Shown: piece by piece, positions 1 to 64,000 of the stretch
Layout: every line of letters begins with the position of its first letter
Position numbering within the stretch: position 1 is the stretch's first letter
Assembly: GCA_040218145.1 (NCBI GenBank)
Contig: JAVJQK010000005.1
Coordinates: forward strand, 1 to 64,000
From: Sandaracinaceae bacterium
GTDB lineage: Bacteria > Myxococcota_A > Polyangia > Polyangiales > Sandaracinaceae
DNA: 64,000 bases
Direction of reading: 5' to 3'
Made by a program: the position numbers and the translations under genes
The notes under the pieces: generated by a model
Database searches by the model: none
Told to the model about the DNA's origin: nothing
The model's input: only the letters and a program-made list of their open reading frames with translations

Positions 1-47
1 GAAGGATCTCGGAGCGCGACGGCCCGGTTCTCGGTTCGGGGCGACGA

Positions 48-67
48 GGAAATGCTTCAGCATTTCC
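48..67. other. perfect 8-bp hairpin at the left edge
   Basis: Two arms, GGAAATGC and its exact complement, enclose a TTCA tetraloop. It lies in 151 bases without a gene that I can support. No T-run follows on either strand, so a terminator role is only possible. The rest of bases 1-151 shows no convincing coding signal and could be the end of a gene outside the window. Confidence 0.4.
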
Positions 68-151
68 GAGGAGACACGGGCCGAGAGACGGGTCGTCCCG
101 CCCGAGAGACGAGGAGCGAGGTTCTTCAACGGACTGCTAGGGTCATCAGGC

Positions 152-598
152 TCACTGGCACTGGGCGGGGTGCACGCAGGGCCCCCAGCAGCCGCCCTCG
201 ACCGACGGGACCGAGAGCTGCCCCTCGCACTCGGGGGGCAGCGCGTCGCAGACCACGGTGGACGCGTCGCACTCGACGGACGGACAGCCCGACAGCTCTT
301 GCGAGGGCCGGTCCGCGCAGGTGCCCGCCTCGTACAGGCGGCCGTCGCAGCCGCAGTGCATCGTCAGCGCCCCTCCGCACCCCTCCGAGCGGAGCTGACA
401 GGTCCACTCCTCGCTGCACGTCGTCCCCACGCACTCGAACGCCGACGCGCCGGGGCAGCGCGAGTCGAGGGTGCAGACCGTGGGCTCGGCCGCGTCGACG
501 GGCGGCCCCCCGTCCACGGGACGCTGGGGGACCTCCTGCGAGCAGGCGGTCAGAACGAAGAAGGCGAGGAGATGAGTCGAAGTGTGCCGTGTACGCAT
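152..598 (-). CDS. Cys-rich lipoprotein, unknown function
   Basis: The 148-residue product has a basic N-terminus (MRTRH), a short hydrophobic stretch and the lipobox LTAC, so it should be a lipidated envelope protein. A short Pro/Asp/Gly linker follows, then a domain with about 16 more cysteines, often in CxC or spaced pairs, which suggests a disulfide-stabilised extracytoplasmic fold. The reading frame is open further upstream, but the ATG at 598 is chosen because it puts the signal peptide exactly at the N-terminus. I recognise no named family. Lipidation is a strong inference from the motif; the function is unknown. Confidence 0.8.
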   Translation of the reverse strand: MRTRHTSTHLLAFFVLTACSQEVPQRPVDGGPPVDAAEPTVCTLDSRCPGASAFECVGTTCSEEWTCQLRSEGCGGALTMHCGCDGRLYEAGTCADRPSQELSGCPSVECDASTVVCDALPPECEGQLSVPSVEGGCWGPCVHPAQCQ

Positions 599-665
599 GA
601 CAGGATGCAGTACGCAACACACATGCCGCCGCTTCACTCGCGGCGGATCGCGAGACGTGCTCGAT

Positions 666-1286
666 TCAGCGGACGGCGAGCGCGGCGCAGTTGGTCGTGT
701 CGGAGAACGAGCCGCTGACGCTGCCCGAGATCGCGACCGTCTCGCCGCCGGTGCGCTCGACGGTGATGTCGGCCTGGAAGTCACCCGTGAACGAGCACGT
801 GCCGCTGCTGCAGGAGCGGCTGCTGACGCCGAACGAGCCTGGCGTCACGACGTCGGCGCGGGCGAGATTGCCGCTCGCCGCGTCCAGCAGCGTCGCGCCG
901 CCTTGTCGGTGGAACACCCGGGCGCCGACCAGCTGCTGCCCGGGGGCCGGCTCCAGCAAGGTCTCGGCGAGGGTCGATCGCGAGGTCACGTCGTCCCCCT
1001 CGTCGGTGGTCGCCGCGATGACCTGCACCGCGAAGACGTCGCTCAGGTTGTCGATGCCGCCCGCCGCCGAGACCGCCGCGCAGAAGTCCTCACGGTCTGT
1101 CAGCAAGACGGTCGTCGTCGTGAGCGTGACGGAACCGTCCGACGTCGTCATCGTATCGCGGAGGGAGAACGAGTACACCGCCGACTCGGCCGGCACGTCG
1201 CCGAGTCCGTCGACCGCGACCGAGTTGCTGCAGCCGACGCCGAGCAAGAGGAGTGCGCTCAGCGCGAGGCTCTTGGAGGTGTTCAT
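666..1286 (-). CDS. predicted lipoprotein, unknown function
   Basis: The 206-residue product begins MNTSKSLALSALLLLGVGC, a textbook lipoprotein signal with lipobox GVGC. The mature part is rich in Thr, Ser and Val, with alternating patterns that suggest beta strands (for example TTTTVLLT), and has a Cys pair near residues 170-175. No catalytic motif is visible. It lies in the same direction as the genes on both sides but is separated from them by 67-85 bp, so it is probably its own unit. No family was recognised. Confidence 0.8.
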   Translation of the reverse strand: MNTSKSLALSALLLLGVGCSNSVAVDGLGDVPAESAVYSFSLRDTMTTSDGSVTLTTTTVLLTDREDFCAAVSAAGGIDNLSDVFAVQVIAATTDEGDDVTSRSTLAETLLEPAPGQQLVGARVFHRQGGATLLDAASGNLARADVVTPGSFGVSSRSCSSGTCSFTGDFQADITVERTGGETVAISGSVSGSFSDTTNCAALAVR

Positions 1287-1371
1287 CGCGCGGGGTTACC
1301 AGCGAGAACATTCCAGCGTCAACGCGCGCTCGATCATTCTGGAATCCCAGGTCGCCCCCTGGCCGCGGCCG

Positions 1372-2445
1372 TCATGGCTCCATCACGAACCCGATCTGGA
1401 CCTGATGCGCGGAGGCCGCCGGATCCTCCGGGTCGAGATAGAAGGCGTAGCCCACGTTGAGCAGGGCCCAGCGCAGCGAGAGCCGCGCCGTCGGCCGCAC
1501 CCACCAGCGCTGCCCGTCTTCGCCAGGGGTCAGCTCCGGGAGGCGGTCGAAGCCGACGGCGGCCCCCGCGCTCAGGTCCACCACGAAGCCGGCCCCGGGG
1601 ATCGTCGGCGTGAAGAGGCGGTAGCCGCCGCGCACCTCGTGCTGGAAGCGATAGCCGCTGAAGGAGTTCTGTTTCGGTCCGAGACCGAACGCGGCGACCG
1701 AGGTGGCGAGCGACCACGCGTCGTCGAACGCCAGCTCGAGGTCGAGCTCGAAGCCGATCCCCCCGATTCTCCCCGGCTCCACGAAGCCCGCTCCCGTGAG
1801 GCTCCCCCCGCCGGTCAGCGCGCGTCGGACCGCGACCTCGGGCGGTGGGTCGGTGACGATCTCCATGAGCGAAGCCAGGCCGACCGCGTTGCCCTCCTCC
1901 TCGCGCGCCACCCACACGGATGGGAGCACGCCCACCAGCTGCCCCTGCTCGTCGACGATCGGCGTGCCCGCGGGGGCGTAGCCGCTGTCGAGGCGCACCT
2001 CGAAGGGGTCCTCGCTGATCAGGTGCGCGCGGGCCGCCTCGAGCTCGCCATCGGGAGGCGCGCGGAAGACAACCAGCCGCTCCCCTTCGTGCGGCGGGAT
2101 GGCGCGGCGCGGCTGCAGCGGGATCACGTCCGGCTCGAGGGGCTCGGTGAGCTCCAGCCGCACGAAGCCTCGAGCGCCCCCGAACGCGCGCGACACCGTC
2201 GACCAGCTCGAGGAACCGAGCCCCTTCACCCGCGCGCCCCGGCGGCACCCCGTCACGCCCGCGGGCGCGATGACCGTCCGTCGATCACCGAACGCGAAGC
2301 CGAGTGAGGTGGGGCTGAAGGTGCCGCTGCACTCCACCGTCACCAGCGAACGGCGCGCGCGCTCGAGATCCTCGCTCGCCTGCGCCCGTGACGGAGTGGG
2401 CATGAAGGCGCAGAGCACGAGGCACAGGCACGCGACCGACCTCAT
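1372..2445 (-). CDS. exported protease-like / beta-barrel-like protein
   Basis: The 357-residue product starts with a signal peptide ending in SRAQA. Residues 25-200 read like a trypsin/S1C-type fold: strand-rich, with a TPIVDEQGQLVGVL segment that resembles the strands around the active serine. No clear His/Asp/Ser triad is visible (the Gly-Asn/Asp-Ser-Gly of active members is not there), so it may be an inactive relative. From about residue 215 onward, alternating aromatic and small residues end in a C-terminal QIGFVMEP, as expected for an outer-membrane barrel. The ATG at 2445 overlaps the stop of the upstream gene (ATGA), which indicates translational coupling with the ferritin-like lipoprotein. 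Confidence 0.7.
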   Translation of the reverse strand: MRSVACLCLVLCAFMPTPSRAQASEDLERARRSLVTVECSGTFSPTSLGFAFGDRRTVIAPAGVTGCRRGARVKGLGSSSWSTVSRAFGGARGFVRLELTEPLEPDVIPLQPRRAIPPHEGERLVVFRAPPDGELEAARAHLISEDPFEVRLDSGYAPAGTPIVDEQGQLVGVLPSVWVAREEEGNAVGLASLMEIVTDPPPEVAVRRALTGGGSLTGAGFVEPGRIGGIGFELDLELAFDDAWSLATSVAAFGLGPKQNSFSGYRFQHEVRGGYRLFTPTIPGAGFVVDLSAGAAVGFDRLPELTPGEDGQRWWVRPTARLSLRWALLNVGYAFYLDPEDPAASAHQVQIGFVMEP

Positions 2446-3455
2446 GCGTTGCCCACCGCGCCGCGAAGCCCCTCGATCAGCTGGAGTCTGCGCTCCGGCG
2501 ACGGCATCCCGAGCCACGCCTCGAGCTCCACGCCGCCGGACATCGCGCGCCCCGTATCGCCACGGAGCTCCTCGATGGCCGCGCGCCGGTCCGCCTCGAC
2601 GATCGAACGCTGCCCTGCGCCGAGGCGCTCGTGCGCCCAGCGATCGATCTCCCACGAGAGCAACGCGTGGCTCGCCTCGTCCACCGCGATCTGCGCCAGC
2701 GCCGCGCGCACCCCCGCGTCCGCGGCCGCGCGAGCTTGCTCGGCCAGCACGAGCACCCCGAGCGTCTCCCGCACGCAGCCCTCCACCGCGTTGTGCCGCG
2801 CGAGCGCGAGCAGGCTCGGGCGCTCACCGCGGACGCGCGCGCCGCCTCGAGCGACGCTCGCCCCGAAGCGACGAGCGAGCCCTCCGGCCAGCTCCACATG
2901 AGTGCGCTCCTCCTCGGCCGCCGACCTGCACCGCTGCACGAGCGCGGTCGGCGCCCCATGCCCGCCGAGGTGCTCGGCCAGCTCGTCGAACGCGTCCGCG
3001 GCGAGCCCCTCGAAGCGCGCCATCTCCGCGAAGTAGTCGCCGACCGAACGCCCTCGCATCGCCGGCTCGCTGCTGCCATCGAGCGGCAGCCGCCCGACCC
3101 CGGACGGCCCGGCGTAGACCCACTCGTACTGCCTGCACTCCACGACCTGCTCGGCGCCGTCGGCCTGGCCCGCCGCGACCCCGCACGCCTCCACGAACTG
3201 CGCGTCCTCCTCGTCGCAGTCCTCGATGATCCGGCAGGTCGAGACCATCTCCCCGCAGGCCATGTCGCAGCTCTCGAGCGGCCCGCTCTCCATCGGGTCG
3301 TAGATCAGATAGTCGAACGTCGTCGTGCTCGTGCAGCCCGTCGCCGCCGCCGCGAGGCCCACCCCCAGCGCCGCGGGACGCAGGTGGCGAAACAGGAGCG
3401 CTCGCAGCCGCGAGATGCGCGCGGCCCGGTCATTCTGGTTGGCAAGAAAGATCAT
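2442..3455 (-). CDS. ferritin-like domain lipoprotein
   Basis: The 337-residue product has an N-terminal signal ending in lipobox ATGC (about residue 40). After a Cys-rich linker (residues 55-100), residues 130-330 are helical with two metal-ligand motifs of the ferritin-like superfamily, EEERTH and DEASH, about 85 residues apart. These are the E-x-x-H pairs that normally hold a di-iron site. A role in oxidant or metal handling at the envelope is an inference. The gene overlaps the downstream protease/barrel-like gene by four bases (ATGA). The ATG at 3455 was chosen over more distal in-frame starts because it lies closest to the signal sequence. Confidence 0.75.
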   Translation of the reverse strand: MIFLANQNDRAARISRLRALLFRHLRPAALGVGLAAAATGCTSTTTFDYLIYDPMESGPLESCDMACGEMVSTCRIIEDCDEEDAQFVEACGVAAGQADGAEQVVECRQYEWVYAGPSGVGRLPLDGSSEPAMRGRSVGDYFAEMARFEGLAADAFDELAEHLGGHGAPTALVQRCRSAAEEERTHVELAGGLARRFGASVARGGARVRGERPSLLALARHNAVEGCVRETLGVLVLAEQARAAADAGVRAALAQIAVDEASHALLSWEIDRWAHERLGAGQRSIVEADRRAAIEELRGDTGRAMSGGVELEAWLGMPSPERRLQLIEGLRGAVGNA

Positions 3456-3553
3456 GCCGCCCTGAAGAGCAGCCCCCGTGCCACCGCGGCCACTTGGCCC
3501 CCGCGCCCGGCGGCGAGCAACCCACTGCACACCCCCCGTCGATCCGTGCACGC

Positions 3554-3567
3554 AGGGACGATCCTAC
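3554..3567. repeat. short degenerate piece of the palindromic repeat
   Basis: AGGGACGATCCTACC matches the outer 12 bases of the left arm of the dispersed palindrome and then diverges. The same short variant occurs at 31995-32009, and the two share about 17 bases. It lies about 100 bp in front of the ferritin-like gene, not after a gene. Confidence 0.45.
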
Positions 3568-3687
3568 CCAAGTACCCGAGTTCGCAGCAGCAGATGAGGG
3601 CTGGAAACCTGCCCGTGGCGCCGAGCTCCGGTAGGCTGGCTCCGCTCCGGGTGCCCAGCGTTGCGTCCGAGCGTTCATGGAGGTCGA

Positions 3688-4611
3688 ATGTTCGGACGCG
3701 TCTCTTGTGTGGTGTGCCTGTGTGCTGGGGTCCTGGGCGGATGCGACGGTGAGATCACGCCAGATGCGTCGGTCACGCGCGACGCCTCGATGGAGCGCGA
3801 CGGCGGCGTGGACGGTGGCGGCGTGGACGGAGGCCTCGTGGCCGACGACGCGGGGCCGTCCCGCGACGCCGGCGTCCCCGACGCAGGCCGCGACTCGGGG
3901 CCACCGCCCGTCGTCCGACGGATCGAGACGGTCGATGTAGCCGACCGATACCCCGGCGGAGGCGCGCAGACCTGTCTCGAGGCGGTCTGCCCGGAGGGGA
4001 CCGTGCCCGTCGGCGGAGGTGGAAGCTGGGGCGCCTACATCCGGCTGCGAGGCCTCCGACCGACGCGGACGGGCTACGTCATGTGCGGTGAGGGCATGTA
4101 CGACATGTTCTGGAGCGTCCACGCTCGTTGCGCCGAGATCGCAGCCGCCATCGACCTCACGACGTCGGCGCCGACCATGTTCGCGGCGTCGACCCGCGAC
4201 TGCGCCGTGGCGCGGTGTCGCGACGGGTACCGCGTGGTCGCGGGCGGCTTCCGAGGCGTGACGCCCAGCGCCATCGACCTCGACACCGACCACGCGGTCG
4301 ACGGCACCGGCTGGGAGGTCTGCGGCGTCAGCCGCGAGCCCACCTCGCTCTCCGCCGTGGCGCTCTGCGTGAGCGCGGGCGAGACCGCCTATCCGGAGCA
4401 GACCGAAGTCTTCCCCGAAGAAGACATCATGGGCATCGGCGACAGAGCGGTCGTCGGCTGTCCCGACGGCATGAGCGTCGCCTCGACCGGAGGAGAGTTC
4501 CCCGCGTCGGGCTATCGAGAAGGAATGTCCACCAGCGATTCGCGGGCGGAGCTGGTCGGGATCTCGACGATCCGGACCGACTGGACAGTGCAAGCCACCT
4601 GTCTCCGCTGA
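3688..4611 (+). CDS. predicted lipoprotein with Asp/Gly-rich linker
   Basis: From the ATG at 3688 the 307-residue product begins MFGRVSCVVCLCAGVLGGC, a lipoprotein signal. Residues 20-70 form a disordered linker of repeated D-A/G-G units typical of myxobacterial surface lipoproteins. Residues 80-307 form a strand-rich domain with evenly spaced cysteines and repeated G-G/C-x-D-G patterns that hint at an internal duplication (VCPEGT, RCRDGY and GCPDGM begin similar blocks about 90-110 residues apart). An upstream TTG in frame at 3661 is less likely. Function unknown. A hypothetical gene follows 12 bp later. Confidence 0.75.
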   Translation: MFGRVSCVVCLCAGVLGGCDGEITPDASVTRDASMERDGGVDGGGVDGGLVADDAGPSRDAGVPDAGRDSGPPPVVRRIETVDVADRYPGGGAQTCLEAVCPEGTVPVGGGGSWGAYIRLRGLRPTRTGYVMCGEGMYDMFWSVHARCAEIAAAIDLTTSAPTMFAASTRDCAVARCRDGYRVVAGGFRGVTPSAIDLDTDHAVDGTGWEVCGVSREPTSLSAVALCVSAGETAYPEQTEVFPEEDIMGIGDRAVVGCPDGMSVASTGGEFPASGYREGMSTSDSRAELVGISTIRTDWTVQATCLR

Positions 4612-4622
4612 CGGCCCGCCTG

Positions 4623-5048
4623 GTGAACCTCCCCAGCGAGAGCGCGCTGCCGGACCTTCACGTCGTCGCGTGGTCGCGTGGGCACCACGGCGGGGACGGA
4701 GTGGTCGAGGTGCTCACTCTGCCCGAGGACCGCGAGGTGTTGCTGCTCGGCCAGGCGTCCCGCGACGCGAAGCGAGAGGGCGCGGGCTACGTCGTCGACG
4801 ACGCGAGACCACACTCGACACGCTCCCTGCCCGCCTCGGTCGCGTACGAGCTCCAGCGTCGAGTGGAAGCGCTGGCCCTAGAGTGGCCGGAGCCCAAGCT
4901 CGCGCTCGGCAAATCCTCTCGCGGGCTGTGGGTCGCACATCGCGGGATCGAGGTGTCGTTCCTCTGGGAGGCCTGGTCGGGAGACGCGGGGCCACGCGGG
5001 CTGGCCGAGTTGCACGCATGGGTCCGGGCGTTGATCCCAGACGCGTAG
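4623..5048 (+). CDS. hypothetical protein
   Basis: The 141-residue product from a GTG start has no signal peptide or membrane segment, so it is probably cytoplasmic. It is acidic and mixed alpha/beta in character, with a C-terminal helix ending WVRALIPDA. I recognise no domain. It follows the lipoprotein gene by 12 bp and may be co-transcribed with it. Its stop lies 14 bp before a full copy of the palindromic repeat. Confidence 0.55.
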   Translation: MNLPSESALPDLHVVAWSRGHHGGDGVVEVLTLPEDREVLLLGQASRDAKREGAGYVVDDARPHSTRSLPASVAYELQRRVEALALEWPEPKLALGKSSRGLWVAHRGIEVSFLWEAWSGDAGPRGLAELHAWVRALIPDA

Positions 5049-5061
5049 CTCGCCAGCTCGC

Positions 5062-5128
5062 AGGGACGATCCTCGTCATTCGTCAAACTCCGTCCACAGG
5101 AGTTCGACGAACGAATAGGATCGTCCCC
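5062..5128. repeat. palindromic repeat, full copy 1
   Basis: The left arm begins AGGGACGATCCT and the right arm ends AGGATCGTCCCC. The arms pair over about 28 bases around a short loop. A two-base internal mismatch (CG in the left arm against AT in the complement of the right arm) follows the outer 12 bp and recurs in other copies. It starts 14 bp after the stop of the preceding gene. Confidence 0.9.
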
Positions 5129-5190
5129 GAGGCACGGTTCTCCCCATCGGCCGTGTAGAACATTCTCCGACCCAAGCCGTCTCCGTGCCC

Positions 5191-5934
5191 ATGCTCACAC
5201 CCCTGTCTCGCTGCCTCCTCTTTTCAGCCCTCGCCGTCGCGTGTTCATCCGCGCCACCTCGACCCTCGCAGTCGGCGCCGGAGCCCGTGGCGAGCGGGAG
5301 CGCGGACACCGTGCGCGAGGACGTGCGCGAGGAAGCGGCCGAGGAGCCGCCGCCGGCCGACACGCAGCCCGACGAGCCCCCTTGCGCCGGCCGCGCCGGA
5401 GCCGATTGCAGTCGGGAGCACGGGTGCGTGATGGAGCTCCATGTCGGCTGCCGCGAGGCCGTCGACGACTGTGAGCGCCTGGTTCCTGGAAGCGCGGACC
5501 CGGGCCAAGACGGGTGCACGGTCCAGAACCCCGCGTGCGTCTTCCATCCGCGGGCGCACCTCTGCGTCACCTACACCCCCATCACCGAGTGCCCTCCGAC
5601 GCTCGCCGAAGCCCAGGCTCTCCCCGTCGACTGCGAGCTCCAGCGGACCCCCTTCGAGTGCGCCTACGAGGAGGGGGGCGGGGTCACCTTCACCTGCCGC
5701 ACCCCCTCGATGGGTTGTCCGGGAGGCATGGTCCGTCGCCCCGCTCGGCCGGCCTGGCTCGGCGCGCCGACCCACCCTCCAGACTACGCGCCGGACGGCT
5801 GTCCTCTGACCGACCGAGCCCGCCGCTCGCGGTGTCGCGCGCCGCGTACGCTGGAGTGCAGGGAGTGCGCCGGGATCACCCAGTGCGTGCGCGGACACTG
5901 GCAGATGACGAGGCGATTCCCGCCCCGCCCGTGA
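5191..5934 (+). CDS. Cys-rich lipoprotein
   Basis: The 247-residue product starts MLTPLSRCLLFSALAVAC, with lipobox AVAC. A Pro/Ser/Glu-rich linker (to about residue 65) is followed by a domain with about 22 cysteines, including C-x(6-8)-C spacings that suggest EGF- or Kazal-like disulfide knots. A GTG two codons upstream (5185) is an alternative start. The gene is the only one between full repeat copies 1 and 2 and ends 18 bp before copy 2, so the unit looks like a cassette. Function unknown. Confidence 0.75.
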   Translation: MLTPLSRCLLFSALAVACSSAPPRPSQSAPEPVASGSADTVREDVREEAAEEPPPADTQPDEPPCAGRAGADCSREHGCVMELHVGCREAVDDCERLVPGSADPGQDGCTVQNPACVFHPRAHLCVTYTPITECPPTLAEAQALPVDCELQRTPFECAYEEGGGVTFTCRTPSMGCPGGMVRRPARPAWLGAPTHPPDYAPDGCPLTDRARRSRCRAPRTLECRECAGITQCVRGHWQMTRRFPPRP

Positions 5935-5951
5935 GGCCCGCCGTCAGACCC

Positions 5952-6012
5952 AGGGACGTGCCTCGTCATTCGTCGAGTTCGTCGCTGGAGCTCGACGAAC
6001 GAAGGATCGTTT
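5952..6012. repeat. palindromic repeat, full copy 2 (diverged)
   Basis: The copy has the same layout but a diverged outer stem (ACGTGCC in place of ACGATCC, and GGATCGTTT on the right). The inner arms, TCGTCGAG and CTCGACGA, are intact. It lies between two convergent genes, 18 bp after one stop and 11 bp after the other, where it could serve as a bidirectional terminator. Confidence 0.8.
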
Positions 6013-6023
6013 CGTCAGCGCGT

Positions 6024-7697
6024 TCAGGGGAGCGAGGGCACGCAGATACCGCGGGGGGTGGTGTCGCCGTCGAAGCGCTGCGGGTCGATGGACTCGAGGG
6101 TGCGCTGGTCGCACGTGAAGCCCTCGCCGTAGCGCTCACAGCCGACGTCATGACGGCACGCGATCGCGCAGACCTCGGCGACCGGCTCGCAGATGAGGCC
6201 GTCGAGGGCGCACGCGGGATCGCAGGCTCGGCCGACGGGCGGGTGGCACTCGAGCTCGAGCCCCCATGGCAAGTCGGAGCCGGCGCCGCGCACGGTCCCG
6301 AGGACGACGCCTTCGTGGCTGCACTGCAGCGCGGCCACGGAGTAGTCGTCGACGAACCAACCCTCGCCCGCGGGCGCCCGACCTGCCGCCCGGTCCTCGG
6401 CGCTCGGGGAGAGCTGTCGGATCTCGCAGCGGACGCTCGACGGCTCGTCCGTCGGGACGGTCACGGCGCCAGGGATGTCGTCGCACCCCTCGGCGGCGGG
6501 GCGCCGCACCACCGCCGTGCAGTCCGCGCTGCCGTCGGGGGCGCGCGGAACGCGGCGCGTGAGGCACTGCGTGCCGACCACCTGGCCCACGTGCTCGACG
6601 ACCCGCTCCATGATCGGTTCGTACGAGCCGGCGCAGATCGATCCCACGATCACCGACGCCCCGCGCTCTGCGAGGTCCCGCGCGAGCGTGACGGTGCGGA
6701 CGGGTGGATACGCCTCGATCTCGGGCCCGCCGCACGAGGGCAGCACGCTGGACGGTCGGGTCGGGTCCACTTGCGGTTGCATGCGCGCGTCCCGCACCGC
6801 CGGGTCGAGCGAGACGAGCGCGTCGAACCGTTCCTCTCCCGGCTCGAGGTCCTGCGGGATCCCGACGATCGGCACGTAGAGCAGTCGCGGCGTGTGGCGT
6901 TGAAGCTGGATGAGCCCGTCGACGTATCGCGCGATCGGGTGCAGCGCCTCGGGGTGACGTAGACATCGCAAGGAAAGCTCGGTCCCTGCGTAGGTGGGCG
7001 AGGAAGGGTCGAAGAGCGCTGAGTCTCGCGCCGAGCAGTCGTCGTCGGTCGAGAGATGCACGATCACCAGCACCGAATCGTGCGATCGAAAGCCGTAGTT
7101 CTCGCCGTCGCCGTGACCCCGGCTGCCACCGAAGAACACGGGCGCCTCGAAGTCATCCGCGGTCGAGGAGGTCGGTTCGGCCGGAGAGAGCGCCTTCAGG
7201 ATCGACTCCAGCGGCTGCTCGAATCCGCATCCTCTCGTGCCCACCCGCGCCACGCACCCGACGGCGGTGGCGAACGGGTCGACGCTGGCCCCGCTGTCGG
7301 GGTCGTACTGGAGGAAGGAGGGATAGTCCGCGGTGCACCCAGGCCACGCGGGATCCCCCGTGCTGCGAAAGACTCCGTCGTCGCCGAGCTGCGGGTTCGC
7401 GCAGGTGGGGACCGACGCGCCTCCCGTGCCCATGTCCGCCGTCACGACCGCCACGTTCAGGCTCATGGGACGGAAGTCGGCCGCGAATCCGCCGGTCGAG
7501 ACGAGCTCGACCAGGCGCGGCAACGCGGCGATGAGCCGCTCCTGGGGCACGCGCATGTCCGACGTGCCGTCCACCATCAGCAACAGTTCGAGGCGATTCG
7601 ACAGGATCCGTTGCGCAGCGAAGCGGTGGACCGGTCGAGGGCTCGGCTCCGGAGAACCGCACGCGGTGAGGAGAACGAGCACGACCAACGCACGCAT
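6024..7697 (-). CDS. von Willebrand A-like lipoprotein
   Basis: The 557-residue product starts MRALVVLVLLTAC (lipobox LTAC). Residues 35-300 resemble the vWA-like fold common in myxobacterial lipoproteins: LELLLMVDGTSDM is a first strand with a partial MIDAS (D-x-T-S in place of D-x-S-x-S), followed later by SVLVIVHLSTDDDCS, which carries the conserved Asp run. The C-terminal 200 residues are Cys-rich (ACDPACALDG, CAIACRHDVGC). Surface adhesion or protein binding is inferred from the family. The ATG at 7697 is preferred to a GTG four codons upstream because it shortens the pre-signal region. Confidence 0.75.
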   Translation of the reverse strand: MRALVVLVLLTACGSPEPSPRPVHRFAAQRILSNRLELLLMVDGTSDMRVPQERLIAALPRLVELVSTGGFAADFRPMSLNVAVVTADMGTGGASVPTCANPQLGDDGVFRSTGDPAWPGCTADYPSFLQYDPDSGASVDPFATAVGCVARVGTRGCGFEQPLESILKALSPAEPTSSTADDFEAPVFFGGSRGHGDGENYGFRSHDSVLVIVHLSTDDDCSARDSALFDPSSPTYAGTELSLRCLRHPEALHPIARYVDGLIQLQRHTPRLLYVPIVGIPQDLEPGEERFDALVSLDPAVRDARMQPQVDPTRPSSVLPSCGGPEIEAYPPVRTVTLARDLAERGASVIVGSICAGSYEPIMERVVEHVGQVVGTQCLTRRVPRAPDGSADCTAVVRRPAAEGCDDIPGAVTVPTDEPSSVRCEIRQLSPSAEDRAAGRAPAGEGWFVDDYSVAALQCSHEGVVLGTVRGAGSDLPWGLELECHPPVGRACDPACALDGLICEPVAEVCAIACRHDVGCERYGEGFTCDQRTLESIDPQRFDGDTTPRGICVPSLP

Positions 7698-8029
7698 CGC
7701 GCTCGGCACCGCAAGCTCCGCGCCAGCGGTCGAAGCCCGGCCGCGGAGGGCCCACTGCCAACCTCGTTGTGCCGCCCGAGCTCATATCGCGAGCACATGC
7801 GCCCCATGAACGAGCCAGAGCCCGCTCCCTCTCGAGAACGGCTCCGCGTGAACCTCCCCGATGTGGCGTCCGCCCGGGGACAGGCTCCCGGGGACGATCC
7901 TCGTCATTCGTCGAACTCCGACCCGGGCGTTTGACGAACGAAAAGGATCGTCCCTGACGCCGTAGGCGGCGCGGACGATCTCCTCTCTCTCCTGCTGCGG
8001 TCCCTGACGTTTCTTGCGAGTCTCCAGCC
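7698..8029. other. 332-bp divergent intergenic region
   Basis: This region separates the vWA-like gene (minus strand) from the potassium channel (plus strand) and must hold both promoters, although I see no clear -35/-10 pair. It contains full repeat copy 3 and a 45-codon open frame at 7797-7934 beginning MRPMNEPEP that runs straight into the repeat. That frame could be the 5' remnant of a gene cut off by the repeat, but it is more likely chance. Confidence 0.5.
7890..7955. repeat. palindromic repeat, full copy 3
   Basis: The left arm GGGGACGATCCTCGTC and the right arm GAAAAGGATCGTCCC pair with the same two-base internal mismatch position as in copy 1. The right inner arm is GTTTGACGA, as in copy 4. 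This is the only full copy in a divergent promoter region and not behind a gene end. Confidence 0.9.
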
Positions 8030-8845
8030 GTGAGCGAGTCCGCCTCTCTCCGCGCCCGCGTGCGCCACCTCTTCGAAGACCCGGTCAGCCCGGCGGGGCG
8101 AGTCGTCGGTTGGACGGTGATGCTCCTGATTATCGCCTCCTGCGTCGCGGTCGCGGTGGAGACCATCCCCACTCTCCCGGGCTGGGCCAAGGTGTGGCTG
8201 CGGCAGTTCGAGTACGTCACTGTCGCGGTGTTCGCCGTCGAGTACGTGCTCCGTGTGGGCTCGGCAGAGCGCCCGCTACGGAAGGCCCTCGAGCCGCTCG
8301 TCCTCGTCGACCTGGCGGCCATCCTCCCCTTCTTCGTGGGCCTCCTCGCCGGCGGGGTCGTCGACCTTCGCATCTTGCGGCTGCTGCGGACGGTGCGCCT
8401 GCTGCGGATGCTCAAGCTCCACCGCTACACCAGCGCGCTCTCGATGCTCGGCGCGATCGTGAAGGGCGAGCGACACAAGCTCGGGTCGTTCCTCCTCGTC
8501 GCCCTCATCGGCATCGTCTTGATGGGCAGCGTCATGTTCTACATCGAGCCCGAGACGTTCGAGAGCATCCCTCACGCCATCTGGTGGAGCGTCGTCACCC
8601 TGACCACGGTCGGCTACGGCGAGACCGTGCCCCAGAGCGCCGCCGGGCGCTTCGTGGCGAGCCTCGTCATCCTCCTCGGGATCGGGATCATCGCCATCCC
8701 GACCGGCATCATGAGCTCCGCGATGGTGGAGTACTACCAGAGCGCGCGCAGCAAGCTGACCTGCGCGACGTGCCGCGTCGGGGCGCACGCCGCGGACGCG
8801 GCCTACTGCCGGGTCTGCGGTAGCGCGCTCTCACGCTCGAGTTGA
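8030..8845 (+). CDS. voltage-gated potassium channel with C-terminal zinc ribbon
   Basis: The 271-residue product forms a six-helix voltage-gated cation channel in the inner membrane. Helices lie at about residues 28-48, 63-80, 92-112 and 152-172. An S4-like segment (residues 117-133) carries Arg/Lys every third or fourth position (RILRLLRTVRLLRML). The pore helix is followed by the potassium selectivity filter TVGYGE (about 197-202), and the last helix spans 212-235. Residues 246-267 contain two CxxC pairs (CATC, CRVC), a zinc-ribbon tail that is unusual for this family and may sense redox state or zinc, or mediate assembly. The start is a GTG. Confidence 0.9.
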   Translation: MSESASLRARVRHLFEDPVSPAGRVVGWTVMLLIIASCVAVAVETIPTLPGWAKVWLRQFEYVTVAVFAVEYVLRVGSAERPLRKALEPLVLVDLAAILPFFVGLLAGGVVDLRILRLLRTVRLLRMLKLHRYTSALSMLGAIVKGERHKLGSFLLVALIGIVLMGSVMFYIEPETFESIPHAIWWSVVTLTTVGYGETVPQSAAGRFVASLVILLGIGIIAIPTGIMSSAMVEYYQSARSKLTCATCRVGAHAADAAYCRVCGSALSRSS

Positions 8846-9018
8846 ACCGCGGGTGCACGCCGAGGGCGGACCGCACCGCAAGCTACCCTTCCGTCTTCAA
8901 GCATTCCTGCTCTAGTGCCCATGTGCTCGCTGTAGCAAGGATGCTGGATACGCAGACTGTCGCAGCCGGGGTAACGTGAGGTCGCTTCTGCCCGGTTCGT
9001 TCATGCGAAGGGTTCTTC

Positions 9019-10422
9019 ATGGCCACCGTGTTCGTCGCCCTGCTCCTCGCCTGCGCTCTCGTCGCCTGTGGGCTCTTGGTCTGGCTCCTGCTGCAGGCGC
9101 GACAACAGCTCGCTCGGTATGCCCCCGTCCGCGACATCGACGAGTGGCGCCAGCAGGCCCACGCGGAGGTCGAGCAGCATCGAGCCGCCACTGTACATCA
9201 GCTCGCGCAGGCGCAATCCGAAGTGGCGATGCAGCAACACGCCCTCCATGAGCAGACGCAGAGTGCGCAGCACCAACTCGCGCAGCTCGGGCAGCAACTG
9301 ACGGGGGGACAGCAGCGTCTCTCTGCGCTCCAGGCCGAGCTGCGATCGGTGGAGGAAGAGCTCGAGTTCCAGTCGTTCGGGTTCTACCGGCCGCACTACA
9401 GCTTCACCGACTCGGAACAGTTCAGGGATGCCCTGCGCCAGGTGCGAGACGCGCAGAAGCAGCTCGTGAAGGCCAAGGGCGCCGCGCACTGCCCCAACGA
9501 CTGGACCGTGGACGGGAACCGCGCGAAGGGTCGGAAGATGATCAACCAGCAGATGAAGCTGATGCTGCGAGCCTTCAACGGCGAGTGCGACGCGGCGATC
9601 GCGAAGGTCCGCTACAACAACATCGCCAAGATGGAGGCCCGGGTCAGCAAGGCCTGCGAGGCCATCAACAAGCTTGGCGAGACGAAGCGCGTCTGGATCA
9701 CCGCCGACTACCTGAACCTCAAGCTGCATGAGCTCTACCTGACGCACGAGCACCATGAGGCGCTCCAGCGGGAGAAGGAAGAGCAGCGGCGCATCAAGGA
9801 CCAGATGCGGGAAGAACAGAAGGCGCAGAAGGAGATCGAGAAGGCGGAGTCGGAGGCGCTCAAGGAGGAGAAGCGCTACGAGGCGGCTCTCGAGCAAGCG
9901 CGCGCAGACCTCGCCAAAGCGAGCGGCGCGCAGCACGAGAGATTCGCCGGGTTGGTCAGCAAGCTCGAGAACGAGCTGAGAGAGGCGCTGGACCGGAAGG
10001 CGAAGGCGATCGCCAGAGCGCAGCTGACCCGGTCGGGTCACGTCTATGTCATCTCGAATCTCGGCTCCTTCGGGGAGGGCGTCTACAAGATCGGGATGAC
10101 GCGCCGTCTGGAGCCGCTCGTTCGCGTCAAGGAGCTGGGAGACGCATCGGTCCCCTTCAGCTTCGACGTCCACGCCATGATCTACAGCGAGGACGCACCC
10201 GCCCTGGAGCGCGCGCTGCACGTCGAGTTCGACGGCCGTCGCGTGAATCGAGTCAACACGCGGAAGGAGTTCTTCCGCGTGTCGTTGGCAGAGGTTCGCA
10301 AGGCGGTCGCCAAGCACCACGGCGTCATCACCTTCGTCACGGTGGCTGAGGCGGAGGAGTACTGGAAGACCGTCGCGATCACCAACGAGGACAGCGGGAT
10401 CGCCGCGGTGGCGGCGTCGTAG
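9019..10422 (+). CDS. membrane-anchored DUF4041 / GIY-YIG (T5orf172) protein
   Basis: The 467-residue product has an N-terminal transmembrane helix (residues 4-27), a Gln-rich coiled coil (30-120), a DUF4041-like segment (125-300, with FGFYRPHYSF near 120-130 and Glu/Lys-rich helices), and a C-terminal T5orf172/GIY-YIG nuclease-like domain (340-440). In that domain VYVISN and VYKIGMT form the two conserved strands, an Arg follows, and EFF lies near residue 417. The family is common in phages and plasmids; its role is not settled and may concern DNA processing or defence. GAAGGG lies upstream of the ATG as a ribosome site. It is convergent with the ATPase gene 48 bp away. Confidence 0.8.
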   Translation: MATVFVALLLACALVACGLLVWLLLQARQQLARYAPVRDIDEWRQQAHAEVEQHRAATVHQLAQAQSEVAMQQHALHEQTQSAQHQLAQLGQQLTGGQQRLSALQAELRSVEEELEFQSFGFYRPHYSFTDSEQFRDALRQVRDAQKQLVKAKGAAHCPNDWTVDGNRAKGRKMINQQMKLMLRAFNGECDAAIAKVRYNNIAKMEARVSKACEAINKLGETKRVWITADYLNLKLHELYLTHEHHEALQREKEEQRRIKDQMREEQKAQKEIEKAESEALKEEKRYEAALEQARADLAKASGAQHERFAGLVSKLENELREALDRKAKAIARAQLTRSGHVYVISNLGSFGEGVYKIGMTRRLEPLVRVKELGDASVPFSFDVHAMIYSEDAPALERALHVEFDGRRVNRVNTRKEFFRVSLAEVRKAVAKHHGVITFVTVAEAEEYWKTVAITNEDSGIAAVAAS

Positions 10423-10470
10423 TCGTACGTGGCCTGCGGCGTTGGCGACATGCCTGTGCACACCGCCGCC

Positions 10471-11916
10471 TCATGGTGTTCCGAAGAACGCGTCCATGGT
10501 CACCGTGGTGAGCCCGAGGCGCTGGGCGTGCGCGTTGTTCTTCACGCCGTAGGTGGTGACCAGCGTGAGGAACACCGTCTTCCTCGTGCCGGTCGCCCGA
10601 CGGAACACCGCGCGCTTTCGCTCGAGCGCGTGGGCGTAGCCCTTGTCGACCACGTAGTCGGTCTCCGAGAACTTCATCTCGCATAGGTTGGTGCTGCGGT
10701 CGGCTCGATCGATGACCAGATCCACCTGCGCGCCTTCGTCGTCCGGATCCAAGGGGCGGTGTGACCAGGGGGCCTCTTCCGTTTCGACGGCGGCGATCCC
10801 CAGCGCGCGCTTGATGGACATGACGTGCTTCAGGCAGAGGCTCTCGAAGGCGAGGCCACTCCAAGCGCGGAAGCGAGGGCTCGCCCGCTTGCGCTGCCAA
10901 GCCCCCTCCCCGCGACCTCGATGCTTCTCGATCCAGGTGAGGTAGAAGAGGGAGTACTCGTCGGCCAAGCGGTAGACGGCGTCCCGCTGATCGTGGCCGA
11001 GCGGCGTGCTGCGCGCGATGAAGCCCGACTCCTCCAGCTCGTCGAGCACCTTCGTGGCCGTCCCACCCGAGACCATGCCCACGGCCTGCAGGAGCTCGCC
11101 CCGTGTGGTCCCCCGACGCCTCGCGGCGAGCGCGCGCACGACCGCTTCGTGACGCTCGGCTCGGTCGAACAGCGAGGCGTAGAGCTGCTCGAATTCGTCC
11201 CGTAGGAGTCCATCGCGGGTGAAGCACGCGCGCTCGATGGCCTGCGCCGCGGACTCGCCCGCCCTCGCTTGCTTCAGGTAGTGGGGCACTCCCCCGAAGG
11301 CCATGTAGAGCTCGAGCGTCTGGTAGTGCCCCAGGTCGACATCCCGTGAGCGAAGATACGCGTCGGTCTCTGCCAGCGTGAAGGGCTCCAGGCGGATCCG
11401 CCGGGTCACCCGGTTGTGGAGCCCGCCCCGTTGCTTGACCACCTTGCGGAGCATCCACGAGGCGCTCGATCCACAGATCACGACGAGCAGCCATTCCTGC
11501 GAAGAAGCCCAGCCGTTCCAGAAGTGCTCGAAGGCGGCGAGGAACCCGGAGCGACGCGTCGCGAGCCAGGGCAGCTCGTCGAGGAACACGACTCGCTTTC
11601 CGGCGCCAGCGGCCGGGCGTGAAGCCTTCAAGTGCGCCTCGAGGAGACGAAACGCGTCCGCCCAGCTGGCCGGCGTCGCGAGCGGGAGCCCCGTTCCGGT
11701 CGCCCTCCCGAGCGCGGTGGTGAAGGCGTCCAGCTGGGACTTCATGTCGCCGGCGTGCGAGCCAGTGAGCTCGAACGCGATGGCCTCGCCGAAGAACTCG
11801 CGGATCAGGAAAGTCTTGCCGATTCGTCGGCGACCGTAGACCGCGACGAGCTCCGGTTCGGCGGAGCGCATAGCCTCGCCCAGCAGGACGCGTTCGGCTC
11901 GACGGCCCACGAGCAT
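10471..11916 (-). CDS. DUF234-type ATPase with PD-(D/E)XK-like tail
   Basis: The 481-residue product belongs to the ATPase_2/DUF234 group of STAND-like P-loop proteins. Walker A is GRRRIGKT (about residues 28-35), Walker B is VVFLDELPWL (about 110-119) and a sensor-like ICGSS follows. A winged-helix region (about 255-320, LQAVGMVSGGTATKVLDEL) precedes the DUF234 domain, where QVDLVIDRADRSTNLCEMKF has the D...E-x-K layout of PD-(D/E)XK nucleases. The substrate is unknown; such proteins are frequent in archaea and mobile regions. The ATG at 11916 follows AAGGTG. The promoter region carries four copies of an AGCCACA motif, so regulation by a dedicated repressor, or autoregulation, is likely. Confidence 0.85.
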   Translation of the reverse strand: MLVGRRAERVLLGEAMRSAEPELVAVYGRRRIGKTFLIREFFGEAIAFELTGSHAGDMKSQLDAFTTALGRATGTGLPLATPASWADAFRLLEAHLKASRPAAGAGKRVVFLDELPWLATRRSGFLAAFEHFWNGWASSQEWLLVVICGSSASWMLRKVVKQRGGLHNRVTRRIRLEPFTLAETDAYLRSRDVDLGHYQTLELYMAFGGVPHYLKQARAGESAAQAIERACFTRDGLLRDEFEQLYASLFDRAERHEAVVRALAARRRGTTRGELLQAVGMVSGGTATKVLDELEESGFIARSTPLGHDQRDAVYRLADEYSLFYLTWIEKHRGRGEGAWQRKRASPRFRAWSGLAFESLCLKHVMSIKRALGIAAVETEEAPWSHRPLDPDDEGAQVDLVIDRADRSTNLCEMKFSETDYVVDKGYAHALERKRAVFRRATGTRKTVFLTLVTTYGVKNNAHAQRLGLTTVTMDAFFGTP

Positions 11917-11929
11917 GGTCACCTTATAC

Positions 11930-12016
11930 AGCCACAGCTCGCCCAATTCCAGAGTTGTGGCTGATTATAGTTTCCCTAACCCAGCCACATCGCGCCGTCC
12001 CAGCCACTTGTGGCTG
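11930..12016 (-). promoter_or_regulatory. promoter with repeated AGCCACA operator-like motif
   Basis: TATAAT is readable on the minus strand at 11964-11969, 47 bp in front of the ATPase start, in otherwise GC-rich DNA. No strong -35 is evident. Around it lie four AGCCACA/TGTGGCT words: 11930-11936, 11955-11962 (reverse), 11983-11989, and a perfect palindrome CAGCCAC-TT-GTGGCTG at 12001-12016. The copies flank the -10, as expected of repressor sites. Confidence 0.55.
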
Positions 12017-12155
12017 CGTATGATTGCCCAGAAAACGCCTCGATTACGCGTGGGAGCTGGCGCTCCTCTCGACCGAAGAGCCGTCGCGACCCACGACGCG
12101 CCGCCGCACCTGGCCCACGCTCTGCTTGCTGGCCGGATGCTCGCTCCAGACAATC

Positions 12156-12221
12156 GGGGACGATCCTCGTCATTCGTCGAGCTCGGACACAGGCGTTTGA
12201 CGAATGAACAGGATCGTCCCC
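12156..12221. repeat. palindromic repeat, full copy 4
   Basis: The left arm GGGGACGATCCTCGTC and the right arm GAACAGGATCGTCCCC pair through the outer and inner stems. The right inner arm GTTTGACGAATG matches copy 3. It ends 6 bp after the stop codon of the minus-strand gene at 12227, again a 3'-end position. Confidence 0.9.
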
Positions 12222-12226
12222 GATGA

Positions 12227-13201
12227 TTACTCGCGATTCAGGGCGTGGATGACCGTGGAGCTGGGCGTGGGCGGCGTCCCGACGGCGGCTCTCGCGCATC
12301 GCTCCTCGGCCGTGCCCTGGTGAGGCGGGCGTAGAGAGAACACGGGGCCGTCCGGGGTCTGCTCGACGACCGCGACCACGACCGGGCCCTGGGGCACACA
12401 CGCGAGAACGACCTGCCGACGTGACTCGATCCACGCGCGGACGGCGTCTTCGTTGGCGGCGGACGGCTCCTCGGGCGAGACGATATCGCCCCTGCGCGCG
12501 GCCTCGCGGAGCGCCACCGCCTCCGCGAAGAACCGACGGACCCCGCCGGACTCCGTCGACACGAGCTGGGTCGTCGTCCCGCAGAGGTCGAAGCGTAGGT
12601 AGCCCTCCGGGAGCTCGCTCAACCTGTCGAGCGCGACCTGGTACGCCAGCGCGCTGCCCGCCCGCTCGAGCTGGACCGACGCGGGCTCCACGACGATGCT
12701 GGCACCGTCGCAGGCTCCCCGCGCGGCGGCCGGCGCGGCGACTTCGACGAAGACCACGTCGACATCGCGCGCCGGCGCATACGTGAGCGTCGCGTCGTAT
12801 GTGCTGTCGACGGTGAGCCGCAGCGCCGGCTGGCCCCCGGCGCTCCCGGAGGCGAGACGAACTCTGCCTCGGCTCCACGCGCCGGCCGGACCACCGGAGC
12901 TCGGCGAGGCCGCGCCCTCAGCTGGCGCGGCGGCCTGGCGCGGTGCGCGGCTGGGCGCTTCTCCTCCCCCGGAGTCGTGCACGCACACGCGGGCCCCTTG
13001 CTGCCCGGCGCACGCATACGTCTCTTGCCGTCCGCACCCGGAAACGCGGTAGCTGTTGGCGCCGAGATCGACGACCTCTACCTGGTCCGACGGACACGAG
13101 AACTCGTTCGCGAAGCGCACGCGCGCCGCATCGGGACCGCACCCGAACATCGCGGCGCCTACCGCAGCGGCGACCGAACACCCGTAGAGCAACCTCTTCA
13201 C
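12227..13201 (-). CDS. lipoprotein with GCGxRxxY module
   Basis: The 324-residue product starts MKRLLYGCSVAAAVGAAMFGC (lipobox MFGC). Residues 30-75 contain a small module, F-x-C-P at the start and VSGCGRQETYACAG at the end, which also occurs in the lipoproteins at 18702 and 28578. A Pro/Ala/Ser linker follows (75-105), then a strand-rich domain (110-260) and a basic/acidic C-terminus. Function unknown. The module looks like a small disulfide-bonded fold. Copy 4 of the palindromic repeat lies just past its stop and may terminate its transcript. Confidence 0.75.
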   Translation of the reverse strand: MKRLLYGCSVAAAVGAAMFGCGPDAARVRFANEFSCPSDQVEVVDLGANSYRVSGCGRQETYACAGQQGARVCVHDSGGGEAPSRAPRQAAAPAEGAASPSSGGPAGAWSRGRVRLASGSAGGQPALRLTVDSTYDATLTYAPARDVDVVFVEVAAPAAARGACDGASIVVEPASVQLERAGSALAYQVALDRLSELPEGYLRFDLCGTTTQLVSTESGGVRRFFAEAVALREAARRGDIVSPEEPSAANEDAVRAWIESRRQVVLACVPQGPVVVAVVEQTPDGPVFSLRPPHQGTAEERCARAAVGTPPTPSSTVIHALNRE

Positions 13202-13339
13202 GCAGAGCTTCTACTGTTCCAGGCTCCTGCAAGCAACACTTGACCCGTGGACCGTGCAAAACCGGGCAGGCGGGCGGTCATACTTGCTATCCTCTCGTTG
13301 CGGTGTACGGCTGCTCGACCGCAAGACCTCGGAGTGGAC

Positions 13340-14218
13340 ATGAAGGCACGGTTCGTTGGTGTGGCGTTGGTCGTCGGCGCATGCTCGCTCCTCACGAGGA
13401 GCGTCGTCTTCGCGCAGGATGCGGCGCCCCGCGAGGACGCCGTCCCGACGGAGCCGAGCGCTCCCGCGTCGCCACCGCTCGACGTGGTCATGACGCATGA
13501 CGGCGGGATGGTCCGCGGCACGATCATCGAGAGCGTGCCCGGTCAGTACGCGGTCATCACGCTGCCCACCGGCGAGACGCGGCGCTTCGACGGCGCCCAG
13601 ATCCGCTACGCGGGACCTCGGTCCGGCGCGCCGACCTCGACCCTGTCGAGCCCCGGGGCGCCCCCAGCCGCTAGCCCACCCTCCACGGCCGAGGCGGCGG
13701 ATACCTCCGCGATCGAGCTCCGCCTCGGGTCACCGCAGCCGGGCGTCACCTTCCATCGCGTACGACTGACGTCGACCGCCGAGGTCACCGCCTCCGGGTT
13801 CTCGCAGGGGCGCGTCGTCTCCATGGCCGGGACGGCCCGCGGTCACACGTTCGAGCGCCTCTGCACGGCGCCATGCCAGGTGGAGCTCCCGCGAGGGGAG
13901 TACGAGCTCGCCCTCAGCGCAGGTGGGGATCCGATCCCCGCAGCGGAGATCGTACGGCTGGATGCCGCGACCGCGGTGAGCGGGGTGTACACCGACAACT
14001 CCGGGCTCCGGGCCGCAGGTTGGGTCAGCATCATCGGGGGCGGCCTCGCCGGCGTCGCCATCGTGCTCGTGCCCATCCTGACAGGCACCGACATCGTGAA
14101 CGACTCAGCCGGCTTCTGGGCCCCCTTCGGCGTGGGGTTGGGTGTCATCGCGGTGACCTCGATCATCGGCTGGGTCCTCACGTCCCAACAGGACGGCGCG
14201 ACGATCCGGTTCGATTGA
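13340..14218 (+). CDS. exported protein with SH3-like segment and two C-terminal helices
   Basis: The 292-residue product begins with a signal peptide cleaved probably after VVFA. Residues 45-90 (DVVMTHDGGMVRGTIIE...GETRRF) resemble the small SH3-like barrel seen in many myxobacterial envelope proteins. A Pro/Ser linker separates it from a PEGA-like beta domain (130-215), where LCTAPCQVELPRGEYELALS fits the PEGA pattern. Two hydrophobic helices (about 228-250 and 262-282) close the protein and anchor it in the inner membrane. The ATG at 13340 was chosen for the signal peptide. Similar proteins occur in large paralogous sets. Function unknown. Confidence 0.75.
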   Translation: MKARFVGVALVVGACSLLTRSVVFAQDAAPREDAVPTEPSAPASPPLDVVMTHDGGMVRGTIIESVPGQYAVITLPTGETRRFDGAQIRYAGPRSGAPTSTLSSPGAPPAASPPSTAEAADTSAIELRLGSPQPGVTFHRVRLTSTAEVTASGFSQGRVVSMAGTARGHTFERLCTAPCQVELPRGEYELALSAGGDPIPAAEIVRLDAATAVSGVYTDNSGLRAAGWVSIIGGGLAGVAIVLVPILTGTDIVNDSAGFWAPFGVGLGVIAVTSIIGWVLTSQQDGATIRFD

Positions 14219-14447
14219 CGGCTGGCCTCGACACGATCTGCGAGGTGCTCACCGCCGCCGGCTAGCCCGGCGAGAGGATGCCATCGCCATCCTGCGGAGC
14301 GCGCTCTGCGGAGGGAACGCAAGCAGCTGCTCGGTCGCCGCGATCCCCGCTGCGCCTCGAGATGAGTCCCGTGGGCGAGGCTCTTCGTCACCTGGGCGAA
14401 TCTCCGGCTGCGAGCACGCGCGTCCCCGACGGTGATAGGATGTCGGC

Positions 14448-15461
14448 GTGGGTCGACGCTTCCACACCCTCCTCGTGCTGGTCGCCGGAGCGGCCGCGAC
14501 GCTCTCGGGCTGCACCGGGACGCTCTCGAGCGACGGCGCTCCTCTGCCGCCCTCGATGGACGGCGGCGCGGACGCCGACCTCGGCCCCGACTCCGGACCC
14601 CGCGTCGCCGTGGACGGTGGAGCCGGCGTGGACGGAGGGTCCGACGCGGACGGCGGACCCGAGCTGGACGGCGGCCCCGGGTGCACGCCGAGCTGCGCCG
14701 GGCGGAGCTGCGGCAGCGACGGCTGCGGTGGATCCTGCGGCACCTGCGAGGCCGGGAACACGTGCAGCGGCGGCGCGTGCGTCGCGACCGAACCCATGTG
14801 CGGCAACGGGGTACGCGAGGGTGACGAGAGGTGCGACGGCGACTGCCCGACGTCTTGTCCGGACACGGCCTGCACGTCCGGCCGACTCGTCGGCAGCGCC
14901 TCCAGCTGTGACGCGCGCTGCGAGTCGAGCCCCGTGACCGCGTGCACCTCCGGTGACGGGTGCTGCCCCTCCGGGTGCACCCTCCCCGCGGACTCGGACT
15001 GCTCCTACGACTGCACCGACCTCGGGTCCTGGCCCGCCGACTGGGCGGCCGAAGAAGAGCTCGCGCTCGACGAGATGAACCGCCACCGCAGCACGGGCTA
15101 CATGTGCGCGTCGGGACCCAAGATGTCGGTCCCTCCGCTCACCATGGACCCCGCCGCGCGCGTGGCCGCTCGGTGCCACAGCCAGGACATGGCCGAGAAC
15201 GACTTCTTCAGCCACACCGGCTCCGACGGCAGCTCGTTCTCCACCCGCATGCGCCGGGCGGGCTACTCCGGCTCCCCTCGGAACGAGAACATCGCGGCTG
15301 GAAACGCGGGCGGCGTCGCCAGCACCGGCCAGTGGATGGGCAGCAGCACCGGTCACTGCGACGCGGTCATGGCGTCGGGCAACAGTGACGTCGGCATCGG
15401 CTACTTCCGCTTGAGCGGGACCCGCTGGACCCACTACTGGACCGCGGTCTTCGGGCGCTGA
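14448..15461 (+). CDS. CAP/SCP-domain lipoprotein
   Basis: The 337-residue product has a lipoprotein signal (lipobox LSGC, about residue 22), a D/G-rich linker to residue 80 and a Cys-rich region (83-190) with C-x-G-x-x-C knots and a GNGVREGDERCDG motif of the myxobacterial Cys-rich repeat type. It ends in a CAP/SCP (allergen V5, PR-1-like) domain: LALDEMNRHRSTG starts it, then CHSQDMAENDFFSH, RNENIAAGN and GHCDAVMASG carry the conserved His/Glu cavity residues. CAP proteins are secreted and bind lipids or have protease-related roles. The start is a GTG at 14448. Confidence 0.85.
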   Translation: MGRRFHTLLVLVAGAAATLSGCTGTLSSDGAPLPPSMDGGADADLGPDSGPRVAVDGGAGVDGGSDADGGPELDGGPGCTPSCAGRSCGSDGCGGSCGTCEAGNTCSGGACVATEPMCGNGVREGDERCDGDCPTSCPDTACTSGRLVGSASSCDARCESSPVTACTSGDGCCPSGCTLPADSDCSYDCTDLGSWPADWAAEEELALDEMNRHRSTGYMCASGPKMSVPPLTMDPAARVAARCHSQDMAENDFFSHTGSDGSSFSTRMRRAGYSGSPRNENIAAGNAGGVASTGQWMGSSTGHCDAVMASGNSDVGIGYFRLSGTRWTHYWTAVFGR

Positions 15462-15607
15462 AGCGTTCTCGTGGTGCGTGCTGGGCAGCCCGCCGGTTGC
15501 CCCACGTCGCCGTCGGACGAGCGTTTGATAACCTTGTAATCGGCCCGTATTGGTGCACTCGCTGTGATAGCGTGCCTGGGATCACCGGTCACGAAGCGGG
15601 GAGTACG

Positions 15608-17488
15608 ATGAGGAATACGCTCAATCATGGCATGGCGTTCGTCGCCGCCGTCGCGCTCTGCGCTTGTGGGGGAAGCGGGCCGGACGAAACGGACGCCGGG
15701 ACCGTCGCGGTCGACGGGGGACCTCGGTGCGCGGCCTCGGAGGTCATGTGCGACGACGCGTGCGTCGACCTCCAGACGGATCGCGACCACTGCGGCACCT
15801 GCAGCACGACCTGCGGCACCGGCGAGGACTGCGCGGCTGGCGCGTGCGCGCTGGTGTGCGCCGGCGGAACGGAGCTCTGCGGCGCCGAGTGCGTCGACAC
15901 GGATCTGGATCCGGCCCACTGCGGCGGCTGCGGGGTCGCCTGCGACGCGGGCGAGGTCTGCTCGGCCGGCACCTGCGGGCTCGAGTGCACGGGCGGAACG
16001 ACGGCCTGCGACGGCGCCTGCGTCGACGCGCAGCTCGACCCCGCCAACTGCGGCGGATGCGGCGTGACCTGCGACGCGGGCGAGGTCTGCTCGGCCGGCA
16101 CCTGCGGGCTCGAGTGCACGGGCGGAACGACAGCCTGCGACGGCGCCTGCGTCGACGCGCAGCTCGACCCCGCCAACTGCGGCGGATGCGGCGTCGCCTG
16201 CGGCGCGGGCGAGGTCTGCTCGGGAGGCACCTGCGGGCTCAGCTGTGCCGGCGGAACCACCCAGTGCGGTAGCACCTGCGTCGACGCGCAGCTCGACCCC
16301 GCCAACTGCGGCGGATGCGGGCTGGCCTGCGGCGCGGGTGAGGTCTGCTCGGCCGGGACCTGCGGGCTCAGCTGCGCCGGCGGCGCGACCCGGTGCGGTA
16401 GCGCCTGCGTCGACACGCGGCTCGACGCCGCCAACTGCGGTGGATGTGGAGTGGCCTGCGGCGCGGGCGAGGTCTGCGCCGGAGGGAGCTGCGTCCTCGA
16501 CTGCGTGGGCGGCTCGACGCTCTGTTCGATGATGTGTGTCGACACCGACCACGATCCGGCGAACTGCGGCGGATGCGGGGCCGCGTGTGCGAGCGCCCCT
16601 CGAGCGACGCCGGTCTGCGTGTCGGGCAGCTGCGACTACCTCTGCGACGCCGGCTACGCCGACTGCGACGCGGCGCCGGATTGCGAGACCGACACCCGGT
16701 CCGACCCCAACAACTGCGGCGGCTGCGGCGTCACCTGCGGCGGCGTCTGTTCCGCGGGCATGTGCGTGACGTCGGCGACGTTCAGCTACACCGGGGCTCA
16801 GCAGACCTTCGTCGTGCCCCCCGGCGTGACGTCGATCCTCGCGACGGCCTACGGAGCCCAGGGCGGCTGCAGCCTCGGTGGGCGGGGCGGCGAGGCCATC
16901 GCGCGCTTCCCCGTCACTCCCGGGGAGACCCTCTACGTCTACGTCGGCGGCGCGGGCCAATGTGGCACCCCCGGCATGTTGCCTGGGGGCTTCAACGGCG
17001 GCGGCGCCAAGTACACGACCAGCGGCGACTTCTGGGAAGGCGGCAGCGGCGGCGGCGCCTCGGACGTGCGTCGTGGCGGCACGGCGTTGACCAACCGCGT
17101 CGTCGTCGCGGGCGGCGGCGGCGGGCGCGGCTATGGCGGCCAGGCGGGCGCCGGCGGGGGCCTCAACGGCGCCGACGGCAACCCGACCGGGGGCGGCTGC
17201 GACTCCTTCTGCGCAGGGCACGGCGGCACCCAGTCCGCCGGTGGCGCCGGTGGAGACTGCAACTCCGGCTTCTGCGTGGGGCTCCCGGGGGCCCTCGGCG
17301 TCGGCGGTCGTGGGACCGGCTGCGCCGCGAGCGGCGGCGGTGGTGGTGGCGGCTACTACGGCGGCGGCGGCGGTGGACACTGCTCGGCGGGCGGCGGCTC
17401 GAGTCGCGTCGACTTCCCGGGCAACTCCGGGTTCTCGACGACCGCAGGCGTGCGCACCGGCCACGGCGAGATCACGCTCTCCTACTGA
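15608..17488 (+). CDS. Cys-rich tandem-module protein with glycine-rich C-terminus
   Basis: The 626-residue lipoprotein (MRNTLNHGMAFVAAVALCAC) has eight consecutive modules of about 43 residues (residues 40-390), each with the core CVDxxxDPANCGGCGxxC and a closing GEVCSxGTC. Residues 395-626 are a glycine-rich beta domain beginning FSYTGAQQTFVVPPG and continuing with long GG runs, similar to glycine-rich lectin-like or PE-binding surface domains. Two neighbouring modules are nearly identical at the DNA level, showing recent tandem duplication. A disulfide-rich stalk carrying a surface domain is an inference. The ATG at 15608 is well placed for the signal. Confidence 0.85.
   Translation: MRNTLNHGMAFVAAVALCACGGSGPDETDAGTVAVDGGPRCAASEVMCDDACVDLQTDRDHCGTCSTTCGTGEDCAAGACALVCAGGTELCGAECVDTDLDPAHCGGCGVACDAGEVCSAGTCGLECTGGTTACDGACVDAQLDPANCGGCGVTCDAGEVCSAGTCGLECTGGTTACDGACVDAQLDPANCGGCGVACGAGEVCSGGTCGLSCAGGTTQCGSTCVDAQLDPANCGGCGLACGAGEVCSAGTCGLSCAGGATRCGSACVDTRLDAANCGGCGVACGAGEVCAGGSCVLDCVGGSTLCSMMCVDTDHDPANCGGCGAACASAPRATPVCVSGSCDYLCDAGYADCDAAPDCETDTRSDPNNCGGCGVTCGGVCSAGMCVTSATFSYTGAQQTFVVPPGVTSILATAYGAQGGCSLGGRGGEAIARFPVTPGETLYVYVGGAGQCGTPGMLPGGFNGGGAKYTTSGDFWEGGSGGGASDVRRGGTALTNRVVVAGGGGGRGYGGQAGAGGGLNGADGNPTGGGCDSFCAGHGGTQSAGGAGGDCNSGFCVGLPGALGVGGRGTGCAASGGGGGGGYYGGGGGGHCSAGGGSSRVDFPGNSGFSTTAGVRTGHGEITLSY
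15940..16197 (+). repeat. near-identical 129-bp tandem duplication within the gene
   Basis: The units 15940-16068 and 16069-16197 are in frame (43 codons) and differ by only one to three bases. One visible change is a synonymous G to A, followed by divergence at the module ends. Neighbouring units are more diverged, so this pair is the youngest, or has been homogenised by gene conversion. Confidence 0.85.
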
Positions 17489-17500
17489 CCAGCCTCGTTG

Positions 17501-17523
17501 GAGCACCGACCCAAGCGGTGCTC
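17501..17523 (+). terminator. terminator-like hairpin after the Cys-rich gene
   Basis: Arms GAGCACCG and CGGTGCTC pair perfectly over 8 bp around a 7-base loop, 12 bp after the stop. No T-run follows, so a Rho-independent role is uncertain. Confidence 0.45.
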
Positions 17524-17590
17524 GTCCCATGCGGGCGAGCATCGCTCATCGTCGGCCAGGACGCCGGGTGCTCCGCAAGCGCGCTCGATG

Positions 17591-17645
17591 TCTCGTCGGT
17601 CGGGCATGGCCCTTTGCGCTCTCGTCGCGCCGTGAACATCTCGGA
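17591..17645 (+). repeat. 55-bp repeat B, copy 1
   Basis: The segment is nearly identical to 18661-18716 (four substitutions and one indel). The shared core is GGTCGGGCATGG, CCTTTGCGCT and CGTCGCGC, ending in GTGAA-CATCTCGGA. In copy 2 that GTG is the start codon of a lipoprotein. Here the frame is lost after a few codons, so this copy is probably a promoter-plus-start remnant of a lost paralogue. Confidence 0.75.
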
Positions 17646-17716
17646 GCAGGCCGCTCGCGGAGGAGGCCACCCACGAGCCATTCCTTCGTCCATGTGTGCG
17701 ACTCTTCGCTGGCGAG

Positions 17717-18592
17717 ATGCCCCGACGACATCAGCAGTGGTGCGACCTCTGTGCGGGTCACGGCGAGTGTCGAGACTGCGGCGAGATCGGACTGGCGTGC
17801 GACCTGTGCGGTGGCACGAACCGATGCGCTGGCTGCGGAGGATCGGGGCGCGTCGTGGTCTCCGTGGACACGCTGCCCCCCGCGCCACCGCGCCCGTGGC
17901 GCCGCGCGGACTTGCATGCGCTGAGCCTCCATCCGCTGCCGGGGTCCATCGAATCGACGGTGGAGTGGCTCGAAGATGTCCAGAGAGCGCCCCGACTCCG
18001 CGAGTGCGAGGCGGAGGGGATGCTGACAGAGGCCTTGCGCCACCCGCGAGAGTCCACGCCGGTGCCCGGCGAGCGATATCTGGCCACGGGCCAGCCTTGG
18101 CGCGCTCGGTCTGGCTCACCGTGTTTCTCCATCCTCCACCGTGACTGGGATCCCTCGCCGGCCGGGTGGGCGGAGCTGGTGCACGAAGCTCGAATCGTCG
18201 AGCTCGACCTCTTACGCAGCGCATTTCTCAGCTCCTACGCAAACCCGGTGGGCATCGTCGAGGTGACGGCGGTCCATGGGCTCGAGCACATCGCTCGCCG
18301 GCTCGCTGGCGAACCCGAGTCGGATCCCGGCGCGTCCCTGACCTACGGGCTCATCGAGGGGGCGGCGGTGCATCGATACTGCGGCTCGAACGGGATCATG
18401 GTCCTGCTCCAAGGCGGCCAGGAGATGGAGCACTGGATGGCCTTCGAACACGTGCAAGGTCGACCGACGCGGTTGATCGCGCAGTGGGAGCACATCGGTG
18501 GCTCCAGGGTCGGGGTGCTCGGTGCCCGGGCCCTCACACCCGACGACATCGAGCGCCTCGGGATGCGTGAAGCGGGAAGCACGTCGTCGTGA
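17717..18592 (+). CDS. protein with DnaJ-like zinc-finger N-terminus
   Basis: The 291-residue product has four CxxC-type pairs in residues 9-45 (CDLCAGHGECRDCG, then CDLCGGTNRCAGCGG), the layout of the DnaJ central zinc-binding domain. Residues 60-285 have no recognised fold. They contain no signal peptide or membrane segment, so the protein is probably cytoplasmic. ATG at 17717 is preferred; a GTG at 17696 would add seven residues. Function unknown; a chaperone adaptor is possible only by analogy of the zinc motif. Confidence 0.7.
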   Translation: MPRRHQQWCDLCAGHGECRDCGEIGLACDLCGGTNRCAGCGGSGRVVVSVDTLPPAPPRPWRRADLHALSLHPLPGSIESTVEWLEDVQRAPRLRECEAEGMLTEALRHPRESTPVPGERYLATGQPWRARSGSPCFSILHRDWDPSPAGWAELVHEARIVELDLLRSAFLSSYANPVGIVEVTAVHGLEHIARRLAGEPESDPGASLTYGLIEGAAVHRYCGSNGIMVLLQGGQEMEHWMAFEHVQGRPTRLIAQWEHIGGSRVGVLGARALTPDDIERLGMREAGSTSS

Positions 18593-18660
18593 GGGACTGG
18601 GTCCGCCTCCAGGCGCCCTGCGACGTGGGGTTGGGGCGTCATCGCGGGGGGCGTTCATCG

Positions 18661-18716
18661 TCTCGTTGGTCGGGCATGGTCCTTTGCGCTATCGTCGCGC
18701 GGTGAAACATCTCGGA
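18661..18716 (+). repeat. 56-bp repeat B, copy 2 (upstream and start of a lipoprotein gene)
   Basis: It overlaps the GTG start (18702) of the lipoprotein gene, with about 41 bp of upstream sequence. Conservation with copy 1 extends over the upstream part and the first five codons, as expected for a duplicated promoter/translation-start region. Confidence 0.75.
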
Positions 18717-19073
18717 AAGAGCACTGTACTGTGCGCTCTCTTCGCGCTCGGTTGCGCAGGGCGCATCGTGGTCGTCGACGGCATCGAGGTCTACGAGGGA
18801 CACTGGCGGGCCGCGCGCGAGGGAGTCCAGAGCGTCGCGTCCTTCCAGTTCGAGTGTCCTCCCGACGCGTTGAGCTACTCGTTGCTGCGGAGATCTGGCC
18901 GTGCGGTCTCGCAGGTCGGTGTGACGGGATGCGGTCACCGGGATGTGTACACGCGCATCGGCTCGGAGTGGTTTGGCAGCGGGCAGCGAGAGGCTGCTGC
19001 CGATGCGCAACAGCGGATCGAGGCTGCGGCCCAGGCGGCGGCTGCGGCACAGCGGCAGCAGAGTCAGCAGTGA
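18702..19073 (+). CDS. small lipoprotein with GCGxRxxY module
   Basis: The 123-residue product from a GTG start reads MKHLGKSTVLCALFALGC, a clear lipoprotein signal. The mature part holds the F-x-C-P ... VTGCGHRDVY module shared with the lipoproteins at 12227 and 28578, and ends in an Ala/Gln-rich coiled-coil-like tail (residues 95-123). The promoter region is repeat B copy 2. The protein is small and is probably a periplasmic or outer-membrane structural lipoprotein; function unknown. Confidence 0.8.
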   Translation: MKHLGKSTVLCALFALGCAGRIVVVDGIEVYEGHWRAAREGVQSVASFQFECPPDALSYSLLRRSGRAVSQVGVTGCGHRDVYTRIGSEWFGSGQREAAADAQQRIEAAAQAAAAAQRQQSQQ

Positions 19074-19116
19074 CGTCGAACGAGACTGCCACCGGCCTCT
19101 GAACACGAAGCGGAGG

Positions 19117-21012
19117 CTATCGCCAGCTCGGGTCCACGTCGCGCAGGGCGATCGCGAGGTCGCGGTCGTCGATGCGGCGGACGCTCTCGAGGTCGCGGGT
19201 CTCGCTGAAGCACGTCAGCTCGGCCATCAGGAGCGCGTCGGCGCCGGGGTGCAGGTTGACGGGGAACGCGGGCGTCCCGGTCTCGACGAGCGCGTCCCCC
19301 TCGAGCCGCATGAGGCCTCGCGTCGGGTCGCCGACGTACACCTCGCCCCGCCACTTCGCGACGCCCGTACCCATGCCCTCGAGCGGCGCTCGCTCGGCCC
19401 ACCCATGCTGGCTGCCCTCGAGCAGCGCACCTCCCGGCGTGGTCGCGTAGAGCTCGTCGGGGGAGACGACGAACACACGGCTGATGGGGCCGCGGAACGG
19501 GATCGCCCAGGGGCGCCACGCGCGCCCGTCCCAGCGCGCCGCGAGCCCGTCGTGCCCCACCACGACGACGAAGTCCGGCGCGCAGCCGTGCACGTGGAGC
19601 GCCCGCGCGGGAGGCGAGGGCATCGGGCGAACATCGCGACCGTCGAAGCGGTGGAAGGCGTCTCCACTCCACGCGATGACGTGTTCGTCGTCGAGCACGA
19701 AGACGCCCTGCGCTGCCGGGAAGGGGAGACGCTCCCACGCGAGGCTCCCGTCGGGCGGAGTCCGCCACACACCGCCCTGCGCGTCGCTGAACGCGGCGAC
19801 GTAGACCCGTCCAGACGGGCTGCGGCCGAGGTCCCAGAGCCAGACCGGGGTGGTGACGATGTGCTGGATGCGTCCGTCGACGACGCGTCCGACGAACGAC
19901 TCACCCTCATCGGGCCCCGGACGCTCGACGTCGTCGCTGCGGCGGCCGAGGATCCATGCCGCGTCGAAGCTGTCCCCGACCACGTGGCTCGTGCCGTAGC
20001 GGACGGGCTCGTAGCCGGCCCCGGAGGCGCGAGGGTAGGCGCCTCGCAGCCGGCCGCGATCGGTCTCGAGGGCGCGGCTCTCCCAGAGCGGGCGCCCACT
20101 CCCCATCGCGGCCTCGATCTCGGCGCGCTCGAGACGCCGCCGCGCGCCATCCGGCTCGAGCGCGGTGACCGACTCGCTCGCGGTGATCAGCAGCGCATCC
20201 CCTGGGTGGAGGTGATGTCCGCTCAGATCGGTCGAGAGGTCGTCCGGCCGGTCGAGGCGGAAGAGGCCGCTGGGGCCGACGACCCAGCCCTCGCCCTCCC
20301 AGTGGGTCGCGTGATGCGCCTCCCCTCCGAGCGGCGTCGGCTCGAAGCGCCCCCCATCGAGCTCTCCCGCGCCCCGCGACGCGACCACGACCCACCGCCC
20401 GGCCGCGTCGCGCCACGCGGCGAGAGGCCAGGCGAGCGCCTCGAAGCGCTGCGGCGCGCTCCACGATCCGGACCACTCGCTCACCTCTCCGTCGTTGGAG
20501 ATCGCGACGAGGTCGGCTCTGCTGGGGCCGCCGATCGTGCAGAGGCTCGCCAGCGGGGGCGGCGCGAGCCGCGACGCGCTCTCCCCGTCCAGGCTGAAGA
20601 GCGCGGGGGCGCCCGAGCCGTCGAGGCCGTGGGCCAGGAGCGCGCCGTCCCTCAGCGGCGTCAGCTGGCGTGGCGGTGGGTCGGGGAGCGGGGTCGGCGT
20701 GATCTCGATCGGCGCGGTCGGCCCGAAGCCGAGGAGCGCGTCGGCCTCGAAGAGCCGCTCGCTGCCGCCGAAGCGAGCCGCGATGCTGCATGCGCCGCCC
20801 GACGGGAGGGGCGCGAGCCCGAAGAGGGGCGTGAGCGTGGCCCACGCGTCGACGACCGCCCCCGCGACCACCCGCAAGCACCAGTGCTCGGTCCGCTTCG
20901 GGTCGGGGCGCCGCCCGAACCGAGTGTCGGTGAGGACGAACCGGCGCGCGAGGACGAAGGCGTCTTCGAGCGACGAACCCACGCACGCGTCTACCTTCAG
21001 CTCGAGCATCAT
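19117..21012 (-). CDS. beta-propeller-like protein of a type VI-associated trio
   Basis: The 631-residue product has repeated short blocks with the pattern G-x-x-x-R-x-D ... W ... L (for example SGRVYVAAFSD, LYATTPGGALLEG, RGEVYVGDPTRG) of the YVTN/WD/Kelch type, filling about residues 110-620. There is no signal peptide. Its ATG overlaps the stop of the preceding gene, making it the third member of an overlapping trio with the cargo-like gene and the DUF3396 gene. In such loci propeller proteins can act as adaptors or additional immunity factors; that is inference. It is convergent with the small lipoprotein, 43 bp away. Confidence 0.65.
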   Translation of the reverse strand: MMLELKVDACVGSSLEDAFVLARRFVLTDTRFGRRPDPKRTEHWCLRVVAGAVVDAWATLTPLFGLAPLPSGGACSIAARFGGSERLFEADALLGFGPTAPIEITPTPLPDPPPRQLTPLRDGALLAHGLDGSGAPALFSLDGESASRLAPPPLASLCTIGGPSRADLVAISNDGEVSEWSGSWSAPQRFEALAWPLAAWRDAAGRWVVVASRGAGELDGGRFEPTPLGGEAHHATHWEGEGWVVGPSGLFRLDRPDDLSTDLSGHHLHPGDALLITASESVTALEPDGARRRLERAEIEAAMGSGRPLWESRALETDRGRLRGAYPRASGAGYEPVRYGTSHVVGDSFDAAWILGRRSDDVERPGPDEGESFVGRVVDGRIQHIVTTPVWLWDLGRSPSGRVYVAAFSDAQGGVWRTPPDGSLAWERLPFPAAQGVFVLDDEHVIAWSGDAFHRFDGRDVRPMPSPPARALHVHGCAPDFVVVVGHDGLAARWDGRAWRPWAIPFRGPISRVFVVSPDELYATTPGGALLEGSQHGWAERAPLEGMGTGVAKWRGEVYVGDPTRGLMRLEGDALVETGTPAFPVNLHPGADALLMAELTCFSETRDLESVRRIDDRDLAIALRDVDPSWR

Positions 21013-22277
21013 CCGCCTCCCTGGACCTCGGGGATGCTACCCGTGGTGCGCTGCGCCGGAGTGCCGATCCGCGCGCGCTGGTCCTGAAGGCACTGGATCT
21101 GCGCCTGCGGGCTCTGCTGCTGCGCGGTGCCGAGCCGCCGCTGCGCCTCGGCGTGCGCCCGCTCGGCCGCCTCTCGACGGCCGGTCGCGTCGAGCGCCAT
21201 CTGCTCGCGTTGCGCGGCCATGTTGGCGGGGAGCTGCGGGCTGGTCGCCTCCGCCCAGCGCAGGTCCTCGGTCTGCTGCGCGGCCGCGACCGCGTCGGCC
21301 GCTTCGTCGACGCCCTGCTGCGCCGCCGCGACCTCCGCGTCTGCCGCCGCCTGCTCGTCCGGCCCCCATGTCCGCCCCTGCTGGCGCGCGATCTCCTGGT
21401 CCAGCGCCTCGAGCCTCGCCTGGGGGGTCTCGCACGCGTCCCGGTAGGCCTTCAGACACTCCTTCGCCTGCTCGGACGGCGACGCGTCTTTGTTGGTGTT
21501 GTCTACCAGCGGGACGCTGTTCGGGTCCGTCGCGTCCGCGGTCGCGGCGGAGCCTGGCGCCGCGTGCGGCCCGACGGTCGCGGCGTCTCCCGCGGCGACA
21601 CCCCTCGCGCGGTTGACCGCGGCGGCCCGATCGTTGGCGAGCGCGGCGTGCCCGCCGAGCCCCGCGTCGTCTCGCGCCGGCGCGTCGCGCAGCCCATCGG
21701 GGAAGGCGCGACGATGAGAGTCCACGGCGGTGTCGATCAGCTCGTCCTGATCCGCCCTGCGCTGCTCAGCCGGATAGTCGTGGCTCCCCGCGGGCGCGGC
21801 CTGCTCCCTGTCCCGCGCCTGTCGCTGCTCGGTCTGGGACACGTCGTGCTCGACGGTGCCCGGCGCGGTGGCGCTCCCCATCGTCAGCATGCTCGGCGCG
21901 CCGCGCTCGGTGTAGCCGTCGACGCAGGTCGCGCAGTTGTCTCCGCGGCGGCTCGGGCGGGCGCGATGCGAGGCGTCCGGGCCCAGGTGGCCGACCGTGG
22001 ACGCGGCCTGCCAGCGGTCAGCGAAGGAGGGCACCGGCGGCTCGCCCGGACGCGCCTCGGCGGCGCCAGGTGATCGCTGCCCGGTCCGGACCATGGTCTC
22101 GTGATGGCGGACGCGGTCCCGCGCTGGCGCGACGCGGTCCGAGAGCGCCCCGTAGGTCCCGATCGCCTCCGGGTTGATGTTGCAGGCGAGGAAGGCGGCG
22201 ACGCAGTCCGCGGAGAACACGCCCGCGCCACCCGCGAGGAGGAAGTTGACGGGGACGTGCGGCGCCGGTGTGCTCAT
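21009..22277 (-). CDS. putative type VI cargo/effector-like protein
   Basis: The 422-residue product has no signal peptide. Residues 1-60 are hydrophobic-rich (PVNFLLAGGAGVFSADCVA), the centre (60-270) is disordered and rich in Asp, Arg, His and Ala, with a CATCVDGYTERG motif near residue 115, and residues 275-400 are Ala/Gln-rich coiled coil. Similar proteins in myxobacteria sit beside DUF3396 immunity genes in my recollection, but I cannot name the family. It overlaps both neighbours (ATGA at 22274-22277; ATG within its stop at 21009-21012), so the three genes are one translationally coupled operon. Confidence 0.55.
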   Translation of the reverse strand: MSTPAPHVPVNFLLAGGAGVFSADCVAAFLACNINPEAIGTYGALSDRVAPARDRVRHHETMVRTGQRSPGAAEARPGEPPVPSFADRWQAASTVGHLGPDASHRARPSRRGDNCATCVDGYTERGAPSMLTMGSATAPGTVEHDVSQTEQRQARDREQAAPAGSHDYPAEQRRADQDELIDTAVDSHRRAFPDGLRDAPARDDAGLGGHAALANDRAAAVNRARGVAAGDAATVGPHAAPGSAATADATDPNSVPLVDNTNKDASPSEQAKECLKAYRDACETPQARLEALDQEIARQQGRTWGPDEQAAADAEVAAAQQGVDEAADAVAAAQQTEDLRWAEATSPQLPANMAAQREQMALDATGRREAAERAHAEAQRRLGTAQQQSPQAQIQCLQDQRARIGTPAQRTTGSIPEVQGGG

Positions 22278-23221
22278 CGCACCCAGCCCTCGGGCTCGGT
22301 GAAGCGACGCGCCCACGCGGAGAGCGCGTCGGCCTCCCAGAAGCCCCCATAGACGGCGCGCCCCGCCGGAGCGATGAAGTCGCGCAAGACGTGATGCGCG
22401 CTGGCGTAGGACGAGCAGCTCTCCATCCAGTTCATGTCCGCCAGGGTCGGGCTCGGGGCAGCGCGCAGCAGCCCACCCTCGCGGCCCTCCAGCCACGACG
22501 CATCGTTGCGGACGGCGTCTGCGCCGATCTCTTCACGGGCCTCCGGCGCGCGATCGAGGAGGCCGCGGCCGAGCAGCGTGAGCCAGTTGACGCTGGACGG
22601 CCCGAGGGGCGCACGGATCCGCTGCCGGTCGGGCTGCTGCACGTCGACGCCCCAGTACCGCTTCGCCCACCTCCAGGCGGCGGAGGCGGCGCTGCAGGGA
22701 TCGAACGGGTTCATGGCGACGAGGTAGCCGGCTGTGCCCCACCAGTGCGGCACGTGGTGGCAGGCCTCCATCGCGAGCTGGAACAGATCTCCCGCCGAGT
22801 CCTCCGGCCGCAAGCCGAGCTGGATGTATCCGGCGCCCACGCCGCGGGCCTCGTCCACTTCGCGGTGAGAGAAGAAGACCTGCGGCGCGTCCGTGCGGTC
22901 CGCGACGTGGAGCTCGAAGAGGTGGCGCGGGGATCCGTCCAGGCCACGCGCGCCCAGCTCCTCGACGAGCATCTCCAGCTCCCGCTCCCGCAGCGCGACC
23001 CAGCGGTTCCTGAGGCTGGTCCGCATCCAACGCAGCCGCTCCCGGGGCGCGTACTCCAGGAACATCGAGAGCATGCGGGCCGCGCCGGCCCCCGGCTCGG
23101 GGGGGCGATGCCGCGTGTAGAGCGTCAACCCGAGCGCGCATTGCGCGAGCCAGACCGACGGATCGTGACGGTACGCGCGCGGGGCGGGCAGAGGCCCACA
23201 TGAGGCGATGGCAGTGGACAC
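22274..23221 (-). CDS. DUF3396 (TsiV3-like) type VI immunity family protein
   Basis: The 315-residue product shows the DUF3396 layout: an N-terminal strand/helix region around LYTRHRPPE, LRWMRTS with W-x-x-L, a central HLFELHVAD strand, the GYIQLGL core (about 160) and the terminal W-x-K-R-Y-W-G-V-D-V (about 207-216) with NWLTLLGRGL. The family includes immunity proteins against type VI secreted effectors (TsiV3 is the known example). The start is a GTG with a G-rich ribosome site (AGGGGG) in front. It is the first gene of an overlapping trio. Its partner toxin is not certain. Confidence 0.8.
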   Translation of the reverse strand: MSTAIASCGPLPAPRAYRHDPSVWLAQCALGLTLYTRHRPPEPGAGAARMLSMFLEYAPRERLRWMRTSLRNRWVALRERELEMLVEELGARGLDGSPRHLFELHVADRTDAPQVFFSHREVDEARGVGAGYIQLGLRPEDSAGDLFQLAMEACHHVPHWWGTAGYLVAMNPFDPCSAASAAWRWAKRYWGVDVQQPDRQRIRAPLGPSSVNWLTLLGRGLLDRAPEAREEIGADAVRNDASWLEGREGGLLRAAPSPTLADMNWMESCSSYASAHHVLRDFIAPAGRAVYGGFWEADALSAWARRFTEPEGWVR

Positions 23222-23570
23222 GGTCCCCCCTCCCGATCCGATGCGGAAGCAAACTCCGAGTCGATGGCGCTGTCAAGTCGACAGACACACCTGCACCTCT
23301 CCGCCGCTGCTGGATTCCCGAGCCCGCGCGCAAAGGGGACGCGACCAGTGGCAACAACGCGCCGAGGAGGGCACGGGACGCGAGAGCTCGACGCAGCGCT
23401 CCCGACGAGATCCGCCCAACCCCGCTCGCCACGAGCTGCGAGTGAGGGGGCGTCGTGCACGCCAGGGCGGGAGGTCGCGCCGGTCGGCTTGAAGGGGGGT
23501 GGCAAATTTTCCGATGGTGCGGGCGCGTCGCCGCGGGCTAGCTTGGCGCCTTCAACCAAGGGGAGCTCTC
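23222..23570. other. 349-bp divergent intergenic region
   Basis: This region lies between the DUF3396 trio (minus) and a small exported protein (plus), so it should hold two promoters. I see a short AT-richer stretch AAATTTTCC near 23504, possibly a -10 region for the plus-strand gene, but no convincing -35. No palindromic repeat, tRNA or open frame with a recognisable domain is present. Confidence 0.4.
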
Positions 23571-23969
23571 ATGCGCATTCGTCATCGGGTCGGTCTGGTC
23601 CTCGGGCTCTTCGCCGTCGTCGTGGGAGTGCTCGCGAGCCTCCCTCTCGACTCGTCCGCGCAGGACGCGCCGACCCTCTGGTTCCGGGTTCGCCGGAGCG
23701 TCATCGTGGAGCCCGGTCAAACGTGGCAGGCCGCGCGGCCGGGGTCGATGCAGTCGATGAACGGCGTGACATTCAATTTCGAGGTGTCCCCGACCATGGC
23801 GATCGTCGAGACGCTCGACGACGGGCCCTACTCCGCCGTGATGGTCGGCTGCAACGACCGAGCGCGGGTCCGCCGCTCGATGCTCATCGTCGGACGACGC
23901 CATGGTCCTCGGAAGGACGTGCAGGCGGTGGTCGACGTCTACTGCGGACCGACCGCGCCCACGGACTGA
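23571..23969 (+). CDS. small exported protein, unknown function
   Basis: The 132-residue product begins MRIRHRVGLVLGLFAVVVGVL and has a cleavage site after SSA-Q. The mature part, about 100 residues, is strand-rich with two cysteines (CND, CGP) that could pair. GGGGAG lies 5-9 bp before the ATG as a ribosome site. No family was recognised. It follows the 349-bp divergent region and is likely monocistronic. Confidence 0.7.
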   Translation: MRIRHRVGLVLGLFAVVVGVLASLPLDSSAQDAPTLWFRVRRSVIVEPGQTWQAARPGSMQSMNGVTFNFEVSPTMAIVETLDDGPYSAVMVGCNDRARVRRSMLIVGRRHGPRKDVQAVVDVYCGPTAPTD

Positions 23970-24176
23970 TCGCCTCGAGCCGGGCTCAGTCGCGGTCGCC
24001 CCATGACGCCGGCGATCTTCAGGGCCGTGACGAGCGCGCTCGCAACTCCCTCGCGCGACTGGCCCTCGACAGCAAGACTTATTTCTGCATGGCGCCGGCT
24101 CGCAGGCCCAACAGCAGGCGGCGACGCGGCTCATCCGCGCGCCGCCGAGGAGAGCCGTGCTAGAACAGGGCGACGC

Positions 24177-24992
24177 ATGGCCCTCGTAGACTGCGCCCCG
24201 TGCCCGAAGTGCGCGCTCCTCCAGGAGGCTTCCGAGGAGCGCTGCCACGAGTGTGGGGCCGAGCTGCCGCGTTCCCCCGACGTATTGGCCCTGCCTCCGA
24301 TCCCCCCGCAGCTGCGAGTGCGCTACCACCCGAAGCGGTTCGACGCCGAGGGCGGCTACCGCGACGGGGCGAGCCGTCCCGTGGACACGGTGGAGGTGTC
24401 ACGTGCCCCCGTGGCCTTACGACGGCGCCTGCTCTCGGCCACCGTCTCCACGATGCTCCTCGGGTTGCCCGGCCTGGCCGCCCTGCTCTTTCCGCTGCTC
24501 GAGCCGGACATGCCTCGGCTGGACTCCGCGCTCTTCGCGGCGCTCGGGCTCTTGATGCTGTCCGTCGGCTACTGGGTGCTCGCGCAGTCGGTCGACGGAC
24601 TTCGGTCCCGCCTGCGCATCGATGAGCGTGGCGTGCACGCGCCCGGGCTGACCCTCCTCCCCTCCTTCCTGGACGGAGGGGTCAGCGTCGCGCACAGCCC
24701 CGAGGCGGTCTTGCGACGCCACGAGCAAGCGGCCTCCAAGCGGTATGGGACGCCCACGAGCTACTTCCTGAGTCTGGTGCATCAGAAGGGAGTCGGGATC
24801 TGGGAGACGCAGGACGAAGCGGAGGCCACGTTCGTTCACGCGCTGGCGCGCGCTGTGCTGGACGGTGAAGGCCTCGGCCCCGCTCGCGCTGGCACCGCCA
24901 AGGTGCGAGTCGCGGTCGAAACGCCAGCCGAGGAGGAGGACGCGTCGGCCCCGGTCGATGGCGACCCCACCGCCGCCTCCGCCGAGCGCTGA
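24177..24992 (+). CDS. membrane protein with N-terminal zinc ribbon
   Basis: The 271-residue product has a zinc-ribbon motif at residues 9-29 (CPKC ... CHEC), then two transmembrane helices (about 95-117 and 122-142) followed by a cytoplasmic domain of about 115 residues and an acidic tail. This layout is seen in bacterial membrane-bound regulators of unknown type; the function cannot be given. The ATG at 24177 was chosen because it places the zinc ribbon near the start. Its stop lies inside a strong hairpin shared with the convergent LysR gene. Confidence 0.7.
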   Translation: MALVDCAPCPKCALLQEASEERCHECGAELPRSPDVLALPPIPPQLRVRYHPKRFDAEGGYRDGASRPVDTVEVSRAPVALRRRLLSATVSTMLLGLPGLAALLFPLLEPDMPRLDSALFAALGLLMLSVGYWVLAQSVDGLRSRLRIDERGVHAPGLTLLPSFLDGGVSVAHSPEAVLRRHEQAASKRYGTPTSYFLSLVHQKGVGIWETQDEAEATFVHALARAVLDGEGLGPARAGTAKVRVAVETPAEEEDASAPVDGDPTAASAER

Positions 24993-25009
24993 GCCTCCCG
25001 CTCAGCGCT
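24985..25009. terminator. bidirectional terminator-like hairpin over two stops
   Basis: Arms AGCGCTGAGC and GCTCAGCGCT pair perfectly over 10 bp around a CTCCC loop. The structure contains the TGA of the plus-strand gene and the TGA of the minus-strand LysR gene, which fits termination or transcript-end protection for two convergent genes. Confidence 0.65.
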
Positions 25010-25903
25010 GCGTCTTGGTGGGTCGGCGGCCCAGCAGGAGCGAGCGGTCGCGCCTCATCGTCTCGGCGAGGAAGTCGAGCACCACGCGGACGCGCGGGGC
25101 GTCACGGACGTCGTCGTGCACGTGGATCCACACCGCCTCCTTGGGCTCGTCGGGCATCGGCAGGTACCGCAACAGAGCGTGCGCGTCGCCGAGGTAGCGG
25201 GGCAGGACGGCGATGCCCGCGCCGGCGAGCGCGCCCTCGAGCAGCGCGAGGCTCAGCTCGCTGACCAGCGCGGGGCGCGCGCCGCGGGTCAGCGCCTGTA
25301 CCCACTGCGCGTCCAGCGCGCCGGGCGTGAGCGCGGGAGACAGGATCGGGTGCTCGCGCAGGTCCTCGGGCCCGTTCAGCTCGCGGCCCGCGAGGTACGC
25401 CTCGGCCGCGTAGAGCCCGTACTTGATCGTGCCCGCCGCCGCACGACCAGGCCGTCGACGTTCGAGCGAAAGCCGCGCAGGGCGATGTCCGCCTCGCGCT
25501 TGGCGAGGTCGAGCACGTCGCCCACGGGCAAGAGCTCGAGCGTCAGCCCGGGGTGACGCCGCCCGAGGTGCGCGAGCCGTGGGGCCAGGTAGGACACGCC
25601 GAAGGTCTCTGGCGACGTGATGCGCACGGTGCCCTCGAGCGACTGCGCCTGGGCCTGCGCGCTGCGCTCGACCGCGTGCACCGCCTCCTCCACGCGGCGG
25701 AAGCTCTCGAGCAGGCGCTCGGCGTCGGCGGTCGGCACGATGCCCTTCCGCGATCGCGTGAACAGACGCAGGCTCAGCGCCGCCTCCAGCGCGTCCACGC
25801 GACGCCCGACGGTGGTGTGATCGACGCCGAGCGCCTTCGCGGCGCCGCTCAGCGACCCAGCGCGCGAGAGCGCGAGCACGAATCGAAGGTCGTCCCAGTT
25901 CAT
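25002..25903 (-). pseudogene. LysR-family regulator with a frameshift
   Basis: Residues 1-60 form the LysR winged helix-turn-helix (MNWDDLRFVLALSRAGSLSGAAKALGV..TVGRRVDALE). The effector domain starts around residue 90. At about 25431-25440, in a GCGGCGGCGGGC run, the frame shifts by one base: the N-terminal part ends ...DGLVVRRR and the C-terminal part resumes GTIKYGLYAAEAYL in the next frame and runs to the stop at 25002. Together they make a normal-length (about 300 residue) LysR protein. The gene is divergent from the large propeller gene, 101 bp away, so it may have controlled that gene. A sequencing error in the G/C run is possible. Confidence 0.75.
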
Positions 25904-26004
25904 CGGAGCCCGATGCGCCCTCGATGGCGCGTTGTGGATTTTCGCACAACGCATGTGAATGGGCACGCGTTCCCCGGCCCACGGCGCTGCCCTAGGGTGT
26001 TCGC

Positions 26005-28449
26005 ATGGGGGAATCGCACATCGCGCGCGCGTCGGTCTCGGGCGCCGCGCTCGTCCTTTTTTGTTGCGCGCTGCAGGGCTGCCACCTCTCGCACGGGCGC
26101 GGCGAGCCGAGTGACGATCCAGGCCGCGCTGATGCAGGCAGCGCTGATGCAGGCAGCTGCGTCGAGCCCTGCGAACCGAGCGCCTGGGTCCGCGCCTTCG
26201 CCGCCGAGTCGCCGACCGCCACGCGGCGCGTCGCGCACGACGGCGAGGGCAACGCGTACATCGTCGGCAGCGGCGGGCTCGTGAGCTACGCGCCGGACGG
26301 CCGTCGGCGGTGGGGCCGCTACCTCGGTGGCGTGTACGCGACGCAGCTCGCCGTGACGCGCGCGGGCGACGTCTTCGTCGCGGCCGAGTACGAGGGAGCC
26401 GCGGACGTCGGCGGCGAGCCGCTCACCTCGCCGCCGGGCCGGACGAGCCTCGTCGTCGCGCGCTTCACGAGCGACGGCGCGCACCGCTGGTCGCGTTCCT
26501 TCGGCGGAGACACGCTGCACGGCGAGGTGGACCTCCGCCTCGCGGCCGGCGCCGACGGCGTGTACCTCGGCGGCCTCTTCAGCGGCACGCTCGACTTCGG
26601 CGGAGCACCGCTCGTCGCCGCGCCCTTCGAATACACCAGCTTCCTGGCGAGCCTCGACCCCGAGGGAGGCTTCCGCTGGGCTCGGACACTCGGGCGCACG
26701 CAGCTCGGCCACGATCCCCTCGTCGGCGTCGACGGGCGCGGGCACGTCTACGTGAGCGGCTACCATCCGGACGCGGTCGACCTCGGCGGCGGTCCGCTCG
26801 AGCCGGCGCGCGCGCACCTCGCGAGCTTCACGACGGAGGGCGTCCACCGCTGGTCGCGCGACCTCGAGGAGAGCGTCGACGCGCTCGAGGTCGCCGACGA
26901 CGGCGCGCTCTTCGTCGCCTCGGGCGACACGGTGCGGCGCCTTTCCGCGGACGGAGTCGACGGAGCCACGCTCACGCTGCCGGACACGGTCGTGGACGTC
27001 GCGGTCGACGCGGCGGGCGCGCTCTACGTGGCCGGCGTGGCGCACGTCGCGCGCTACGACGCCGACGGCACCGAGCGCTGGACCCGACGCTTCTCGGTCG
27101 CTGCCCCGGTGGGGGCGCGCATCCGGGTGCACGACATCGACGTCGACGACGCGGGGAACGTCTCCACCGTCGCCGACTACCAAGGCACCGCGGACTTCGG
27201 CGGCGAGCCGCTCACGGGCGGGCGGCGAGCCTTCTTGCGCCACGACCGCGACGGGGCCCTCCGCTGGCAACGACGCTCCGGGGTCCTCTGGTGGCGCGGG
27301 CTGAGCGCGGCCGCCGACGCGGCAGGGAACGTCTACGTCGCCGGCACGTTCAGCGCCGAGCTCGACCTCGGCGGTGGCCCCTGGGTCGGCACCGACGACG
27401 GGGAGCTCTTCCTCGCCAGCTTCGGCCCGACCGGCGCGCACCGGTGGTCCCGGCGCTTCGGCGGCGTAGGGTCCTTCTACGCCGTACATCACATCGCGTT
27501 CGACGCCGAAGGTCACGTGTACCTCACCGGACTCTTCGCGGGCGCGCCCGACTTCGGCGGCGGCCCGCTCGAGACCTCGAGCAGCGCGATCTACGCCGCG
27601 AGCTTCACGGCCGACGGCGCGCATCGCTGGTCGCGCGCGCTCGGCGCGGTGTCTCGCGGGCGCGGCGTCGGCGCGGCTGTCGATCCGGGTGGCGACCTCC
27701 TCCTGGTGCGCCCCACCGTCGACGGCACGACGCTCGAGCGCTTCGCCCCCGACGGAACGCTCCTCTGGGCGCGGCCAATCGACCCGGTCAGCCTCGACCG
27801 AGGTCCGCCGAGCCTCGCGATCGACCGCCGCGGTGACGTCTACATGACGGCCATCGTATATGCCGCTGGATTCGACTGGGACGTGGTGGTCCGCGCCTAC
27901 GACGCCGTCGGTGAGCTGCGCTGGGATCGACGCGTCGCCACGACCGACGACGAGCCGGGCGCGTCACTCGCGGCGCGCCCGAGCGGCGGCGCGTGTCTCG
28001 CGGGCCACTGGCGTCGCTCGCTCTCGATCGGCAGCCCGCGACCGCCGCCTGCGAGCGCGTTACTCGTCTGCTTCGACGTGGATGGCGAGCGCACCTGGTC
28101 GCGCGAGCTCGAGGGCGTCGGCGGCGCGGGCATCGGCCCGAGCGTCGCGGTGGGCCCCGACGGCGACGTCTACCTCGCGGCCAACTACGTCGGCCCCCTG
28201 CGCATCGGCGAGACCGCGCTCCCGACGCCCGCGCTCTCCGACGGGCTCGTCGCCCGCTTCAATTCGGACGGCACGCTGCGCCGCGCCCGCGTGTTCCGCA
28301 CGGCCGTCGGGTCGAGCCTCCCGAGCGCCTGCGCCGTCGGCCCCGACGGAGTGTTCGTCGCCGGCTTCTTCGCAGGCGCGACCGACTTCGCCGGCACGCC
28401 CCGCTCGAGCGAGAGCTGGAGCGACCTCTTCATCGGCCACTTCCGCTGA
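26005..28449 (+). CDS. large beta-propeller lipoprotein
   Basis: The 814-residue product has a lipoprotein signal (lipobox LQGC, about residue 26), a short linker that includes a tandem 15-bp repeat (ADAGS), then roughly ten repeats of the SBBP/propeller type, each containing GAHRWSRxF, a VYVAG or similar strand and GPLxxDFGG. Repeat-rich propellers mediate binding at the cell surface. It is divergent from the frameshifted LysR gene. The stop is followed 8 bp later by full repeat copy 5. Confidence 0.85.
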   Translation: MGESHIARASVSGAALVLFCCALQGCHLSHGRGEPSDDPGRADAGSADAGSCVEPCEPSAWVRAFAAESPTATRRVAHDGEGNAYIVGSGGLVSYAPDGRRRWGRYLGGVYATQLAVTRAGDVFVAAEYEGAADVGGEPLTSPPGRTSLVVARFTSDGAHRWSRSFGGDTLHGEVDLRLAAGADGVYLGGLFSGTLDFGGAPLVAAPFEYTSFLASLDPEGGFRWARTLGRTQLGHDPLVGVDGRGHVYVSGYHPDAVDLGGGPLEPARAHLASFTTEGVHRWSRDLEESVDALEVADDGALFVASGDTVRRLSADGVDGATLTLPDTVVDVAVDAAGALYVAGVAHVARYDADGTERWTRRFSVAAPVGARIRVHDIDVDDAGNVSTVADYQGTADFGGEPLTGGRRAFLRHDRDGALRWQRRSGVLWWRGLSAAADAAGNVYVAGTFSAELDLGGGPWVGTDDGELFLASFGPTGAHRWSRRFGGVGSFYAVHHIAFDAEGHVYLTGLFAGAPDFGGGPLETSSSAIYAASFTADGAHRWSRALGAVSRGRGVGAAVDPGGDLLLVRPTVDGTTLERFAPDGTLLWARPIDPVSLDRGPPSLAIDRRGDVYMTAIVYAAGFDWDVVVRAYDAVGELRWDRRVATTDDEPGASLAARPSGGACLAGHWRRSLSIGSPRPPPASALLVCFDVDGERTWSRELEGVGGAGIGPSVAVGPDGDVYLAANYVGPLRIGETALPTPALSDGLVARFNSDGTLRRARVFRTAVGSSLPSACAVGPDGVFVAGFFAGATDFAGTPRSSESWSDLFIGHFR

Positions 28450-28456
28450 GCTCTCC

Positions 28457-28524
28457 GGGGACGATCCTCGTCATTCGTCAAACTCCCAGCGCTCGGAGCT
28501 CGACGAGCGAATAGGATCGTCCCC
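28457..28524. repeat. palindromic repeat, full copy 5
   Basis: The left arm GGGGACGATCCTCGTC and the right arm GAATAGGATCGTCCCC pair, with the CG/AT internal mismatch. It starts 8 bp after the stop of the propeller gene and lies between two plus-strand genes. Confidence 0.9.
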
Positions 28525-28577
28525 GCAGCGTGCTTCATCGGGTCAGTTGCCGCCAACTCTCATGATACTCTGCCCGC

Positions 28578-28931
28578 ATGGAGCATTCCTGCCTGCTGTA
28601 CCTGGCCTGCATCGCGAGCCTGCTCACCAGTGGGTGTTTCTCGGGCCCCATGAGCGAGGGCATGCGGCTCGCCCGCGTACAAGACCGAGCCGTCTTCGAC
28701 CTCGACTGCGAGAGCGACCTCGAGGTGCGCATGATCACCCGGAACACCTACGGCGCCGTCGGCTGCGGGCACCGCGCCACGTACGTACTGAGTCGCTGCA
28801 GCGACAACGACTTCGAGACCAACTGCACCGTCGTGCTCAACGGCATCGGTGGCGAGTCGGGTCCGGTCGATGTGCGAGGCCGCCCTAGGCGGGAGAGCGA
28901 CGACGTGCCGGCCACGGCGCCGAGCGACTGA
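28578..28931 (+). CDS. small lipoprotein with GCGxRxxY module
   Basis: The 117-residue product starts MEHSCLLYLACIASLLTSGC (lipobox TSGC). The mature part has the F-D-L-D-C ... AVGCGHRATY core that is shared with the lipoproteins at 12227 and 18702, plus two further cysteines. It is the only gene between full repeat copies 5 and 6. Function unknown. The ATG start is unambiguous because the signal sequence begins immediately. Confidence 0.75.
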   Translation: MEHSCLLYLACIASLLTSGCFSGPMSEGMRLARVQDRAVFDLDCESDLEVRMITRNTYGAVGCGHRATYVLSRCSDNDFETNCTVVLNGIGGESGPVDVRGRPRRESDDVPATAPSD

Positions 28932-28944
28932 CCTCCGAGTTGCC

Positions 28945-29011
28945 CCGGAACAATCCTCGTCCCTCGTCGAGCTCACGCGCCGTAGTTCGACGAATGAATA
29001 GGATCGTCCCC
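28945..29011. repeat. palindromic repeat, full copy 6 (diverged left arm)
   Basis: The left arm is mutated (GGAACAATCCTCGTCCCTCG) but the right arm is canonical (GAATAGGATCGTCCCC). It starts 14 bp after one stop and ends 17 bp from the convergent gene's stop. Confidence 0.85.
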
Positions 29012-29027
29012 GTGGATGCAGGGGCCG

Positions 29028-31186
29028 TCAGCGCTCGGGGTAGAACAGCGCGCCGTTCATGCGGGCGCGGTTGTAGGCGAGCACGCCGGCCAGCGGCCTG
29101 TAGCGGTCGCGGTCGGCGACGCCTGCCTCCAGAGCGGCCTGCACGCGCGGGTCGTAGGCGGCGACCGTCATCCAGCCCGTGTAGCTGCAGTTGCCGAACG
29201 AGGGCGTGAGGGAGCCCGTGCCGTCGACGAACTGGTAGCAGTCGTAGACGTCGGGCCCCGCGGCCAGGTCGAGGAAGGTGCTCGCGAACGACTGCATGTC
29301 GGCCGCCGTCCAGTAGCTGCCGATCTGCTCCATGTGCGCCATGTTCGAGATCAGGTCGCTCGCGTGCGAGGTGTCCTGCATCGAGTCGCTCGCGCCGGTC
29401 CACGTCGACAGCCAGACGTAGGCGCTCGGCACCGTGTCGTGGCGCTCGAGGTTGGCGCGGAGGCTGTTCCGGGGTCCGGGTCGGGTGGACATGCCGACGT
29501 GGGCGATCTCCTGCCACACCGTCCGGTACTCGCCGCTTCGGCCGCCGCCGGTCAGGTAGTCCAGCTCGGCCGCGATGAGCATCCAGTGGCTCGCCATGTG
29601 GGTGCGCGAGCGGTACAGGTTGCCCAGCCCGCCCTGGTGCCACTTCTCCCAGATGTGGGTGTCGAGGAAGGCGAGCGTCGCGTCGTACCAGGCTTGGTGG
29701 CCGTCGCGAGCGAGCAGCGCCGGGCTGTCGCGCATGACACGCAGCAGCGTGGCCACGTGCCGCCACGCATAGCTCTCCCAGAGCGGCGTGCCGTCCACGG
29801 AGCGCGTCGCGTCGGTCGTGTCGGAGGGCCAGCCGCGGTACCCCTCGTTGTTGCCGCCGGGGCCGATGACGGTCGATCTCGCGATCATCGCGTCGACCCA
29901 CGACTGCACCCGCTCGAGGTAGCTGTCGTCGCCGGTCGCCTGCCAGACGTCGACCGTCGCCTCGATCCACTCGGCGCCGTAGTAGTGCTGCTGCCGGCCT
30001 GCGTCGGAGGCGAAGGCGATGTTCGGGTTGCTGTAGTGGCTCGTGCCCGTGCTCGCCTGCGCGTACTCGTCGTCGAAGATGGCGCGCAGCTCGGCCACGG
30101 TAGCGGGCAGTCCGCGCCAGTGCAGTCGGTGCAAGTGAAGCTGCCTGGCGTGTTGTCGCAGATCGCGGTGGGCTCGCAGGTGTGCCCCGCGCCCTCTCCG
30201 AGGCACTCGTTCTCGTCGACGCACGCCGCGCCCTCGCGCCGGTAGCCGGGGTCGCACGCTTCGCCCGGGCGGGGCGGCGACGGGATGTCGATCGTCCAGC
30301 CCTTCGCGAGGAGGCTCTGGTACGCGTCGTACGCCGCGCTGGTCGGCGCCTCGGCGTTGCCCGCGAGCAGCAGCTCGCCGCCTGAGACGCCGTGCTCGTC
30401 CAGGTCCAGGAGGATCTGGTCCTGAGCGGCGGCGGTGAGGCGGTTGTCGCGCGCGCTCACGTACTCGAGCGCGGGGTTGTCGCCGAGGTCGAGCTCGGTG
30501 AGCTGGTTCTCGTAGACGTAGAGCAGCCGCAGCGTGGACAGCGACGAGACGTCGAGCGCGGCCAAGCGCCCGGTGCGGAGCGTCAGGTTGTCGATGCGCG
30601 AGAGCCCCGCGACGTCGATGCTCTCGATGGGGTTGTCCCGCAGCGCGAAGGTGACGGCGTCGGTCAGGCAAGCGACCGGCGCCACCCCGACGACGCCGGC
30701 CTGGTCCAGCTCGAACCCGGTCAGCCCCGCGAAGCCGTCCTCGCTCTCGATCGTGATCACGGCCTCCCCGGTGTTCGCGCTCAGGTCGAGCACGGGGTCG
30801 TCGGCGGTGACGGGAGCGATGGTGACGCCGCCGCTCACCGTCCAGGTCAGCGGCGCTCCCGCGTTGACGATCTCGTCGGGCGACCAGTCCGCCCGCGTCG
30901 ACACCGTCGTGACGGTCAGCGAAGTGCAGTCGAGGCACGACCAGCCCCCGGGCTCGTTCATGCAGGTCAGAGCGCCCGCGCAGTCGTGGACCCCGAGCGC
31001 ACACTCGTCGATGTCGACGCAGCGCTCGCCCTCCGCGACATAGCCCTCCTCACACCGCATCGGCCCCGCGTCCTCCATCGGAGAGATCATCGGGTCCCCG
31101 CACCCCGAGCCGAGCGCGAGGAGCAGGAAGGCGAGCCCTTGGCTGGTGGGACGCACGAGACGGCTCCGGCGAGTCATGGGCGTCAT
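29028..31186 (-). pseudogene. frameshifted EGF/leucine-rich plus six-hairpin-like protein
   Basis: From the ATG at 31186 (AGGAGG six bases upstream) the product has a lipoprotein signal (GSGC), an EGF-like calcium-binding segment (DIDECALGVHDC), a leucine-rich-repeat-like region (LRDNPIESIDV ... LTELDLGDNPAL), and a second EGF-like segment (DENECLGEG..TCEPTAICDNTPGSF). Near 30105-30115 the frame shifts by one base. The downstream frame resumes VAELRAIFDDEYAQ and continues for about 350 residues with alpha/alpha-toroid character (WIEATVDVWQATGDD, THMASHWMLIAAELDYLTGG), as in polysaccharide lyases and six-hairpin glycosidases. Carbohydrate degradation at the surface is inferred. If the shift is a sequence error, this is one intact large lipoprotein. 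Confidence 0.7.
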
Positions 31187-31389
31187 CGTACGCCTCCTCG
31201 CGCGGGCCGGCGCGCCGCCGAATCGCACGACGTACGAGCGGGCTGAGCGCAGGGACCGTGCGGCGCTTCATCTCGGCCGCGAGCGCCCCCGAGAGTGTGA
31301 TAGACAACGGCATCCTCGTTCTGTCGCCGGAGCCGATGGCGCTCGCCCGGCCGACCGCGCAAGCGCTGAGTGGAGGAGGGAGCAACGAG

Positions 31390-31974
31390 ATGACGAACCA
31401 CGCAATCGAAGCGACCCAGGCTGGCGACCAGGATCAAACCGTCGGCGCCATCGTGATGGCGTTCGGCTCGGATCCCGTGGCGCGGTGGGCTTTCCCCAGG
31501 CCACAACAATTCCTGGCGAGCTTCCCGGCCTTCGTCCGCGCGTTCGGCGGGGCCGCCTTCGAGCATGGGACGGCCCATCACGTCGAAGGTTTCTCGGGCG
31601 CCGCGCTGTGGCTGCCTCCGGGCGCGCAGCCCGACGAGCAGGCCCTCGTCTCGCTCGTCGAGGGCTCCGTCGACCCCGAGCAGGTTCCGCGCTTCTTTGC
31701 GCTGCTCGAGCAGATGGATCACTTCCACCCGACCGATCCTCACTGGTATCTGCCCCTGATCGGCGTCGACCCCGTGGAGCAGGGACGCGGCCATGGCAGC
31801 GCGCTGCTCTCGCACGCGCTGCAGCGCGTCGACCAGGACCATCAGCCCGCGTACCTCGAGTCCACCAACCCCGCGAACATCCCGCTCTACGAGCGACACG
31901 GCTTCGAGCTGACCGGGACCATCGCGGTCGCGGGCGTCCCGCCGATGTTCCCCATGATCCGCCCGGCGCGGTGA
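31390..31974 (+). CDS. GNAT-family N-acetyltransferase
   Basis: The 194-residue product has the GNAT acetyl-CoA site Q-G-x-G-x-G in the form VEQGRGHGSALL (about residues 130-141) and the downstream strand/helix N-P-x-N-x-x-L-Y-x-R-x-G-F (about 161-173). It is normal length for the family. The substrate is unknown. ATG at 31390 is preceded by GGAGGAGGGAGC, an extended ribosome site, which decides against the upstream in-frame GTG. It is divergent from the EGF/hairpin gene. A degenerate piece of the palindromic repeat starts 21 bp after its stop. Confidence 0.9.
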   Translation: MTNHAIEATQAGDQDQTVGAIVMAFGSDPVARWAFPRPQQFLASFPAFVRAFGGAAFEHGTAHHVEGFSGAALWLPPGAQPDEQALVSLVEGSVDPEQVPRFFALLEQMDHFHPTDPHWYLPLIGVDPVEQGRGHGSALLSHALQRVDQDHQPAYLESTNPANIPLYERHGFELTGTIAVAGVPPMFPMIRPAR

Positions 31975-31994
31975 CCCCCGGCGACCAGCGCACC

Positions 31995-32009
31995 AGGGAC
32001 GATCCTACC
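31995..32009. repeat. short degenerate piece of the palindromic repeat
   Basis: AGGGACGATCCTACC repeats the same variant found at 3554, with identical flanking CAGGG...CCC. It lies 21 bp after a stop codon. Confidence 0.45.
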
Positions 32010-32049
32010 CTCCGTTGTGCGAAGGCGCCGTTCATAGTACCCGCGTCGG

Positions 32050-32823
32050 ATGCGCGCCGGACCGCTCTTGCTCCTCTTCGCCCTGGGCTGTGGCGCGGCG
32101 CAGCCGCCGCCCGACGACCGCGAGGACGGCGTCGAGAGCGACCCGTGCTCCGACGCGGCCGAGGAGCTCGGTTGCGCGGAGGCCGACGGCGACGGCGACG
32201 GGATCGCCGATTCACGCGACGCGTGCCCGCTCCAGCCAGAAGACCTGGATCGCTTCGAAGACAGCGACGGCTGCCCCGACCCCGACAACGACGGCGACCG
32301 CATCCTCGACGTCGACGATCGGTGCCCCTGCCAGCCCGAGACCTACAATGGCGGCGACGACGAAGACGGCTGTCCCGACGAGTGCCGTGTCCTCCTCGTC
32401 GACGACCGCATCCTGATCCTCGAGAAGATCTACTTCGACCCGAACCAAGCGGAGATCCGTCCACGCGCCTCGCCGATCTTGGATGCGATCGCGCAGGTCC
32501 TGATGGCCCACGAAGAGGTCCGGCATGTGACGTTGCATGGCCACGCGTCGCGCGGCGAGCGGAACGCGCAGGCGCTGTCCGAAGCGCGGGCCCAGAACGT
32601 GATGGCTGCGCTGGTGGCGCGTGGCGTCCCGACCGAACGGCTCGCCGCGGTCGGCCACGGTCGTCAGCGGCCCGTGGCCGCCCCTGGTACGCCGGAGGCC
32701 GCCGAGCGCAACCGGCGCGTCGACTTCGACGTGGACGAGGCCGACGAGCCGCCCCCCCGCCGCAGCTGCCGCCCCCTCAACGATCAGCACGTGCCTGGCT
32801 GTCCCGCGGGGGACGGCGACTGA
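32050..32823 (+). CDS. OmpA-family lipoprotein with calcium-binding repeats
   Basis: The 257-residue product starts MRAGPLLLLFALGC (lipobox ALGC). Residues 45-110 contain thrombospondin-type-3-like D-x-D-x-D-G calcium loops (ADGDGDGIADSRDACP, DNDGDRILDVDDRCP). Residues 120-235 are an OmpA C-terminal domain: IYFDPNQAEIRPRASPIL, then HVTLHGHASRGERN, LSEARAQNVMAALV and ERNRRVDF. Binding to peptidoglycan diaminopimelate is the known function. The layout (outer-membrane lipid anchor, spacer, OmpA) fits a protein that links the outer membrane to the wall. Confidence 0.9.
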   Translation: MRAGPLLLLFALGCGAAQPPPDDREDGVESDPCSDAAEELGCAEADGDGDGIADSRDACPLQPEDLDRFEDSDGCPDPDNDGDRILDVDDRCPCQPETYNGGDDEDGCPDECRVLLVDDRILILEKIYFDPNQAEIRPRASPILDAIAQVLMAHEEVRHVTLHGHASRGERNAQALSEARAQNVMAALVARGVPTERLAAVGHGRQRPVAAPGTPEAAERNRRVDFDVDEADEPPPRRSCRPLNDQHVPGCPAGDGD

Positions 32824-32910
32824 TCCCGCGGCGGCGGCACGAGGGTGGCGCGCGTCCGCAAACCCGTGGCCGGTGGACACCGGAGCAACGGGTCGCGATC
32901 CTCGATGTGC

Positions 32911-33492
32911 ATGAGTGCGACGCCGCGAACGATGTCCATCGCCGACTATCTCGTCCTCGACGAGGAGTCCGACGAGAAGTTCGAGCTGCTCTCGGGCGTG
33001 GTCGTCGCGATGAGCGGCGCGGCGCCGCGCCACAACGCCATCTCCGTCAACACCAGCGCACTTCTGCGCGCGGCCCTCGCAGCCTCTCCTTGCGTCGTCC
33101 TCGACCAGGGGCAGCGCGTCCACATCGAGTCCACCGGCAGCTACCTCTACCCCGACGTCACGGTGGCCCGCGAGCCGCGCTTCACGGACGAGCGGCCGCC
33201 GTCGCTGCGCAATCCACGACTGGTCGTCGAGGTCCTCTCGCCCAGCACCCGAGACCACGACATGGGCGCGAAGCTCGGCCACTATCGGAGCCTGCCGGGG
33301 CTGCAGGAGGTGCTGATGGTCGAGCCCGATCGGCGCTTCGCATCGCACTACCAGCGCCTCGAGAGCGGTCAGTGGCTGATCACGGACGTGACCGAGGGCG
33401 CGGTCGAGCTTCCCTCGCTGTCCGTCTCCCTTCCGATGAGCGAGCTCTACGCGAAGGTCGACGCCCTTCCCGCTTCAGCCGCAAGCGAGTAG
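32911..33492 (+). CDS. Uma2-family protein (PD-(D/E)XK fold)
   Basis: The 193-residue product has the Uma2/DUF820 pattern: MSIADYLVLDEESDEKFELLSGVVVAMSG, then HNAISVNTSALL, YLYPDVTVA (Asp of the fold), LVVEVLSPSTRDHDMGAKLGHYRSLPGLQEVLMVEPD (E-x-L/V then K). These are nuclease-like proteins of unknown role, often present in many copies in myxobacteria and cyanobacteria. An ATG two codons upstream (32905) is also possible. A second family member is at 56649. Confidence 0.85.
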   Translation: MSATPRTMSIADYLVLDEESDEKFELLSGVVVAMSGAAPRHNAISVNTSALLRAALAASPCVVLDQGQRVHIESTGSYLYPDVTVAREPRFTDERPPSLRNPRLVVEVLSPSTRDHDMGAKLGHYRSLPGLQEVLMVEPDRRFASHYQRLESGQWLITDVTEGAVELPSLSVSLPMSELYAKVDALPASAASE

Positions 33493-33527
33493 GCCTGCTG
33501 CGACGGGCGGGAACGGAGGGTAGCGGG

Positions 33528-33872
33528 TCAGCGGAAGAACTGGGCTTCGGCGATCAGGCCGTCGCGCAGGCGATAGCGGACGAGCACCTCCCCCTCGCTG
33601 CGCTCGCCGGTCGTGGGGTCGGTCCGCCACCAGCGCTCGTGATCGACGCAGTGCTCGCCGACCACGATCCGCGTGTCCACCCTCCCGCCGAAGGTGCGAG
33701 TGGAGAAGAGCGGCTCGTAGCGCTCGCGGAAGGGCTCGATGCCGACGCAGACCTCCTCGCCGTCCTGGTCGAGGACCCGGATCTCCGGGTGGTAGCAGGC
33801 GCAGAAGGCGTCGAGATCGGCGGCGTTGTAGGCTTCGAGCTGACGACGGGCGAGGGACTCCACGGGCTGCAT
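33528..33872 (-). CDS. SnoaL/NTF2-like protein
   Basis: The 114-residue product has the NTF2-like opening helix (LARRQLEAYNAADLDAFCACYHPEI), a curved sheet region and a C-terminal strand GLIAEAQFFR, typical of SnoaL-like cytoplasmic cone-fold proteins. The family includes isomerases and unassigned proteins; no specific reaction is visible. It has the normal length and a clean ATG at 33872. Confidence 0.85.
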   Translation of the reverse strand: MQPVESLARRQLEAYNAADLDAFCACYHPEIRVLDQDGEEVCVGIEPFRERYEPLFSTRTFGGRVDTRIVVGEHCVDHERWWRTDPTTGERSEGEVLVRYRLRDGLIAEAQFFR

Positions 33873-33986
33873 CGCCGCAGCGTACCGCTGGATGAGAGTC
33901 GAGATGAGCTACGCGACGACGACGCGGCCGCTCCCGGCGAGCGCCCCCGTGGACCCGGCGCCCGCTGTCAGCCCGCGACGCTCGCC

Positions 33987-34382
33987 TCACGGCCCGGAAC
34001 GCTGAGAGAGCACGCAGCGCCCCTCGAGACACGCCGCGACTGGCTCCCCTTCTCCGGCTCCTTCGCGAGGAGCACACTCCATCGACGCGTAGGCCACACA
34101 CTCCACCGCCGCGCACTCCGCCCGGTAGGCCTCCCATGCCGAGCGCGACCAGGCCATGGCGCAGCCGGGGCCGCTGCTCGCGCAGCAGTCGCGCGGTGTG
34201 CCCACCATGCAGTCGTCGTCCTCCACGCAAGCCATCGCGTCGCCATCCGTCGACGTGACGCCCCCTGCGCCCTCGGTGACCTCCCCGCCGTTCCCTGCGG
34301 CGACACCGTCCTCGCGACCCGACTCCGCCGCGCCGCCACAAGCAGACAGGGCGAGCACGAAGAGCACCCGATGCATGCGCAT
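33987..34382 (-). CDS. small Cys-rich lipoprotein
   Basis: The 131-residue product has a lipoprotein signal (MHRVLFVLALSAC) and a Gly/Glu-rich linker, then about nine cysteines, including CC and repeated C-x(5-8)-C spacing. ATG at 34382 or at 34376 (two codons later) are both possible. It is convergent with the HPF/stress operon only at a distance; a half repeat and 352 bp lie between the genes. Function unknown. Confidence 0.7.
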   Translation of the reverse strand: MRMHRVLFVLALSACGGAAESGREDGVAAGNGGEVTEGAGGVTSTDGDAMACVEDDDCMVGTPRDCCASSGPGCAMAWSRSAWEAYRAECAAVECVAYASMECAPREGAGEGEPVAACLEGRCVLSQRSGP

Positions 34383-34734
34383 GACCCGCTTCTAGCACGG
34401 CCCGGCGCGGCCACTCTCACGCATGGTGTGCTCGGGGACGATCCTCGTCATTCGTCAAACTCCGAACGCTCCGCGCCGTGACCGGTGACACTGGCCATTT
34501 GGGGCTCTCGACCCTAGGTGATTCAGTGATGAGGGTCTCTCTCCCGCGACGAAACTGAGGAGCCACCGCCCCGCCGAGAGGCGTGCGAGTGGCTCCGGGT
34601 CGCTGGTCGGGACGCACCCCCTCCACCGTCGAACCTCACGAGGTCGACCTGCGTGACCGTGCGCCCGACCCCGCTTTGCCGAGCTTGGTTGTCTCGACGG
34701 AATCGTCCGTCGTTCTCACCTATCGGAGGTTGCA
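34383..34734. other. 352-bp intergenic region before the HPF/stress operon
   Basis: This region holds a left half copy of the palindromic repeat (34434-34470) and must contain the promoters for two divergent genes. A run TGATTCAGTGATGAGG near 34519 is slightly AT-richer. I see no clear promoter or RNA gene. Confidence 0.45.
34434..34470. repeat. palindromic repeat, left half (L1)
   Basis: The segment has a canonical left arm GGGGACGATCCTCGTC followed by AAACTCCGAACGCT; the right arm is absent. The same left half, with an identical extension to CCGAACGCT, occurs at 43084. Confidence 0.85.
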
Positions 34735-35100
34735 GTGGAGATTCGTGTTCGTTTCGTCGGAGTCGCGCCCAGCGACACACGAGCGGTGATCAGCGAGGTG
34801 GAGCGCCGCGTCGACCTGGCGCTCGACCGGCTCTCGCCCCGCATTCGCGAGGTGAGCGTCACGTGCTCGGACGTCAATGGCCCCCGCGGCGGCCTGGACC
34901 AGCAGTGCGTGGTGATCATCACGCTGAAGAACGAGGGCGACCCCGTGGTGGGTCGGGCCCTCGAAGAGACTCGCGGCCAGGCCGTCGCCCGGTCGCTCAA
35001 GCGCGCGCGACGTCAACTCGAGGACTCGTTCGAGCGTCAGCGAGTTTGGACATCGACCCGTCGGCACACGACGCAACCACAGCTTCAGGAGAGCTCATGA
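34735..35100 (+). CDS. HPF/RaiA-like (S30AE) ribosome hibernation-type protein
   Basis: The 121-residue product fits the S30AE fold: MEIRVRFVGV as the first strand, the helix ISEVERRVDLALDRLSPRI, the strand/loop VSVTCSDVNGPRGGLDQQCVVIITL with the family's conserved D-x-N-G-P-R-G-G, and a final helix. Known members bind the small ribosomal subunit in dormancy or stress. The GTG at 34735 gives the fold without extra residues. Its stop overlaps the start of the next gene (ATGA), so the two are co-translated. Confidence 0.85.
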   Translation: MEIRVRFVGVAPSDTRAVISEVERRVDLALDRLSPRIREVSVTCSDVNGPRGGLDQQCVVIITLKNEGDPVVGRALEETRGQAVARSLKRARRQLEDSFERQRVWTSTRRHTTQPQLQESS

Positions 35101-36443
35101 CCACGAGTCCCACTGTCCTGTTCGCCACGGATCTCGAAGGCGACGTCACCAGGGGCCTCAGCCTGGCGAGCGCCCTCGCCGAGGAGCGCGCTGCCACCCT
35201 GCTCGTGGTCCACGTCGTCCCGCTCCGCGCGAGCGACGGCGAGGGCATGCTCCACACCGGCGTCGACTTGATGAAGAGCGCGCGCCACCGCGACCTGCAC
35301 GCCTTGTCCCGCTCGGCTCCGGACGTGCCCCATCGGACCCTGCTCCGGATCGGTGAGCCGGCGGAAGAGCTCGCGCAGGTCGCGAGGGAGTCCCGCGCGG
35401 CGCTCGTCGTGATGGAGGCCCGCGAGCGCAGCGCGCTGCGCCGCATGTTCGGTCCGGGGCTCGTCGAGCGGCTGCGCGCGCGCGTGGACTGTCCGATCGT
35501 GACCTATCAGCCCCACCGTGCCGACTCGCACCCCGCGTCGACATCGCGTCTGGAGGACGCGCTCCCGCCGTCTGTCGCGCTTCAGTCCGTGCTCGACGCG
35601 CGCGTCGACGCCCTGCTCGGCTGGCTGGACGCGCAGGCTGACGCCGTGGCCTCGGTCGCAGAGCGGCCCTCCATCCAGCGGTCCGTGGCCCGGCTGGCCG
35701 CGGGCGCGAGCCAGCGAGAGCGGGACGAGCTCGTGTTGGAGCTGGGCGGACACCTCCGCGAGGTCCAAGGCGTCGGCGTAGAGCTCTGGCTGGGCGACGG
35801 AGGCATCGACGCGACGAGCTCCTCCTCCCTCGTCGAGCCGCTCCTCTGCGTGGGCCTCGCCGCGCGGCCCGGCCCGGAGCGCGACGCGTGGATCAGCGCG
35901 GCGATGCGAGAGGGCGCCGCGGTCTCCTTCCCCATCGACGCGTCCGACCCGGCGCAGGCCCCCGTCGTCCTCGCGAGCGCGCGCGTCCCGCTCCCGGGAG
36001 GAGCCGCCGCGGCCCTGGCGTTCACCTTCGACGCGCGAGCCGACTTCCTGCGAATCCTCGCCCAGCCCGGTCCCTCGTCGTCCGCGGAGACCTACGCGTT
36101 CGACCAGCAAGGCCTCATGCTCTCGAACAGTCGATTCCCCGTTCAGCTCCAGCGCGCCGGACTCCTCGCCCCTTCAGCCCAGGCGGCCCGCAGGGTGCGG
36201 GTCAGCGACCCCGGCATCAGTTTGCTCGACGCGCCGGCCCCAGACGCGACGGAGGCGTGGCCCCTCACCGAGATGGCCGCGGAGGCTACGGCCGGCCGAG
36301 ACGGCGTCAACGTGCATGGCTATCGCGACTACCGAGGCGTGCCGGTGATCGGCGCGTGGCGGTGGATCTCCAGCCACCGCATCGGGGTCGCGGCCGAGAT
36401 GGACGTCACCGACGCTCGGGGGGCGCAGTTCAGCCGCGCGTAG
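35097..36443 (+). CDS. universal stress protein domain fused to Cache-like sensor
   Basis: Residues 1-140 form a UspA-like domain (TVLFATDLEGDVTRGLSLASALAEERAA..LLVVHVVP, ending GEPAEELAQVARESRAALVVMEARERS). The canonical ATP motif is not obvious, so nucleotide binding is uncertain. Residues 160-440 resemble a double-Cache-like sensor: LRILAQPG, ETYAFDQQGLMLSNSRF and DYRGVPVIGAWRWI match the Cache strands. No transmembrane segment is seen, so it would sense an internal ligand. Coupled by ATGA overlap to the HPF-like gene, it suggests control of ribosome dormancy by a small-molecule signal. This is inference. AGGAGA precedes the ATG. Confidence 0.75.
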   Translation: MTTSPTVLFATDLEGDVTRGLSLASALAEERAATLLVVHVVPLRASDGEGMLHTGVDLMKSARHRDLHALSRSAPDVPHRTLLRIGEPAEELAQVARESRAALVVMEARERSALRRMFGPGLVERLRARVDCPIVTYQPHRADSHPASTSRLEDALPPSVALQSVLDARVDALLGWLDAQADAVASVAERPSIQRSVARLAAGASQRERDELVLELGGHLREVQGVGVELWLGDGGIDATSSSSLVEPLLCVGLAARPGPERDAWISAAMREGAAVSFPIDASDPAQAPVVLASARVPLPGGAAAALAFTFDARADFLRILAQPGPSSSAETYAFDQQGLMLSNSRFPVQLQRAGLLAPSAQAARRVRVSDPGISLLDAPAPDATEAWPLTEMAAEATAGRDGVNVHGYRDYRGVPVIGAWRWISSHRIGVAAEMDVTDARGAQFSRA

Positions 36444-36460
36444 TGGGGCGGATCGATGGT

Positions 36461-36479
36461 GCGACGAACAGGATCGTCA
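36461..36479. repeat. palindromic repeat, degenerate right arm
   Basis: GCGACGAACAGGATCGTCAC resembles the right arm (GAACGAATAGGATCGTCCCC) with a deletion of AAT and a mutated end. It lies 18 bp after the Usp gene and abuts the truncated gene copy at 36477. Confidence 0.5.
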
Positions 36480-36668
36480 CTCGCGCAGCTGCTCGCGAAC
36501 GTCTGGATCCGTCATGCGCAGGATCAGCAGCCACTCGCTCCCGTCGGGGAGGTCGGGGGACGGGTGGACCAACCCGAGGAGCGAGAGCCCGAGCACGAGC
36601 TCGATCGACGCCCAGCGCCTGCACCAGTATCGCCCCCACTCGCGCCGCCGAAGGAGCTCGCGCGACAC
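36477..36668 (-). pseudogene. truncated copy of the membrane protein gene at 43430
   Basis: This 63-codon open frame matches the C-terminal half of the 142-residue membrane protein encoded at 43430-43858 with high DNA identity over 36478-36675. The first 79 residues, including the first hydrophobic helices, are missing, and 17 codons near the end are deleted in frame. It begins at GTG and ends at the homologous stop. The adjacent repeat arm is present at both loci, so the segment was copied together with it. Expression is doubtful. Confidence 0.75.
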
Positions 36669-36693
36669 GGCGAACTGACGGCTAGCTCATGGC

Positions 36694-37239
36694 TCAGCCG
36701 GCGTCGGTCGCCGCGTCGGAGCCGCCGGAGTCCGTCGCTCCACCGTCGGTCGGCCCCGCGTCGGTTGGCCCCGCGTCGGTCGGCCCCGCGTCGCCCCCAC
36801 AATCTTCGCAGAGGTTCTCGGTGACGGTGAGACCGTAGGAGGTCACCTCGACGAGCGGGCGCGACCCATCGTACGGGAACCAAGGCGCGCTCACGGTCGT
36901 GCTCCCGCCCGCGATCGGCTGGGTCTGCACGCGCTGGGTCTCCGACTCCCACTCCGTCGTGCCATCCGCCGGGTCGAGCGCGCGAATGGTGACCTCGGCG
37001 CATGCGGGTGGCGATTCCCCGATCCACGTCACCTCGGTGATCAGCATCTGGGTGCCCTGACCGCCGCGCTCGATGCGAGGAGAGATGCGCAGCTCGCTGA
37101 CCGTCACGGCACCCGGAGCATCCGGCGAGGTGCAGAGCGAGGAAGGCGGCTCGGGATCGCCCCCGCAGTTGATGCAGCCGAGCATCGGGGCCCAGAGCGC
37201 CACCACCAGGGTGGTGAACAGCAAACGCCGATCTCTCAT
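36694..37239 (-). CDS. predicted lipoprotein with C-terminal DAGPT repeats
   Basis: The 181-residue product starts MRDRRLLFTTLVVALWAPMLGC (lipobox MLGC), with a Cys pair in INCGGDP and a strand-rich domain (residues 40-150). It ends in three direct copies of G-P-T-D-A encoded by 15-bp tandem repeats (36745-36793). ATG at 37239 is used. The tail resembles the DAG linkers of other lipoproteins here, but at the C-terminus. Function unknown. Confidence 0.75.
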   Translation of the reverse strand: MRDRRLLFTTLVVALWAPMLGCINCGGDPEPPSSLCTSPDAPGAVTVSELRISPRIERGGQGTQMLITEVTWIGESPPACAEVTIRALDPADGTTEWESETQRVQTQPIAGGSTTVSAPWFPYDGSRPLVEVTSYGLTVTENLCEDCGGDAGPTDAGPTDAGPTDGGATDSGGSDAATDAG

Positions 37240-37323
37240 GATTCCTTCATAGCAGTTGCGGTCTTCTGCCCGCCATGGCGGAGCGGAGTGGTTCGACTCC
37301 CCGAGGCGTGATACCCGCTTAGC

Positions 37324-38751
37324 GTGCGCGCACTGCTCGCCCTCATGATCGCCGCTTCGGGTTGCGGGGGCGGCGCCGCAGACGACGCGGGCGCCGACGC
37401 AGCCGTTGGACCGCGCGACGCGGGGAGGCCGGACACGGGCGTGCTCGATGCGGGCGTCCCGGACGCGGCGGCGGCGGACGCGGGCCCAGCGGACGCCCGC
37501 GTACTGGACGCCGGTCAACGCGACGCGGGCGTCGACGCGGGCGCGCCCGACGCGTTCGTGCCCGCCCCGATCGCCGAGCGCGACGGTCCGGGCGCTGCGG
37601 TCGCGTCGTCGCCCGTCTCGCCCGCGTGTCTCGAGCGCACCTACGGGGGGCCGGGGTACGAGCAGTTCCAGGATCTCGCCGTGCTCGCCGACGGCGCCCT
37701 GCTGGGCGGCACCACCACGGCCACCCTCGGGAGCTATCTCGACGCGTGGCTGATCCGGCTCGACGCCACGGGGGACGTCGTCTGGTCGCGCGCCATCGGG
37801 GCTGCGTATCGCGACGGCTTCCAGGCGGTCCGCGTCGCGTCGGACGGTGACCTGCTCGCCGCCGGCTTCTCGCAGGTGGGAGATGGACGCGATGGAGGGC
37901 AGTCCGCGGCGTTGCTCGTACGCGTCGCTCCGTCCACGGGGCTGCTGCGGTGGAGTCGCCGCCTCATGCCCCGCGACGCGTTCGCCCGCGCCGTCGACGT
38001 GCTCGAGACGGCGAGCGGCGAGCTGCGGGTCGTCGTCAACGAGACCGAAGGCCCCTCCGGGAGCTGGGATGTCGCGGTGTGGAGAGCGACCGCCGAGGGC
38101 ACGACGCTCGGCGTGCGCGAGATCGACCTCGGCGCGATCGACGAAGTGTGCGCGGCGACCGAGATGAGCGATGGCGGCTTGCTGCTCGTGGGCCGGTCGT
38201 TCGACACCTTCGTGGACGACGAGGACACCTTCTTCGCGCTGCGCCTCGACGCAGATCTCCGTGAGGTCTGGCGCCGCACGTACGGGACGAACGGCATCGG
38301 CTGGAGCGCCGCCGGGGAGCGACCTTGCGGCGTGGTCCGGCTCGACGGTGACGCAGCCGCGATCGCGACCACCGATCGCACCGACCCATTCGCTCAATCG
38401 CGGAGGGTGTTCGTGATCGCCGCCGACGGCTCTCCCATCCGGGACCGCGTCCATCACGTGGCGGGTGACCACCGCGTGCAGTCCATCGCGCGCGCGGCCG
38501 ACGGCCAGCTCGTCGTCATCGGCCCTCGCATCGATGGCAGCCTCGACTTCGAAGCCGACCGCGTCGATGACGCGGGCGACGTCCGATGGACCGCGAGCTA
38601 CGGCGGCGCCGACTGGGACCTGCCCCGCAGCCTCGAGCGCGTCGCCGACGGGAGCTTCCTCGTCGCGGGCGAGACCTACTCGCTGCGACCCGACAGCCAG
38701 GGTTGGGTCCTGCGCCTGACCGACGCCGGCGCCTTCACGTGCGCCTGGTGA
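37324..38751 (+). CDS. beta-propeller lipoprotein with DAG linker
   Basis: The 475-residue product has a GTG start and begins MRALLALMIAASGC, a lipoprotein signal. A long D-A-G linker (residues 18-85) leads to a beta-propeller-like domain with repeats such as GGPGYEQFQDLAVLADGALLGG and FDTFVDDEDTFFALRLDADLREVWRRTYG. Each blade holds a G-(D/E)-x-V-W strand. It is a surface-anchored binding module of unknown ligand, related in style to the propeller at 26005. Confidence 0.8.
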   Translation: MRALLALMIAASGCGGGAADDAGADAAVGPRDAGRPDTGVLDAGVPDAAAADAGPADARVLDAGQRDAGVDAGAPDAFVPAPIAERDGPGAAVASSPVSPACLERTYGGPGYEQFQDLAVLADGALLGGTTTATLGSYLDAWLIRLDATGDVVWSRAIGAAYRDGFQAVRVASDGDLLAAGFSQVGDGRDGGQSAALLVRVAPSTGLLRWSRRLMPRDAFARAVDVLETASGELRVVVNETEGPSGSWDVAVWRATAEGTTLGVREIDLGAIDEVCAATEMSDGGLLLVGRSFDTFVDDEDTFFALRLDADLREVWRRTYGTNGIGWSAAGERPCGVVRLDGDAAAIATTDRTDPFAQSRRVFVIAADGSPIRDRVHHVAGDHRVQSIARAADGQLVVIGPRIDGSLDFEADRVDDAGDVRWTASYGGADWDLPRSLERVADGSFLVAGETYSLRPDSQGWVLRLTDAGAFTCAW

Positions 38752-38867
38752 GGTCAGGCGCGCCGAGGCCCATGGCGGAACGGCTTGCTGCCGCCGTCAT
38801 CCGCCCATCGAGCGGGCTTGGCGGAGCGGGTCGAGCGCTTATGCTCGGATCCGACGGGGGGTGACCG

Positions 38868-39839
38868 ATGGTGGACTCGAGCGAGACGGAGTGGCCGGCG
38901 CTGGACTACGGCGCGTGGCGGGAGACGTGCGGCGCGCTCCATATGTGGACGCAGATCGCGGGGAAATACCGGCTGGCGCACACGCCCTGGGTCAACCACT
39001 CGTGGCACGCGACGCTCTACGTGACGCCGCGAGGGCTCACGACCGGGGTGGTGCCGGACGGTGGCCGGACGGTGACGCTCGACTTCGACTTCGTGGACCA
39101 CGCCCTCGTGGCCCGAGCCGACGGCGGCGCGACCCGCGCCTTCGCGCTCGAGGAGATGAGCGTCGCCGCGTTCTTCGAGCGCGCGCGGGAGGCGATCGCC
39201 GCGGTGGGCGGCAGGCCCAGCCTCCACGGCGCGCCGAGCGAGGTGCCCGACGCGATCCCGTTCGCCGACGACACGGCCGCCCGCCCCTACGATCGCGACG
39301 CGGTCGAGCGCTACCACCAGGCCCTGATCCGGGTGGCGCACGTCTTCTCGCACTTCCGCACGTCGTTCCTCGGCAAGGTGAGCCCGGTGCACCTCTTCTG
39401 GGGTGCGCTCGACCTCGCGGTGACGCGCTTCTCGGGCCGGCGGGCGCCGCTGCACCCGGGCGGCATCCCCAACCTCCCGGACGAGGTGACCCGGGAGGCC
39501 TACAGCCACGAGGTCTCCTCGGCGGGTTTCTGGCCGGGCGGCGGCGGCGTGGAGGAGGCGATGTTCTATTCCTACGCCTACCCGGCCCCCGACGGCTTCG
39601 CGGCGGCGAAGGTGGAGCCGGAGGGCGCGCGCTACCACGACCAGCTCGGCGAGTTCGTCCTCCCCTACGACGCGGTCCGGTCGGCCGCCGACCCGAGCGC
39701 GACGCTGCTGCGCTTCCTGCGGTCGACCTACGCCGCGGCGGCGGACCGAGGCGGCTGGGATCGCGACGCCCTCGAGTGCGAGCTCGGCGCCCCGGGCGTC
39801 CCGCGCGCCGTCTCGAGCCCGCGTGAGGGCGGCTCTTGA
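38868..39839 (+). CDS. DUF5996-family protein
   Basis: The 323-residue product shows the DUF5996 pattern: an opening TLHMWTQIAGKYRLA-like segment (ALHMWTQIAGKYRLAHTPWVNHSWH), a central FRTSFLGKVSPVHLFWGALDLAVTRFSGR, and ESYSHEVSSAGFWPGGGG-like region (REAYSHEVSSAGFWPG) with the Glu/His pair. The family has no established activity that I know. There is no signal peptide, so the protein is cytoplasmic. Start ATG at 38868. Nothing in the flanks suggests an operon. Confidence 0.85.
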   Translation: MVDSSETEWPALDYGAWRETCGALHMWTQIAGKYRLAHTPWVNHSWHATLYVTPRGLTTGVVPDGGRTVTLDFDFVDHALVARADGGATRAFALEEMSVAAFFERAREAIAAVGGRPSLHGAPSEVPDAIPFADDTAARPYDRDAVERYHQALIRVAHVFSHFRTSFLGKVSPVHLFWGALDLAVTRFSGRRAPLHPGGIPNLPDEVTREAYSHEVSSAGFWPGGGGVEEAMFYSYAYPAPDGFAAAKVEPEGARYHDQLGEFVLPYDAVRSAADPSATLLRFLRSTYAAAADRGGWDRDALECELGAPGVPRAVSSPREGGS

Positions 39840-40082
39840 CCACAGATTGAGCGGGCACACCGCGTGCGTGATCCGCCACGGTTCGTCAGGCGGCGTCGCG
39901 CTCGCGTGCCGGGCGAACCCGGTTGGCGACACGGCCCGCCCCCTCGGCGAGCAGCGGCTCACTCGATGATTCTCGGTGTCCCGTGCCCGTCACGCCAACG
40001 GTGACACCCCGCGCGAGCGGTGGCAGTCTGCCGGCTCCATGCGCACCGATTCCCTGCTCTCCCACCGAACCGGCACATCCCC

Positions 40083-42137
40083 GTGAGCGAAGATTCTCAG
40101 TCCAACGGGCTGCCGATAGCCCGCTCGCAGCAGCACGCGCGCCGGGCTCTGGTCTACGGCCGCACGCTGATCCTCCTGGACGTGGAGGCCGAGCACCTCG
40201 ACGACGTCCTGGACGCCGTAGCCGAAGAGCTCGCCACCGACCCGTCGACCGGCTACCGCGACTCGGTCAAGGAGAGCCTCCGACGACTCGGGGACTCCGG
40301 GCCCGAGCTCCTGGACGGCGGCGTGGCGGTCGTGCACGACTCGCTGCCGGCGGTGGACGGCGTCCCGGTCGACGTCGACGTCCTGGTCCGCACGCAGGAG
40401 CCGTTGGCGCTCCGGGACGACGAAGGCGACGCCGTCCGCTTCATCTGGGTCTTGATCACGAGCGAGAAGACGCACCCGCACGTGGGCGCGGCGGCCGAGT
40501 TCGCGCACCTGATGCATCACGAGGACCTCGCCCAGCCCGCCCTCGCGGCGGAGACCCCGGGCGAGCTGGCCGCGGCGTTCGAGCACGCGCTGAAGCGCGA
40601 GATCGATCTGCAGCGCATCCCTCCCGAGCTGGAGCGCACGGGGCGGCTCTTCGGCGGCATGATCCGAGACCTAAAGCGCCGCGCGCCCCACTACATCGAC
40701 GACTTCCGGCAGGGCTTCCGGGTGAAGGTGCTCGGGAGTGTCCTGTTCATGTTCGTGGCGTGCCTCGCGGCGGCGGTCGCCTTCGGCGGGCTGCTCTCGA
40801 CGCTCACGGACGGGCAGATCGGCGCGGTCGAGACGCTGCTCGCCTCGGCGGTGTGCGGGGTGGTGTGGTCGCTCTGCGCCGGGCAGCCGCTGCCCATCGT
40901 CGGCGCCACCGGACCGAACGTGATCTTCACCGGCATCCTCTATGGGCTCTGCCAGCGCTTCGACGTGCCGTTCCTGCCGACCGTCGCCTGCACGGGGCTC
41001 TGGGCGGGCTTCTTCCTGCTGGTGCTGGCGGCGACGGACGCGAGCGCGCTCATCCGCTACTTCACCCGCTTCACGGACGAGGTCTTCGCGGCGCTCATCG
41101 GGCTGATCTTCATCAGCGAGGCGGCCTACGATCTGACGGGCGCGTTCCAGGACCCCGACGTGTCGGAGGCGACCGCGCTCTTCTCGTTGCTGCTCGCGCT
41201 CGGCACGACCGTGATCGCCATCGCGCTCGCGCGCTTCCGCCGCCTGCCCTATCTGCGCGCCAAGTTCCGCGAGTTCTTGAGCGACTTCGGGCCGGCCATC
41301 GCGATCCTGGCCATGACGCTGATCGCCCACTCCTGGTCGTCGCTCGAGCTGCCCAAGCTCGAGGCGCCGGACCACCTCGCGCCGTCGATCGACCGCGGGT
41401 GGGTGGTGAACCCGATGGCGGCGCCGGCCTGGGTGTGGGGCGCGTCCGCGATCCCCGCGCTGCTCCTCACGATCCTGATCTGGGTGAACCAGAACATCAC
41501 CGCGAGGCTGACGAACAGTCCCGACTACAAGCTGACGAAGGGGCCCGCGTTCCACTGGGACATCGCGGTCATGGGCTTCCTGGTCGGCTTGATGGGGATG
41601 TTCGGTCTCCCGTGGGTGGTCGGCGCCGTGGTCCGGTCGCTCAACCACACCAAGAGTCTCGTCGAGACCGACGCTCGCGGTCGGACGGTGGGCGTGGTCG
41701 AGAACCGGATCTCGAACCTGATGATCCACGTGCTCATCGGCGCGTCGGTGCTGTTCTTCCTGCCCTACTTGTCTCTCATCCCGATGGCGGTGCTCTTCGG
41801 GCTCTTCCTGTTCATGGGCATCGGCACCCTCGGCGGGAACCAGTTCGTGGACCGCCTCAAGCTCTGGATCATGGACCCGAACCTCTACCCGCCGACGCAC
41901 TACCTGCGCGCGGTGCCGGTCCGCTTCGTCCACTACTACACAGGCATCCAGTTCGCCTGTCTCACCGTCCTGTGGGTAGTGAAGGCGAGCGCCATCGGGA
42001 TCCTCTTCCCCTTCTTCGTGGCCATGCTCGTGCCGATCCGGCTCTCGCTGAAGAAGATCTTCCGGCCGCACCATCTGGCGCTCCTCGACGCCGAGGAAGG
42101 CCCGGCCGACGAGGAGTTCCGCGAGGTCGGTGCGTGA
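40083..42137 (+). CDS. bacterial SLC4-type bicarbonate/anion transporter
   Basis: The 684-residue product has a soluble N-terminal domain (residues 1-190) of the PTS-IIA-like/band-3 cytoplasmic type (TLILLDVEAEHLDDVL, FIWVLITSEKTHPHVGAAAEFAHLMHHE), then GGMIRDLKRRAPHYIDDFRQGF, the junction seen in SLC4 proteins, and a membrane domain with about 12-14 helices. GPNVIFTGILYGLCQRFDVPFLPTVACTGLW and FTDEVFAALIGLIFI match the HCO3_cotransp family. Sodium coupling versus exchange cannot be told. GTG at 40083 is favoured; GTG at 40020 is an alternative with 21 more residues. Confidence 0.85.
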   Translation: MSEDSQSNGLPIARSQQHARRALVYGRTLILLDVEAEHLDDVLDAVAEELATDPSTGYRDSVKESLRRLGDSGPELLDGGVAVVHDSLPAVDGVPVDVDVLVRTQEPLALRDDEGDAVRFIWVLITSEKTHPHVGAAAEFAHLMHHEDLAQPALAAETPGELAAAFEHALKREIDLQRIPPELERTGRLFGGMIRDLKRRAPHYIDDFRQGFRVKVLGSVLFMFVACLAAAVAFGGLLSTLTDGQIGAVETLLASAVCGVVWSLCAGQPLPIVGATGPNVIFTGILYGLCQRFDVPFLPTVACTGLWAGFFLLVLAATDASALIRYFTRFTDEVFAALIGLIFISEAAYDLTGAFQDPDVSEATALFSLLLALGTTVIAIALARFRRLPYLRAKFREFLSDFGPAIAILAMTLIAHSWSSLELPKLEAPDHLAPSIDRGWVVNPMAAPAWVWGASAIPALLLTILIWVNQNITARLTNSPDYKLTKGPAFHWDIAVMGFLVGLMGMFGLPWVVGAVVRSLNHTKSLVETDARGRTVGVVENRISNLMIHVLIGASVLFFLPYLSLIPMAVLFGLFLFMGIGTLGGNQFVDRLKLWIMDPNLYPPTHYLRAVPVRFVHYYTGIQFACLTVLWVVKASAIGILFPFFVAMLVPIRLSLKKIFRPHHLALLDAEEGPADEEFREVGA

Positions 42138-42147
42138 CGGAGCAGCG

Positions 42148-42181
42148 CGCACCTCAGCGTCCCGAACGCCGCTGAGGTGCG
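42148..42181. terminator. strong hairpin after the transporter gene
   Basis: Arms CGCACCTCAGCG and CGCTGAGGTGCG pair perfectly over 12 bp around a 10-base loop. The hairpin starts 11 bp after the stop. An A-run (GTGAAAAACC), not a T-run, follows on the plus strand, so a standard Rho-independent terminator is not proven. Confidence 0.55.
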
Positions 42182-42264
42182 TGAAAAACCGCGCGGTCAG
42201 GACGAGCCGCCGTGGTGCTCGACCAGCTTGACGCCCCGAGGTGAATCCGTGAAAGACTGGTGGC

Positions 42265-43056
42265 ATGAGCAGGGGATGGGGGATGCCGCCCGAGGCGTCC
42301 GACGCAAAGGACGACGACGCCCGGCGCGAGCCGATACCGGAGCGGCCGCGCGCCTGGGGTGGCGACAACGAAGCGTACGGCTCGGGTGAGGAACGCGAGG
42401 CGGCCCGGGCGAGGCGTTCGGCGCAGACGGCGTCGCAGCGCTCCCCCATCACCATGGGCTTCGGCTTCGTCGTGCTCGTCTTCGGCCTCTACACCGTCGC
42501 GAGGCGCCGGAAGTGGGTGGAGGACGCGATGGACCTGCACCAGCGGGTCACCGGGTCCCGTGAGGCCGCCGCGCAGTGGTCCGAGCTCCTCGGGGTCCCG
42601 GCGCATCCGATGCTCGAAGCGATGGCGCCCTCCGATACGCTCGTCGCCCCGACGCTCACCGCCGGCGTGCTCGGGGTGATGGCCGGAGCAGCGTTCGTCG
42701 TCATCGGCGCGCTCGTCCTCCTCCGACACCGGCTCGCCATCCGCCCCGGCGCCGTCGGGCTGCTGGCCGCGGCGGGCGCCTTCGCCGCCTCGCACGCCGC
42801 CGACGTCTGGATCGGTCACCGCGTCATCACGCTGATGGAGGAGATGGTCCACCGCACCACCCGTCCGCTTCGGGCGGCCGGGCCGCTCCAGGCGGCGATG
42901 GCCGAGACCTACGAGCAGCTCACCGCGCCCGACATCCCATCGCTGGGCGACTACGTGATCGAGGCTCTCTTCTGGGCCGTCCCCATCCTCCTCGTGGCGG
43001 TGTGGGGCGCTCGCTACCTCCAGAGCCGCGAGGTCCGCGACGCATTCGGCGCGTGA
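42265..43056 (+). CDS. membrane protein, unknown function
   Basis: The 263-residue product has a charged cytoplasmic N-terminus (1-60) and four hydrophobic helices (about 64-80, 132-152, 162-180 and 235-255). A short acidic loop, PSLGDYVIEALFW, precedes the last helix. No family was recognised. It follows the transporter in the same direction, after a hairpin, so it may be a separate transcript. A left half of the palindromic repeat starts 28 bp after its stop. Confidence 0.7.
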   Translation: MSRGWGMPPEASDAKDDDARREPIPERPRAWGGDNEAYGSGEEREAARARRSAQTASQRSPITMGFGFVVLVFGLYTVARRRKWVEDAMDLHQRVTGSREAAAQWSELLGVPAHPMLEAMAPSDTLVAPTLTAGVLGVMAGAAFVVIGALVLLRHRLAIRPGAVGLLAAAGAFAASHAADVWIGHRVITLMEEMVHRTTRPLRAAGPLQAAMAETYEQLTAPDIPSLGDYVIEALFWAVPILLVAVWGARYLQSREVRDAFGA

Positions 43057-43083
43057 GCACGGTCGACGGGCGCGAGGTCGCCC

Positions 43084-43120
43084 GGGGACGATCCTCGTCA
43101 TTCGTCAAACTCCGAACGCT
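43084..43120. repeat. palindromic repeat, left half (L2)
   Basis: GGGGACGATCCTCGTC and AAACTCCGAACGCT match L1 at 34434 exactly over the shown bases. The following GGAGCTCG could be the first bases of a right arm, but it diverges at once. Confidence 0.85.
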
Positions 43121-43218
43121 GGAGCTCGTGAGGACGTTCTTGCGGCGGCGGGCACAGGGAGCGTAGTGCCGACGTGCCCGACCTGTTGACACTCCAGATC
43201 GCGTACTTGAGGTCGCCT

Positions 43219-43253
43219 GGGGACGATCCTCGTCATTCTTCAAACTCCGAACG
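43219..43253. repeat. palindromic repeat, left half (L3)
   Basis: GGGGACGATCCTCGTC is followed by ATTCTTCAAACTCCGAACG, one base different from L1 and L2. Its reading frame continues without a stop into the small hydrophobic frame that ends at 43360. Confidence 0.8.
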
Positions 43254-43360
43254 AGCGTGAGGGCGCAGGGTTGGTCTGGTGGCGCCTCTGGTGGGGCCTG
43301 CACATCGCGACGGGCGTGATGCTGGTCGGCTGGTTCGTGCTCATCGCCGTCGCGAGCTGA
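43241..43360 (+). other. small hydrophobic open frame between half repeats
   Basis: The frame is open from inside L3 to a TGA at 43358-43360. The last 30 residues, beginning LVWWRLWWGLHIATGVMLVG, form one transmembrane segment. A TTG at 43271 could start a 29-residue peptide, but no ribosome site is clear. It may be a real small membrane protein or the tail of a lost gene. Confidence 0.35.
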
Positions 43361-43384
43361 CGATTCGCGCTCGACGTCGGCCCC

Positions 43385-43414
43385 GTAGTTCGACGAACGA
43401 ATAGGATCGTCCCC
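43385..43414. repeat. palindromic repeat, right half (R1)
   Basis: GTAGTTCGACGAACG and AATAGGATCGTCCCC form a canonical right arm without a left arm next to it. It lies 15 bp past the stop of the minus-strand membrane gene at 43430. Confidence 0.85.
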
Positions 43415-43429
43415 GTGAGCTCTCGAGCC

Positions 43430-43858
43430 TCACTCGTGCAGCAGCTCGCGCACGTCTGGCTCCGCCATGCGCCTCCGCAGCCAGATCTTCGCTCCGTACG
43501 CGGGAGCCGCGACGATGATGTTCAGGATCAGCAGCCACTCGCTCCCCTCCGGGATGTCGGGTGACGGGTGGACCAGCCCGAGGAGCGAGAGCCCGAGCAC
43601 GAGCTCGATCGACGCCCACCGGCTGAACCAGTATCGCCCCCACTCGCGGCGCCGGAGGAGCTCGCGCGACACGGCGAACGGGAAGAGCGCGACGATCGCC
43701 GCCATCGTCGCGCCGATGGCGAACAACCAGAGCGGCCGTTCTCCGGGCGCGTAGGACGTCGCGACGACACCCGCGATCTCGGCCGCCAGGAGCACGTGGA
43801 CGCCGGCGAAGAACAACGCCGCCAGCCGCGGTATCGCCGCCGCGTCCCAGCGCGCCAT
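43430..43858 (-). CDS. small integral membrane protein
   Basis: The 142-residue product has four hydrophobic helices (about residues 12-32, 43-65, 82-98 and 106-122), an Arg-rich internal loop (RELLRRREWGRYW) and an Arg-rich C-terminus. It is the full-length parent of the truncated copy at 36477. The ATG at 43858 overlaps the stop of the upstream OmpA-like gene (ATGA). Family unknown. The pair probably forms an envelope unit. Confidence 0.75.
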   Translation of the reverse strand: MARWDAAAIPRLAALFFAGVHVLLAAEIAGVVATSYAPGERPLWLFAIGATMAAIVALFPFAVSRELLRRREWGRYWFSRWASIELVLGLSLLGLVHPSPDIPEGSEWLLILNIIVAAPAYGAKIWLRRRMAEPDVRELLHE

Positions 43859-44793
43859 CAGCGACCGCCGCGAAACTGCTGCGTCGACGCAGAGTCGATG
43901 CGGAAGGGTCCCTCCAGCACTCCGGCGCCGAGTTGGGCCCCGGTACCGGTGCGCAGGGGGTCGATGACGATGTTGTGAGGCGAGGCGGCGGGATTCAGGC
44001 GTAGGTAGGACATGAACGTGATGCCGCCCAGCCCTGGCGCGGCCACGCCCGCGGACCCCAGCCTGGCGGTTCCCTCGAACCCGCGGGTGGAGCAGAGGTG
44101 GTTCGAGGTGAAGCGGTTCCAGTCCGTCTGGGGATTGCCGCTGCTGGCGCTCGCTGGCGCTCCGCCGCCGATGCCGAAGCCCCGGAGCTTGTAGGCGACG
44201 GGATCGGACGGCGGTGCGTCGGGCGAGAGATCGTAGTCGATGATGAACGTGTAGCTCCCGATCGCGATGCCCTCCCCTCCGTCGAATCCCCAGGACAGCA
44301 GGATGCGGAACCGGTTGGTGGCGCGGACCCGGGGCGGCGGCTCGGGCCGGGGCGGAGGCCGGTAGTCCTGTAGCGGACTCAGCACCACCAGCACGGAGCG
44401 GTAGTACGGAGAGTTCTCGGTGTGATGGGTGGAGAAGCGCTCCCCGAAGTAGTGGGTACTGATGGAGTGGGGTGACGAGACGCTTCCGATTCCCCGCACA
44501 CGAGAGGTCAAGTACTGTTCCACCGCGCCCGCGCGTCCGAACGCCAGGCCTCGGTTCAGGCCGTCCCCACCGCGTCGGCTCGCCAGCCCACCGATCCAGA
44601 CGGCCGTGGGCCGGGAGCTGGGACTCAGCCATGGCAAGATCGCGCGGTCGATCCCTTCGCGATGACCTTCCAACAGGTCAGTGCGTGCGGTCACGAAGTC
44701 GTACAGCAGAACGCGCTGGCCCCCTGGCGCATTGGGAGCCACCTCGCTGAGGAAGCGTTGATCGATCCGACTCGTGTACCGACCAGCGGTCAT
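43858..44793 (-). CDS. OmpA-C-like domain protein
   Basis: The 311-residue product has no obvious signal peptide. Residues 25-105 match the OmpA/MotB peptidoglycan-binding layout in diverged form: LLYDFVTARTDLLEGHREGIDR, AVWIGGLASRRGGDGLNRGLAFGRAGAVEQYL. A Pro-rich hinge (150-160) separates it from a strand-rich C-terminal domain (165-300) of unknown fold. Missing signal and unusual context make the location uncertain. It is coupled by ATGA overlap to the small membrane protein. ATG at 44793 is used. Confidence 0.65.
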   Translation of the reverse strand: MTAGRYTSRIDQRFLSEVAPNAPGGQRVLLYDFVTARTDLLEGHREGIDRAILPWLSPSSRPTAVWIGGLASRRGGDGLNRGLAFGRAGAVEQYLTSRVRGIGSVSSPHSISTHYFGERFSTHHTENSPYYRSVLVVLSPLQDYRPPPRPEPPPRVRATNRFRILLSWGFDGGEGIAIGSYTFIIDYDLSPDAPPSDPVAYKLRGFGIGGGAPASASSGNPQTDWNRFTSNHLCSTRGFEGTARLGSAGVAAPGLGGITFMSYLRLNPAASPHNIVIDPLRTGTGAQLGAGVLEGPFRIDSASTQQFRGGR

Positions 44794-44966
44794 CGAGGTG
44801 AGCCTGCGGCACGGTCCGACCGCAGGTCAACGCGGCGGGTGCCGGTCTCGCTCATCCGTGAGCCCCGCCGAGCCCCGTACCACCGACCTCGCCGCGAGCA
44901 GACCCGGCTCATGCCAGCAGCTGTAGCAAACATGCCATAGCCGCTCCGACCGAACATGTAGCATCA

Positions 44967-45275
44967 ATGCATGTAGACGCTCGCGCCGGCATCCCATCGC
45001 GTCGACGAGTGCGTTGGTGCTGCAGCTCGGCGATCGGATGGCTCTGGCTGGCGACGATCGCGGCGACCGCCTGCTCCAACCCGACACCTGGGCCCTGCGA
45101 GTGCGTGGGCGATGTCCCCGGCGGCGAGCTGGGCGCGGCGTGTGGTGAGACGCAGTGCGTGACTGGGATCCTCTACGAGTGTACGGGGGCGCAACACCGC
45201 CGCGGCTCGCGGTCCCTGCGGGCCAGAGGCCAACCTGCGCCCGGCGGGAGCCCTACTGAGAATCGGGAAGACTGA
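44967..45275 (+). CDS. small possible lipoprotein, C-terminus uncertain
   Basis: The 102-residue frame has an Arg-rich N-terminus, a hydrophobic segment SAIGWLWLATIAATAC that works as a lipoprotein signal, and a Cys-rich stretch CECVGDVPGGELGAACGETQC. The final 30 residues are Arg/Gly-rich and unlike the rest, which suggests that the original frame was lost by a frameshift near 45190. It overlaps the end of the convergent lipoprotein gene by 23 bp. Function unknown. Confidence 0.45.
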   Translation: MHVDARAGIPSRRRVRWCCSSAIGWLWLATIAATACSNPTPGPCECVGDVPGGELGAACGETQCVTGILYECTGAQHRRGSRSLRARGQPAPGGSPTENRED

Positions 45276-45906
45276 GCTGGTAGGACTCGACCACGGGACC
45301 GTCGTCGCCTGCGTACGTCCATTCAGTGACGACGGTCAGCTCGAGGATCGCCGAGCCAGATTCATCTCGCACGCGGTGTGAGACCCTTTCGGAGAACTCT
45401 TGCGACGCGGGCACAGCAGCGGGACCAGCGACGCGAACCATGCATCCCTCCCCGAACTGGTCGCAGCGAAAGGCCAGGTAGACGCGCGCGGCCACAGGGT
45501 CATCGAACAGAAAGCTCTGGAGAGATACTTGAAGGGCGGCAAACCCGGCCACGAGGCTCTCAACACATGGAGTGGTAGCCCGCATGGACCATGCGACCTC
45601 GACTGGAATCGAGGCTCGCGACAGAGGGTCTCGTTCGCTGCCAAAGCGCGCAACCGTCAACTCCACCGCGGACGATGCCAGTTGGGACTCAACTGCCCGC
45701 AGCTCGTTCGGCAGACCCACCGCCCGCTCTCCGACAGAAGGGATCTCCTCGCGACAGGCCGGGCCAACGTTCGCGGCGGGCGACGAGACCAGAACCGAAG
45801 AACGGCGAGCTTCAGCGGATCCGTTCTCAGGGACCGCCCCGCAAGCTGTTACACACAAGCACAGCAACATGACTCCCGAACGCTGACCAGAGACATGTTC
45901 TTTCAT
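45253..45906 (-). CDS. predicted lipoprotein, unknown function
   Basis: The 217-residue product has a lipoprotein signal (MLLCLCVTAC, lipobox VTAC) and a mature domain with repeated charged and beta-rich segments (VELTVARFGSERD, ILELTVVTEW) and five cysteines. Its codon use is less GC-rich than neighbours, with more A/T in third positions, possibly a transferred gene. It lies just downstream of the RelE-UvrD gene, in the same direction, but is unlikely to belong to that system. Confidence 0.75.
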   Translation of the reverse strand: MKEHVSGQRSGVMLLCLCVTACGAVPENGSAEARRSSVLVSSPAANVGPACREEIPSVGERAVGLPNELRAVESQLASSAVELTVARFGSERDPLSRASIPVEVAWSMRATTPCVESLVAGFAALQVSLQSFLFDDPVAARVYLAFRCDQFGEGCMVRVAGPAAVPASQEFSERVSHRVRDESGSAILELTVVTEWTYAGDDGPVVESYQLSLPDSQ

Positions 45907-45932
45907 GGGACGCCTGGTGCCGACGGCGGCGG

Positions 45933-48056
45933 TCAGGGCTCAGTTCGCGCGCCCAGGAGCGCGCTCAGGCGGCCGTTGGCCGTCACCAGCAGCCGGTCAC
46001 GGGCGCGGCTCGCGGCTACGTAGAAGAGGCAGCGCTCTCGCTTGAGGGCGTGCGCTCTCACCACGGGGTCGTCGGCGTTCAGCTCGGGCGAGGGCAGCGG
46101 GAGGTGCGCGCGGTCGGCGCCGACGATGATGACGACGGGGAACTCGAGGCCCTTGATGCGGTGGAGCGTCGCGAGTCGAACGTGCTCGGTCCTGGGCTCC
46201 CCCTTGCCCAGCTTCTCGTAGGCCAGCCCCGCGGCGTCGAGCGCGGGGGCGTAGCCGGCGTCGAGCTGCTCGTGGGTGCGCGCGGTCACGCAGATGTGCG
46301 AGGGCGGGACACGCTCGCGCTCGATGAGCTGCTGAAGGGTGGAGGCGAGGAAGGCGCGTTCGCTCGCGAGGTCGTCGAGCACCTTGACCTCGGGCGCCGG
46401 GCCGGAGCGGAGCGAGACGTAGCCGCGCGCGTCGTCTTCGCCTTCGTCGAGGTCGTCGAAGGTCTCTCCCTCCAGGACCGCCATGGCGTATCGGCGGATG
46501 GTGTCGGTGGTCCGGTAGTTGATGCGGAGCCGCTGACTTCGGCGCCCTCGCACGTTGATGCCGCACGAGAGCAGCGACACCGGCCGGCCGTAGATCCGCT
46601 GGTGCGCGTCGCCGACGAGGAAGAGGTCGTTCTCGTGCTCGGGGCCCGCGAGGGCGCGCAAGAGCTCGAGGGCGGGGGCGCTCATGTCCTGCGCCTCGTC
46701 CACGACGACCGCCGCGTACCGCCACTTCTCTGGCTCGGCCTCGACCGCGCGCTTGGCGTAGCGGAGGAGATCCGCCATCTCGACCAGCGCCTGCTCGTCG
46801 AGCAGCTCGCGGTAGCGCTCGAAGACAGGCCAGATCGCCTTGCGCTCGACGCGGGTGAGCCGGGTGCCCCGCCCGAAGCGCTTCGCTCGGAGGTACGCGC
46901 GCTCATCGCGGAGGTCCTGCGCCTGCACGACGTCCGCCCACTCGGCGCGGTAGAGCTCGAGCCCCCACGGGCCGTCCCCGTAGACGTCGATCGCCTCGCG
47001 CCACAGCTTCGAGGTGTCCATGGCCGGCTTCGCGTCGAGGCCGGCGTCGCGCGCGATCCGGCTGGCGAGGCGGTCGATGCTCACGACCTCGATGCGGGTC
47101 AGCTCCTCCTCGGTCGCGAGCTTCGCGAGCTGGTGCGCGATGTCGGCCGCGAGGTTCACGGTGAAGGTGGTGAAGAGGACCCGCCCGTCCTCTCCGAGGA
47201 GGTTGCGCACGAGGTTCACGGCGCGATGCATCGCGACGACCGTCTTGCCGGTGCCCGCGGCGCCGAGCACGCGCGTCGGGCCCCTGGTGGTCTTCTCCGC
47301 GAGCCGACGTTGGGTGGGGTGGAGGAAGACGCGCCAGGACTCGAGCGGGTGGTCGAGGGCCGCCTCGAGGTCGAAGTCGTCGTCGAGCACGCGGAAGCGG
47401 CGGGTGGACTCGACGCGCTCGAGGGCGGCCGCGACGTCCGACGTGTCGATCTCCTTCTTCGCGGGCAGCTGCGCCAGGGCGTCCGCGATGGCCTCGTCGA
47501 GGCTCATGCCGGCCGCGACGCCCGTGAGCACCTCCGCCGCCTCCGCCGGCAGGTGGGGCGCGAGCGCGTCGAAGTCGGCGTCGGTGTAGACGTGGCGCAC
47601 GGCCGGGACGAGCACGCGTGGGATGCCCGCGCTGAAGAGCTGCTCGTCGGTCAGGTCACGGAAGCGCCCGCTCGGCGATGCGCTCGCGGACGCCTCGGGC
47701 TGCGGCTCATGGATCACGGACTCGGTCTGGAAGATCTGCAACGCGCCGGTCGCGGGGTGCACCTCGACCCTGCGGTTCTCGGCCCAGCGGTAGGCCTCGT
47801 CGTGGTGGTCGACCCAGAGGAGCACGTAGACGTCTCCCTGCTCGGGCGCGAGCACGATGGCGCGGTAGTCGATGCCCACCCGCACCGAGCGGAGGCGCGA
47901 GTCGATCTTCCCGCTCAAACGCTCGTAGTTGATCCCGGAGGACATCGGGTCCTCGCGGAACTTGCTGGTGAACTCCCGGACCCGCTTCTGCGCCTTCCTG
48001 GGGATGCGTGAGAAGGCTTCGAGGAAGTCGTTCGAGATCGCGGTGGTGACGTTCAT
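45933..48056 (-). CDS. RelE-like domain fused to UvrD-family helicase
   Basis: The 707-residue product starts with a RelE/ParE-like fold (residues 1-100: FLEAFSRIPRKAQKRVREFTSKF, then LRSVRVGIDYRAIVLAPEQGDVYVLLWVDHHDEAYRWAE). The UvrD-like SF1 helicase follows: motif I GAAGTGKT (about 260), Ia/II with VVDEAQDMS (about 452), III GDAHQRIYG, IV RINYRTT, V TLHRIKGLEF and VI VAASRARDRLLV. The RelE-like part is a known toxin fold for ribosome-dependent mRNA cleavage; here it may be a nucleic-acid-binding module. The ATG at 48056 overlaps the stop of the large helicase by four bases, so both are one operon. Defence or repair is inferred. Confidence 0.9.
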   Translation of the reverse strand: MNVTTAISNDFLEAFSRIPRKAQKRVREFTSKFREDPMSSGINYERLSGKIDSRLRSVRVGIDYRAIVLAPEQGDVYVLLWVDHHDEAYRWAENRRVEVHPATGALQIFQTESVIHEPQPEASASASPSGRFRDLTDEQLFSAGIPRVLVPAVRHVYTDADFDALAPHLPAEAAEVLTGVAAGMSLDEAIADALAQLPAKKEIDTSDVAAALERVESTRRFRVLDDDFDLEAALDHPLESWRVFLHPTQRRLAEKTTRGPTRVLGAAGTGKTVVAMHRAVNLVRNLLGEDGRVLFTTFTVNLAADIAHQLAKLATEEELTRIEVVSIDRLASRIARDAGLDAKPAMDTSKLWREAIDVYGDGPWGLELYRAEWADVVQAQDLRDERAYLRAKRFGRGTRLTRVERKAIWPVFERYRELLDEQALVEMADLLRYAKRAVEAEPEKWRYAAVVVDEAQDMSAPALELLRALAGPEHENDLFLVGDAHQRIYGRPVSLLSCGINVRGRRSQRLRINYRTTDTIRRYAMAVLEGETFDDLDEGEDDARGYVSLRSGPAPEVKVLDDLASERAFLASTLQQLIERERVPPSHICVTARTHEQLDAGYAPALDAAGLAYEKLGKGEPRTEHVRLATLHRIKGLEFPVVIIVGADRAHLPLPSPELNADDPVVRAHALKRERCLFYVAASRARDRLLVTANGRLSALLGARTEP

Positions 48057-51000
48057 GCCTCGCCCTTCAACGCGCGGATGAGCTGCGCGGCGTCCGCCTC
48101 ATCGGCGGCCCAACAGGTCCAGCCCGCCGCCTCGAGCTGCGCGGCGGCGTCCTCCTCACCGGGGAGGTAGAGGGCCACGCGCGCGTCCGGCCAGCCCACC
48201 TCTACCGCGAGATCGATGCCGCGCTCTCCCTCGCCCTCTTCGTACGGAACCAAGGGGATCGGAGCGCCGGCCTCCATCGCCGCGCGCACCGCGCTCCTCG
48301 CGTCCTCGTCCACCGTGGAGAGCACCTCCTGCGCGGCCGCGGTGAGCATCCCCTGCTCCATCGTCTCCGCCGCCTTCGGCGTCGGTGCGCTCGCGAGGCT
48401 CGGCACGTCATAGAGCACGGCCGGCGGGGCGAGGAGCTGCTCGCTCGTCACTGTGACGAGCCCGGGCAACCACTGGAGCGCCATGTGGGCTCGCAGGAAC
48501 GCGCGCCAGCTCGCGCCGAAGCCCTCCACGGCGCGGCGCGCCTGGTTGTCGTCGAGACGCAGCACCGCGGTGAGCGCGTTCGGCTGCTCGCGAATGCCGG
48601 CGAGCGCGGCGCGCGGCGCGAACGCCACGAGGCCGCCCACCGGTTCCTGCGAGACGCGGGTCGCCACGAACGCGGTCTCCCCGGGCTCGAGCGCGGCGAC
48701 CAGCCTCGGCATCTCGTCGCGGTCCCGGAGCTGGGCCGCGAGCGCCTCGACGCTCTCGGCAGACGCGCTCTGCGCCGACAGCGGCTGCATGAGCGAGAGC
48801 AGCGCGGCGTCCCGCCATCGCCCTTCGTCCGGCTCCGTCAGATAGTGGACCAGCCAGCGCATCGGGTCGGCGTGCATCGCTGTCTCGTAGATCGGCCCCA
48901 GCCCGAGGCTGCTCGCGAGCTGCGCGCCCGTCCGAACCCACGCGTCATGGGGTAGCCACGGGGGCACGTCGTCCGGCTTCGCCAGGAACACGTCGACGTC
49001 GCCCCAGGCGAGCGAGCACACCGCGAAGCGCCCCGAGCGCACCACCGCCTCGCGCTTGCGGAAGTCGTCGGCGATGCGGCCTCGCGCCTTGCCGGGCTTC
49101 ACGTGGTACGCGGCGCCGTCGCAGTAGACCGCGACGGCGCGCGCGTCGAAGCCGTCCGGATAGAGGACGAAGTCGGGGCGGGTCACGACGGCGACGTCAT
49201 CGCCCGGGTCGAGCGTGACCTGCGCGCGCAGCGTCCACCGCTTGCCCGCCACTTCGAGTTGCCAGCTGTCCGCGCTCACCTGCTGCATCGACGCGCCGTC
49301 CTCGCGCGCCGCCCAGCTCGAGAGCGCAGCGAGGAACCGGTGCTCGAGCTCGCTCTCCAGGATCGACGCCGTGTCGAGCACGCCGATGGTCGGCACCGAC
49401 TCCAGGTGCTCGAACGCGCCGAGCAGCTTCGTCACCAGATCGAGCGCCACCTCGCGGTCGAGCACGCCGAGCTCGCGCTGGTGCCGATACGCATAGAGAC
49501 ACGCGTAGCACGCCGGTGCCTCACGCTCGGCGCACACGCAGCCCTCGAGCGACGTCTTCGCGAGCTCGAGCACGCGCCGCAGCTTCTCGCCCCGGTTGGC
49601 GGCCAGCTCGGCGAGCACGCCCGTCCCGCCCGGCACCGTGTCGTGGATCACCACGAAGCGCCGCCGGCTCGTCGGATCGTCCTTCGAGGGCTCGTCGTAG
49701 ATCGCGACCCGCAGGTGGTCCGGGTCTCCGCCGAAGAAGTGGCGCATGCCGAGCTCGATCGCCGCGCGCGCGTTCGGCAGCTTGACCCCGGGGTCGAGCA
49801 TGGCGACGGGCAGGAAGAGCCGGAGCGCCTCGCTCGTGACCTCGCGGTAGAGGTGGACCAGCCGCCACGGCTGCTTCTCCTCGGCCTTGTCGCGCGCGCT
49901 GCACCAGCGGCGGTGCTTCGGCGTGCGGGGCCCCGTGTCGCCGGGATCGTGGACCTGCCCGCACTCCGCGCAGACGGCGAAGGCGAGGTCCGGCACCTCG
50001 CGGCCGCCGAGCCGAGACGAGCCGGGCACGCTCCGCCGCCGCCCGAAGTTGAGCTCGCGGAGCGTCAGGTCCGGCAGCAGCTCGAACCCGAACGGCGTCC
50101 TCTCGTCCAGGTGTGCGTGCCGCGCCGTCCCGGGCTCCGGGTCGAAGAAGACCTGGGTCTCGTAGAACGCGCGCTCGCGGTCCTCGGACTCGTCGCTGAA
50201 GGCCGCGTCGCGCTGGCGCGCGAAGGCCGAGACGCGCTCCATCCTGACCAGCTCGCGGCGCCGGCCCTGCTCGCGGAAGCCGGGCGTCTGGCAGCGCGGG
50301 CAGATCTCTGGCGACTCCGTCCCCGCGGGCGCCATGTGCCCGCACTCGGCGCAGAGCTGCCACGCCTCGATGTTCTCCCCGCTGCGCCCGGCGCGGCCCG
50401 AGCCCACGTCCACGCTGTCGACGCTCACCTTGCGCGCCATCCCGTAGAACGTGTTGAACGGCGCCAGCTCCTTGATGGCGGTCGACGCGGCGCGCACCCA
50501 CTTGAAGCGCTCCGCCCCGGCCGGCCCGCGCGTCGTGTCCTTGGACACATAGGCTCGCAGCTCCACCCCGGTCTCGGGGAAGGCGTAGTTCGGCAGGGCC
50601 CCGCGCTCGCTCAGCAGCCCGATGAGGCTCTGGCCCTGGAGCGCGGCCAGCTCCTTCTCCAGGAAGCGCTTCTCCCGGTCGAGCTCCTCGCGCTCCTCCT
50701 CCGCGTTCTCCACCTTGCTGCCCGCGGCCTCGAGCTTGTCGAGCTTGTCCTTCACCCGCCGATGCAGCCGCCGCGCGTCGTCTCGCTCCTCCGCCACCCG
50801 CTTCATCAGCTCGGCGAGGCTCATCTCGATCGGCGACGCCGCGCGGCCCTTGCCTCCGAAGAAGCCGGCGAGCTTCTCGCGCGTGGCCTCGGTGCCCAGC
50901 GCGGCCACGAACGAGTCGCGCAGCGCCTCGCGCCGCGGCTCCAGGAAGTCGAAGAGCGCGTTCGGGAAGCGCGCGGCCTCGTCACCGCGGAGCGCGTCGC

Positions 51001-54000
51001 GGACTCGCCCCGGCAACCCGTCCCGGCTCGACTCCTTCGCCCACGCGTCCAGGCACCACGCCAGCGCCTGGCGCCGGAGGATGGCCGGCGCCTCCAGATA
51101 GCAGCCCGGCGGATCGACCGCGCCCGCCATCGCCGCCTCGGGGTCGTCGAAGAAGTAGAGGTCGTGCGGCCGGACGGTGGTGAACGTCAGCACCAGCGCG
51201 TTGCCCGTCTTGCGCCCCGCGCGACCGATGCGCTGCAGATAGCTCGAGGTCGAGGGCGGGACGCTCATGAGCATCGTCGCCGACAGATCCCCGATGTCGA
51301 TCCCCATCTCGAGCGTCGGCGTGCAGGAGAGCAGGTTCGGCGCGTCGGGCCGGTGCCGGTCCTTGAAGTCCTCCTCGATGGCCTCGCGCACCTCCCGCTC
51401 GAGCAGGCCCGTGTGCTCCGAGGCCCAGACCCGCCCCAGCTCCCCGCGCTCGTAGAAGCGCCGATAGTATGTCTGCACGCGCGCTTGCTCCTGCGGCGTG
51501 CGGCGCAGCCCGCCCGTGCAGCGATACCGGAGGCATGGCGCGTCCTCGAGCGCGGCCGGGTCGCCCTCCAGCATCGAGGCCGTCGCGCTGCACACGTCAC
51601 AGCGCAGCTCCATCGGGTCGCGCGCGGCCCGGAGCGCGGCCGGGTCCAGCGCCCAGTGGGTCCGGGTCGTCTCCCGGTGCGACACCAGCAGTCCCGCGTC
51701 CACTAGCCAGGGCAACGCCACCGCGTAGACCTCACGCGCGTCCCGCACCGAGAGCGGCGCCGCGAGCGCGCGCTGCGCCCAGTCGGAGTACCAGTTGCCC
51801 TGCTTCGGCTGGACCGTGTCGAAGCGCTTCGGCTCCTGGTGATCGGTCAGGAAGATGGGGCGCGACGTGAAGCGGCCGAACGGCGAGAGCAGCTCGTTGC
51901 CGAAGCGCTTCGACAGGTGCTTGGGGTTGTCTTGCTGGAAGTAGAGGCGCAGCAGCTCGTCGAGCACGCCGCCCCTGAGGCGCAGGCGGGTGACGAGGCC
52001 GGCGACGAAGAGCCGCCAGCGCTCCGGCTCCACGTCCCGCACCGCGCCCACCCGGTTGGGCAGACGCTCGGCCAGCGACTTCACCGCACGCTCGAAGCGC
52101 TCGGGCGAGACCCGCACGCTCGCCGAGCCGACCCGCTCCAGCGTGCGCCCGATGCGCGCGGCCAGCCCGAGCTCGCGGGTCACCTCCCACTGCAAGCGCC
52201 GGTCGAGCTTCGCGCGCAGCGCTCTGGGCGCGGCGGGCGCGTCCTTCCCCGCCTTGTGCGCCGCGCGGACCTTCTCCACATACGCCTGGTACTCGGGCAG
52301 ATAGTCGAGGTCGCGCGGCATGAACGCCGCGACCAGATCCGCCTCCGAGCGCCGCTCGCCCCAGACCTCCCAGATGCGCGCCGGCAGCTCCGTCAGCGGC
52401 ACGTCTCCCTCGCTCGGGATCGCGGCCATCATCGCCGACCGCAGGCTGAACCGATACGTGCGGCCGCTGAAGAAGCCGGCCCGGTGCGAGGCGTCCTGCA
52501 CCGAGTCGCTGAACGCGAGGAGCTTCTGGTCCTCGTTGAACGGCGTCGTGTAGAGGTGGCCGACCGCCACCGACGCCAGCGACGCGGCGCGCGACGCCAG
52601 CATCCCGAGCGAGCCATCGGTGTTGCAGGACGGGCAGCGCTGGAGGTCCCGGGGCGGCGTCTGCCCGGACAAGGCGCGGTGCACGTGCACCGCCACCGTC
52701 TGCTCCCCCTTGCAGCGAGAGCACGTCGAGCCCGTCACGAGCTTGGAGCAGCGCACGCAGACGTGGTCGCCGAGCCCGGGCAGCGTCTCGTCCCCGACCG
52801 CGTCGTCGCGGTGCAGATAGACCAGCTCCGCCTTGCGCTCGAGCGCGGCGCGGCCGACCTCGTTGACCCGGCTCTCGAGCTCGCGGCTCAGCTCCGACAG
52901 CACGCTCATCCAGCCGCTGTGCCCACACGCCCGGCACAGATACATGGGCAGCTGCAGGACCCCCGACGGCGCCTGCGGCTGCTCGTCCCGCCAGGCGAAG
53001 CGCGGCTCCGCCGCCACCTCCCGCACCAGGCGTCGCACCTCGCGCACCCAGACCTGCACCTGCACCTGGAGCAGCGGCGCGACGCGGCCGCCCGCCTCCC
53101 GGCGCGCCCACGACAGCATCGAGAGGATCCCCTCGAGCAGCGCGCGTCGGTCGGCGTCGGACCGCGCTCGCCAGTCGGCGCGCTCGAGCAGGGCCGCGTC
53201 CAGCTCGTCCAGGGTGTGGATCGCCTCGGAGCCTCGCTCGATGAGCGCCCGCGCCACGGGGTGCCGAGCGATCCGGTCGCCGAGCCGCGCCCGGTCCACC
53301 ACCCCGTCCACGAACAGGCGCGCGTCCCCGGGGAAGAACGCCGAAGCCACGCGCCCCACGTACGCGTCGATGTCGTCGTCTTCGATCGGCGCGAGGGGCG
53401 TCACGTCTTCGGGCAACGACGCGGGCGAGCTCGGCCCGAAGAGCGAGAAGAACGCCGCCGGCGAGCGCCGCTTCTCCCCCACCACCGCGTCCTCGCCGAA
53501 CGGCACGCCGAAGATGTCCGACGCGAACTCCAGCAGCCGGCCCTGGCTCGAGCCTCGCTCGCTCGTGACCGTCGCCGAGGTGCCCACCGGGCAGAAGCGC
53601 GCGCCCCCCAGCCGCCCCGCGAGTCGGCGCACCAGGCAGGCGACGTCCGTGCCCTGCGCCCCGTCGTAGGTGTGCAGCTCGTCGAGCACCACGTAGCGCA
53701 GCGTGTCGGGCGCGTTGTCCTCCCACAGCCGCCGGTCGCTCGGCCTCAGCAGCAGGAAGTCGAGCATCTTGTAGTTGGTGAGCAGCACGTCGGGCGGGTT
53801 CTCGCGGAGCTGCTTCCGGTCGTCGATGACATGGCCGGGGCCCATCACCTTGTGCTTGCCCTCCCCGCCCACGTACATGCCGACCCGCAGCTTGCCCCGC
53901 ATGGGCCAGCTCTCGTCGTCGCCGTGGACCATCTCCGCCACGCGCCGCGCCTGGTCGGCCGCGAGCGCGTTCATGGGGTAGAGGATGATCGCCTTGATGC

Positions 54001-54397
54001 CCTTCTCCCCGCGGCGCTTCGCGCGCAGGCAGTGGTCGAGGATCGGCACCAGGAACGCCTCGGTCTTGCCCGAGCCCGTCCCCGTGACCACCAGCGTCGG
54101 CTGCGGCGCGCGTCCATCCAGCGTCGACAGCCGCTGCCACGCCGTCAGCTGATGCTGATACGGCGTGTAGGCGGGCGGGTGCTCGATCCCGGTGTACGCG
54201 TCGGGCGACGCCGGCTCGAACGGGAGCCGCAAGCGAACGTACGGCCCCTGGAAGATCCCCGTGCCGCCCTGCAGCCGGTCGGATTGCAGATACGCGAACA
54301 GCGCCCGCTCGAGCTCCCCGTCCGAGAGCGCCCACGTGGTCCGCAAGTAATCGAGCAGGGTCTCGCGGACTTCAGCGGCGACCAGCGTGGGCAGCAT
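48053..54397 (-). CDS. giant DEAD/DEAH helicase with DUF1998 and Vsr-like nuclease region
   Basis: The 2114-residue product has a DEAD/DEAH SF2 helicase: TGTGSGKTE (about 105-113), LTNYKMLDF, VVLDELHTYDGAQGTDVA (about 237-254), SAT, and in the second lobe TPTLEMGIDIGDLSA (about 1020-1034) and QRIGRAGRKTG. Several zinc-ribbon pairs lie between (CRACGHSG, CVRCSKL, CSRCKGEQT, CAECGHM, CPRCQTPGF). The MrfA-type DUF1998 domain ends with CVCAEREAPACYACLYAY (about 1610-1630). Residues 1700-1800 read like a PD-(D/E)XK/Vsr-like nuclease (RPDFVLYPDG, AVYCDGAAYH, DDFRKREAVVRSG). The last 300 residues are unassigned. The layout resembles DISARM DrmA-DrmB fused in one chain, but no methyltransferase is nearby. 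It is followed by the RelE-UvrD gene (ATGA). Likely defence. Confidence 0.9.
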   Translation of the reverse strand: MLPTLVAAEVRETLLDYLRTTWALSDGELERALFAYLQSDRLQGGTGIFQGPYVRLRLPFEPASPDAYTGIEHPPAYTPYQHQLTAWQRLSTLDGRAPQPTLVVTGTGSGKTEAFLVPILDHCLRAKRRGEKGIKAIILYPMNALAADQARRVAEMVHGDDESWPMRGKLRVGMYVGGEGKHKVMGPGHVIDDRKQLRENPPDVLLTNYKMLDFLLLRPSDRRLWEDNAPDTLRYVVLDELHTYDGAQGTDVACLVRRLAGRLGGARFCPVGTSATVTSERGSSQGRLLEFASDIFGVPFGEDAVVGEKRRSPAAFFSLFGPSSPASLPEDVTPLAPIEDDDIDAYVGRVASAFFPGDARLFVDGVVDRARLGDRIARHPVARALIERGSEAIHTLDELDAALLERADWRARSDADRRALLEGILSMLSWARREAGGRVAPLLQVQVQVWVREVRRLVREVAAEPRFAWRDEQPQAPSGVLQLPMYLCRACGHSGWMSVLSELSRELESRVNEVGRAALERKAELVYLHRDDAVGDETLPGLGDHVCVRCSKLVTGSTCSRCKGEQTVAVHVHRALSGQTPPRDLQRCPSCNTDGSLGMLASRAASLASVAVGHLYTTPFNEDQKLLAFSDSVQDASHRAGFFSGRTYRFSLRSAMMAAIPSEGDVPLTELPARIWEVWGERRSEADLVAAFMPRDLDYLPEYQAYVEKVRAAHKAGKDAPAAPRALRAKLDRRLQWEVTRELGLAARIGRTLERVGSASVRVSPERFERAVKSLAERLPNRVGAVRDVEPERWRLFVAGLVTRLRLRGGVLDELLRLYFQQDNPKHLSKRFGNELLSPFGRFTSRPIFLTDHQEPKRFDTVQPKQGNWYSDWAQRALAAPLSVRDAREVYAVALPWLVDAGLLVSHRETTRTHWALDPAALRAARDPMELRCDVCSATASMLEGDPAALEDAPCLRYRCTGGLRRTPQEQARVQTYYRRFYERGELGRVWASEHTGLLEREVREAIEEDFKDRHRPDAPNLLSCTPTLEMGIDIGDLSATMLMSVPPSTSSYLQRIGRAGRKTGNALVLTFTTVRPHDLYFFDDPEAAMAGAVDPPGCYLEAPAILRRQALAWCLDAWAKESSRDGLPGRVRDALRGDEAARFPNALFDFLEPRREALRDSFVAALGTEATREKLAGFFGGKGRAASPIEMSLAELMKRVAEERDDARRLHRRVKDKLDKLEAAGSKVENAEEEREELDREKRFLEKELAALQGQSLIGLLSERGALPNYAFPETGVELRAYVSKDTTRGPAGAERFKWVRAASTAIKELAPFNTFYGMARKVSVDSVDVGSGRAGRSGENIEAWQLCAECGHMAPAGTESPEICPRCQTPGFREQGRRRELVRMERVSAFARQRDAAFSDESEDRERAFYETQVFFDPEPGTARHAHLDERTPFGFELLPDLTLRELNFGRRRSVPGSSRLGGREVPDLAFAVCAECGQVHDPGDTGPRTPKHRRWCSARDKAEEKQPWRLVHLYREVTSEALRLFLPVAMLDPGVKLPNARAAIELGMRHFFGGDPDHLRVAIYDEPSKDDPTSRRRFVVIHDTVPGGTGVLAELAANRGEKLRRVLELAKTSLEGCVCAEREAPACYACLYAYRHQRELGVLDREVALDLVTKLLGAFEHLESVPTIGVLDTASILESELEHRFLAALSSWAAREDGASMQQVSADSWQLEVAGKRWTLRAQVTLDPGDDVAVVTRPDFVLYPDGFDARAVAVYCDGAAYHVKPGKARGRIADDFRKREAVVRSGRFAVCSLAWGDVDVFLAKPDDVPPWLPHDAWVRTGAQLASSLGLGPIYETAMHADPMRWLVHYLTEPDEGRWRDAALLSLMQPLSAQSASAESVEALAAQLRDRDEMPRLVAALEPGETAFVATRVSQEPVGGLVAFAPRAALAGIREQPNALTAVLRLDDNQARRAVEGFGASWRAFLRAHMALQWLPGLVTVTSEQLLAPPAVLYDVPSLASAPTPKAAETMEQGMLTAAAQEVLSTVDEDARSAVRAAMEAGAPIPLVPYEEGEGERGIDLAVEVGWPDARVALYLPGEEDAAAQLEAAGWTCWAADEADAAQLIRALKGEA

Positions 54398-54452
54398 GGC
54401 GCGAGACTATCGCCAGACGGCCTGCGACCTCAACGGATACGCGCTGGCCGAC

Positions 54453-54862
54453 TCAGCCGCAGCGCGGGGCACCGCCCACCACGTCGAGTCGAAGTAGCAG
54501 CCCCGCGACACCCTCCGCGCCTTCGAAGTAGACCCAGCCGTCGCAGATGTCGCCATCCGTGATCGACGACAGGTCGATCAGCAGATTGGCCACGTCATCG
54601 AACGCGATGTCTTCATCGATGACGTAGAGCTGCCCGGTTCGCCAACGGTCGTCGCAGGAGATCTGCCACGCTCGGCCGCAATCCGTTCGGGGGAGTAGAC
54701 CCGAACCCAGCCGGTCAGGGTGCCGACGCCGAGCTCGGCCATGAGCTCGCGGTACCCCGACGGGAGGCGACCCCAGTCCGCCTCGAACCGGGCGAGGGAC
54801 TCGGTGGAGACCGGAGCGCGGCGCGTGGTGACGGGGCGAATCCGAGCCAGCAGCTCTTCCAT
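54453..54862 (-). pseudogene. frameshifted SMI1/KNR4-family protein
   Basis: From the ATG at 54862, the N-terminal part has an SMI1/KNR4 start (FEADWGRLPSGYRELMAELGVGTLTGWVRVYSP). After ...PERIAAE near 54670-54680 the frame shifts by one base. The next frame reads WQISCDDRWRTGQLYVIDEDIAFDD, a classical SMI1/KNR4 core, and ends ...APRCG at 54453. Both halves together make about 137 residues, normal for the family. Such genes are often immunity proteins of contact-dependent toxins. It lies 55 bp upstream of the helicase gene and in the same direction, though no toxin is adjacent. Confidence 0.7.
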
Positions 54863-55008
54863 GCGGGCGACGCTACCAGCGAAGTCTCATTGCGCACAGA
54901 GGGCTCTGGCCTCCGCAAGTAGCGCGCCACGGGCGACGCGGCGCGCCGCGGTTGCGACCGCGCGTGTCGGAGGGTCTTCGCGTCAGGCCGACCACGGGGC
55001 CTGCTCCG

Positions 55009-55254
55009 ATGCTAGACTGTGGCGTGTCCCGAGAGGAACGAGCCCGACTGCGCCGCTCGCGCTGGAGCGGCGGCCGCGTCTCGAGCGACGAGCATGCTCG
55101 GCTCGACGCCGACTTCTGGCGCGACGCCACGTTCGAGGAGCGCCTCGCGGCCGCCTGGGAGATGGCGCAGATGGTGTGGTCGATGGAGAACCCCGATGGA
55201 CCTCCCCTCCGACTTGATCGATCTGTTGGCGGAGTTCGCCGACGAGAAGGTTGA
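55009..55254 (+). CDS. small antitoxin-like partner of the nucleotidyltransferase
   Basis: The 81-residue frame from ATG 55009 (or GTG 55024) has helices DEHARLDADFWRDATFEERLAAAWEMAQMVWSMENP, then a short basic tail. It overlaps the nucleotidyltransferase gene by 59 bp (start 55196). Small proteins with EERLAAAWEMA-like helices often precede AbiEii/MNT-type nucleotidyltransferases and are taken as their antitoxin or regulator. The pairing is inferred from position. No DNA-binding motif is visible. Confidence 0.55.
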   Translation: MLDCGVSREERARLRRSRWSGGRVSSDEHARLDADFWRDATFEERLAAAWEMAQMVWSMENPDGPPLRLDRSVGGVRRREG

Positions 55255-55651
55255 ATACCTCCTCGTGGGTGGACTCGCGCTGGCCCTCCATGGGCTCCCG
55301 CGCTTCACGAAGGACGCAGACCTCTGGATCCGTGACGAGCCGGAGAACCTCGGCCGAGCCACCCGAGCGCTCGAGGCATTCGGTGCCCCTCGTACCACGG
55401 TCGAATCACTCCGGTCTGCCGCTGGGCTCGACGTGGTGTGGATGGGAAATCCACCCGCTCGGATCGACATGATGAAGGCGATCCCTGGCGGCGACTTCGC
55501 CCAGGCCTGGGCCACCCGAGAGGTCGTCGACGTCGGAGAGGTCGCGGTCTGCCTCGTCGGCCGCCGAGAGCTGATTCGACTGAAACGTGCGAGCGGCCGC
55601 CCCCAGGACCTGATCGACGCCGACCGCCTGGAGCGCTCCTCGGCTGATTGA
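55196..55651 (+). CDS. AbiEii/MNT-like nucleotidyltransferase
   Basis: The 151-residue product carries the Pol-beta-type NTase pattern: YLLVGGLALALHGLPRFTKDADLWI (GG-x-A then D-x-D), followed by the helix LGRATRALEAFGAP and the third carboxylate region ARIDMMKAIPG. It ends with a short helical domain (RELIRLKRASGRPQDLIDADRL). Known members transfer a nucleotide to RNA or protein and act as toxins in AbiE-type systems; some are resistance factors. The start ATG at 55196 lies inside the preceding frame, so the two genes are translationally linked. Toxin role inferred. Confidence 0.8.
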   Translation: MDLPSDLIDLLAEFADEKVEYLLVGGLALALHGLPRFTKDADLWIRDEPENLGRATRALEAFGAPRTTVESLRSAAGLDVVWMGNPPARIDMMKAIPGGDFAQAWATREVVDVGEVAVCLVGRRELIRLKRASGRPQDLIDADRLERSSAD

Positions 55652-55984
55652 CGCGGACCCTCCAGAGCGCTCCTCCGTACGATCTCGGACGGCGCTCCGT
55701 TCTCGCCTGCCACCCGGTCCTGGCCGCGGAGGCGAGGGGCGATGAGCCGTTCATTCTCCAGGAGCGGGGCGGCCCCGCGGAGGAGACGGCGCAGGAGTTG
55801 ACCGTGCGCCGCCTCTCTCGAGGCATGGTTCGATGACCTTCGTCCACTTCGCGAGCCCCCGCCCGGCGCGCCGCGCGAGCGGCTCCATGTCAGAGTGGAC
55901 GACATGCCGAACCTGTGCCGCGCGGCGCACGACCTCGAGTCGTTCGAGGTAGACCGTGTATGTCGCCATGTCTCCCTGGGCGGC
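55652..55984. other. 333-bp region with a doubtful small gene
   Basis: A 72-residue minus-strand frame (55751-55969, beginning MATYTVYLERLEVVRRA) has helical character and diverges from the lipoprotein that starts at 55985. I cannot support it as a gene from homology. A weaker plus-strand frame runs over 55648-55836. No repeat or RNA gene is seen. Confidence 0.35.
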
Positions 55985-56572
55985 ATGGTAGCAGTCCCGT
56001 TGCTTGCTGTAGCGGCCATCTCGGGTTGCGCCGGAGGGACCGTCGCCGACCCAAGCGAGCGTCGTTCGCGGTCCGTCGACCCTCCAGCGCGCGAAGCGCC
56101 ACCCGCGCCGTTCACCGCGACTCCCGAACCGGGCCCGGAGGAAGAATCGGCTCGCTCGGCGACGGCGCCCAGACCGCCGGGCACCCGCTCGCTCTTTCCT
56201 TCTCGCCGAGCGGCGCCCTCCCCATCGCAAGTGATGGAAGGAGTGCGACGAGCGGCCCGCGGGCGATCGGAGGCCATCTTCGCCTGCTACGACTCCGCGC
56301 CCTGCGGGCCCTACGGGGCCGAGCCGAGCCGCGTGGTCGTGAGCCTGACGGTCGCGGTGACCGGCGAGGTCAGCGTGCTCGGTACCCTCCGCGTCACTCA
56401 CTATCGCTGGGCGGGGGAGGAGCGCGAAGAGGTGCAGGGTGACGTCGCGGGCGCGCTGGCCCGGTGTGTCGAGCGCGCGCTCCAGGGGCTGGAGTCGGCG
56501 GTCGTACCCGAACGTGCGGTGGAGCTCCACTACCCGGTCACCCCCGAGGCCGCGAGCTGCGAAGCTCGGTAG
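55985..56572 (+). CDS. lipoprotein with AgmX/TonB-C-like domain
   Basis: From ATG 55985 the 195-residue product starts MVAVPLLAVAAISGC (lipobox ISGC). A Pro/Ser/Ala linker (20-75) leads to a domain of about 110 residues with the myxobacterial AgmX/energy-transducer C-terminal layout: IFACYDSAPCG, VVVSLTVAVTGEVSVLGTLRV, a central helix with ARCVERALQGL, and the final strand. Such domains occur in gliding and TonB-like systems, but here it lacks a transmembrane anchor. Function inferred as an envelope binding module. Confidence 0.7.
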   Translation: MVAVPLLAVAAISGCAGGTVADPSERRSRSVDPPAREAPPAPFTATPEPGPEEESARSATAPRPPGTRSLFPSRRAAPSPSQVMEGVRRAARGRSEAIFACYDSAPCGPYGAEPSRVVVSLTVAVTGEVSVLGTLRVTHYRWAGEEREEVQGDVAGALARCVERALQGLESAVVPERAVELHYPVTPEAASCEAR

Positions 56573-56648
56573 CCGACGACCCGGCCGTTGCCGCTCCCAT
56601 CGCCTCACGTGGAGGAACCAGGTTGTCCGAGGTCCAGGCGTCGGACCG

Positions 56649-57230
56649 CTACGCGAGCCAGTCGCCCGTGAGGGCGTCGCGGTACACCTCGTCGACGACG
56701 AGGGTCGCGTCGAGGCTCGGCAGCGCGGCCGCGTTCCCGGCGCGCGCCTCGCTCCTTTGCCACGCACCGTCGTCGCCGCGGGAGATGACCTCGATGCAGC
56801 GCTCGCGGTGGGAGACGAGCACGACCGCCGACAACCCCGGAATGCGCTGGTAGTGCTCGAGCTTCTCGGTGCGGTCGTAGTCCTCCGTGCTGGGGCTCGT
56901 CACCTCCACCACCACCGAGGGGTTCACGACCGTGTTGGCATCCTCCGGGTCCGGCTCGGCGTGGCCGGCGACGACCGTCACGTCGGGATAAGTGGCGAGC
57001 CCGGACGCGAGGACTCGCACCCGCAGGTCCGAGCTGTGCGCCTGGCATCGCTTGCCGCGAAGCTGGGGCCCAAGCTCGCTGAGCACGTTGGCCGCGAGCG
57101 CCGCGTGAGCGCGCGTGCCACCCGCCATCGCGTAGATCTCTCCGGCGAGGTACTCGTGCTTCACGTTCGCCGTGCGCTCGAGCACGAGGTAGTCGTGGTA
57201 CGTGTAGCGGCGTCGTGCGGGGGCGCGCAT
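56649..57230 (-). CDS. Uma2-family protein (PD-(D/E)XK fold)
   Basis: The 193-residue product has the Uma2/DUF820 layout: RRYTYHDYLVLERTANVKHEYLAGEIYAMAGG, AHAALAANVLSELGPQLRG, ATYPDVTVVAG, VVVEVTSPSTEDYDRTEKLEHYQRIPGLSAVVLVSH. The D, E-x-V and K positions match the nuclease-like fold. The role is unknown. It is the second family member in the window (the other at 32911), and the two share little beyond the family pattern, so they are not a recent duplication. Confidence 0.85.
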   Translation of the reverse strand: MRAPARRRYTYHDYLVLERTANVKHEYLAGEIYAMAGGTRAHAALAANVLSELGPQLRGKRCQAHSSDLRVRVLASGLATYPDVTVVAGHAEPDPEDANTVVNPSVVVEVTSPSTEDYDRTEKLEHYQRIPGLSAVVLVSHRERCIEVISRGDDGAWQRSEARAGNAAALPSLDATLVVDEVYRDALTGDWLA

Positions 57231-57495
57231 CGGTTCCCAGCATACCGCCGTCGCCCCGGCCGTCGCACCGAGGTCGGAGAGGGAAGGCTCCGGTCACCTC
57301 GGCCCGCCATCTCTGCCGGTCCCACGGCCTGCGCGTGCCAGGTCGTGCAGCCCACTCGGCCACGAGCCGCTCGAAGGGCTGTGGGAAGCGTCACGGCCGA
57401 GCACGAAGGGCGGGGCCGGGATGGCAGACCTCGCCTTCGGCTTCCTCGCGAGGGGCACAGTATGGTAACCACCTTGCTGTGCCGTGTGCGCATCG

Positions 57496-58767
57496 ATGAG
57501 GGACTCGAGGCGACTGCGAGGTCTCCTGCTCGCCGTTGTCCTGGCGGGGTGCGGCGGCGGCACGCCGCCCCGCCCGACGCGGGGAGCGCGAAGCCTCCCG
57601 CCTGGCATCGCGGACCGGGCGCGCAGGGTCTTCGATACCAGCACTTCCGGGCTGAGCTTGGTCGGCGTGGCGGACGACGTGGCGGTGCTCTGGGAGACGA
57701 TCGAGGTCGACATCGCCCAGGTTGTCTGGCGGGACGATCTGATCGTGGTCGGACTGGAGGACGGCGCGATCCGGGAGCGTCGGGAGGGTGTCCCCTATCC
57801 TGGCAGCCGAGCCCCAGACACGCCACCTTGCGCCGCGACGGGCGAGTCGCGCTGGGGCGCGGCGATGCCGTCGAGCAGCAGATGGCTGGGGTGCTACGGC
57901 GCGAGCTTCGAAGACGACTTCCGGTTCCGCGCTGGGCTGGCGGTCGAGATCCCGGACCGAGGAGCGCGAGCTCCGAGCGCGTCGAGGCTCGATCTGCTGG
58001 TCACAGCTGCCGCGGACAGCGGGGCTGCATTCGCCGTTCGCGGTCCGAGACCGTCGGAGCCGGACGAGGTCGACGCGACGTTGGTTCGCTGGCGCGCCGC
58101 CGACGGCACGCTCGACGCCTTCTCGCTGGAGCTCGACGGCTCACCCTTGCAGTTCCCCCGTGTCGTGGGGCGGGACGCGAACACGGTGGCGCTGCTGCCG
58201 CAGGGCGCGACCAGTGGGTCGCTCTGGCTCGTGTCACTGTCGGACGACGGCGCTGCCGAGCAGCGGCTCTGGGGGGGCCCAGAGCTGAGCGAGACGGCCC
58301 TCGACGCGAGATGGTGGATGGGGGCGCTTCTCTATCTTCACGGAGCCCACGAGCGCACGTGCCTCGAGCGCTACGCCTCGGGACGCACCGAAACGGTGCT
58401 CTGCGTCAGCGAGATGTTCCTCGCCATCCGGGCGGTCGACGCGAGCGGTGTCCTACTGGCGAGCGCGGAGGGCGAGCACAGACGATTCGACTGGGCGGGG
58501 CGAGAGGTGGAGCGGCTCCCGACGGCGCGGAGTGAATTCCTCGACGTCACGGACGACGGCACGCTCATCGTCGTCGACTCCGCTGGCTCGACGCTCACCT
58601 TCTGGGAGTCCGAGTCACGCCGGGTCTCCGTCCCCGTCGGGCCGTGGGTATTGGGGGCGCAGGCGGGTGACGACGCGCTCTTCGTTCTACGAGAACGGCG
58701 CCAGCCAGACGGCTTGACGGTGCGAGAGCTCATCGAGTACCCGCTGCTGAGAGAGCGCCGACCATGA
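57496..58767 (+). CDS. predicted lipoprotein with propeller-like domain
   Basis: The 423-residue product from ATG 57496 (a GTG is four codons earlier) starts MRDSRRLRGLLLAVVLAGC (lipobox LAGC). The mature part has repeated W/F-x-G-x-(D/E)-x-V segments (LVGVADDVAVLWETIEV, LDVTDDGTLIVVDSAGSTLTFW) that suggest a beta-propeller. Its stop overlaps the start of the next gene (ATGA), coupling it to the decayed DUF1906 gene. The surface partner is unknown. Confidence 0.75.
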   Translation: MRDSRRLRGLLLAVVLAGCGGGTPPRPTRGARSLPPGIADRARRVFDTSTSGLSLVGVADDVAVLWETIEVDIAQVVWRDDLIVVGLEDGAIRERREGVPYPGSRAPDTPPCAATGESRWGAAMPSSSRWLGCYGASFEDDFRFRAGLAVEIPDRGARAPSASRLDLLVTAAADSGAAFAVRGPRPSEPDEVDATLVRWRAADGTLDAFSLELDGSPLQFPRVVGRDANTVALLPQGATSGSLWLVSLSDDGAAEQRLWGGPELSETALDARWWMGALLYLHGAHERTCLERYASGRTETVLCVSEMFLAIRAVDASGVLLASAEGEHRRFDWAGREVERLPTARSEFLDVTDDGTLIVVDSAGSTLTFWESESRRVSVPVGPWVLGAQAGDDALFVLRERRQPDGLTVRELIEYPLLRERRP

Positions 58768-59548
58768 GCTACGTCCACGGAATCGACAGCTACAATCGCG
58801 CCAACCTCCATGTGGATCCGTCGAATGGACACCCCATCTGGTCCGGACACGGCGGCGAGCCGGCCTGGAGTTACGCCAGCCGACGATACGGGGGGCCGCC
58901 ACCGTTCTGGGGGCGCTACCTGAACCCGGACCCGCGCCGCAGCATCGACCGGTCCGAGGTTCGGTTCATTCGGAACGCCTCAGGTGGGGGCTGCCGGCTT
59001 CTCCTCGTCTACAACGGTCTCTCTTCACGAGAAGTACTCGGTCTGCGGGGCGCTGCCGCGCGGGACCGTGGACGCCGCGCCGCGGCGCCTCGGCCGCGCT
59101 GAGGTACGTGAGCTCTTCGATCCCCGTTCGACAGCTCGTGGCCTGTGACGAGGGCGAGCATCACCCCGACCTACCCCGTGCTGCCGCCGAGCCGCACCCG
59201 GACTGCGTTCCGACGCCCGACAGCAGCGCTACTACAGCCGCTCTCGGACACGACTTCCTGAGCGCGAGACGAGCGCATCACTCGTGCCGCCGTGACCGAG
59301 CGTCAAATCGGCGTTCGAGCGAGCGGCCTTCTCCGTGAACGATCCGTTTCCCTATCGAGCCGCGAGAGCGCTCTGCCCACGGGGCGAGGCTGTCCATTCG
59401 CGCTGGTTCGGGTCGGGGCTTGCGATGGCCGGTCGTCGTGCGCGCACCGCGCTACATCGAGCCGAACGCGACGTACGCGATCTGCTGCCGCGTCGAGGAG
59501 AAGTGGGCGGCGGGCGGCGTGAACAACTTCAGCCCAACTTGTCGCTGA
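58764..59548 (+). pseudogene. decayed DUF1906 (glycoside-hydrolase-like) gene
   Basis: From ATG 58764 the first frame carries the DUF1906/Rv2525c-type start: GIDSYNRAN, PPFWGRYLNPDPRRSIDRSEVRFI and LLLVYNGLSS. It then runs into an Arg-rich non-homologous tail and stops at 59102. Downstream, in other frames, recognisable pieces remain; the last reads WPVVVRAPRYIEPNATYAICC and ends RVEEKWAAGGVNNFSPTC at 59548. At least two frameshifts separate the pieces. The start overlaps the previous gene's stop (ATGA). Family members bind sugars or cell-wall glycans. The gene is likely dead. Confidence 0.65.
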
Positions 59549-59567
59549 CACCGGTTCGGGTCCTGCC
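59538..59567. repeat. repeat C, diverged copy
   Basis: CTTGTCGCTGACACCGGTTC, then GGGTCCTGCC, resembles the 31-bp repeat C at 61891 and 63169 with a small insertion and two substitutions. It overlaps the end of the decayed DUF1906 gene. Confidence 0.5.
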
Positions 59568-59571
59568 TGAA

Positions 59572-59988
59572 CTAGGCTCCGGATTCCTCCAGCGCTTCGG
59601 GGAAGGCCTCTCCCACGAGGATCTCGAAGCGGCGGGACAACATGCCGGGGCCGATCGACCAACGCTCAGGATCCTCGAACTCGAACAGGATCCTCAGAGC
59701 ATTGTCGGAGCTGCGGATCGCAATCATCGCCTCGAGCCAAGGCACGCCGTCGTCGCCCTTGCTCAGGTCGCGCAGCTCCATCATGGCCGCGACGGCTTCG
59801 TCCTTGTCGATCGCGAACTCGAACCCCTTCTGGAGCTTGCCGAGGAACTTGTAGCGTAGGTCGGCGTAGTTGACGCCGTCTTCCAGGGCGAAGACCCAGC
59901 CGACGTAGTCCCAGGGCTGCGGCTCGGCTTCGGCGTTTCGCAGCAGGATCCCGCCGATCTTGTGAATGAGCTCGTTGGTGTCGGCCAT
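59572..59988 (-). CDS. possible immunity-type protein
   Basis: The 138-residue product has no signal peptide and is acidic. It opens with a helix (NELIHKIGGILLRNAEA) and shows WDYVGWVFALEDG, AVAAMMELRDLSKGDDGVPWLEAMIAI and LFEFEDPERW, a pattern like DUF600/YezG-type immunity proteins, though I am not certain. Next to it, on the same strand upstream, is an orphan frame that looks like the C-terminus of a toxin. Together they suggest the remains of a toxin-immunity pair. Confidence 0.55.
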   Translation of the reverse strand: MADTNELIHKIGGILLRNAEAEPQPWDYVGWVFALEDGVNYADLRYKFLGKLQKGFEFAIDKDEAVAAMMELRDLSKGDDGVPWLEAMIAIRSSDNALRILFEFEDPERWSIGPGMLSRRFEILVGEAFPEALEESGA

Positions 59989-60006
59989 GTTGGTTGCGCC
60001 TCTGCG

Positions 60007-60192
60007 TCATCGAGCTCGCCGCGCGGCAGGCGTTGCCTCGAGTCGCTCGGCTCGGGCTTTGCCGTTGGAGCTCCGGCGGAACTGCGCTCTGTCGTAGGTC
60101 TCACCGCCCACATTCTTGAACTTCTCGCCGCCCGTCAACGTCCCCGTGCCGCCATCTGCGCGCGCGATGACGCTTGCCCCACCTCGACGGCA
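60007..60192 (-). pseudogene. orphan toxin-like C-terminal fragment
   Basis: The frame is open from just after the stop of the ceramidase-like gene to a stop at 60007. It encodes about 60 residues, with VIARADGGTGTLTGGEKFKNVGGETYDRAQFRRS-type sequence broken up by Gly, Lys and Arg. This looks like the tail of a polymorphic toxin cut off from its N-terminus. No start codon of its own is evident. It is directly upstream of the immunity-like gene. Confidence 0.45.
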
Positions 60193-61761
60193 TCAGCGCA
60201 TCTCGCGCACCGCTTCGCGTAGGGCGCCCGCGACGTGCGAGCCGAGGGACACGCCTTCGCCGTACTGCGCGTCGTCGCCGTACGTGTGGGGCGGCAGCCG
60301 ATCCCACTGTGAGCGCGGCACGATGTACCCGACGGCGTCGTTCGCCTGGTTGATGAGCACGGAGGTCGTCCCGTCTTCCGGGAGGAGGCTCTGGAAGGAG
60401 GGCGGCGGCGCGAGGAAGGGATAGTCCGCGCCGGGGCGGCTCTCCGCGAGGCTCGTGCCGTCGGGATGTTGCAGCCAGAGCTCCGGGTAGAGCTCGCCCG
60501 GGAGCGCGAGGAAGCGCAGCGGCCCGATCGTCCAGACGTTCACCTCGGTCTGGATGCGCACGTCGCCGAGCAGGACCTCGTCCCACGGCAGGGCGGGCGC
60601 GGTCGGCTCCTCGTCCAGCGTCACCCGCGTGCCGTCGGTCCGGAAGAGCCGGCGCGGGATCACCCCGAGCTGCACCGCGCCGAGGATCTCCGGCGTGGTG
60701 ACGCGCAGCAGGAAGGGGTTGGCGCGGAACGCGAGCGCGGGCTCGACCACGGTGGTCGGGGCGGACTCGAGCGCCTCGATGGCGATGGCCGCCGCGCCCG
60801 CCCCGACGTACTCCGCCTTCTCGAACGTGCCCGTCGCGCAGGTCTCGCGCCCGGCCTCGTCGGGGCAGCCCGCGATGTCCATCGGGTTCATCAGCCCGCC
60901 GAGCGCGCCCGGCATGTAGAAGGCCACCGCGCCGGGGTAAGCCGCCTCCAGCTCGCGCCGCAGGTAGTGCGGGTAGTCGGAGCTCACGAGCGTGTTCTCT
61001 CCCCCGAGCGCCTCCGCGTGGTTGCCCCAGATCACCACCGTGGCGATGGGGCCTTCCGCGGAGTCGAAGCGGAGGGCGGTGATCGTCGCGTCGATCACCT
61101 CGGGCAGCCGGCTGTCCGCCACGAGGTGCGGCGCTGCGGTGCGCGCGAACGTCATCGTGGCCTCGCGCTCGGCGTCGATGGCCTCCGCGAGCGCGTCGAG
61201 CGCCTGCGCGATCACGCGCTCGTTGTAGGCGCGGTCGTAGCCGCTGGCGATCAAGTGCGCTCCGCCGAAGCCGAGCGGGTCCTGGCTCTCGTGCGTGTGC
61301 GTCGCGACCACCGCCACGTGATCCACGTCCAGCCCCCGCGCCTGCGCGGCCATGCGGAGATCCACCACGTCGTCGTGCGAGACGCCGAGCAGATCGAGCA
61401 CGACGATCCCGAGGCGCGTCTCGCCGCGCGAGATCGACAGCGCCCTCGCCCAGGTGTCGTCGTGCACCCCGGTCGCCGCCCGCCCCGGATCGAAGCCGGC
61501 GATCCAGACCGGGTCCCAGCGGCCGTCGCCGTCCACGTCGTCAAACGCCTCACCGGGGTCGCGCACCCCGTCCCCGTCCTCGTCGTCCCAGCTCTCCACC
61601 ACCGGCGTGATCACGCGCCGCGCCGCGCCGACGCGAAACGCGCCGCTCGCGTCCGGGCAGCGGCTGTCGCTCGGACACGCGACGTCGTCGATGAGTCCCT
61701 CGGTGTTCGGCGGGTCGCAGGCCATCAGGAGCAAGAGAGCGAACGAGGCGCGGGTCCACAT
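60193..61761 (-). CDS. neutral/alkaline ceramidase-like lipoprotein
   Basis: The 522-residue product from ATG 61761 starts MWTRASFALLLLMAC (lipobox LMAC). Its layout matches the N-terminal domain of neutral/alkaline ceramidases: FRVGAARRVITP, an early D-rich calcium-like loop (DDEDGDGVRDPGE), LGIVVLDLLGVSHDD, the zinc-binding VVATHTHESQDPLG and, later, VIWGNHAEALGG. It is shorter than classical family members, and the C-terminal immunoglobulin-like domain is not obvious. The substrate could be a sphingolipid or another amide lipid. Surface anchoring is inferred from the lipobox. Confidence 0.8.
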   Translation of the reverse strand: MWTRASFALLLLMACDPPNTEGLIDDVACPSDSRCPDASGAFRVGAARRVITPVVESWDDEDGDGVRDPGEAFDDVDGDGRWDPVWIAGFDPGRAATGVHDDTWARALSISRGETRLGIVVLDLLGVSHDDVVDLRMAAQARGLDVDHVAVVATHTHESQDPLGFGGAHLIASGYDRAYNERVIAQALDALAEAIDAEREATMTFARTAAPHLVADSRLPEVIDATITALRFDSAEGPIATVVIWGNHAEALGGENTLVSSDYPHYLRRELEAAYPGAVAFYMPGALGGLMNPMDIAGCPDEAGRETCATGTFEKAEYVGAGAAAIAIEALESAPTTVVEPALAFRANPFLLRVTTPEILGAVQLGVIPRRLFRTDGTRVTLDEEPTAPALPWDEVLLGDVRIQTEVNVWTIGPLRFLALPGELYPELWLQHPDGTSLAESRPGADYPFLAPPPSFQSLLPEDGTTSVLINQANDAVGYIVPRSQWDRLPPHTYGDDAQYGEGVSLGSHVAGALREAVREMR

Positions 61762-61890
61762 GGTGGGCAACCCACCGCAACACACATGCCACGGCGCGAA
61801 GCGGGGCCCATCCACGGGCGATCGACGCGCGTTCACGCCACGCGTGAATGGACGACGTCAGCCTGCCCATCGTGGGCCAGCTCGACCGCC

Positions 61891-61922
61891 CTTGTCACAG
61901 GCCCCGGTTCGGGTCTTGCCCC
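61891..61922. repeat. repeat C, copy 1
   Basis: CTTGTCACAGGCCCCGG then TTCGGGTCTTGCCCC. It matches the segment at 63169-63199 with one mismatch in 31 bases. It lies 57 bp before the GTG of the lipoprotein gene at 61979. Confidence 0.8.
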
Positions 61923-61978
61923 CTCACGGTAGGTCGTGGCTGTAGACACCGAACTGCTAAGCCCGCACCATTTGCCGT

Positions 61979-63130
61979 GTGCGCCGAACGTTGTCGCCTT
62001 TCGGGTTCTCTCTTGCCGGCTTCGTTCTTGCCGCAGGCTGTGGCGCAGCCAGGCACAATGATTCGGCTGAGATCCCTGGAGCCAGAGGGCGGGCCGCACC
62101 CGCTCCAGACCAGACGGCCCCATCGTCAACCGAGTCGAGGTCTGCTCCCGACGAGCCGGACGAGGGCGACATCGACGTCGAGGCGTCCGGGGCTTCACAG
62201 CGCGAGGCGGCCCCTGGACTTGACTCGACAGAGGCGGAGGAACCCAGGACCGAGGAGCGCCACGCCGCGCTTCCTCCGTGCCGCTGGTACGCGGTGAACT
62301 CTCCACCTCCACTCGAAGGGCCTGGAAGTATGGCGGAGATCGATACGCGCGTTAGCGCGGCGCTCAGCCGCGAAGCGCGAGTAGTGGGGCGGTTGCGGCT
62401 CGCTGCCCGCGGCTGCGCCTCCCTGTCCGTTGGGCTTGTGGTTGTCCGCCATGCGGAAGACGACGATGGCATCGACGGCTTCATGATTACGGGAGACGAT
62501 CCGTCACGGGCCCCCCGCACTGGACCCCGCGGGGAGGAGCGAAGGAATGCACCGTGGGCCCCCAACGCCGACCTCGACCGTCGTGGCTCGTGCGACTCTG
62601 ATGCGGCACCGGAGGTGCATTTCTTCCGGGCGCAGCATGGCCCGGATCACTCCGTGGAACAGATTCATCTCGAGAACTTGGATGTCGAAGCATGCGGTTT
62701 CTACGGCCACGACCTACGACATGGCGATCTCGACGGAGATGGGACCACGGAGGTACGCGTCGAAACGCGGACTGGCGGCTGGCAGGAAATGAGCGCGGGA
62801 ACCGACCGTAGCCACCGGCTGTTCATCTTCGACTTGGCCTCCTTCCGTGCACAGCTGGCGCTGGAGCTCGGATACGAGCGGGCTCCAGAGTGTGGCCTCG
62901 ACTATGAGGACCTCTCGGGCGTGATGTCGCTCCGGGATCTCGACGGCGACGAGCATCGCGACGTCGTCGTTCGTCAGCACCTGGAAGGACGCGACAGTCA
63001 CTTCTCGCCAGCGGAGTACCAGGACTGGCGGACCAACGTATGGCGATACGATGCCTCGGCAGACGGCTACGTTCGCGCGGAGGAACTCGACTCCACGGTC
63101 CGGGGCCGGAGTCCAGACATGGGCGAATGA
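61979..63130 (+). CDS. predicted lipoprotein with FG-GAP-like motifs
   Basis: The 383-residue product has a GTG start and a lipoprotein signal (GFSLAGFVLAAGC). A long acidic linker (25-100) is followed by a domain with two D-x-D-G-D-x-x-x-(D/E)-V motifs (HGDLDGDGTTEVRV, LRDLDGDEHRDVVV), the calcium-loop pattern of FG-GAP/VCBS repeats. Codon use is less GC-rich than in neighbours, with A/T more common in third positions. The gene is flanked by direct copies of repeat C, which is compatible with arrival by recombination. Confidence 0.75.
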   Translation: MRRTLSPFGFSLAGFVLAAGCGAARHNDSAEIPGARGRAAPAPDQTAPSSTESRSAPDEPDEGDIDVEASGASQREAAPGLDSTEAEEPRTEERHAALPPCRWYAVNSPPPLEGPGSMAEIDTRVSAALSREARVVGRLRLAARGCASLSVGLVVVRHAEDDDGIDGFMITGDDPSRAPRTGPRGEERRNAPWAPNADLDRRGSCDSDAAPEVHFFRAQHGPDHSVEQIHLENLDVEACGFYGHDLRHGDLDGDGTTEVRVETRTGGWQEMSAGTDRSHRLFIFDLASFRAQLALELGYERAPECGLDYEDLSGVMSLRDLDGDEHRDVVVRQHLEGRDSHFSPAEYQDWRTNVWRYDASADGYVRAEELDSTVRGRSPDMGE

Positions 63131-63168
63131 CCGACGAGATGGGTGCAAATCACGTCCTGAGAACCGGC

Positions 63169-63199
63169 CTTGTCACAGACCCCGGTTCGGGTCTTGCCC
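63169..63199. repeat. repeat C, copy 2
   Basis: CTTGTCACAGACCCCGG then TTCGGGTCTTGCCC, in the same orientation as copy 1 and 38 bp after the stop of the gene it brackets. Confidence 0.8.
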
Positions 63200-63246
63200 G
63201 GGTCCATCGCGGCCCCGAGAGGGACTGGGGCATGACGCTGGGCCGG

Positions 63247-63274
63247 ATTTTGACGAACGAATAGGATCGTCCCC
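63247..63274. repeat. palindromic repeat, right half (R2)
   Basis: TTTTGACGAACG and AATAGGATCGTCCCC form a canonical right arm without a left arm. The bases that follow, GACGCTCGGCCCCGCG, are shared with R3 apart from one change, so R2 and R3 are direct repeats of about 40 bp. Confidence 0.85.
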
Positions 63275-63340
63275 GACGCTCGGCCCCGCGAAGCGCGAAC
63301 GTCTTGTCGGACGGGAGCAGCCCGCTGTACGTTGCGCGCC

Positions 63341-63846
63341 ATGCGTGAACGCGACGCCGTGCGAGGGGCGCTCGCCTCGGCGGCGATGTGGGTGCTGTTC
63401 CCCGTCCTCGCGAGCTGCGGGGGAGCCGCAGCACGGCCGGCGGCCGAAACGACCGCGCCACGTCGCGGATTCGCGCAGGTGGCCGAGGGCGAGGGGGAAG
63501 AGGCCGGGCGCGACGGCGAGCAGGGTGGGGGCGACACGCTCTCCCGCGCGGACCTCGAGACGCTGGCGGCGGCGCTCGAAGAAGACACCACGTGCCAGCG
63601 GGGCGACGCCGCGTCGTGCCTGCGTCGCGGGGACGCGCAGCGGGCGTCGCTCGAGGGGGATCCGCCACCCGACGTGTGGAGATCGACGCGGTCGTGGAGT
63701 ACATCCACGGCTGCCTGAGCGGCGTCGCGACGAGCTGCACGATGGCCGACTGGGCTCGCGTCGGCCGGTACTACGCACGCGCCTGCCAGCTCGGGCTCCC
63801 GAGCGGCTGCGAGCGAGCCGAGCAGCTGCTGCGTCCGACCGAGTGA
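63341..63846 (+). pseudogene. frameshifted lipoprotein with Sel1-like C-terminus
   Basis: From ATG 63341 the product starts MRERDAVRGALASAAMWVLF and has lipobox LASC, a linker and a Cys-rich part (CQRGDAASCLRRGDAQRA). Near 63670, in a CCCGACGTGTGG stretch, the frame shifts by one base: the first frame runs out at 63718, and the second continues VEIDAVVEYIHGCLSGVATSC..ARVGRYYARACQLGLPSGCERAEQLL to a stop at 63846. The C-rich alternation matches Sel1-like repeats. It is bracketed by right halves R2 and R3 of the palindromic repeat. Sequence error or real decay. Confidence 0.65.
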
Positions 63847-63871
63847 TCGACGAACGAATAGGATCGTCCCC
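63847..63871. repeat. palindromic repeat, right half (R3)
   Basis: TCGACGAACG and AATAGGATCGTCCCC. It begins one base after the stop of the frameshifted lipoprotein gene. The last 129 bp of the window after it show no supported gene. Confidence 0.85.
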
Positions 63872-64000
63872 GAGGCTCGGCCCCGCGTCGCCGCCTGACG
63901 ACGCGGTATCGGCGTCCGTGCGGGTGACTCGACCTTTGGGACCGAATCGTGGCCGAGCACGGCGAGTCCGAGAGCTGAACGGCCCCCCCACGACCCGAGG

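Follow-up and report, generated by a model that had tools for sequence, protein, structure and literature searches.

Dispersed TIR-type repeats and cassette-like gene turnover between two strains of a Sandaracinaceae bacterium

When a single gene lies exactly between two copies of a palindromic repeat, does the repeat carry the gene, or do the two only share a place? The question is raised by the first 64,000 nucleotides of contig C5 (C5:1-64000, hereafter the window) of a Sandaracinaceae genome of 11.06 Mb (G000), where a gene for a Cys-rich lipoprotein-like protein of 249 aa (5185..5934, plus strand, no Pfam match) stands between an inverted pair, or TIR doublet (copy 1, 5061..5129, ssDNA fold z -6.9), and a degenerate inverted pair (copy 2, 5951..6012). 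A first-pass annotation had read such palindromes as recombination or transposition sites carrying passenger genes, and a single lipoprotein gene is indeed found here and again (28578..28931, plus, 117 aa) between copy 5 (28456..28525) and copy 6 (28945..29012, left arm degenerate). Two further proposed units held in part. The HPF/Usp operon does have a single repeat on one side (L1, 34433..34460, minus), but the right arm placed near 36461 is a very weak, shortened arm-like sequence (36464..36479, plus; GACGAAC-AGGATCGTC; GACGAACAGGATCGTC) without a match in a repeat scan allowing up to 8 mismatches. Single repeats at 63248..63275 and 63845..63872 (both plus, both also in the conspecific strain introduced below) do enclose a frameshifted lipoprotein gene, but the other strain has this segment at 99-100% identity, so that the unit is not strain-specific. 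Single-gene spacing was dropped as evidence, since three single-gene intervals among nine repeat sites and some 50 gene gaps give P ~0.14, a value resting on an approximate gene count.

The annotation had taken the palindrome as the basic unit. Alignment of 72 copies shows instead that the unit is its 30-nt half (CGGGGACGATCCTATTCATTCGTCAAACTC on the G-rich strand, with variants), the conserved part being 30 nt (GAGTTTGACGAAYGAATAGGATCGTCCCCG) and the flanks mostly unrelated, and that a palindrome consists of two units head to head with a gap of 4-14 nt. About 75 copies are spread across many contigs of G000; a genome scan with at most 2 mismatches returned 73 matches against 0 for a reversed control, and the number of repeats is far above chance. 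The conspecific genome holds about 59, a genome of a sister genus (G004) holds 7 of a variant, and the remaining genomes of the bacterial family stay at background level. Besides inverted pairs, singles and tandem clusters are also common. According to a crude gene caller, 55 of 59 repeat sites are intergenic, the gene gaps concerned being 20 convergent, 22 tandem and 8 divergent, and the repeats often lie directly 3′ of stop codons; this placement, with few copies in divergent gaps, is usual for TIR/REP elements. Intact inverted pairs fold strongly as ssDNA (z -4.4 to -12.5).

The window also contains repeated sequences of other kinds. Two 162-nt stretches (36514-36675 and 43518-43679) are 93% identical, each lying near a repeat or repeat-like sequence, and tandem 129-bp (43-codon) repeats with many Cys codons occupy 15749-16564. 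The 141 nt at the contig start (1-141) have near-copies on contigs C52 and C128 (97-99% identical), with a partial copy at a contig end of the conspecific genome, and are perhaps a small mobile element. A 37-nt repeat (ACCGCCCTTGTCACAGGCCCCGGTTCGGGTCTTGCCC) at 59532, 61885 and 63163 resembles DNA lying downstream of a Y1-like multicopy gene in locus L014, and may thus be another transposase-linked repeat family.

A search for GGGGACGATCCT together with the letters downstream of it places the 30-nt unit in a superfamily in which the outer GGGGACGATCCT is constant and the core varies (TTCATTCGTC, CCCATCTACCC, TTCGAACATTCG, TTCAAGAATTC and others), the inner end often being AAACTC. Transposases flanked by close variants were reached by starting from a tyrosine transposase encoded on contig C3 and searching for its relatives. 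Contig C87 of G000 bears a 324-codon frame for a Y1 transposase between exact 31-nt inverted copies of CGGGGACGATCCTACCCATCTACCCAAACTC, an arrangement also present at the same locus in the conspecific strain, and a CCC-subfamily repeat of the window (GGGACGATCCTACCCAAGTACCCGAGTTC, 3555..3586, plus) is similar to this TIR. In G004, contig C150 bears a Y1 transposase between exact 31-nt inverted copies of AGGGGACGATCCTCGTCATTTCGTCATTCTC, a type that is also the dispersed repeat family of that genome and has the first 19 letters of the window's left arms (GGGGACGATCCTCGTCATT) in common with them. Two close subfamilies thus have a transposase; none was found flanked by the window's own TIR variant (TTCATTCGTC). 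The HUH and Tyr residues are invariant in five transposase proteins compared, and matches to the NCBIfam model of REP-associated tyrosine transposases (NF047646) are weak and consistent, with E-values of 6e-4 to 4e-9 that fall below the cut-off; a C-terminal helix-turn-helix is only suggested, by a weak HTH_26 match (E 0.25) in one protein. Numerous transposases of this order have their own inverted repeat starting with GGGGACG, and position 7 of GGGGACGA is G, not A, in almost every copy and in the majority of transposase TIRs of the order. By sequence likeness, the repeats of the window are predicted to be TIRs that belong with HUH/Y1 transposases of the 'TIRYT' kind.

Two other genes were rejected as the cognate transposase: an IS200-like gene on contig C113, whose flanking repeat differs (GGGGACGCTAGGTTGACTTG), and a HUH gene (417 aa) flanked by repeats in L051, which is a member of a multicopy family. 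G000 contains 30 matches to that HUH-type protein family, a good number of them at the ends of contigs, and the Pfam Y1_Tnp match of the family is sub-threshold. Apparently corresponding tyrosine transposases on contig C3 of G000 (L135) and contig C4 of the conspecific strain (L136), with 64% protein identity, have different inverted repeats (GGGACGGTGTTTACTTGT vs AGGGGACGGTGTTCGGTTGTTAAGTTCCGGTC). In G004, an IS200-type element (L103, C124, ~1327-1360, minus) abuts half a palindrome of the repeat family, the other half of which is missing.

Inverted TIRs around a Y1 transposase gene, together with dispersed copies, correspond to the TIRtrons or TIRYT (Di Nocera 2013, PMC3733652), whose transposases form subclass 2.1 TnpA-Y1 (Quentin 2018, PMC6006769). 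With these elements, as the relevant sections of the two papers present them, the family shares the GGGGAC beginning and dispersed copies that occur as singles, dimers and clusters, and two close subfamilies add inverted copies bordering a gene for a Y1 transposase, whose C-terminus is probably extended. The family differs in its seventh base, which is G here and A in the published GGGGWSAS, and in that no transposase was found for the exact window subfamily; those sections, moreover, do not describe breakpoint enrichment or gene turnover. REPINs and their RAYTs (Bertels and Rainey 2011, PMC3116915) are similar in their hairpin-folding inverted doublets, adjoining singlets and intergenic position, and in asymmetric doublet loss, case M below recalling the reported REPIN excisions. 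However, the window repeats have no GTAG/GTGG tag at either consensus end, the unit ends in GGGGACG, and the family numbers tens of copies, whereas REPINs number hundreds. CGTC-tagged REPs (Di Nocera 2013) likewise contain CGTC and are mostly inverted dimers, but their CGTC is terminal and unpaired, whereas here it is internal (ATCGTCCCCG). Each of their units has an 8-9 bp stem and a 4-5 nt loop, whereas folding the TIRs of the C87 and G004 transposases singly gives no strong ssDNA structure and a stem of at most 5 bp; and no transposase genes are reported for them, whereas here transposase genes carry the repeats.

If the repeats mark sites of gene exchange, related genomes should show empty sites, and such pairs, for which the first-pass annotation had proposed to look, were found between G000 and G076, a conspecific MAG that is only 84% complete and whose compared loci mostly show 95-99% identity. 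Four cases are empty-site pairs (A, B, C and G), and in two (F and K) a repeat stands in place of a gene. In case A, the window has one repeat (43388..43415, plus; the neighboring singles at 43083..43110 and 43218..43245, both minus, are also in G076), and G076 has a degenerate repeat, a 209-codon SUKH-like gene and a repeat; the present/absent stretch near 43.4 kb is 0.65 kb, and its two repeats agree in ~20 of 28 letters. In case B, palindrome, lipoprotein gene and palindrome (28456-29012) stand against one palindrome in G076, and the window sequence without a G076 match runs on to 30904. The last base of copy 5 is the indel boundary; the left side of the G076 palindrome continues that of copy 5, its right side and right flank resemble those of copy 6, and its center fits neither G000 copy. 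In case C, 1328 bp of G076 contain an FGE-sulfatase lipoprotein gene between a palindrome and a degenerate repeat, and correspond to a truncated CCC-subfamily repeat in the window (31994..32009, plus). Case G, outside the window, has one repeat in G076, which in G000 is split around an HTH and nucleotidyltransferase gene pair; the insert includes a further full repeat, 7 bp (GAACGGG) occur at both junctions, and the two repeats have only short stretches in common. F and K swap gene for repeat without flanking repeats, a 1.36-kb gene-bearing stretch of G076 corresponding to a palindrome in G000 (F) and a 0.56-kb gene-bearing stretch of G000 to a single repeat in G076 (K); in K the last codons of the gene persist in G076, which marks a loss in that strain. 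In case M, a whole palindrome of G076 is represented in G000 by GGGGACGATCCTA alone, in case L a 4.7-kb repeat-bearing block of G076 is missing in G000, and in case E G000 has a deletion that lies 22 bp from a repeat and apparently cuts into a gene. Polarity is clear for K alone, E being less so. Between two conspecific strains, entire genes are thus gained or lost exactly at repeats of this family. Assembly collapse of repeats is judged an unlikely source of the empty sites, because the flanking repeats in A and G share too few exact letters.

Conserved gene order without empty sites, which was to count against the annotation's proposal, is only part of the picture: most sites and gene orders are common to both strains, with ~25 repeat sites agreeing in place, yet empty-site pairs are present. 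The unit that raised the question (5062-6012) is itself in both strains, its lipoprotein-like gene at the same position with 96-97% identity and copy 2 degenerate in each, and synteny with G076 breaks at 5039, 22 bp outside copy 1. Copy 4 (12155..12222) is also in G076, and copy 3 (7889..7956) lies within a 2.7-kb block (7782-10488; an ion channel gene and a DUF4041/T5orf172 gene) that G076 lacks. L022 and L034 both show a spacing of 975 bp, which was taken as coincidence, the flanks being different in L022 and a tandem duplicate in L034.

For indels of at least 100 bp, 9 of 32 breakpoints counted on G000 and 9 of 30 counted on G076 fall no more than 30 bp from a repeat, the same events seen from two sides and hence not independent. 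Shifted repeats predict 0.8, and repeats re-placed in intergenic DNA only predict 2.4 (G000) and 2.2 (G076; p=0.0005 each), an enrichment of about fourfold even within intergenic DNA, to be read with the fact that the loci were picked for containing repeats, which permutation within loci compensates only in part, and that gene calls were crude. The window alone gives 3 of 14 (expected 0.3, p=0.005), a count that includes the break at 5039, added by hand.

Cases A, B, C and G fit two routes, a deletion between two repeats or a repeat-gene unit becoming inserted in a single repeat. On the second, a Y1 transposase would handle two TIRs and a gene as one single-stranded excising and inserting unit, often entering an existing TIR. 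This accords with repeat-gene-repeat stretches whose empty site is one repeat in A, B and G and a truncated repeat in C, with the GAACGGG on either side of insert G, and with accessory-type cargo such as the SUKH-like gene and the HTH/nucleotidyltransferase pair, whose relative in G004 is non-syntenic and without common neighbors, so that some cargo is probably horizontally mobile. We nevertheless consider it unlikely: a search of both strains for the differing genes (A, B, C, F, G, K) found each once, in one strain only and none at another locus, with G076 only 84% complete; F and K lack flanking repeats, no target duplication is shown outside G, no transposase was found with the window's TIR variant, and the majority of repeat sites are fixed between strains. 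Quite unlikely, too, is its fullest form, a Y1-HUH cassette system moving TIR-flanked accessory genes or toxin-antitoxin-like pairs single-stranded into existing TIRs, in parallel to integrons with a different enzyme. True integron cassettes, in which the palindromes would be attC sites served by an integron integrase, are highly improbable. Gene-plus-imperfect-palindrome units and accessory cargo look similar, but the best match to the integron integrase model reaches 85 bits against a cut-off of 265, the copies are scattered across many contigs and include single halves, and the attC core RYYYAAC...GTTRRRY is absent, the palindrome ending in CGGGGACG...CGTCCCCG (GGGGACG/CGTCCCC) and its inner GTTTGAC misfitting GTTRRRY.

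The repeats might also be non-causal, with repeats and gene-content differences both gathering in tolerant intergenic DNA of a large genome and alleles being exchanged by homologous recombination in the flanks. The many sites common to both strains, several gene-size indels away from repeats, the boundaries of cases D and E off the repeats and the non-significant single-gene spacing are all compatible with this, but the fourfold excess persists within intergenic DNA and the junctions of A, B, C, G and M fall inside a repeat, which leaves this reading improbable as well.

We therefore favor, as the probable explanation, that the 30-nt units are dispersed TIRs of the TIRYT kind, that deletion and short-repeat recombination use them as junctions, and that gene turnover follows from this. 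The copies would be TIRs of HUH/Y1 transposases, solo or in REPIN-like inverted pairs, and are mostly intergenic; where several lie close together they would serve as such junctions, aberrant transposase cuts perhaps offering a further route, and single genes between two repeats would therefore be gained or lost as units, leaving one repeat or a truncated one. We infer a causal role of the repeats in the breakpoints and, as the usual route, deletion or short-repeat recombination, not the transposition of dedicated cassettes; the gene loss in K, the apparent cut into a gene in E, and cargo found at one site in one strain only favor this junction reading and make transposase-driven carriage the minority reading. 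Against it, the likeness of the repeats in A and G offers little for homologous recombination, the center of the G076 palindrome in B fits neither G000 copy, the G004 relative of the G pair hints at horizontal gain, no transposase was found with the window's TIR variant, and most cases are without clear polarity. Of the annotation's proposal, the part that sees the repeats as recombination sites is supported, with deletion added here, by the empty-site pairs, the breakpoint enrichment and membership in a transposon-end family; active carriage of passengers is not shown, given the fixed sites, single-locus cargo, the remnant in K, the presence of the unit 5062-6012 in both strains and the absence of an integron integrase passing the cut-off, and nothing demonstrates a dedicated gene-cassette machine.

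TIRYT-type repeats are thinly described in the literature, and a literature search on REPs in myxobacteria returned nothing relevant. The best reading is that these repeats, of the TIR/REP type and scattered ends of an unusual kind of bacterial transposon, give rise to cassette-like gene turnover; a natural pair of strains in which several junctions are clean opens the mechanism to testing. If the repeats are preferred junctions of gain and loss, a transposon end of 30 nt would help to shape the accessory genes of very large genomes.

Follow-up and report, generated by a model that had tools for sequence, protein, structure and literature searches.

The stretch of DNA analyzed here (the window, 64,000 nucleotides from a Sandaracinaceae bacterium) carries on its minus strand, at 10471–11916, the gene of a 481-residue protein composed of an ATPase, a winged helix and a domain with a nuclease fold. 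The ATG at 11916 was taken as the start because the alignments with homologues begin near residue 10 of the longer reading, which starts with TTG. The protein matches over its full length (E = 5.1e-186, residues 2–478 of 481) the model PDLC04984, which represents PDC-S27, a single-gene phage-defence candidate of PADLOC. According to the accessible text of PMC12988326, PDC-S27 is an ATPase fused to a member of the PD-(D/E)XK superfamily. The original prediction had named the protein a DUF234 ATPase, a label that does not hold at the Pfam threshold: DUF234 (PF03008) gave no match to the window protein at E 0.001, reached only 16.7 and 12.9 bits in the homologues L004 and L005 against a cut-off of 22.5 and did not match L006 or L007, whereas ATPase_2 (PF01637) passes with 35.1 bits against a gathering cut-off of 33.2. 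No match was found in NCBIfam for four proteins of the window, or in PHROGs for the ATPase up to E 0.1.

The ATPase motifs G28-RRR-x-G33-K34-T35 and D113-E114 are invariant among 53 aligned sequences. The same is true of E358, Q397-x-D399 and E413-x-K415 in the C-terminal domain, for which these residues and the fold matches predict a PD-(D/E)XK-type nuclease fold (residues 347–478; 10483–10878, minus strand). Judged by the whole-protein profile, the intact ATPase motifs and this predicted domain, the protein is a member of PDC-S27. The structure model of the whole protein (mean pLDDT of 94.2) places a winged-helix domain at residues 253–317 (10966–11160, minus strand), in agreement with the matches to HTH families in the homologues L006 and L007. 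Its modelled recognition helix spans residues 285–296, with Ser283 (11068–11070) directly before it and Thr286 (11059–11061) as its second residue, and the wing loop between the strands 300–303 and 314–317 contains Arg311 (10984–10986), all three codons being on the minus strand. The best fold matches of residues 1–328 are the archaeal ATPases SSO1545 and PAB2304, followed by CED-4, plant NLRs and Orc1/Cdc6. Modelled alone (pLDDT of 95.2), the C-terminal domain matches EndoMS/NucS (Z of 9.4 and 9.2) and AF1548 (9.0), as well as FokI (7.7), McrC (7.5) and the Avs4 nuclease (6.0).

The gene at 9019–10422 on the plus strand, which converges on the ATPase gene, encodes a homologue of SNIPE/PD-lambda-1 with DUF4041 and GIY-YIG-type T5orf172 domains (PADLOC, E = 3.3e-172). 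PD-lambda-1, since renamed SNIPE, is presented in the accessible text of PMC13190303 as a membrane-bound nuclease that cleaves phage DNA on its entry. The position of a PDC-S27 gene beside such a homologue makes the locus a likely defence island.

Upstream of the ATPase gene lies an array of four 17-bp half-sites of roughly the form AG(T/A)TnTGGCnnnnTATA, which alternate in orientation and are spaced by 23 and 30 bp. Half-site 1, ACTTGTGGCTGCGTATG, is the farthest from the gene (12006–12022, plus strand) and is followed by half-site 2, CGATGTGGCTGGGTTAG (11976–11992, minus strand), half-site 3, AGTTGTGGCTGATTATA (11953–11969, plus strand), and half-site 4, AGCTGTGGCTGTATAAG (11923–11939, minus strand), which adjoins the start codon and whose final bases overlap, by eye, the likely ribosome-binding AAGG. 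The array spans 11923–12022, slightly more than the 11930–12016 of the original prediction, because the half-sites, detected by the grammar of the family, are set in the family register. Two blocks of about 22 bp repeat in it at exactly 53 bp. The TATA end of half-site 3 is, on the minus strand, the -10-like TATAAT at 11964–11969 (ATTATA on the plus strand), so that the array overlaps this element; a sigma-70 consensus scan found no full promoter match at the array. The features originally described, namely four copies of AGCCACA/TGTGGCT (exact copies at 11930 and 11983 on the plus strand and at 11956 and 12009 on the minus strand), the 16-bp palindrome CAGCCAC-TT-GTGGCTG (12001–12016) and the TATAAT within about 90 bp, are all present as described. 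The left arm of the palindrome is an additional half-site outside the family register, for which reason we rejected the palindrome as the conserved unit. Beyond the array, an imperfect REP-like hairpin repeat (…ATCGGGGACGATCCT … AGGATCGTCCCCGAT…) lies at 12153–12224; it has 66 matches in the host genome, counted on both strands, and several further matches occur in the window at about 5063, 5953, 7889, 28456, 28947, 34432, 43083 and 43219.

It had been argued that such a density of repeats is unlikely to arise by chance. This argument proved weak, because some heptamer with at least four copies in 90 bp also turns up when the dinucleotides of the 64-kb window are shuffled (17 of 40 shuffles), and we did not accept density as sufficient evidence. 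Three other clusters of this kind exist in the real window, near 36.7, 37.5 and 61.2 kb, and the AGCCACA heptamer has seven matches in the window against a shuffle mean of 4.2, at least seven being reached in 15 of 100 shuffles. The CAGCCAC cluster at 11929, with five copies, is the sole five-copy cluster in the window. It is the geometry, with its copies at 53 bp, and the occurrence before homologous genes that mark the array as non-random.

To our knowledge of the literature, searched without preprints and with few subscription papers, no such array has been reported. The set of homologues comprised 277 loci, 275 of them with an N-terminus and two with less than 100 bp of upstream sequence, and 234 remained after proteins at least 95% identical had been dropped (81 for discovery, 153 held out). 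A looser pass over 80 homologues from other genomes, which allowed spacings of 22–32 bp either way, revealed alternating half-sites spaced by 23 and 30–31 bp; the detector was thereafter fixed to accept only spacings of 22–25 and 29–32 bp, and within these limits the modes are 23 bp (plus then minus) and 30–31 bp (minus then plus). At a score of at least 13, a threshold picked after the controls had been viewed, an array was detected in 211 of the 234 upstream regions, compared with 2 of 702 gene-body windows, 2 of 234 shuffles that preserve single-base composition only and 11 of 196 upstream regions of neighboring ORFs. At a score of at least 16, the corresponding counts were 165 of 234, 0 of 702, 0 of 234 and 1 of 196. 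The remaining 23 homologues scored below 13, and L078 has no array. In a check free of this grammar, 45 of 83 upstream regions contained a perfect inverted repeat of at least 10, compared with 50 of 1660 shuffles and 18 of 830 windows from the same loci.

The grammar of the array is thus common to the family, while the letters of the half-sites vary between homologues, and relatives from the same order likewise keep the layout and differ in their letters. The consensus of 722 half-sites from 211 loci is roughly A-G-(T/A)-T-T-T-G-G-C-n-(A/G)-n-n-T-A-T-A, and the last half-site lies at a median of 22 bp from the projected start. Half-site 3 of the window nearly equals CGTTGTGGCTGATTATA of L112, the protein of which is 72% identical. 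The repeats of the window are therefore part of a family-wide system. When the motif was sought before homologues, its exact letters turned out to be absent from most of them and a cognate variant was found in the same place; to treat the absence of the exact motif as a refutation, as the original prediction advised, would have misled.

An array in front of an ATPase with archaeal Orc1/Cdc6 and ORC chains among its fold matches could also be an origin-, partition- or transposon-end-like set of sites on which an Orc1/Cdc6- or TnsC-like ATPase acts in the replication or movement of a small element. TnsC gave a weak sequence match (E = 0.02), and the gene is found on phages and plasmids. However, the array is an upstream feature only (at the score of 13, 75 of 81 upstream windows against 7 of 78 just downstream of the gene), the gene stands singly, without a fixed partner, both in the window and in the phage locus L339, and copies occur up to at least four per genome on chromosomal contigs with different arrays. 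We therefore consider a replication or transposition array highly improbable.

The question of which protein reads the array was approached through the mutual information, corrected for background, between each half-site base and about 465 protein columns. The covariation and prediction analyses used only loci with a score of at least 13, which left out 6 of the 81 discovery and 17 of the 153 held-out loci; an initial covariation run had left out L049, L078, L093 and L109, in which the register is not clear, and a few consensus half-sites, such as those of L007 and L246, are shifted by one base or inverted, which adds noise. Residue 311 pairs with base 5 (z of 8.7 in discovery and 7.8 held out), and residue 286 with base 10 (8.6 and 7.9) and base 11 (7.5 and 7.1). 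For base 7, residue 283 came second in discovery, below residue 384 (z of 4.0 against 4.7), and first in the held-out set (10.2). Trained on 75 loci, residues 311, 283 and 286 rank first among 465 columns in predicting bases 5, 7 and 10, respectively, of 136 held-out loci, with accuracies of 0.81, 0.63 and 0.49, compared with 0.66, 0.40 and 0.22 for the majority base and 0.62, 0.56 and 0.28 for the nearest neighbor by whole protein. For base 11, residue 286 ranks third and brings no gain over the majority base on the held-out loci (0.61 vs 0.60).

The pairings are specific in their letters. G at base 7 accompanies Ser or Thr at residue 283 in 106 of 116 loci and other residues in 8 of 95; A accompanies Asn283 in 30 of 41 (others, 10 of 170), and C or T accompanies Asp or Glu283 in 40 of 47 (others, 17 of 164). 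Likewise, A or G at base 5 goes with Arg311 (54 of 63 loci; others, 12 of 148), C at base 10 with Arg286 (23 of 26; others, 56 of 185) and T at base 10 with Thr286 (27 of 41; others, 15 of 170). All seven proteins with the Ser-Thr-Arg combination have TGGCT in their half-site, and L189, which shares this triad despite an identity of only 49% with the window protein, has the half-site ACTTGTGGCTGAATATA.

Raw mutual information is inflated because the sequences are related, and we therefore drew phylogenetically independent pairs on trees from which the winged helix had been left out. Residue 311 ranks first for base 5 both among all loci (105 pairs; rank 1 of 400, p = 6e-4) and among the held-out loci (68 pairs; rank 1 of 465, p = 8e-7). 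Held-out values for the other residues are weaker: residue 283 ranks 14th for base 7 (p = 0.016), and residue 286 ranks 32nd for base 10 (p = 0.05) and 68th for base 11 (p = 0.16), each of 465 columns. Among all loci, they rank 13th (283) and 17th and 63rd (286, bases 10 and 11) of 400, and residue 276 leads for bases 7 and 10. Between proteins 55–70% identical, residue 311 leads for base 5 and residue 286 for bases 10 and 11, with residue 283 outside the top five for base 7; between proteins 70–95% identical, none of the three is among the top columns. Phylogenetic control thus firmly supports only the pair of residue 311 and base 5. The reading of the array by the winged helix is firm through residue 311, and for residues 283 and 286 it draws on the held-out prediction and on their place in the model. 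As the half-site bases track winged-helix residues and can be predicted at held-out loci, the ATPase very probably binds the array in its own promoter, and as far as the sequences tell, the array and the winged helix of the effector itself evolve together in the PDC-S27 family. Covariation, held-out prediction and the model strongly support the original idea that the motif is read by the ATPase with its winged helix.

These data also bear on the possibility that the array is bound as an operator by a separate regulator whose gene lies elsewhere, with the ATPase gene merely lying downstream. Dedicated regulators bind most bacterial operators, and the ATPase itself is a putative repressor. However, a separate regulator would not explain why the half-site bases follow the winged-helix residues of the downstream protein to the point of predicting held-out loci, or why the array stays in front of this gene across many lineages and also in phages. 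Moreover, exact convergent or divergent pairs of the heptamer occur nowhere in the 11-Mb host genome except at the ATPase locus. A search with the whole array returned no second copy, the next match being 19 bp long (E = 0.6). With paired exact sites at a single locus, a large regulon in the host is unlikely, and we rejected a wider regulon on this ground. Taken together, a separate regulator is very unlikely.

An RNA interpretation, in which hairpins made by the inverted repeats in the 5′ leader control translation, has to be weighed as well. The RNA of the array folds better than its shuffles (z of −5.4 for the plus strand; for the minus strand, which is that of the gene, −3.5 over 114 nt and −1.7 over the 50 nt nearest the gene), and half-site 4 adjoins the start codon. 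Rfam had no match for the array up to E 1. Against this interpretation, palindromic protein sites fold just as well when treated as DNA (z of −4.6), a transcript that began at the TATAAT would lack the half of the array upstream of it, and base pairing predicts no covariation with residues of a recognition helix. We regard the chance that the repeats act as RNA as very slight indeed.

Within one genome, the letters of the array differ between paralogous copies. None of 105 within-genome paralogue pairs (109 in all, 4 of which fall outside the identity bins) differs by one base or less over half-site bases 3–13; since only about two such pairs would be expected from the pairs between genomes, we do not claim an active avoidance of cross-talk. 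At E ≤ 1e-80, PDC-S27 was found in 63 of 348 genomes of the order Chitinophagales, many of them with at least four matches. In the same 348 genomes, a search that started from the motif (TGGCN4TATA-N4-8-TATAN4GCCA) returned 36 places in 22 genomes, against five for the reversed control pattern. At the first locus of each genome, a full PDC-S27 gene lies within about 110 bp in 11 of the 22; the dyad stands beside PDC-S27 remnants only in L343 and L361, as found by tblastn, and beside a remnant recognized by eye, for which tblastn finds none, in L357. No recognizable gene was found at eight of the 22, and L341, L347, L355 and L359 show array-like sites with no recognizable gene close by. It is possible that the arrays of these seven named loci are relics of lost immune loci.

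Relatives of PDC-S27 are also encoded at ten loci on viral contigs and in seven phage records. In the Wolbachia phage WO (L339), the gene is situated among head genes, and a doubled dyad array of similar plan lies upstream at 2390–2500 with two copies of ACCGCGGTATATAATGCTAACATACGCCGCGGT, the upper one different by one base; other viral relatives, such as L328 and L331, show no clear upstream array by eye. The host genome itself carries a second, distant PDC-S27-like gene (L018; contig C82, 33228–34304), upstream of which lies a 15-bp tandem array, TGGAAGTTCCACTGC, in five copies with a geometry unlike that of the window array. Among distant ATPase_2 relatives, repeated 8-mers exceed shuffles (p ≤ 0.01) in 13 of 31 upstream regions, or 12 of 30 distinct genes (L010 and L127 being one gene), compared with 2 of 93 gene-body windows. 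Because the repeats of these relatives have other geometries and periods, we do not extend the 53-bp grammar to them.

Considering these results together, we suggest, with a probability of roughly 0.78, that the ATPase gene has the repeats as its operator and that the ATPase itself binds them, most likely repressing its own gene. As would be expected of an autoregulated winged-helix operator, the inverted-repeat sites overlap the predicted promoter region of the gene. The sequence of the sites appears to be set by the DNA-reading residues that the gene itself encodes, firmly so under phylogenetic control only for residue 311 and base 5. Presumably two subunits per dyad would read the half-site, with wing residue 311 contacting base 5 and the start of the recognition helix contacting base 7 (residue 283) and bases 10–11 (residue 286). 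Since the four half-sites alternate with a period of 53 bp, about five helical turns, both dyads would face the same side of the DNA, and binding could therefore be cooperative. With the TATAAT inside half-site 3 and half-site 4 abutting the start, occupancy would block transcription or its start, and autorepression would most likely be its consequence. Repression may keep a potentially self-harmful nuclease scarce, and expression may rise once the protein leaves the promoter, for instance when it is recruited to invading DNA.

We infer repression rather than activation only from the overlap with the TATAAT. The sites flank the TATAAT on both sides, the sigma-70 scan is empty, and MalT and similar STAND-type regulators act as activators, so that self-binding might instead activate the gene, or switch with the ATP state, as a positive feedback of an immune gene. 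However, sites over a -10 element or abutting a start codon are typical positions for repression, the array of the window occupies both, and across the family it keeps the same place beside the start. Activation is hence an unlikely, if serious, alternative to repression. More doubtful still is the notion that the array, besides being an operator, is a parking place that holds an NLR-like ATPase-nuclease inactive, the promoter being a guarded self-marker. Subunits held on the chromosome would then be freed when infection strips, cuts or out-competes the host DNA, and would assemble and switch the nuclease on; with a private address for each paralogue, each would be controlled alone.

A cognate array of this kind would have several implications. 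That three operator bases can be linked to three residues offers an inexpensive and direct way in: the DNA site of each protein could be predicted, swapped and built into reporters that reveal when the system is turned on. It suggests that control of the gene lies with the immune effector rather than with a separate regulator, and that each paralogue of a genome has an address of its own. Operators left by lost genes may mark past immune loci. PDC-S27 is among the more frequent immune candidates that await characterisation, the survey in PMC12988326 counting 8,065 instances (3,503 archaeal and 4,562 bacterial).

The accessible text of that survey describes no operator, winged helix or autoregulation for PDC-S27; it states that validation is pending for most such defence candidates, and the immunity of PDC-S27 is not validated there. 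Among proteins of known structure, the archaeal Walker-type ATPases SSO1545 (PDB 2fna; Z of 19.4, rmsd of 3.1 over 296 residues) and PAB2304 (PDB 2qen; Z of 19.6, rmsd of 3.4 over 301 residues) have the same combination of ATPase and winged helix, but their aligned chains of 350–352 residues are without the C-terminal nuclease domain of the window protein. We know of no operator for either. Self-regulating defence systems include those with WYL/BrxR-type repressors, the C proteins of restriction-modification systems and autoregulated antitoxins. Like the window system, they have an inverted-repeat operator before a defence gene and are autoregulated, as is probably the case here, whereas their DNA-binding part is a separate protein and that of the window system is a predicted domain of the ATPase-nuclease. 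In being a signal ATPase that would bind DNA, the window protein also resembles the STAND regulators MalT and IniR. According to the accessible text of PMC5760070, the ATPase domain of IniR has been likened to SSO1545, and IniR binds the iniBAC promoter; it acts on an operon other than its own, binding DNA with a C-terminal domain of a different kind, and no nuclease domain is described for it there, unlike the nuclease fold predicted for the window protein. Compared with these systems, PDC-S27 appears to be a self-regulating, NLR/Orc-like ATPase that carries a nuclease fold.
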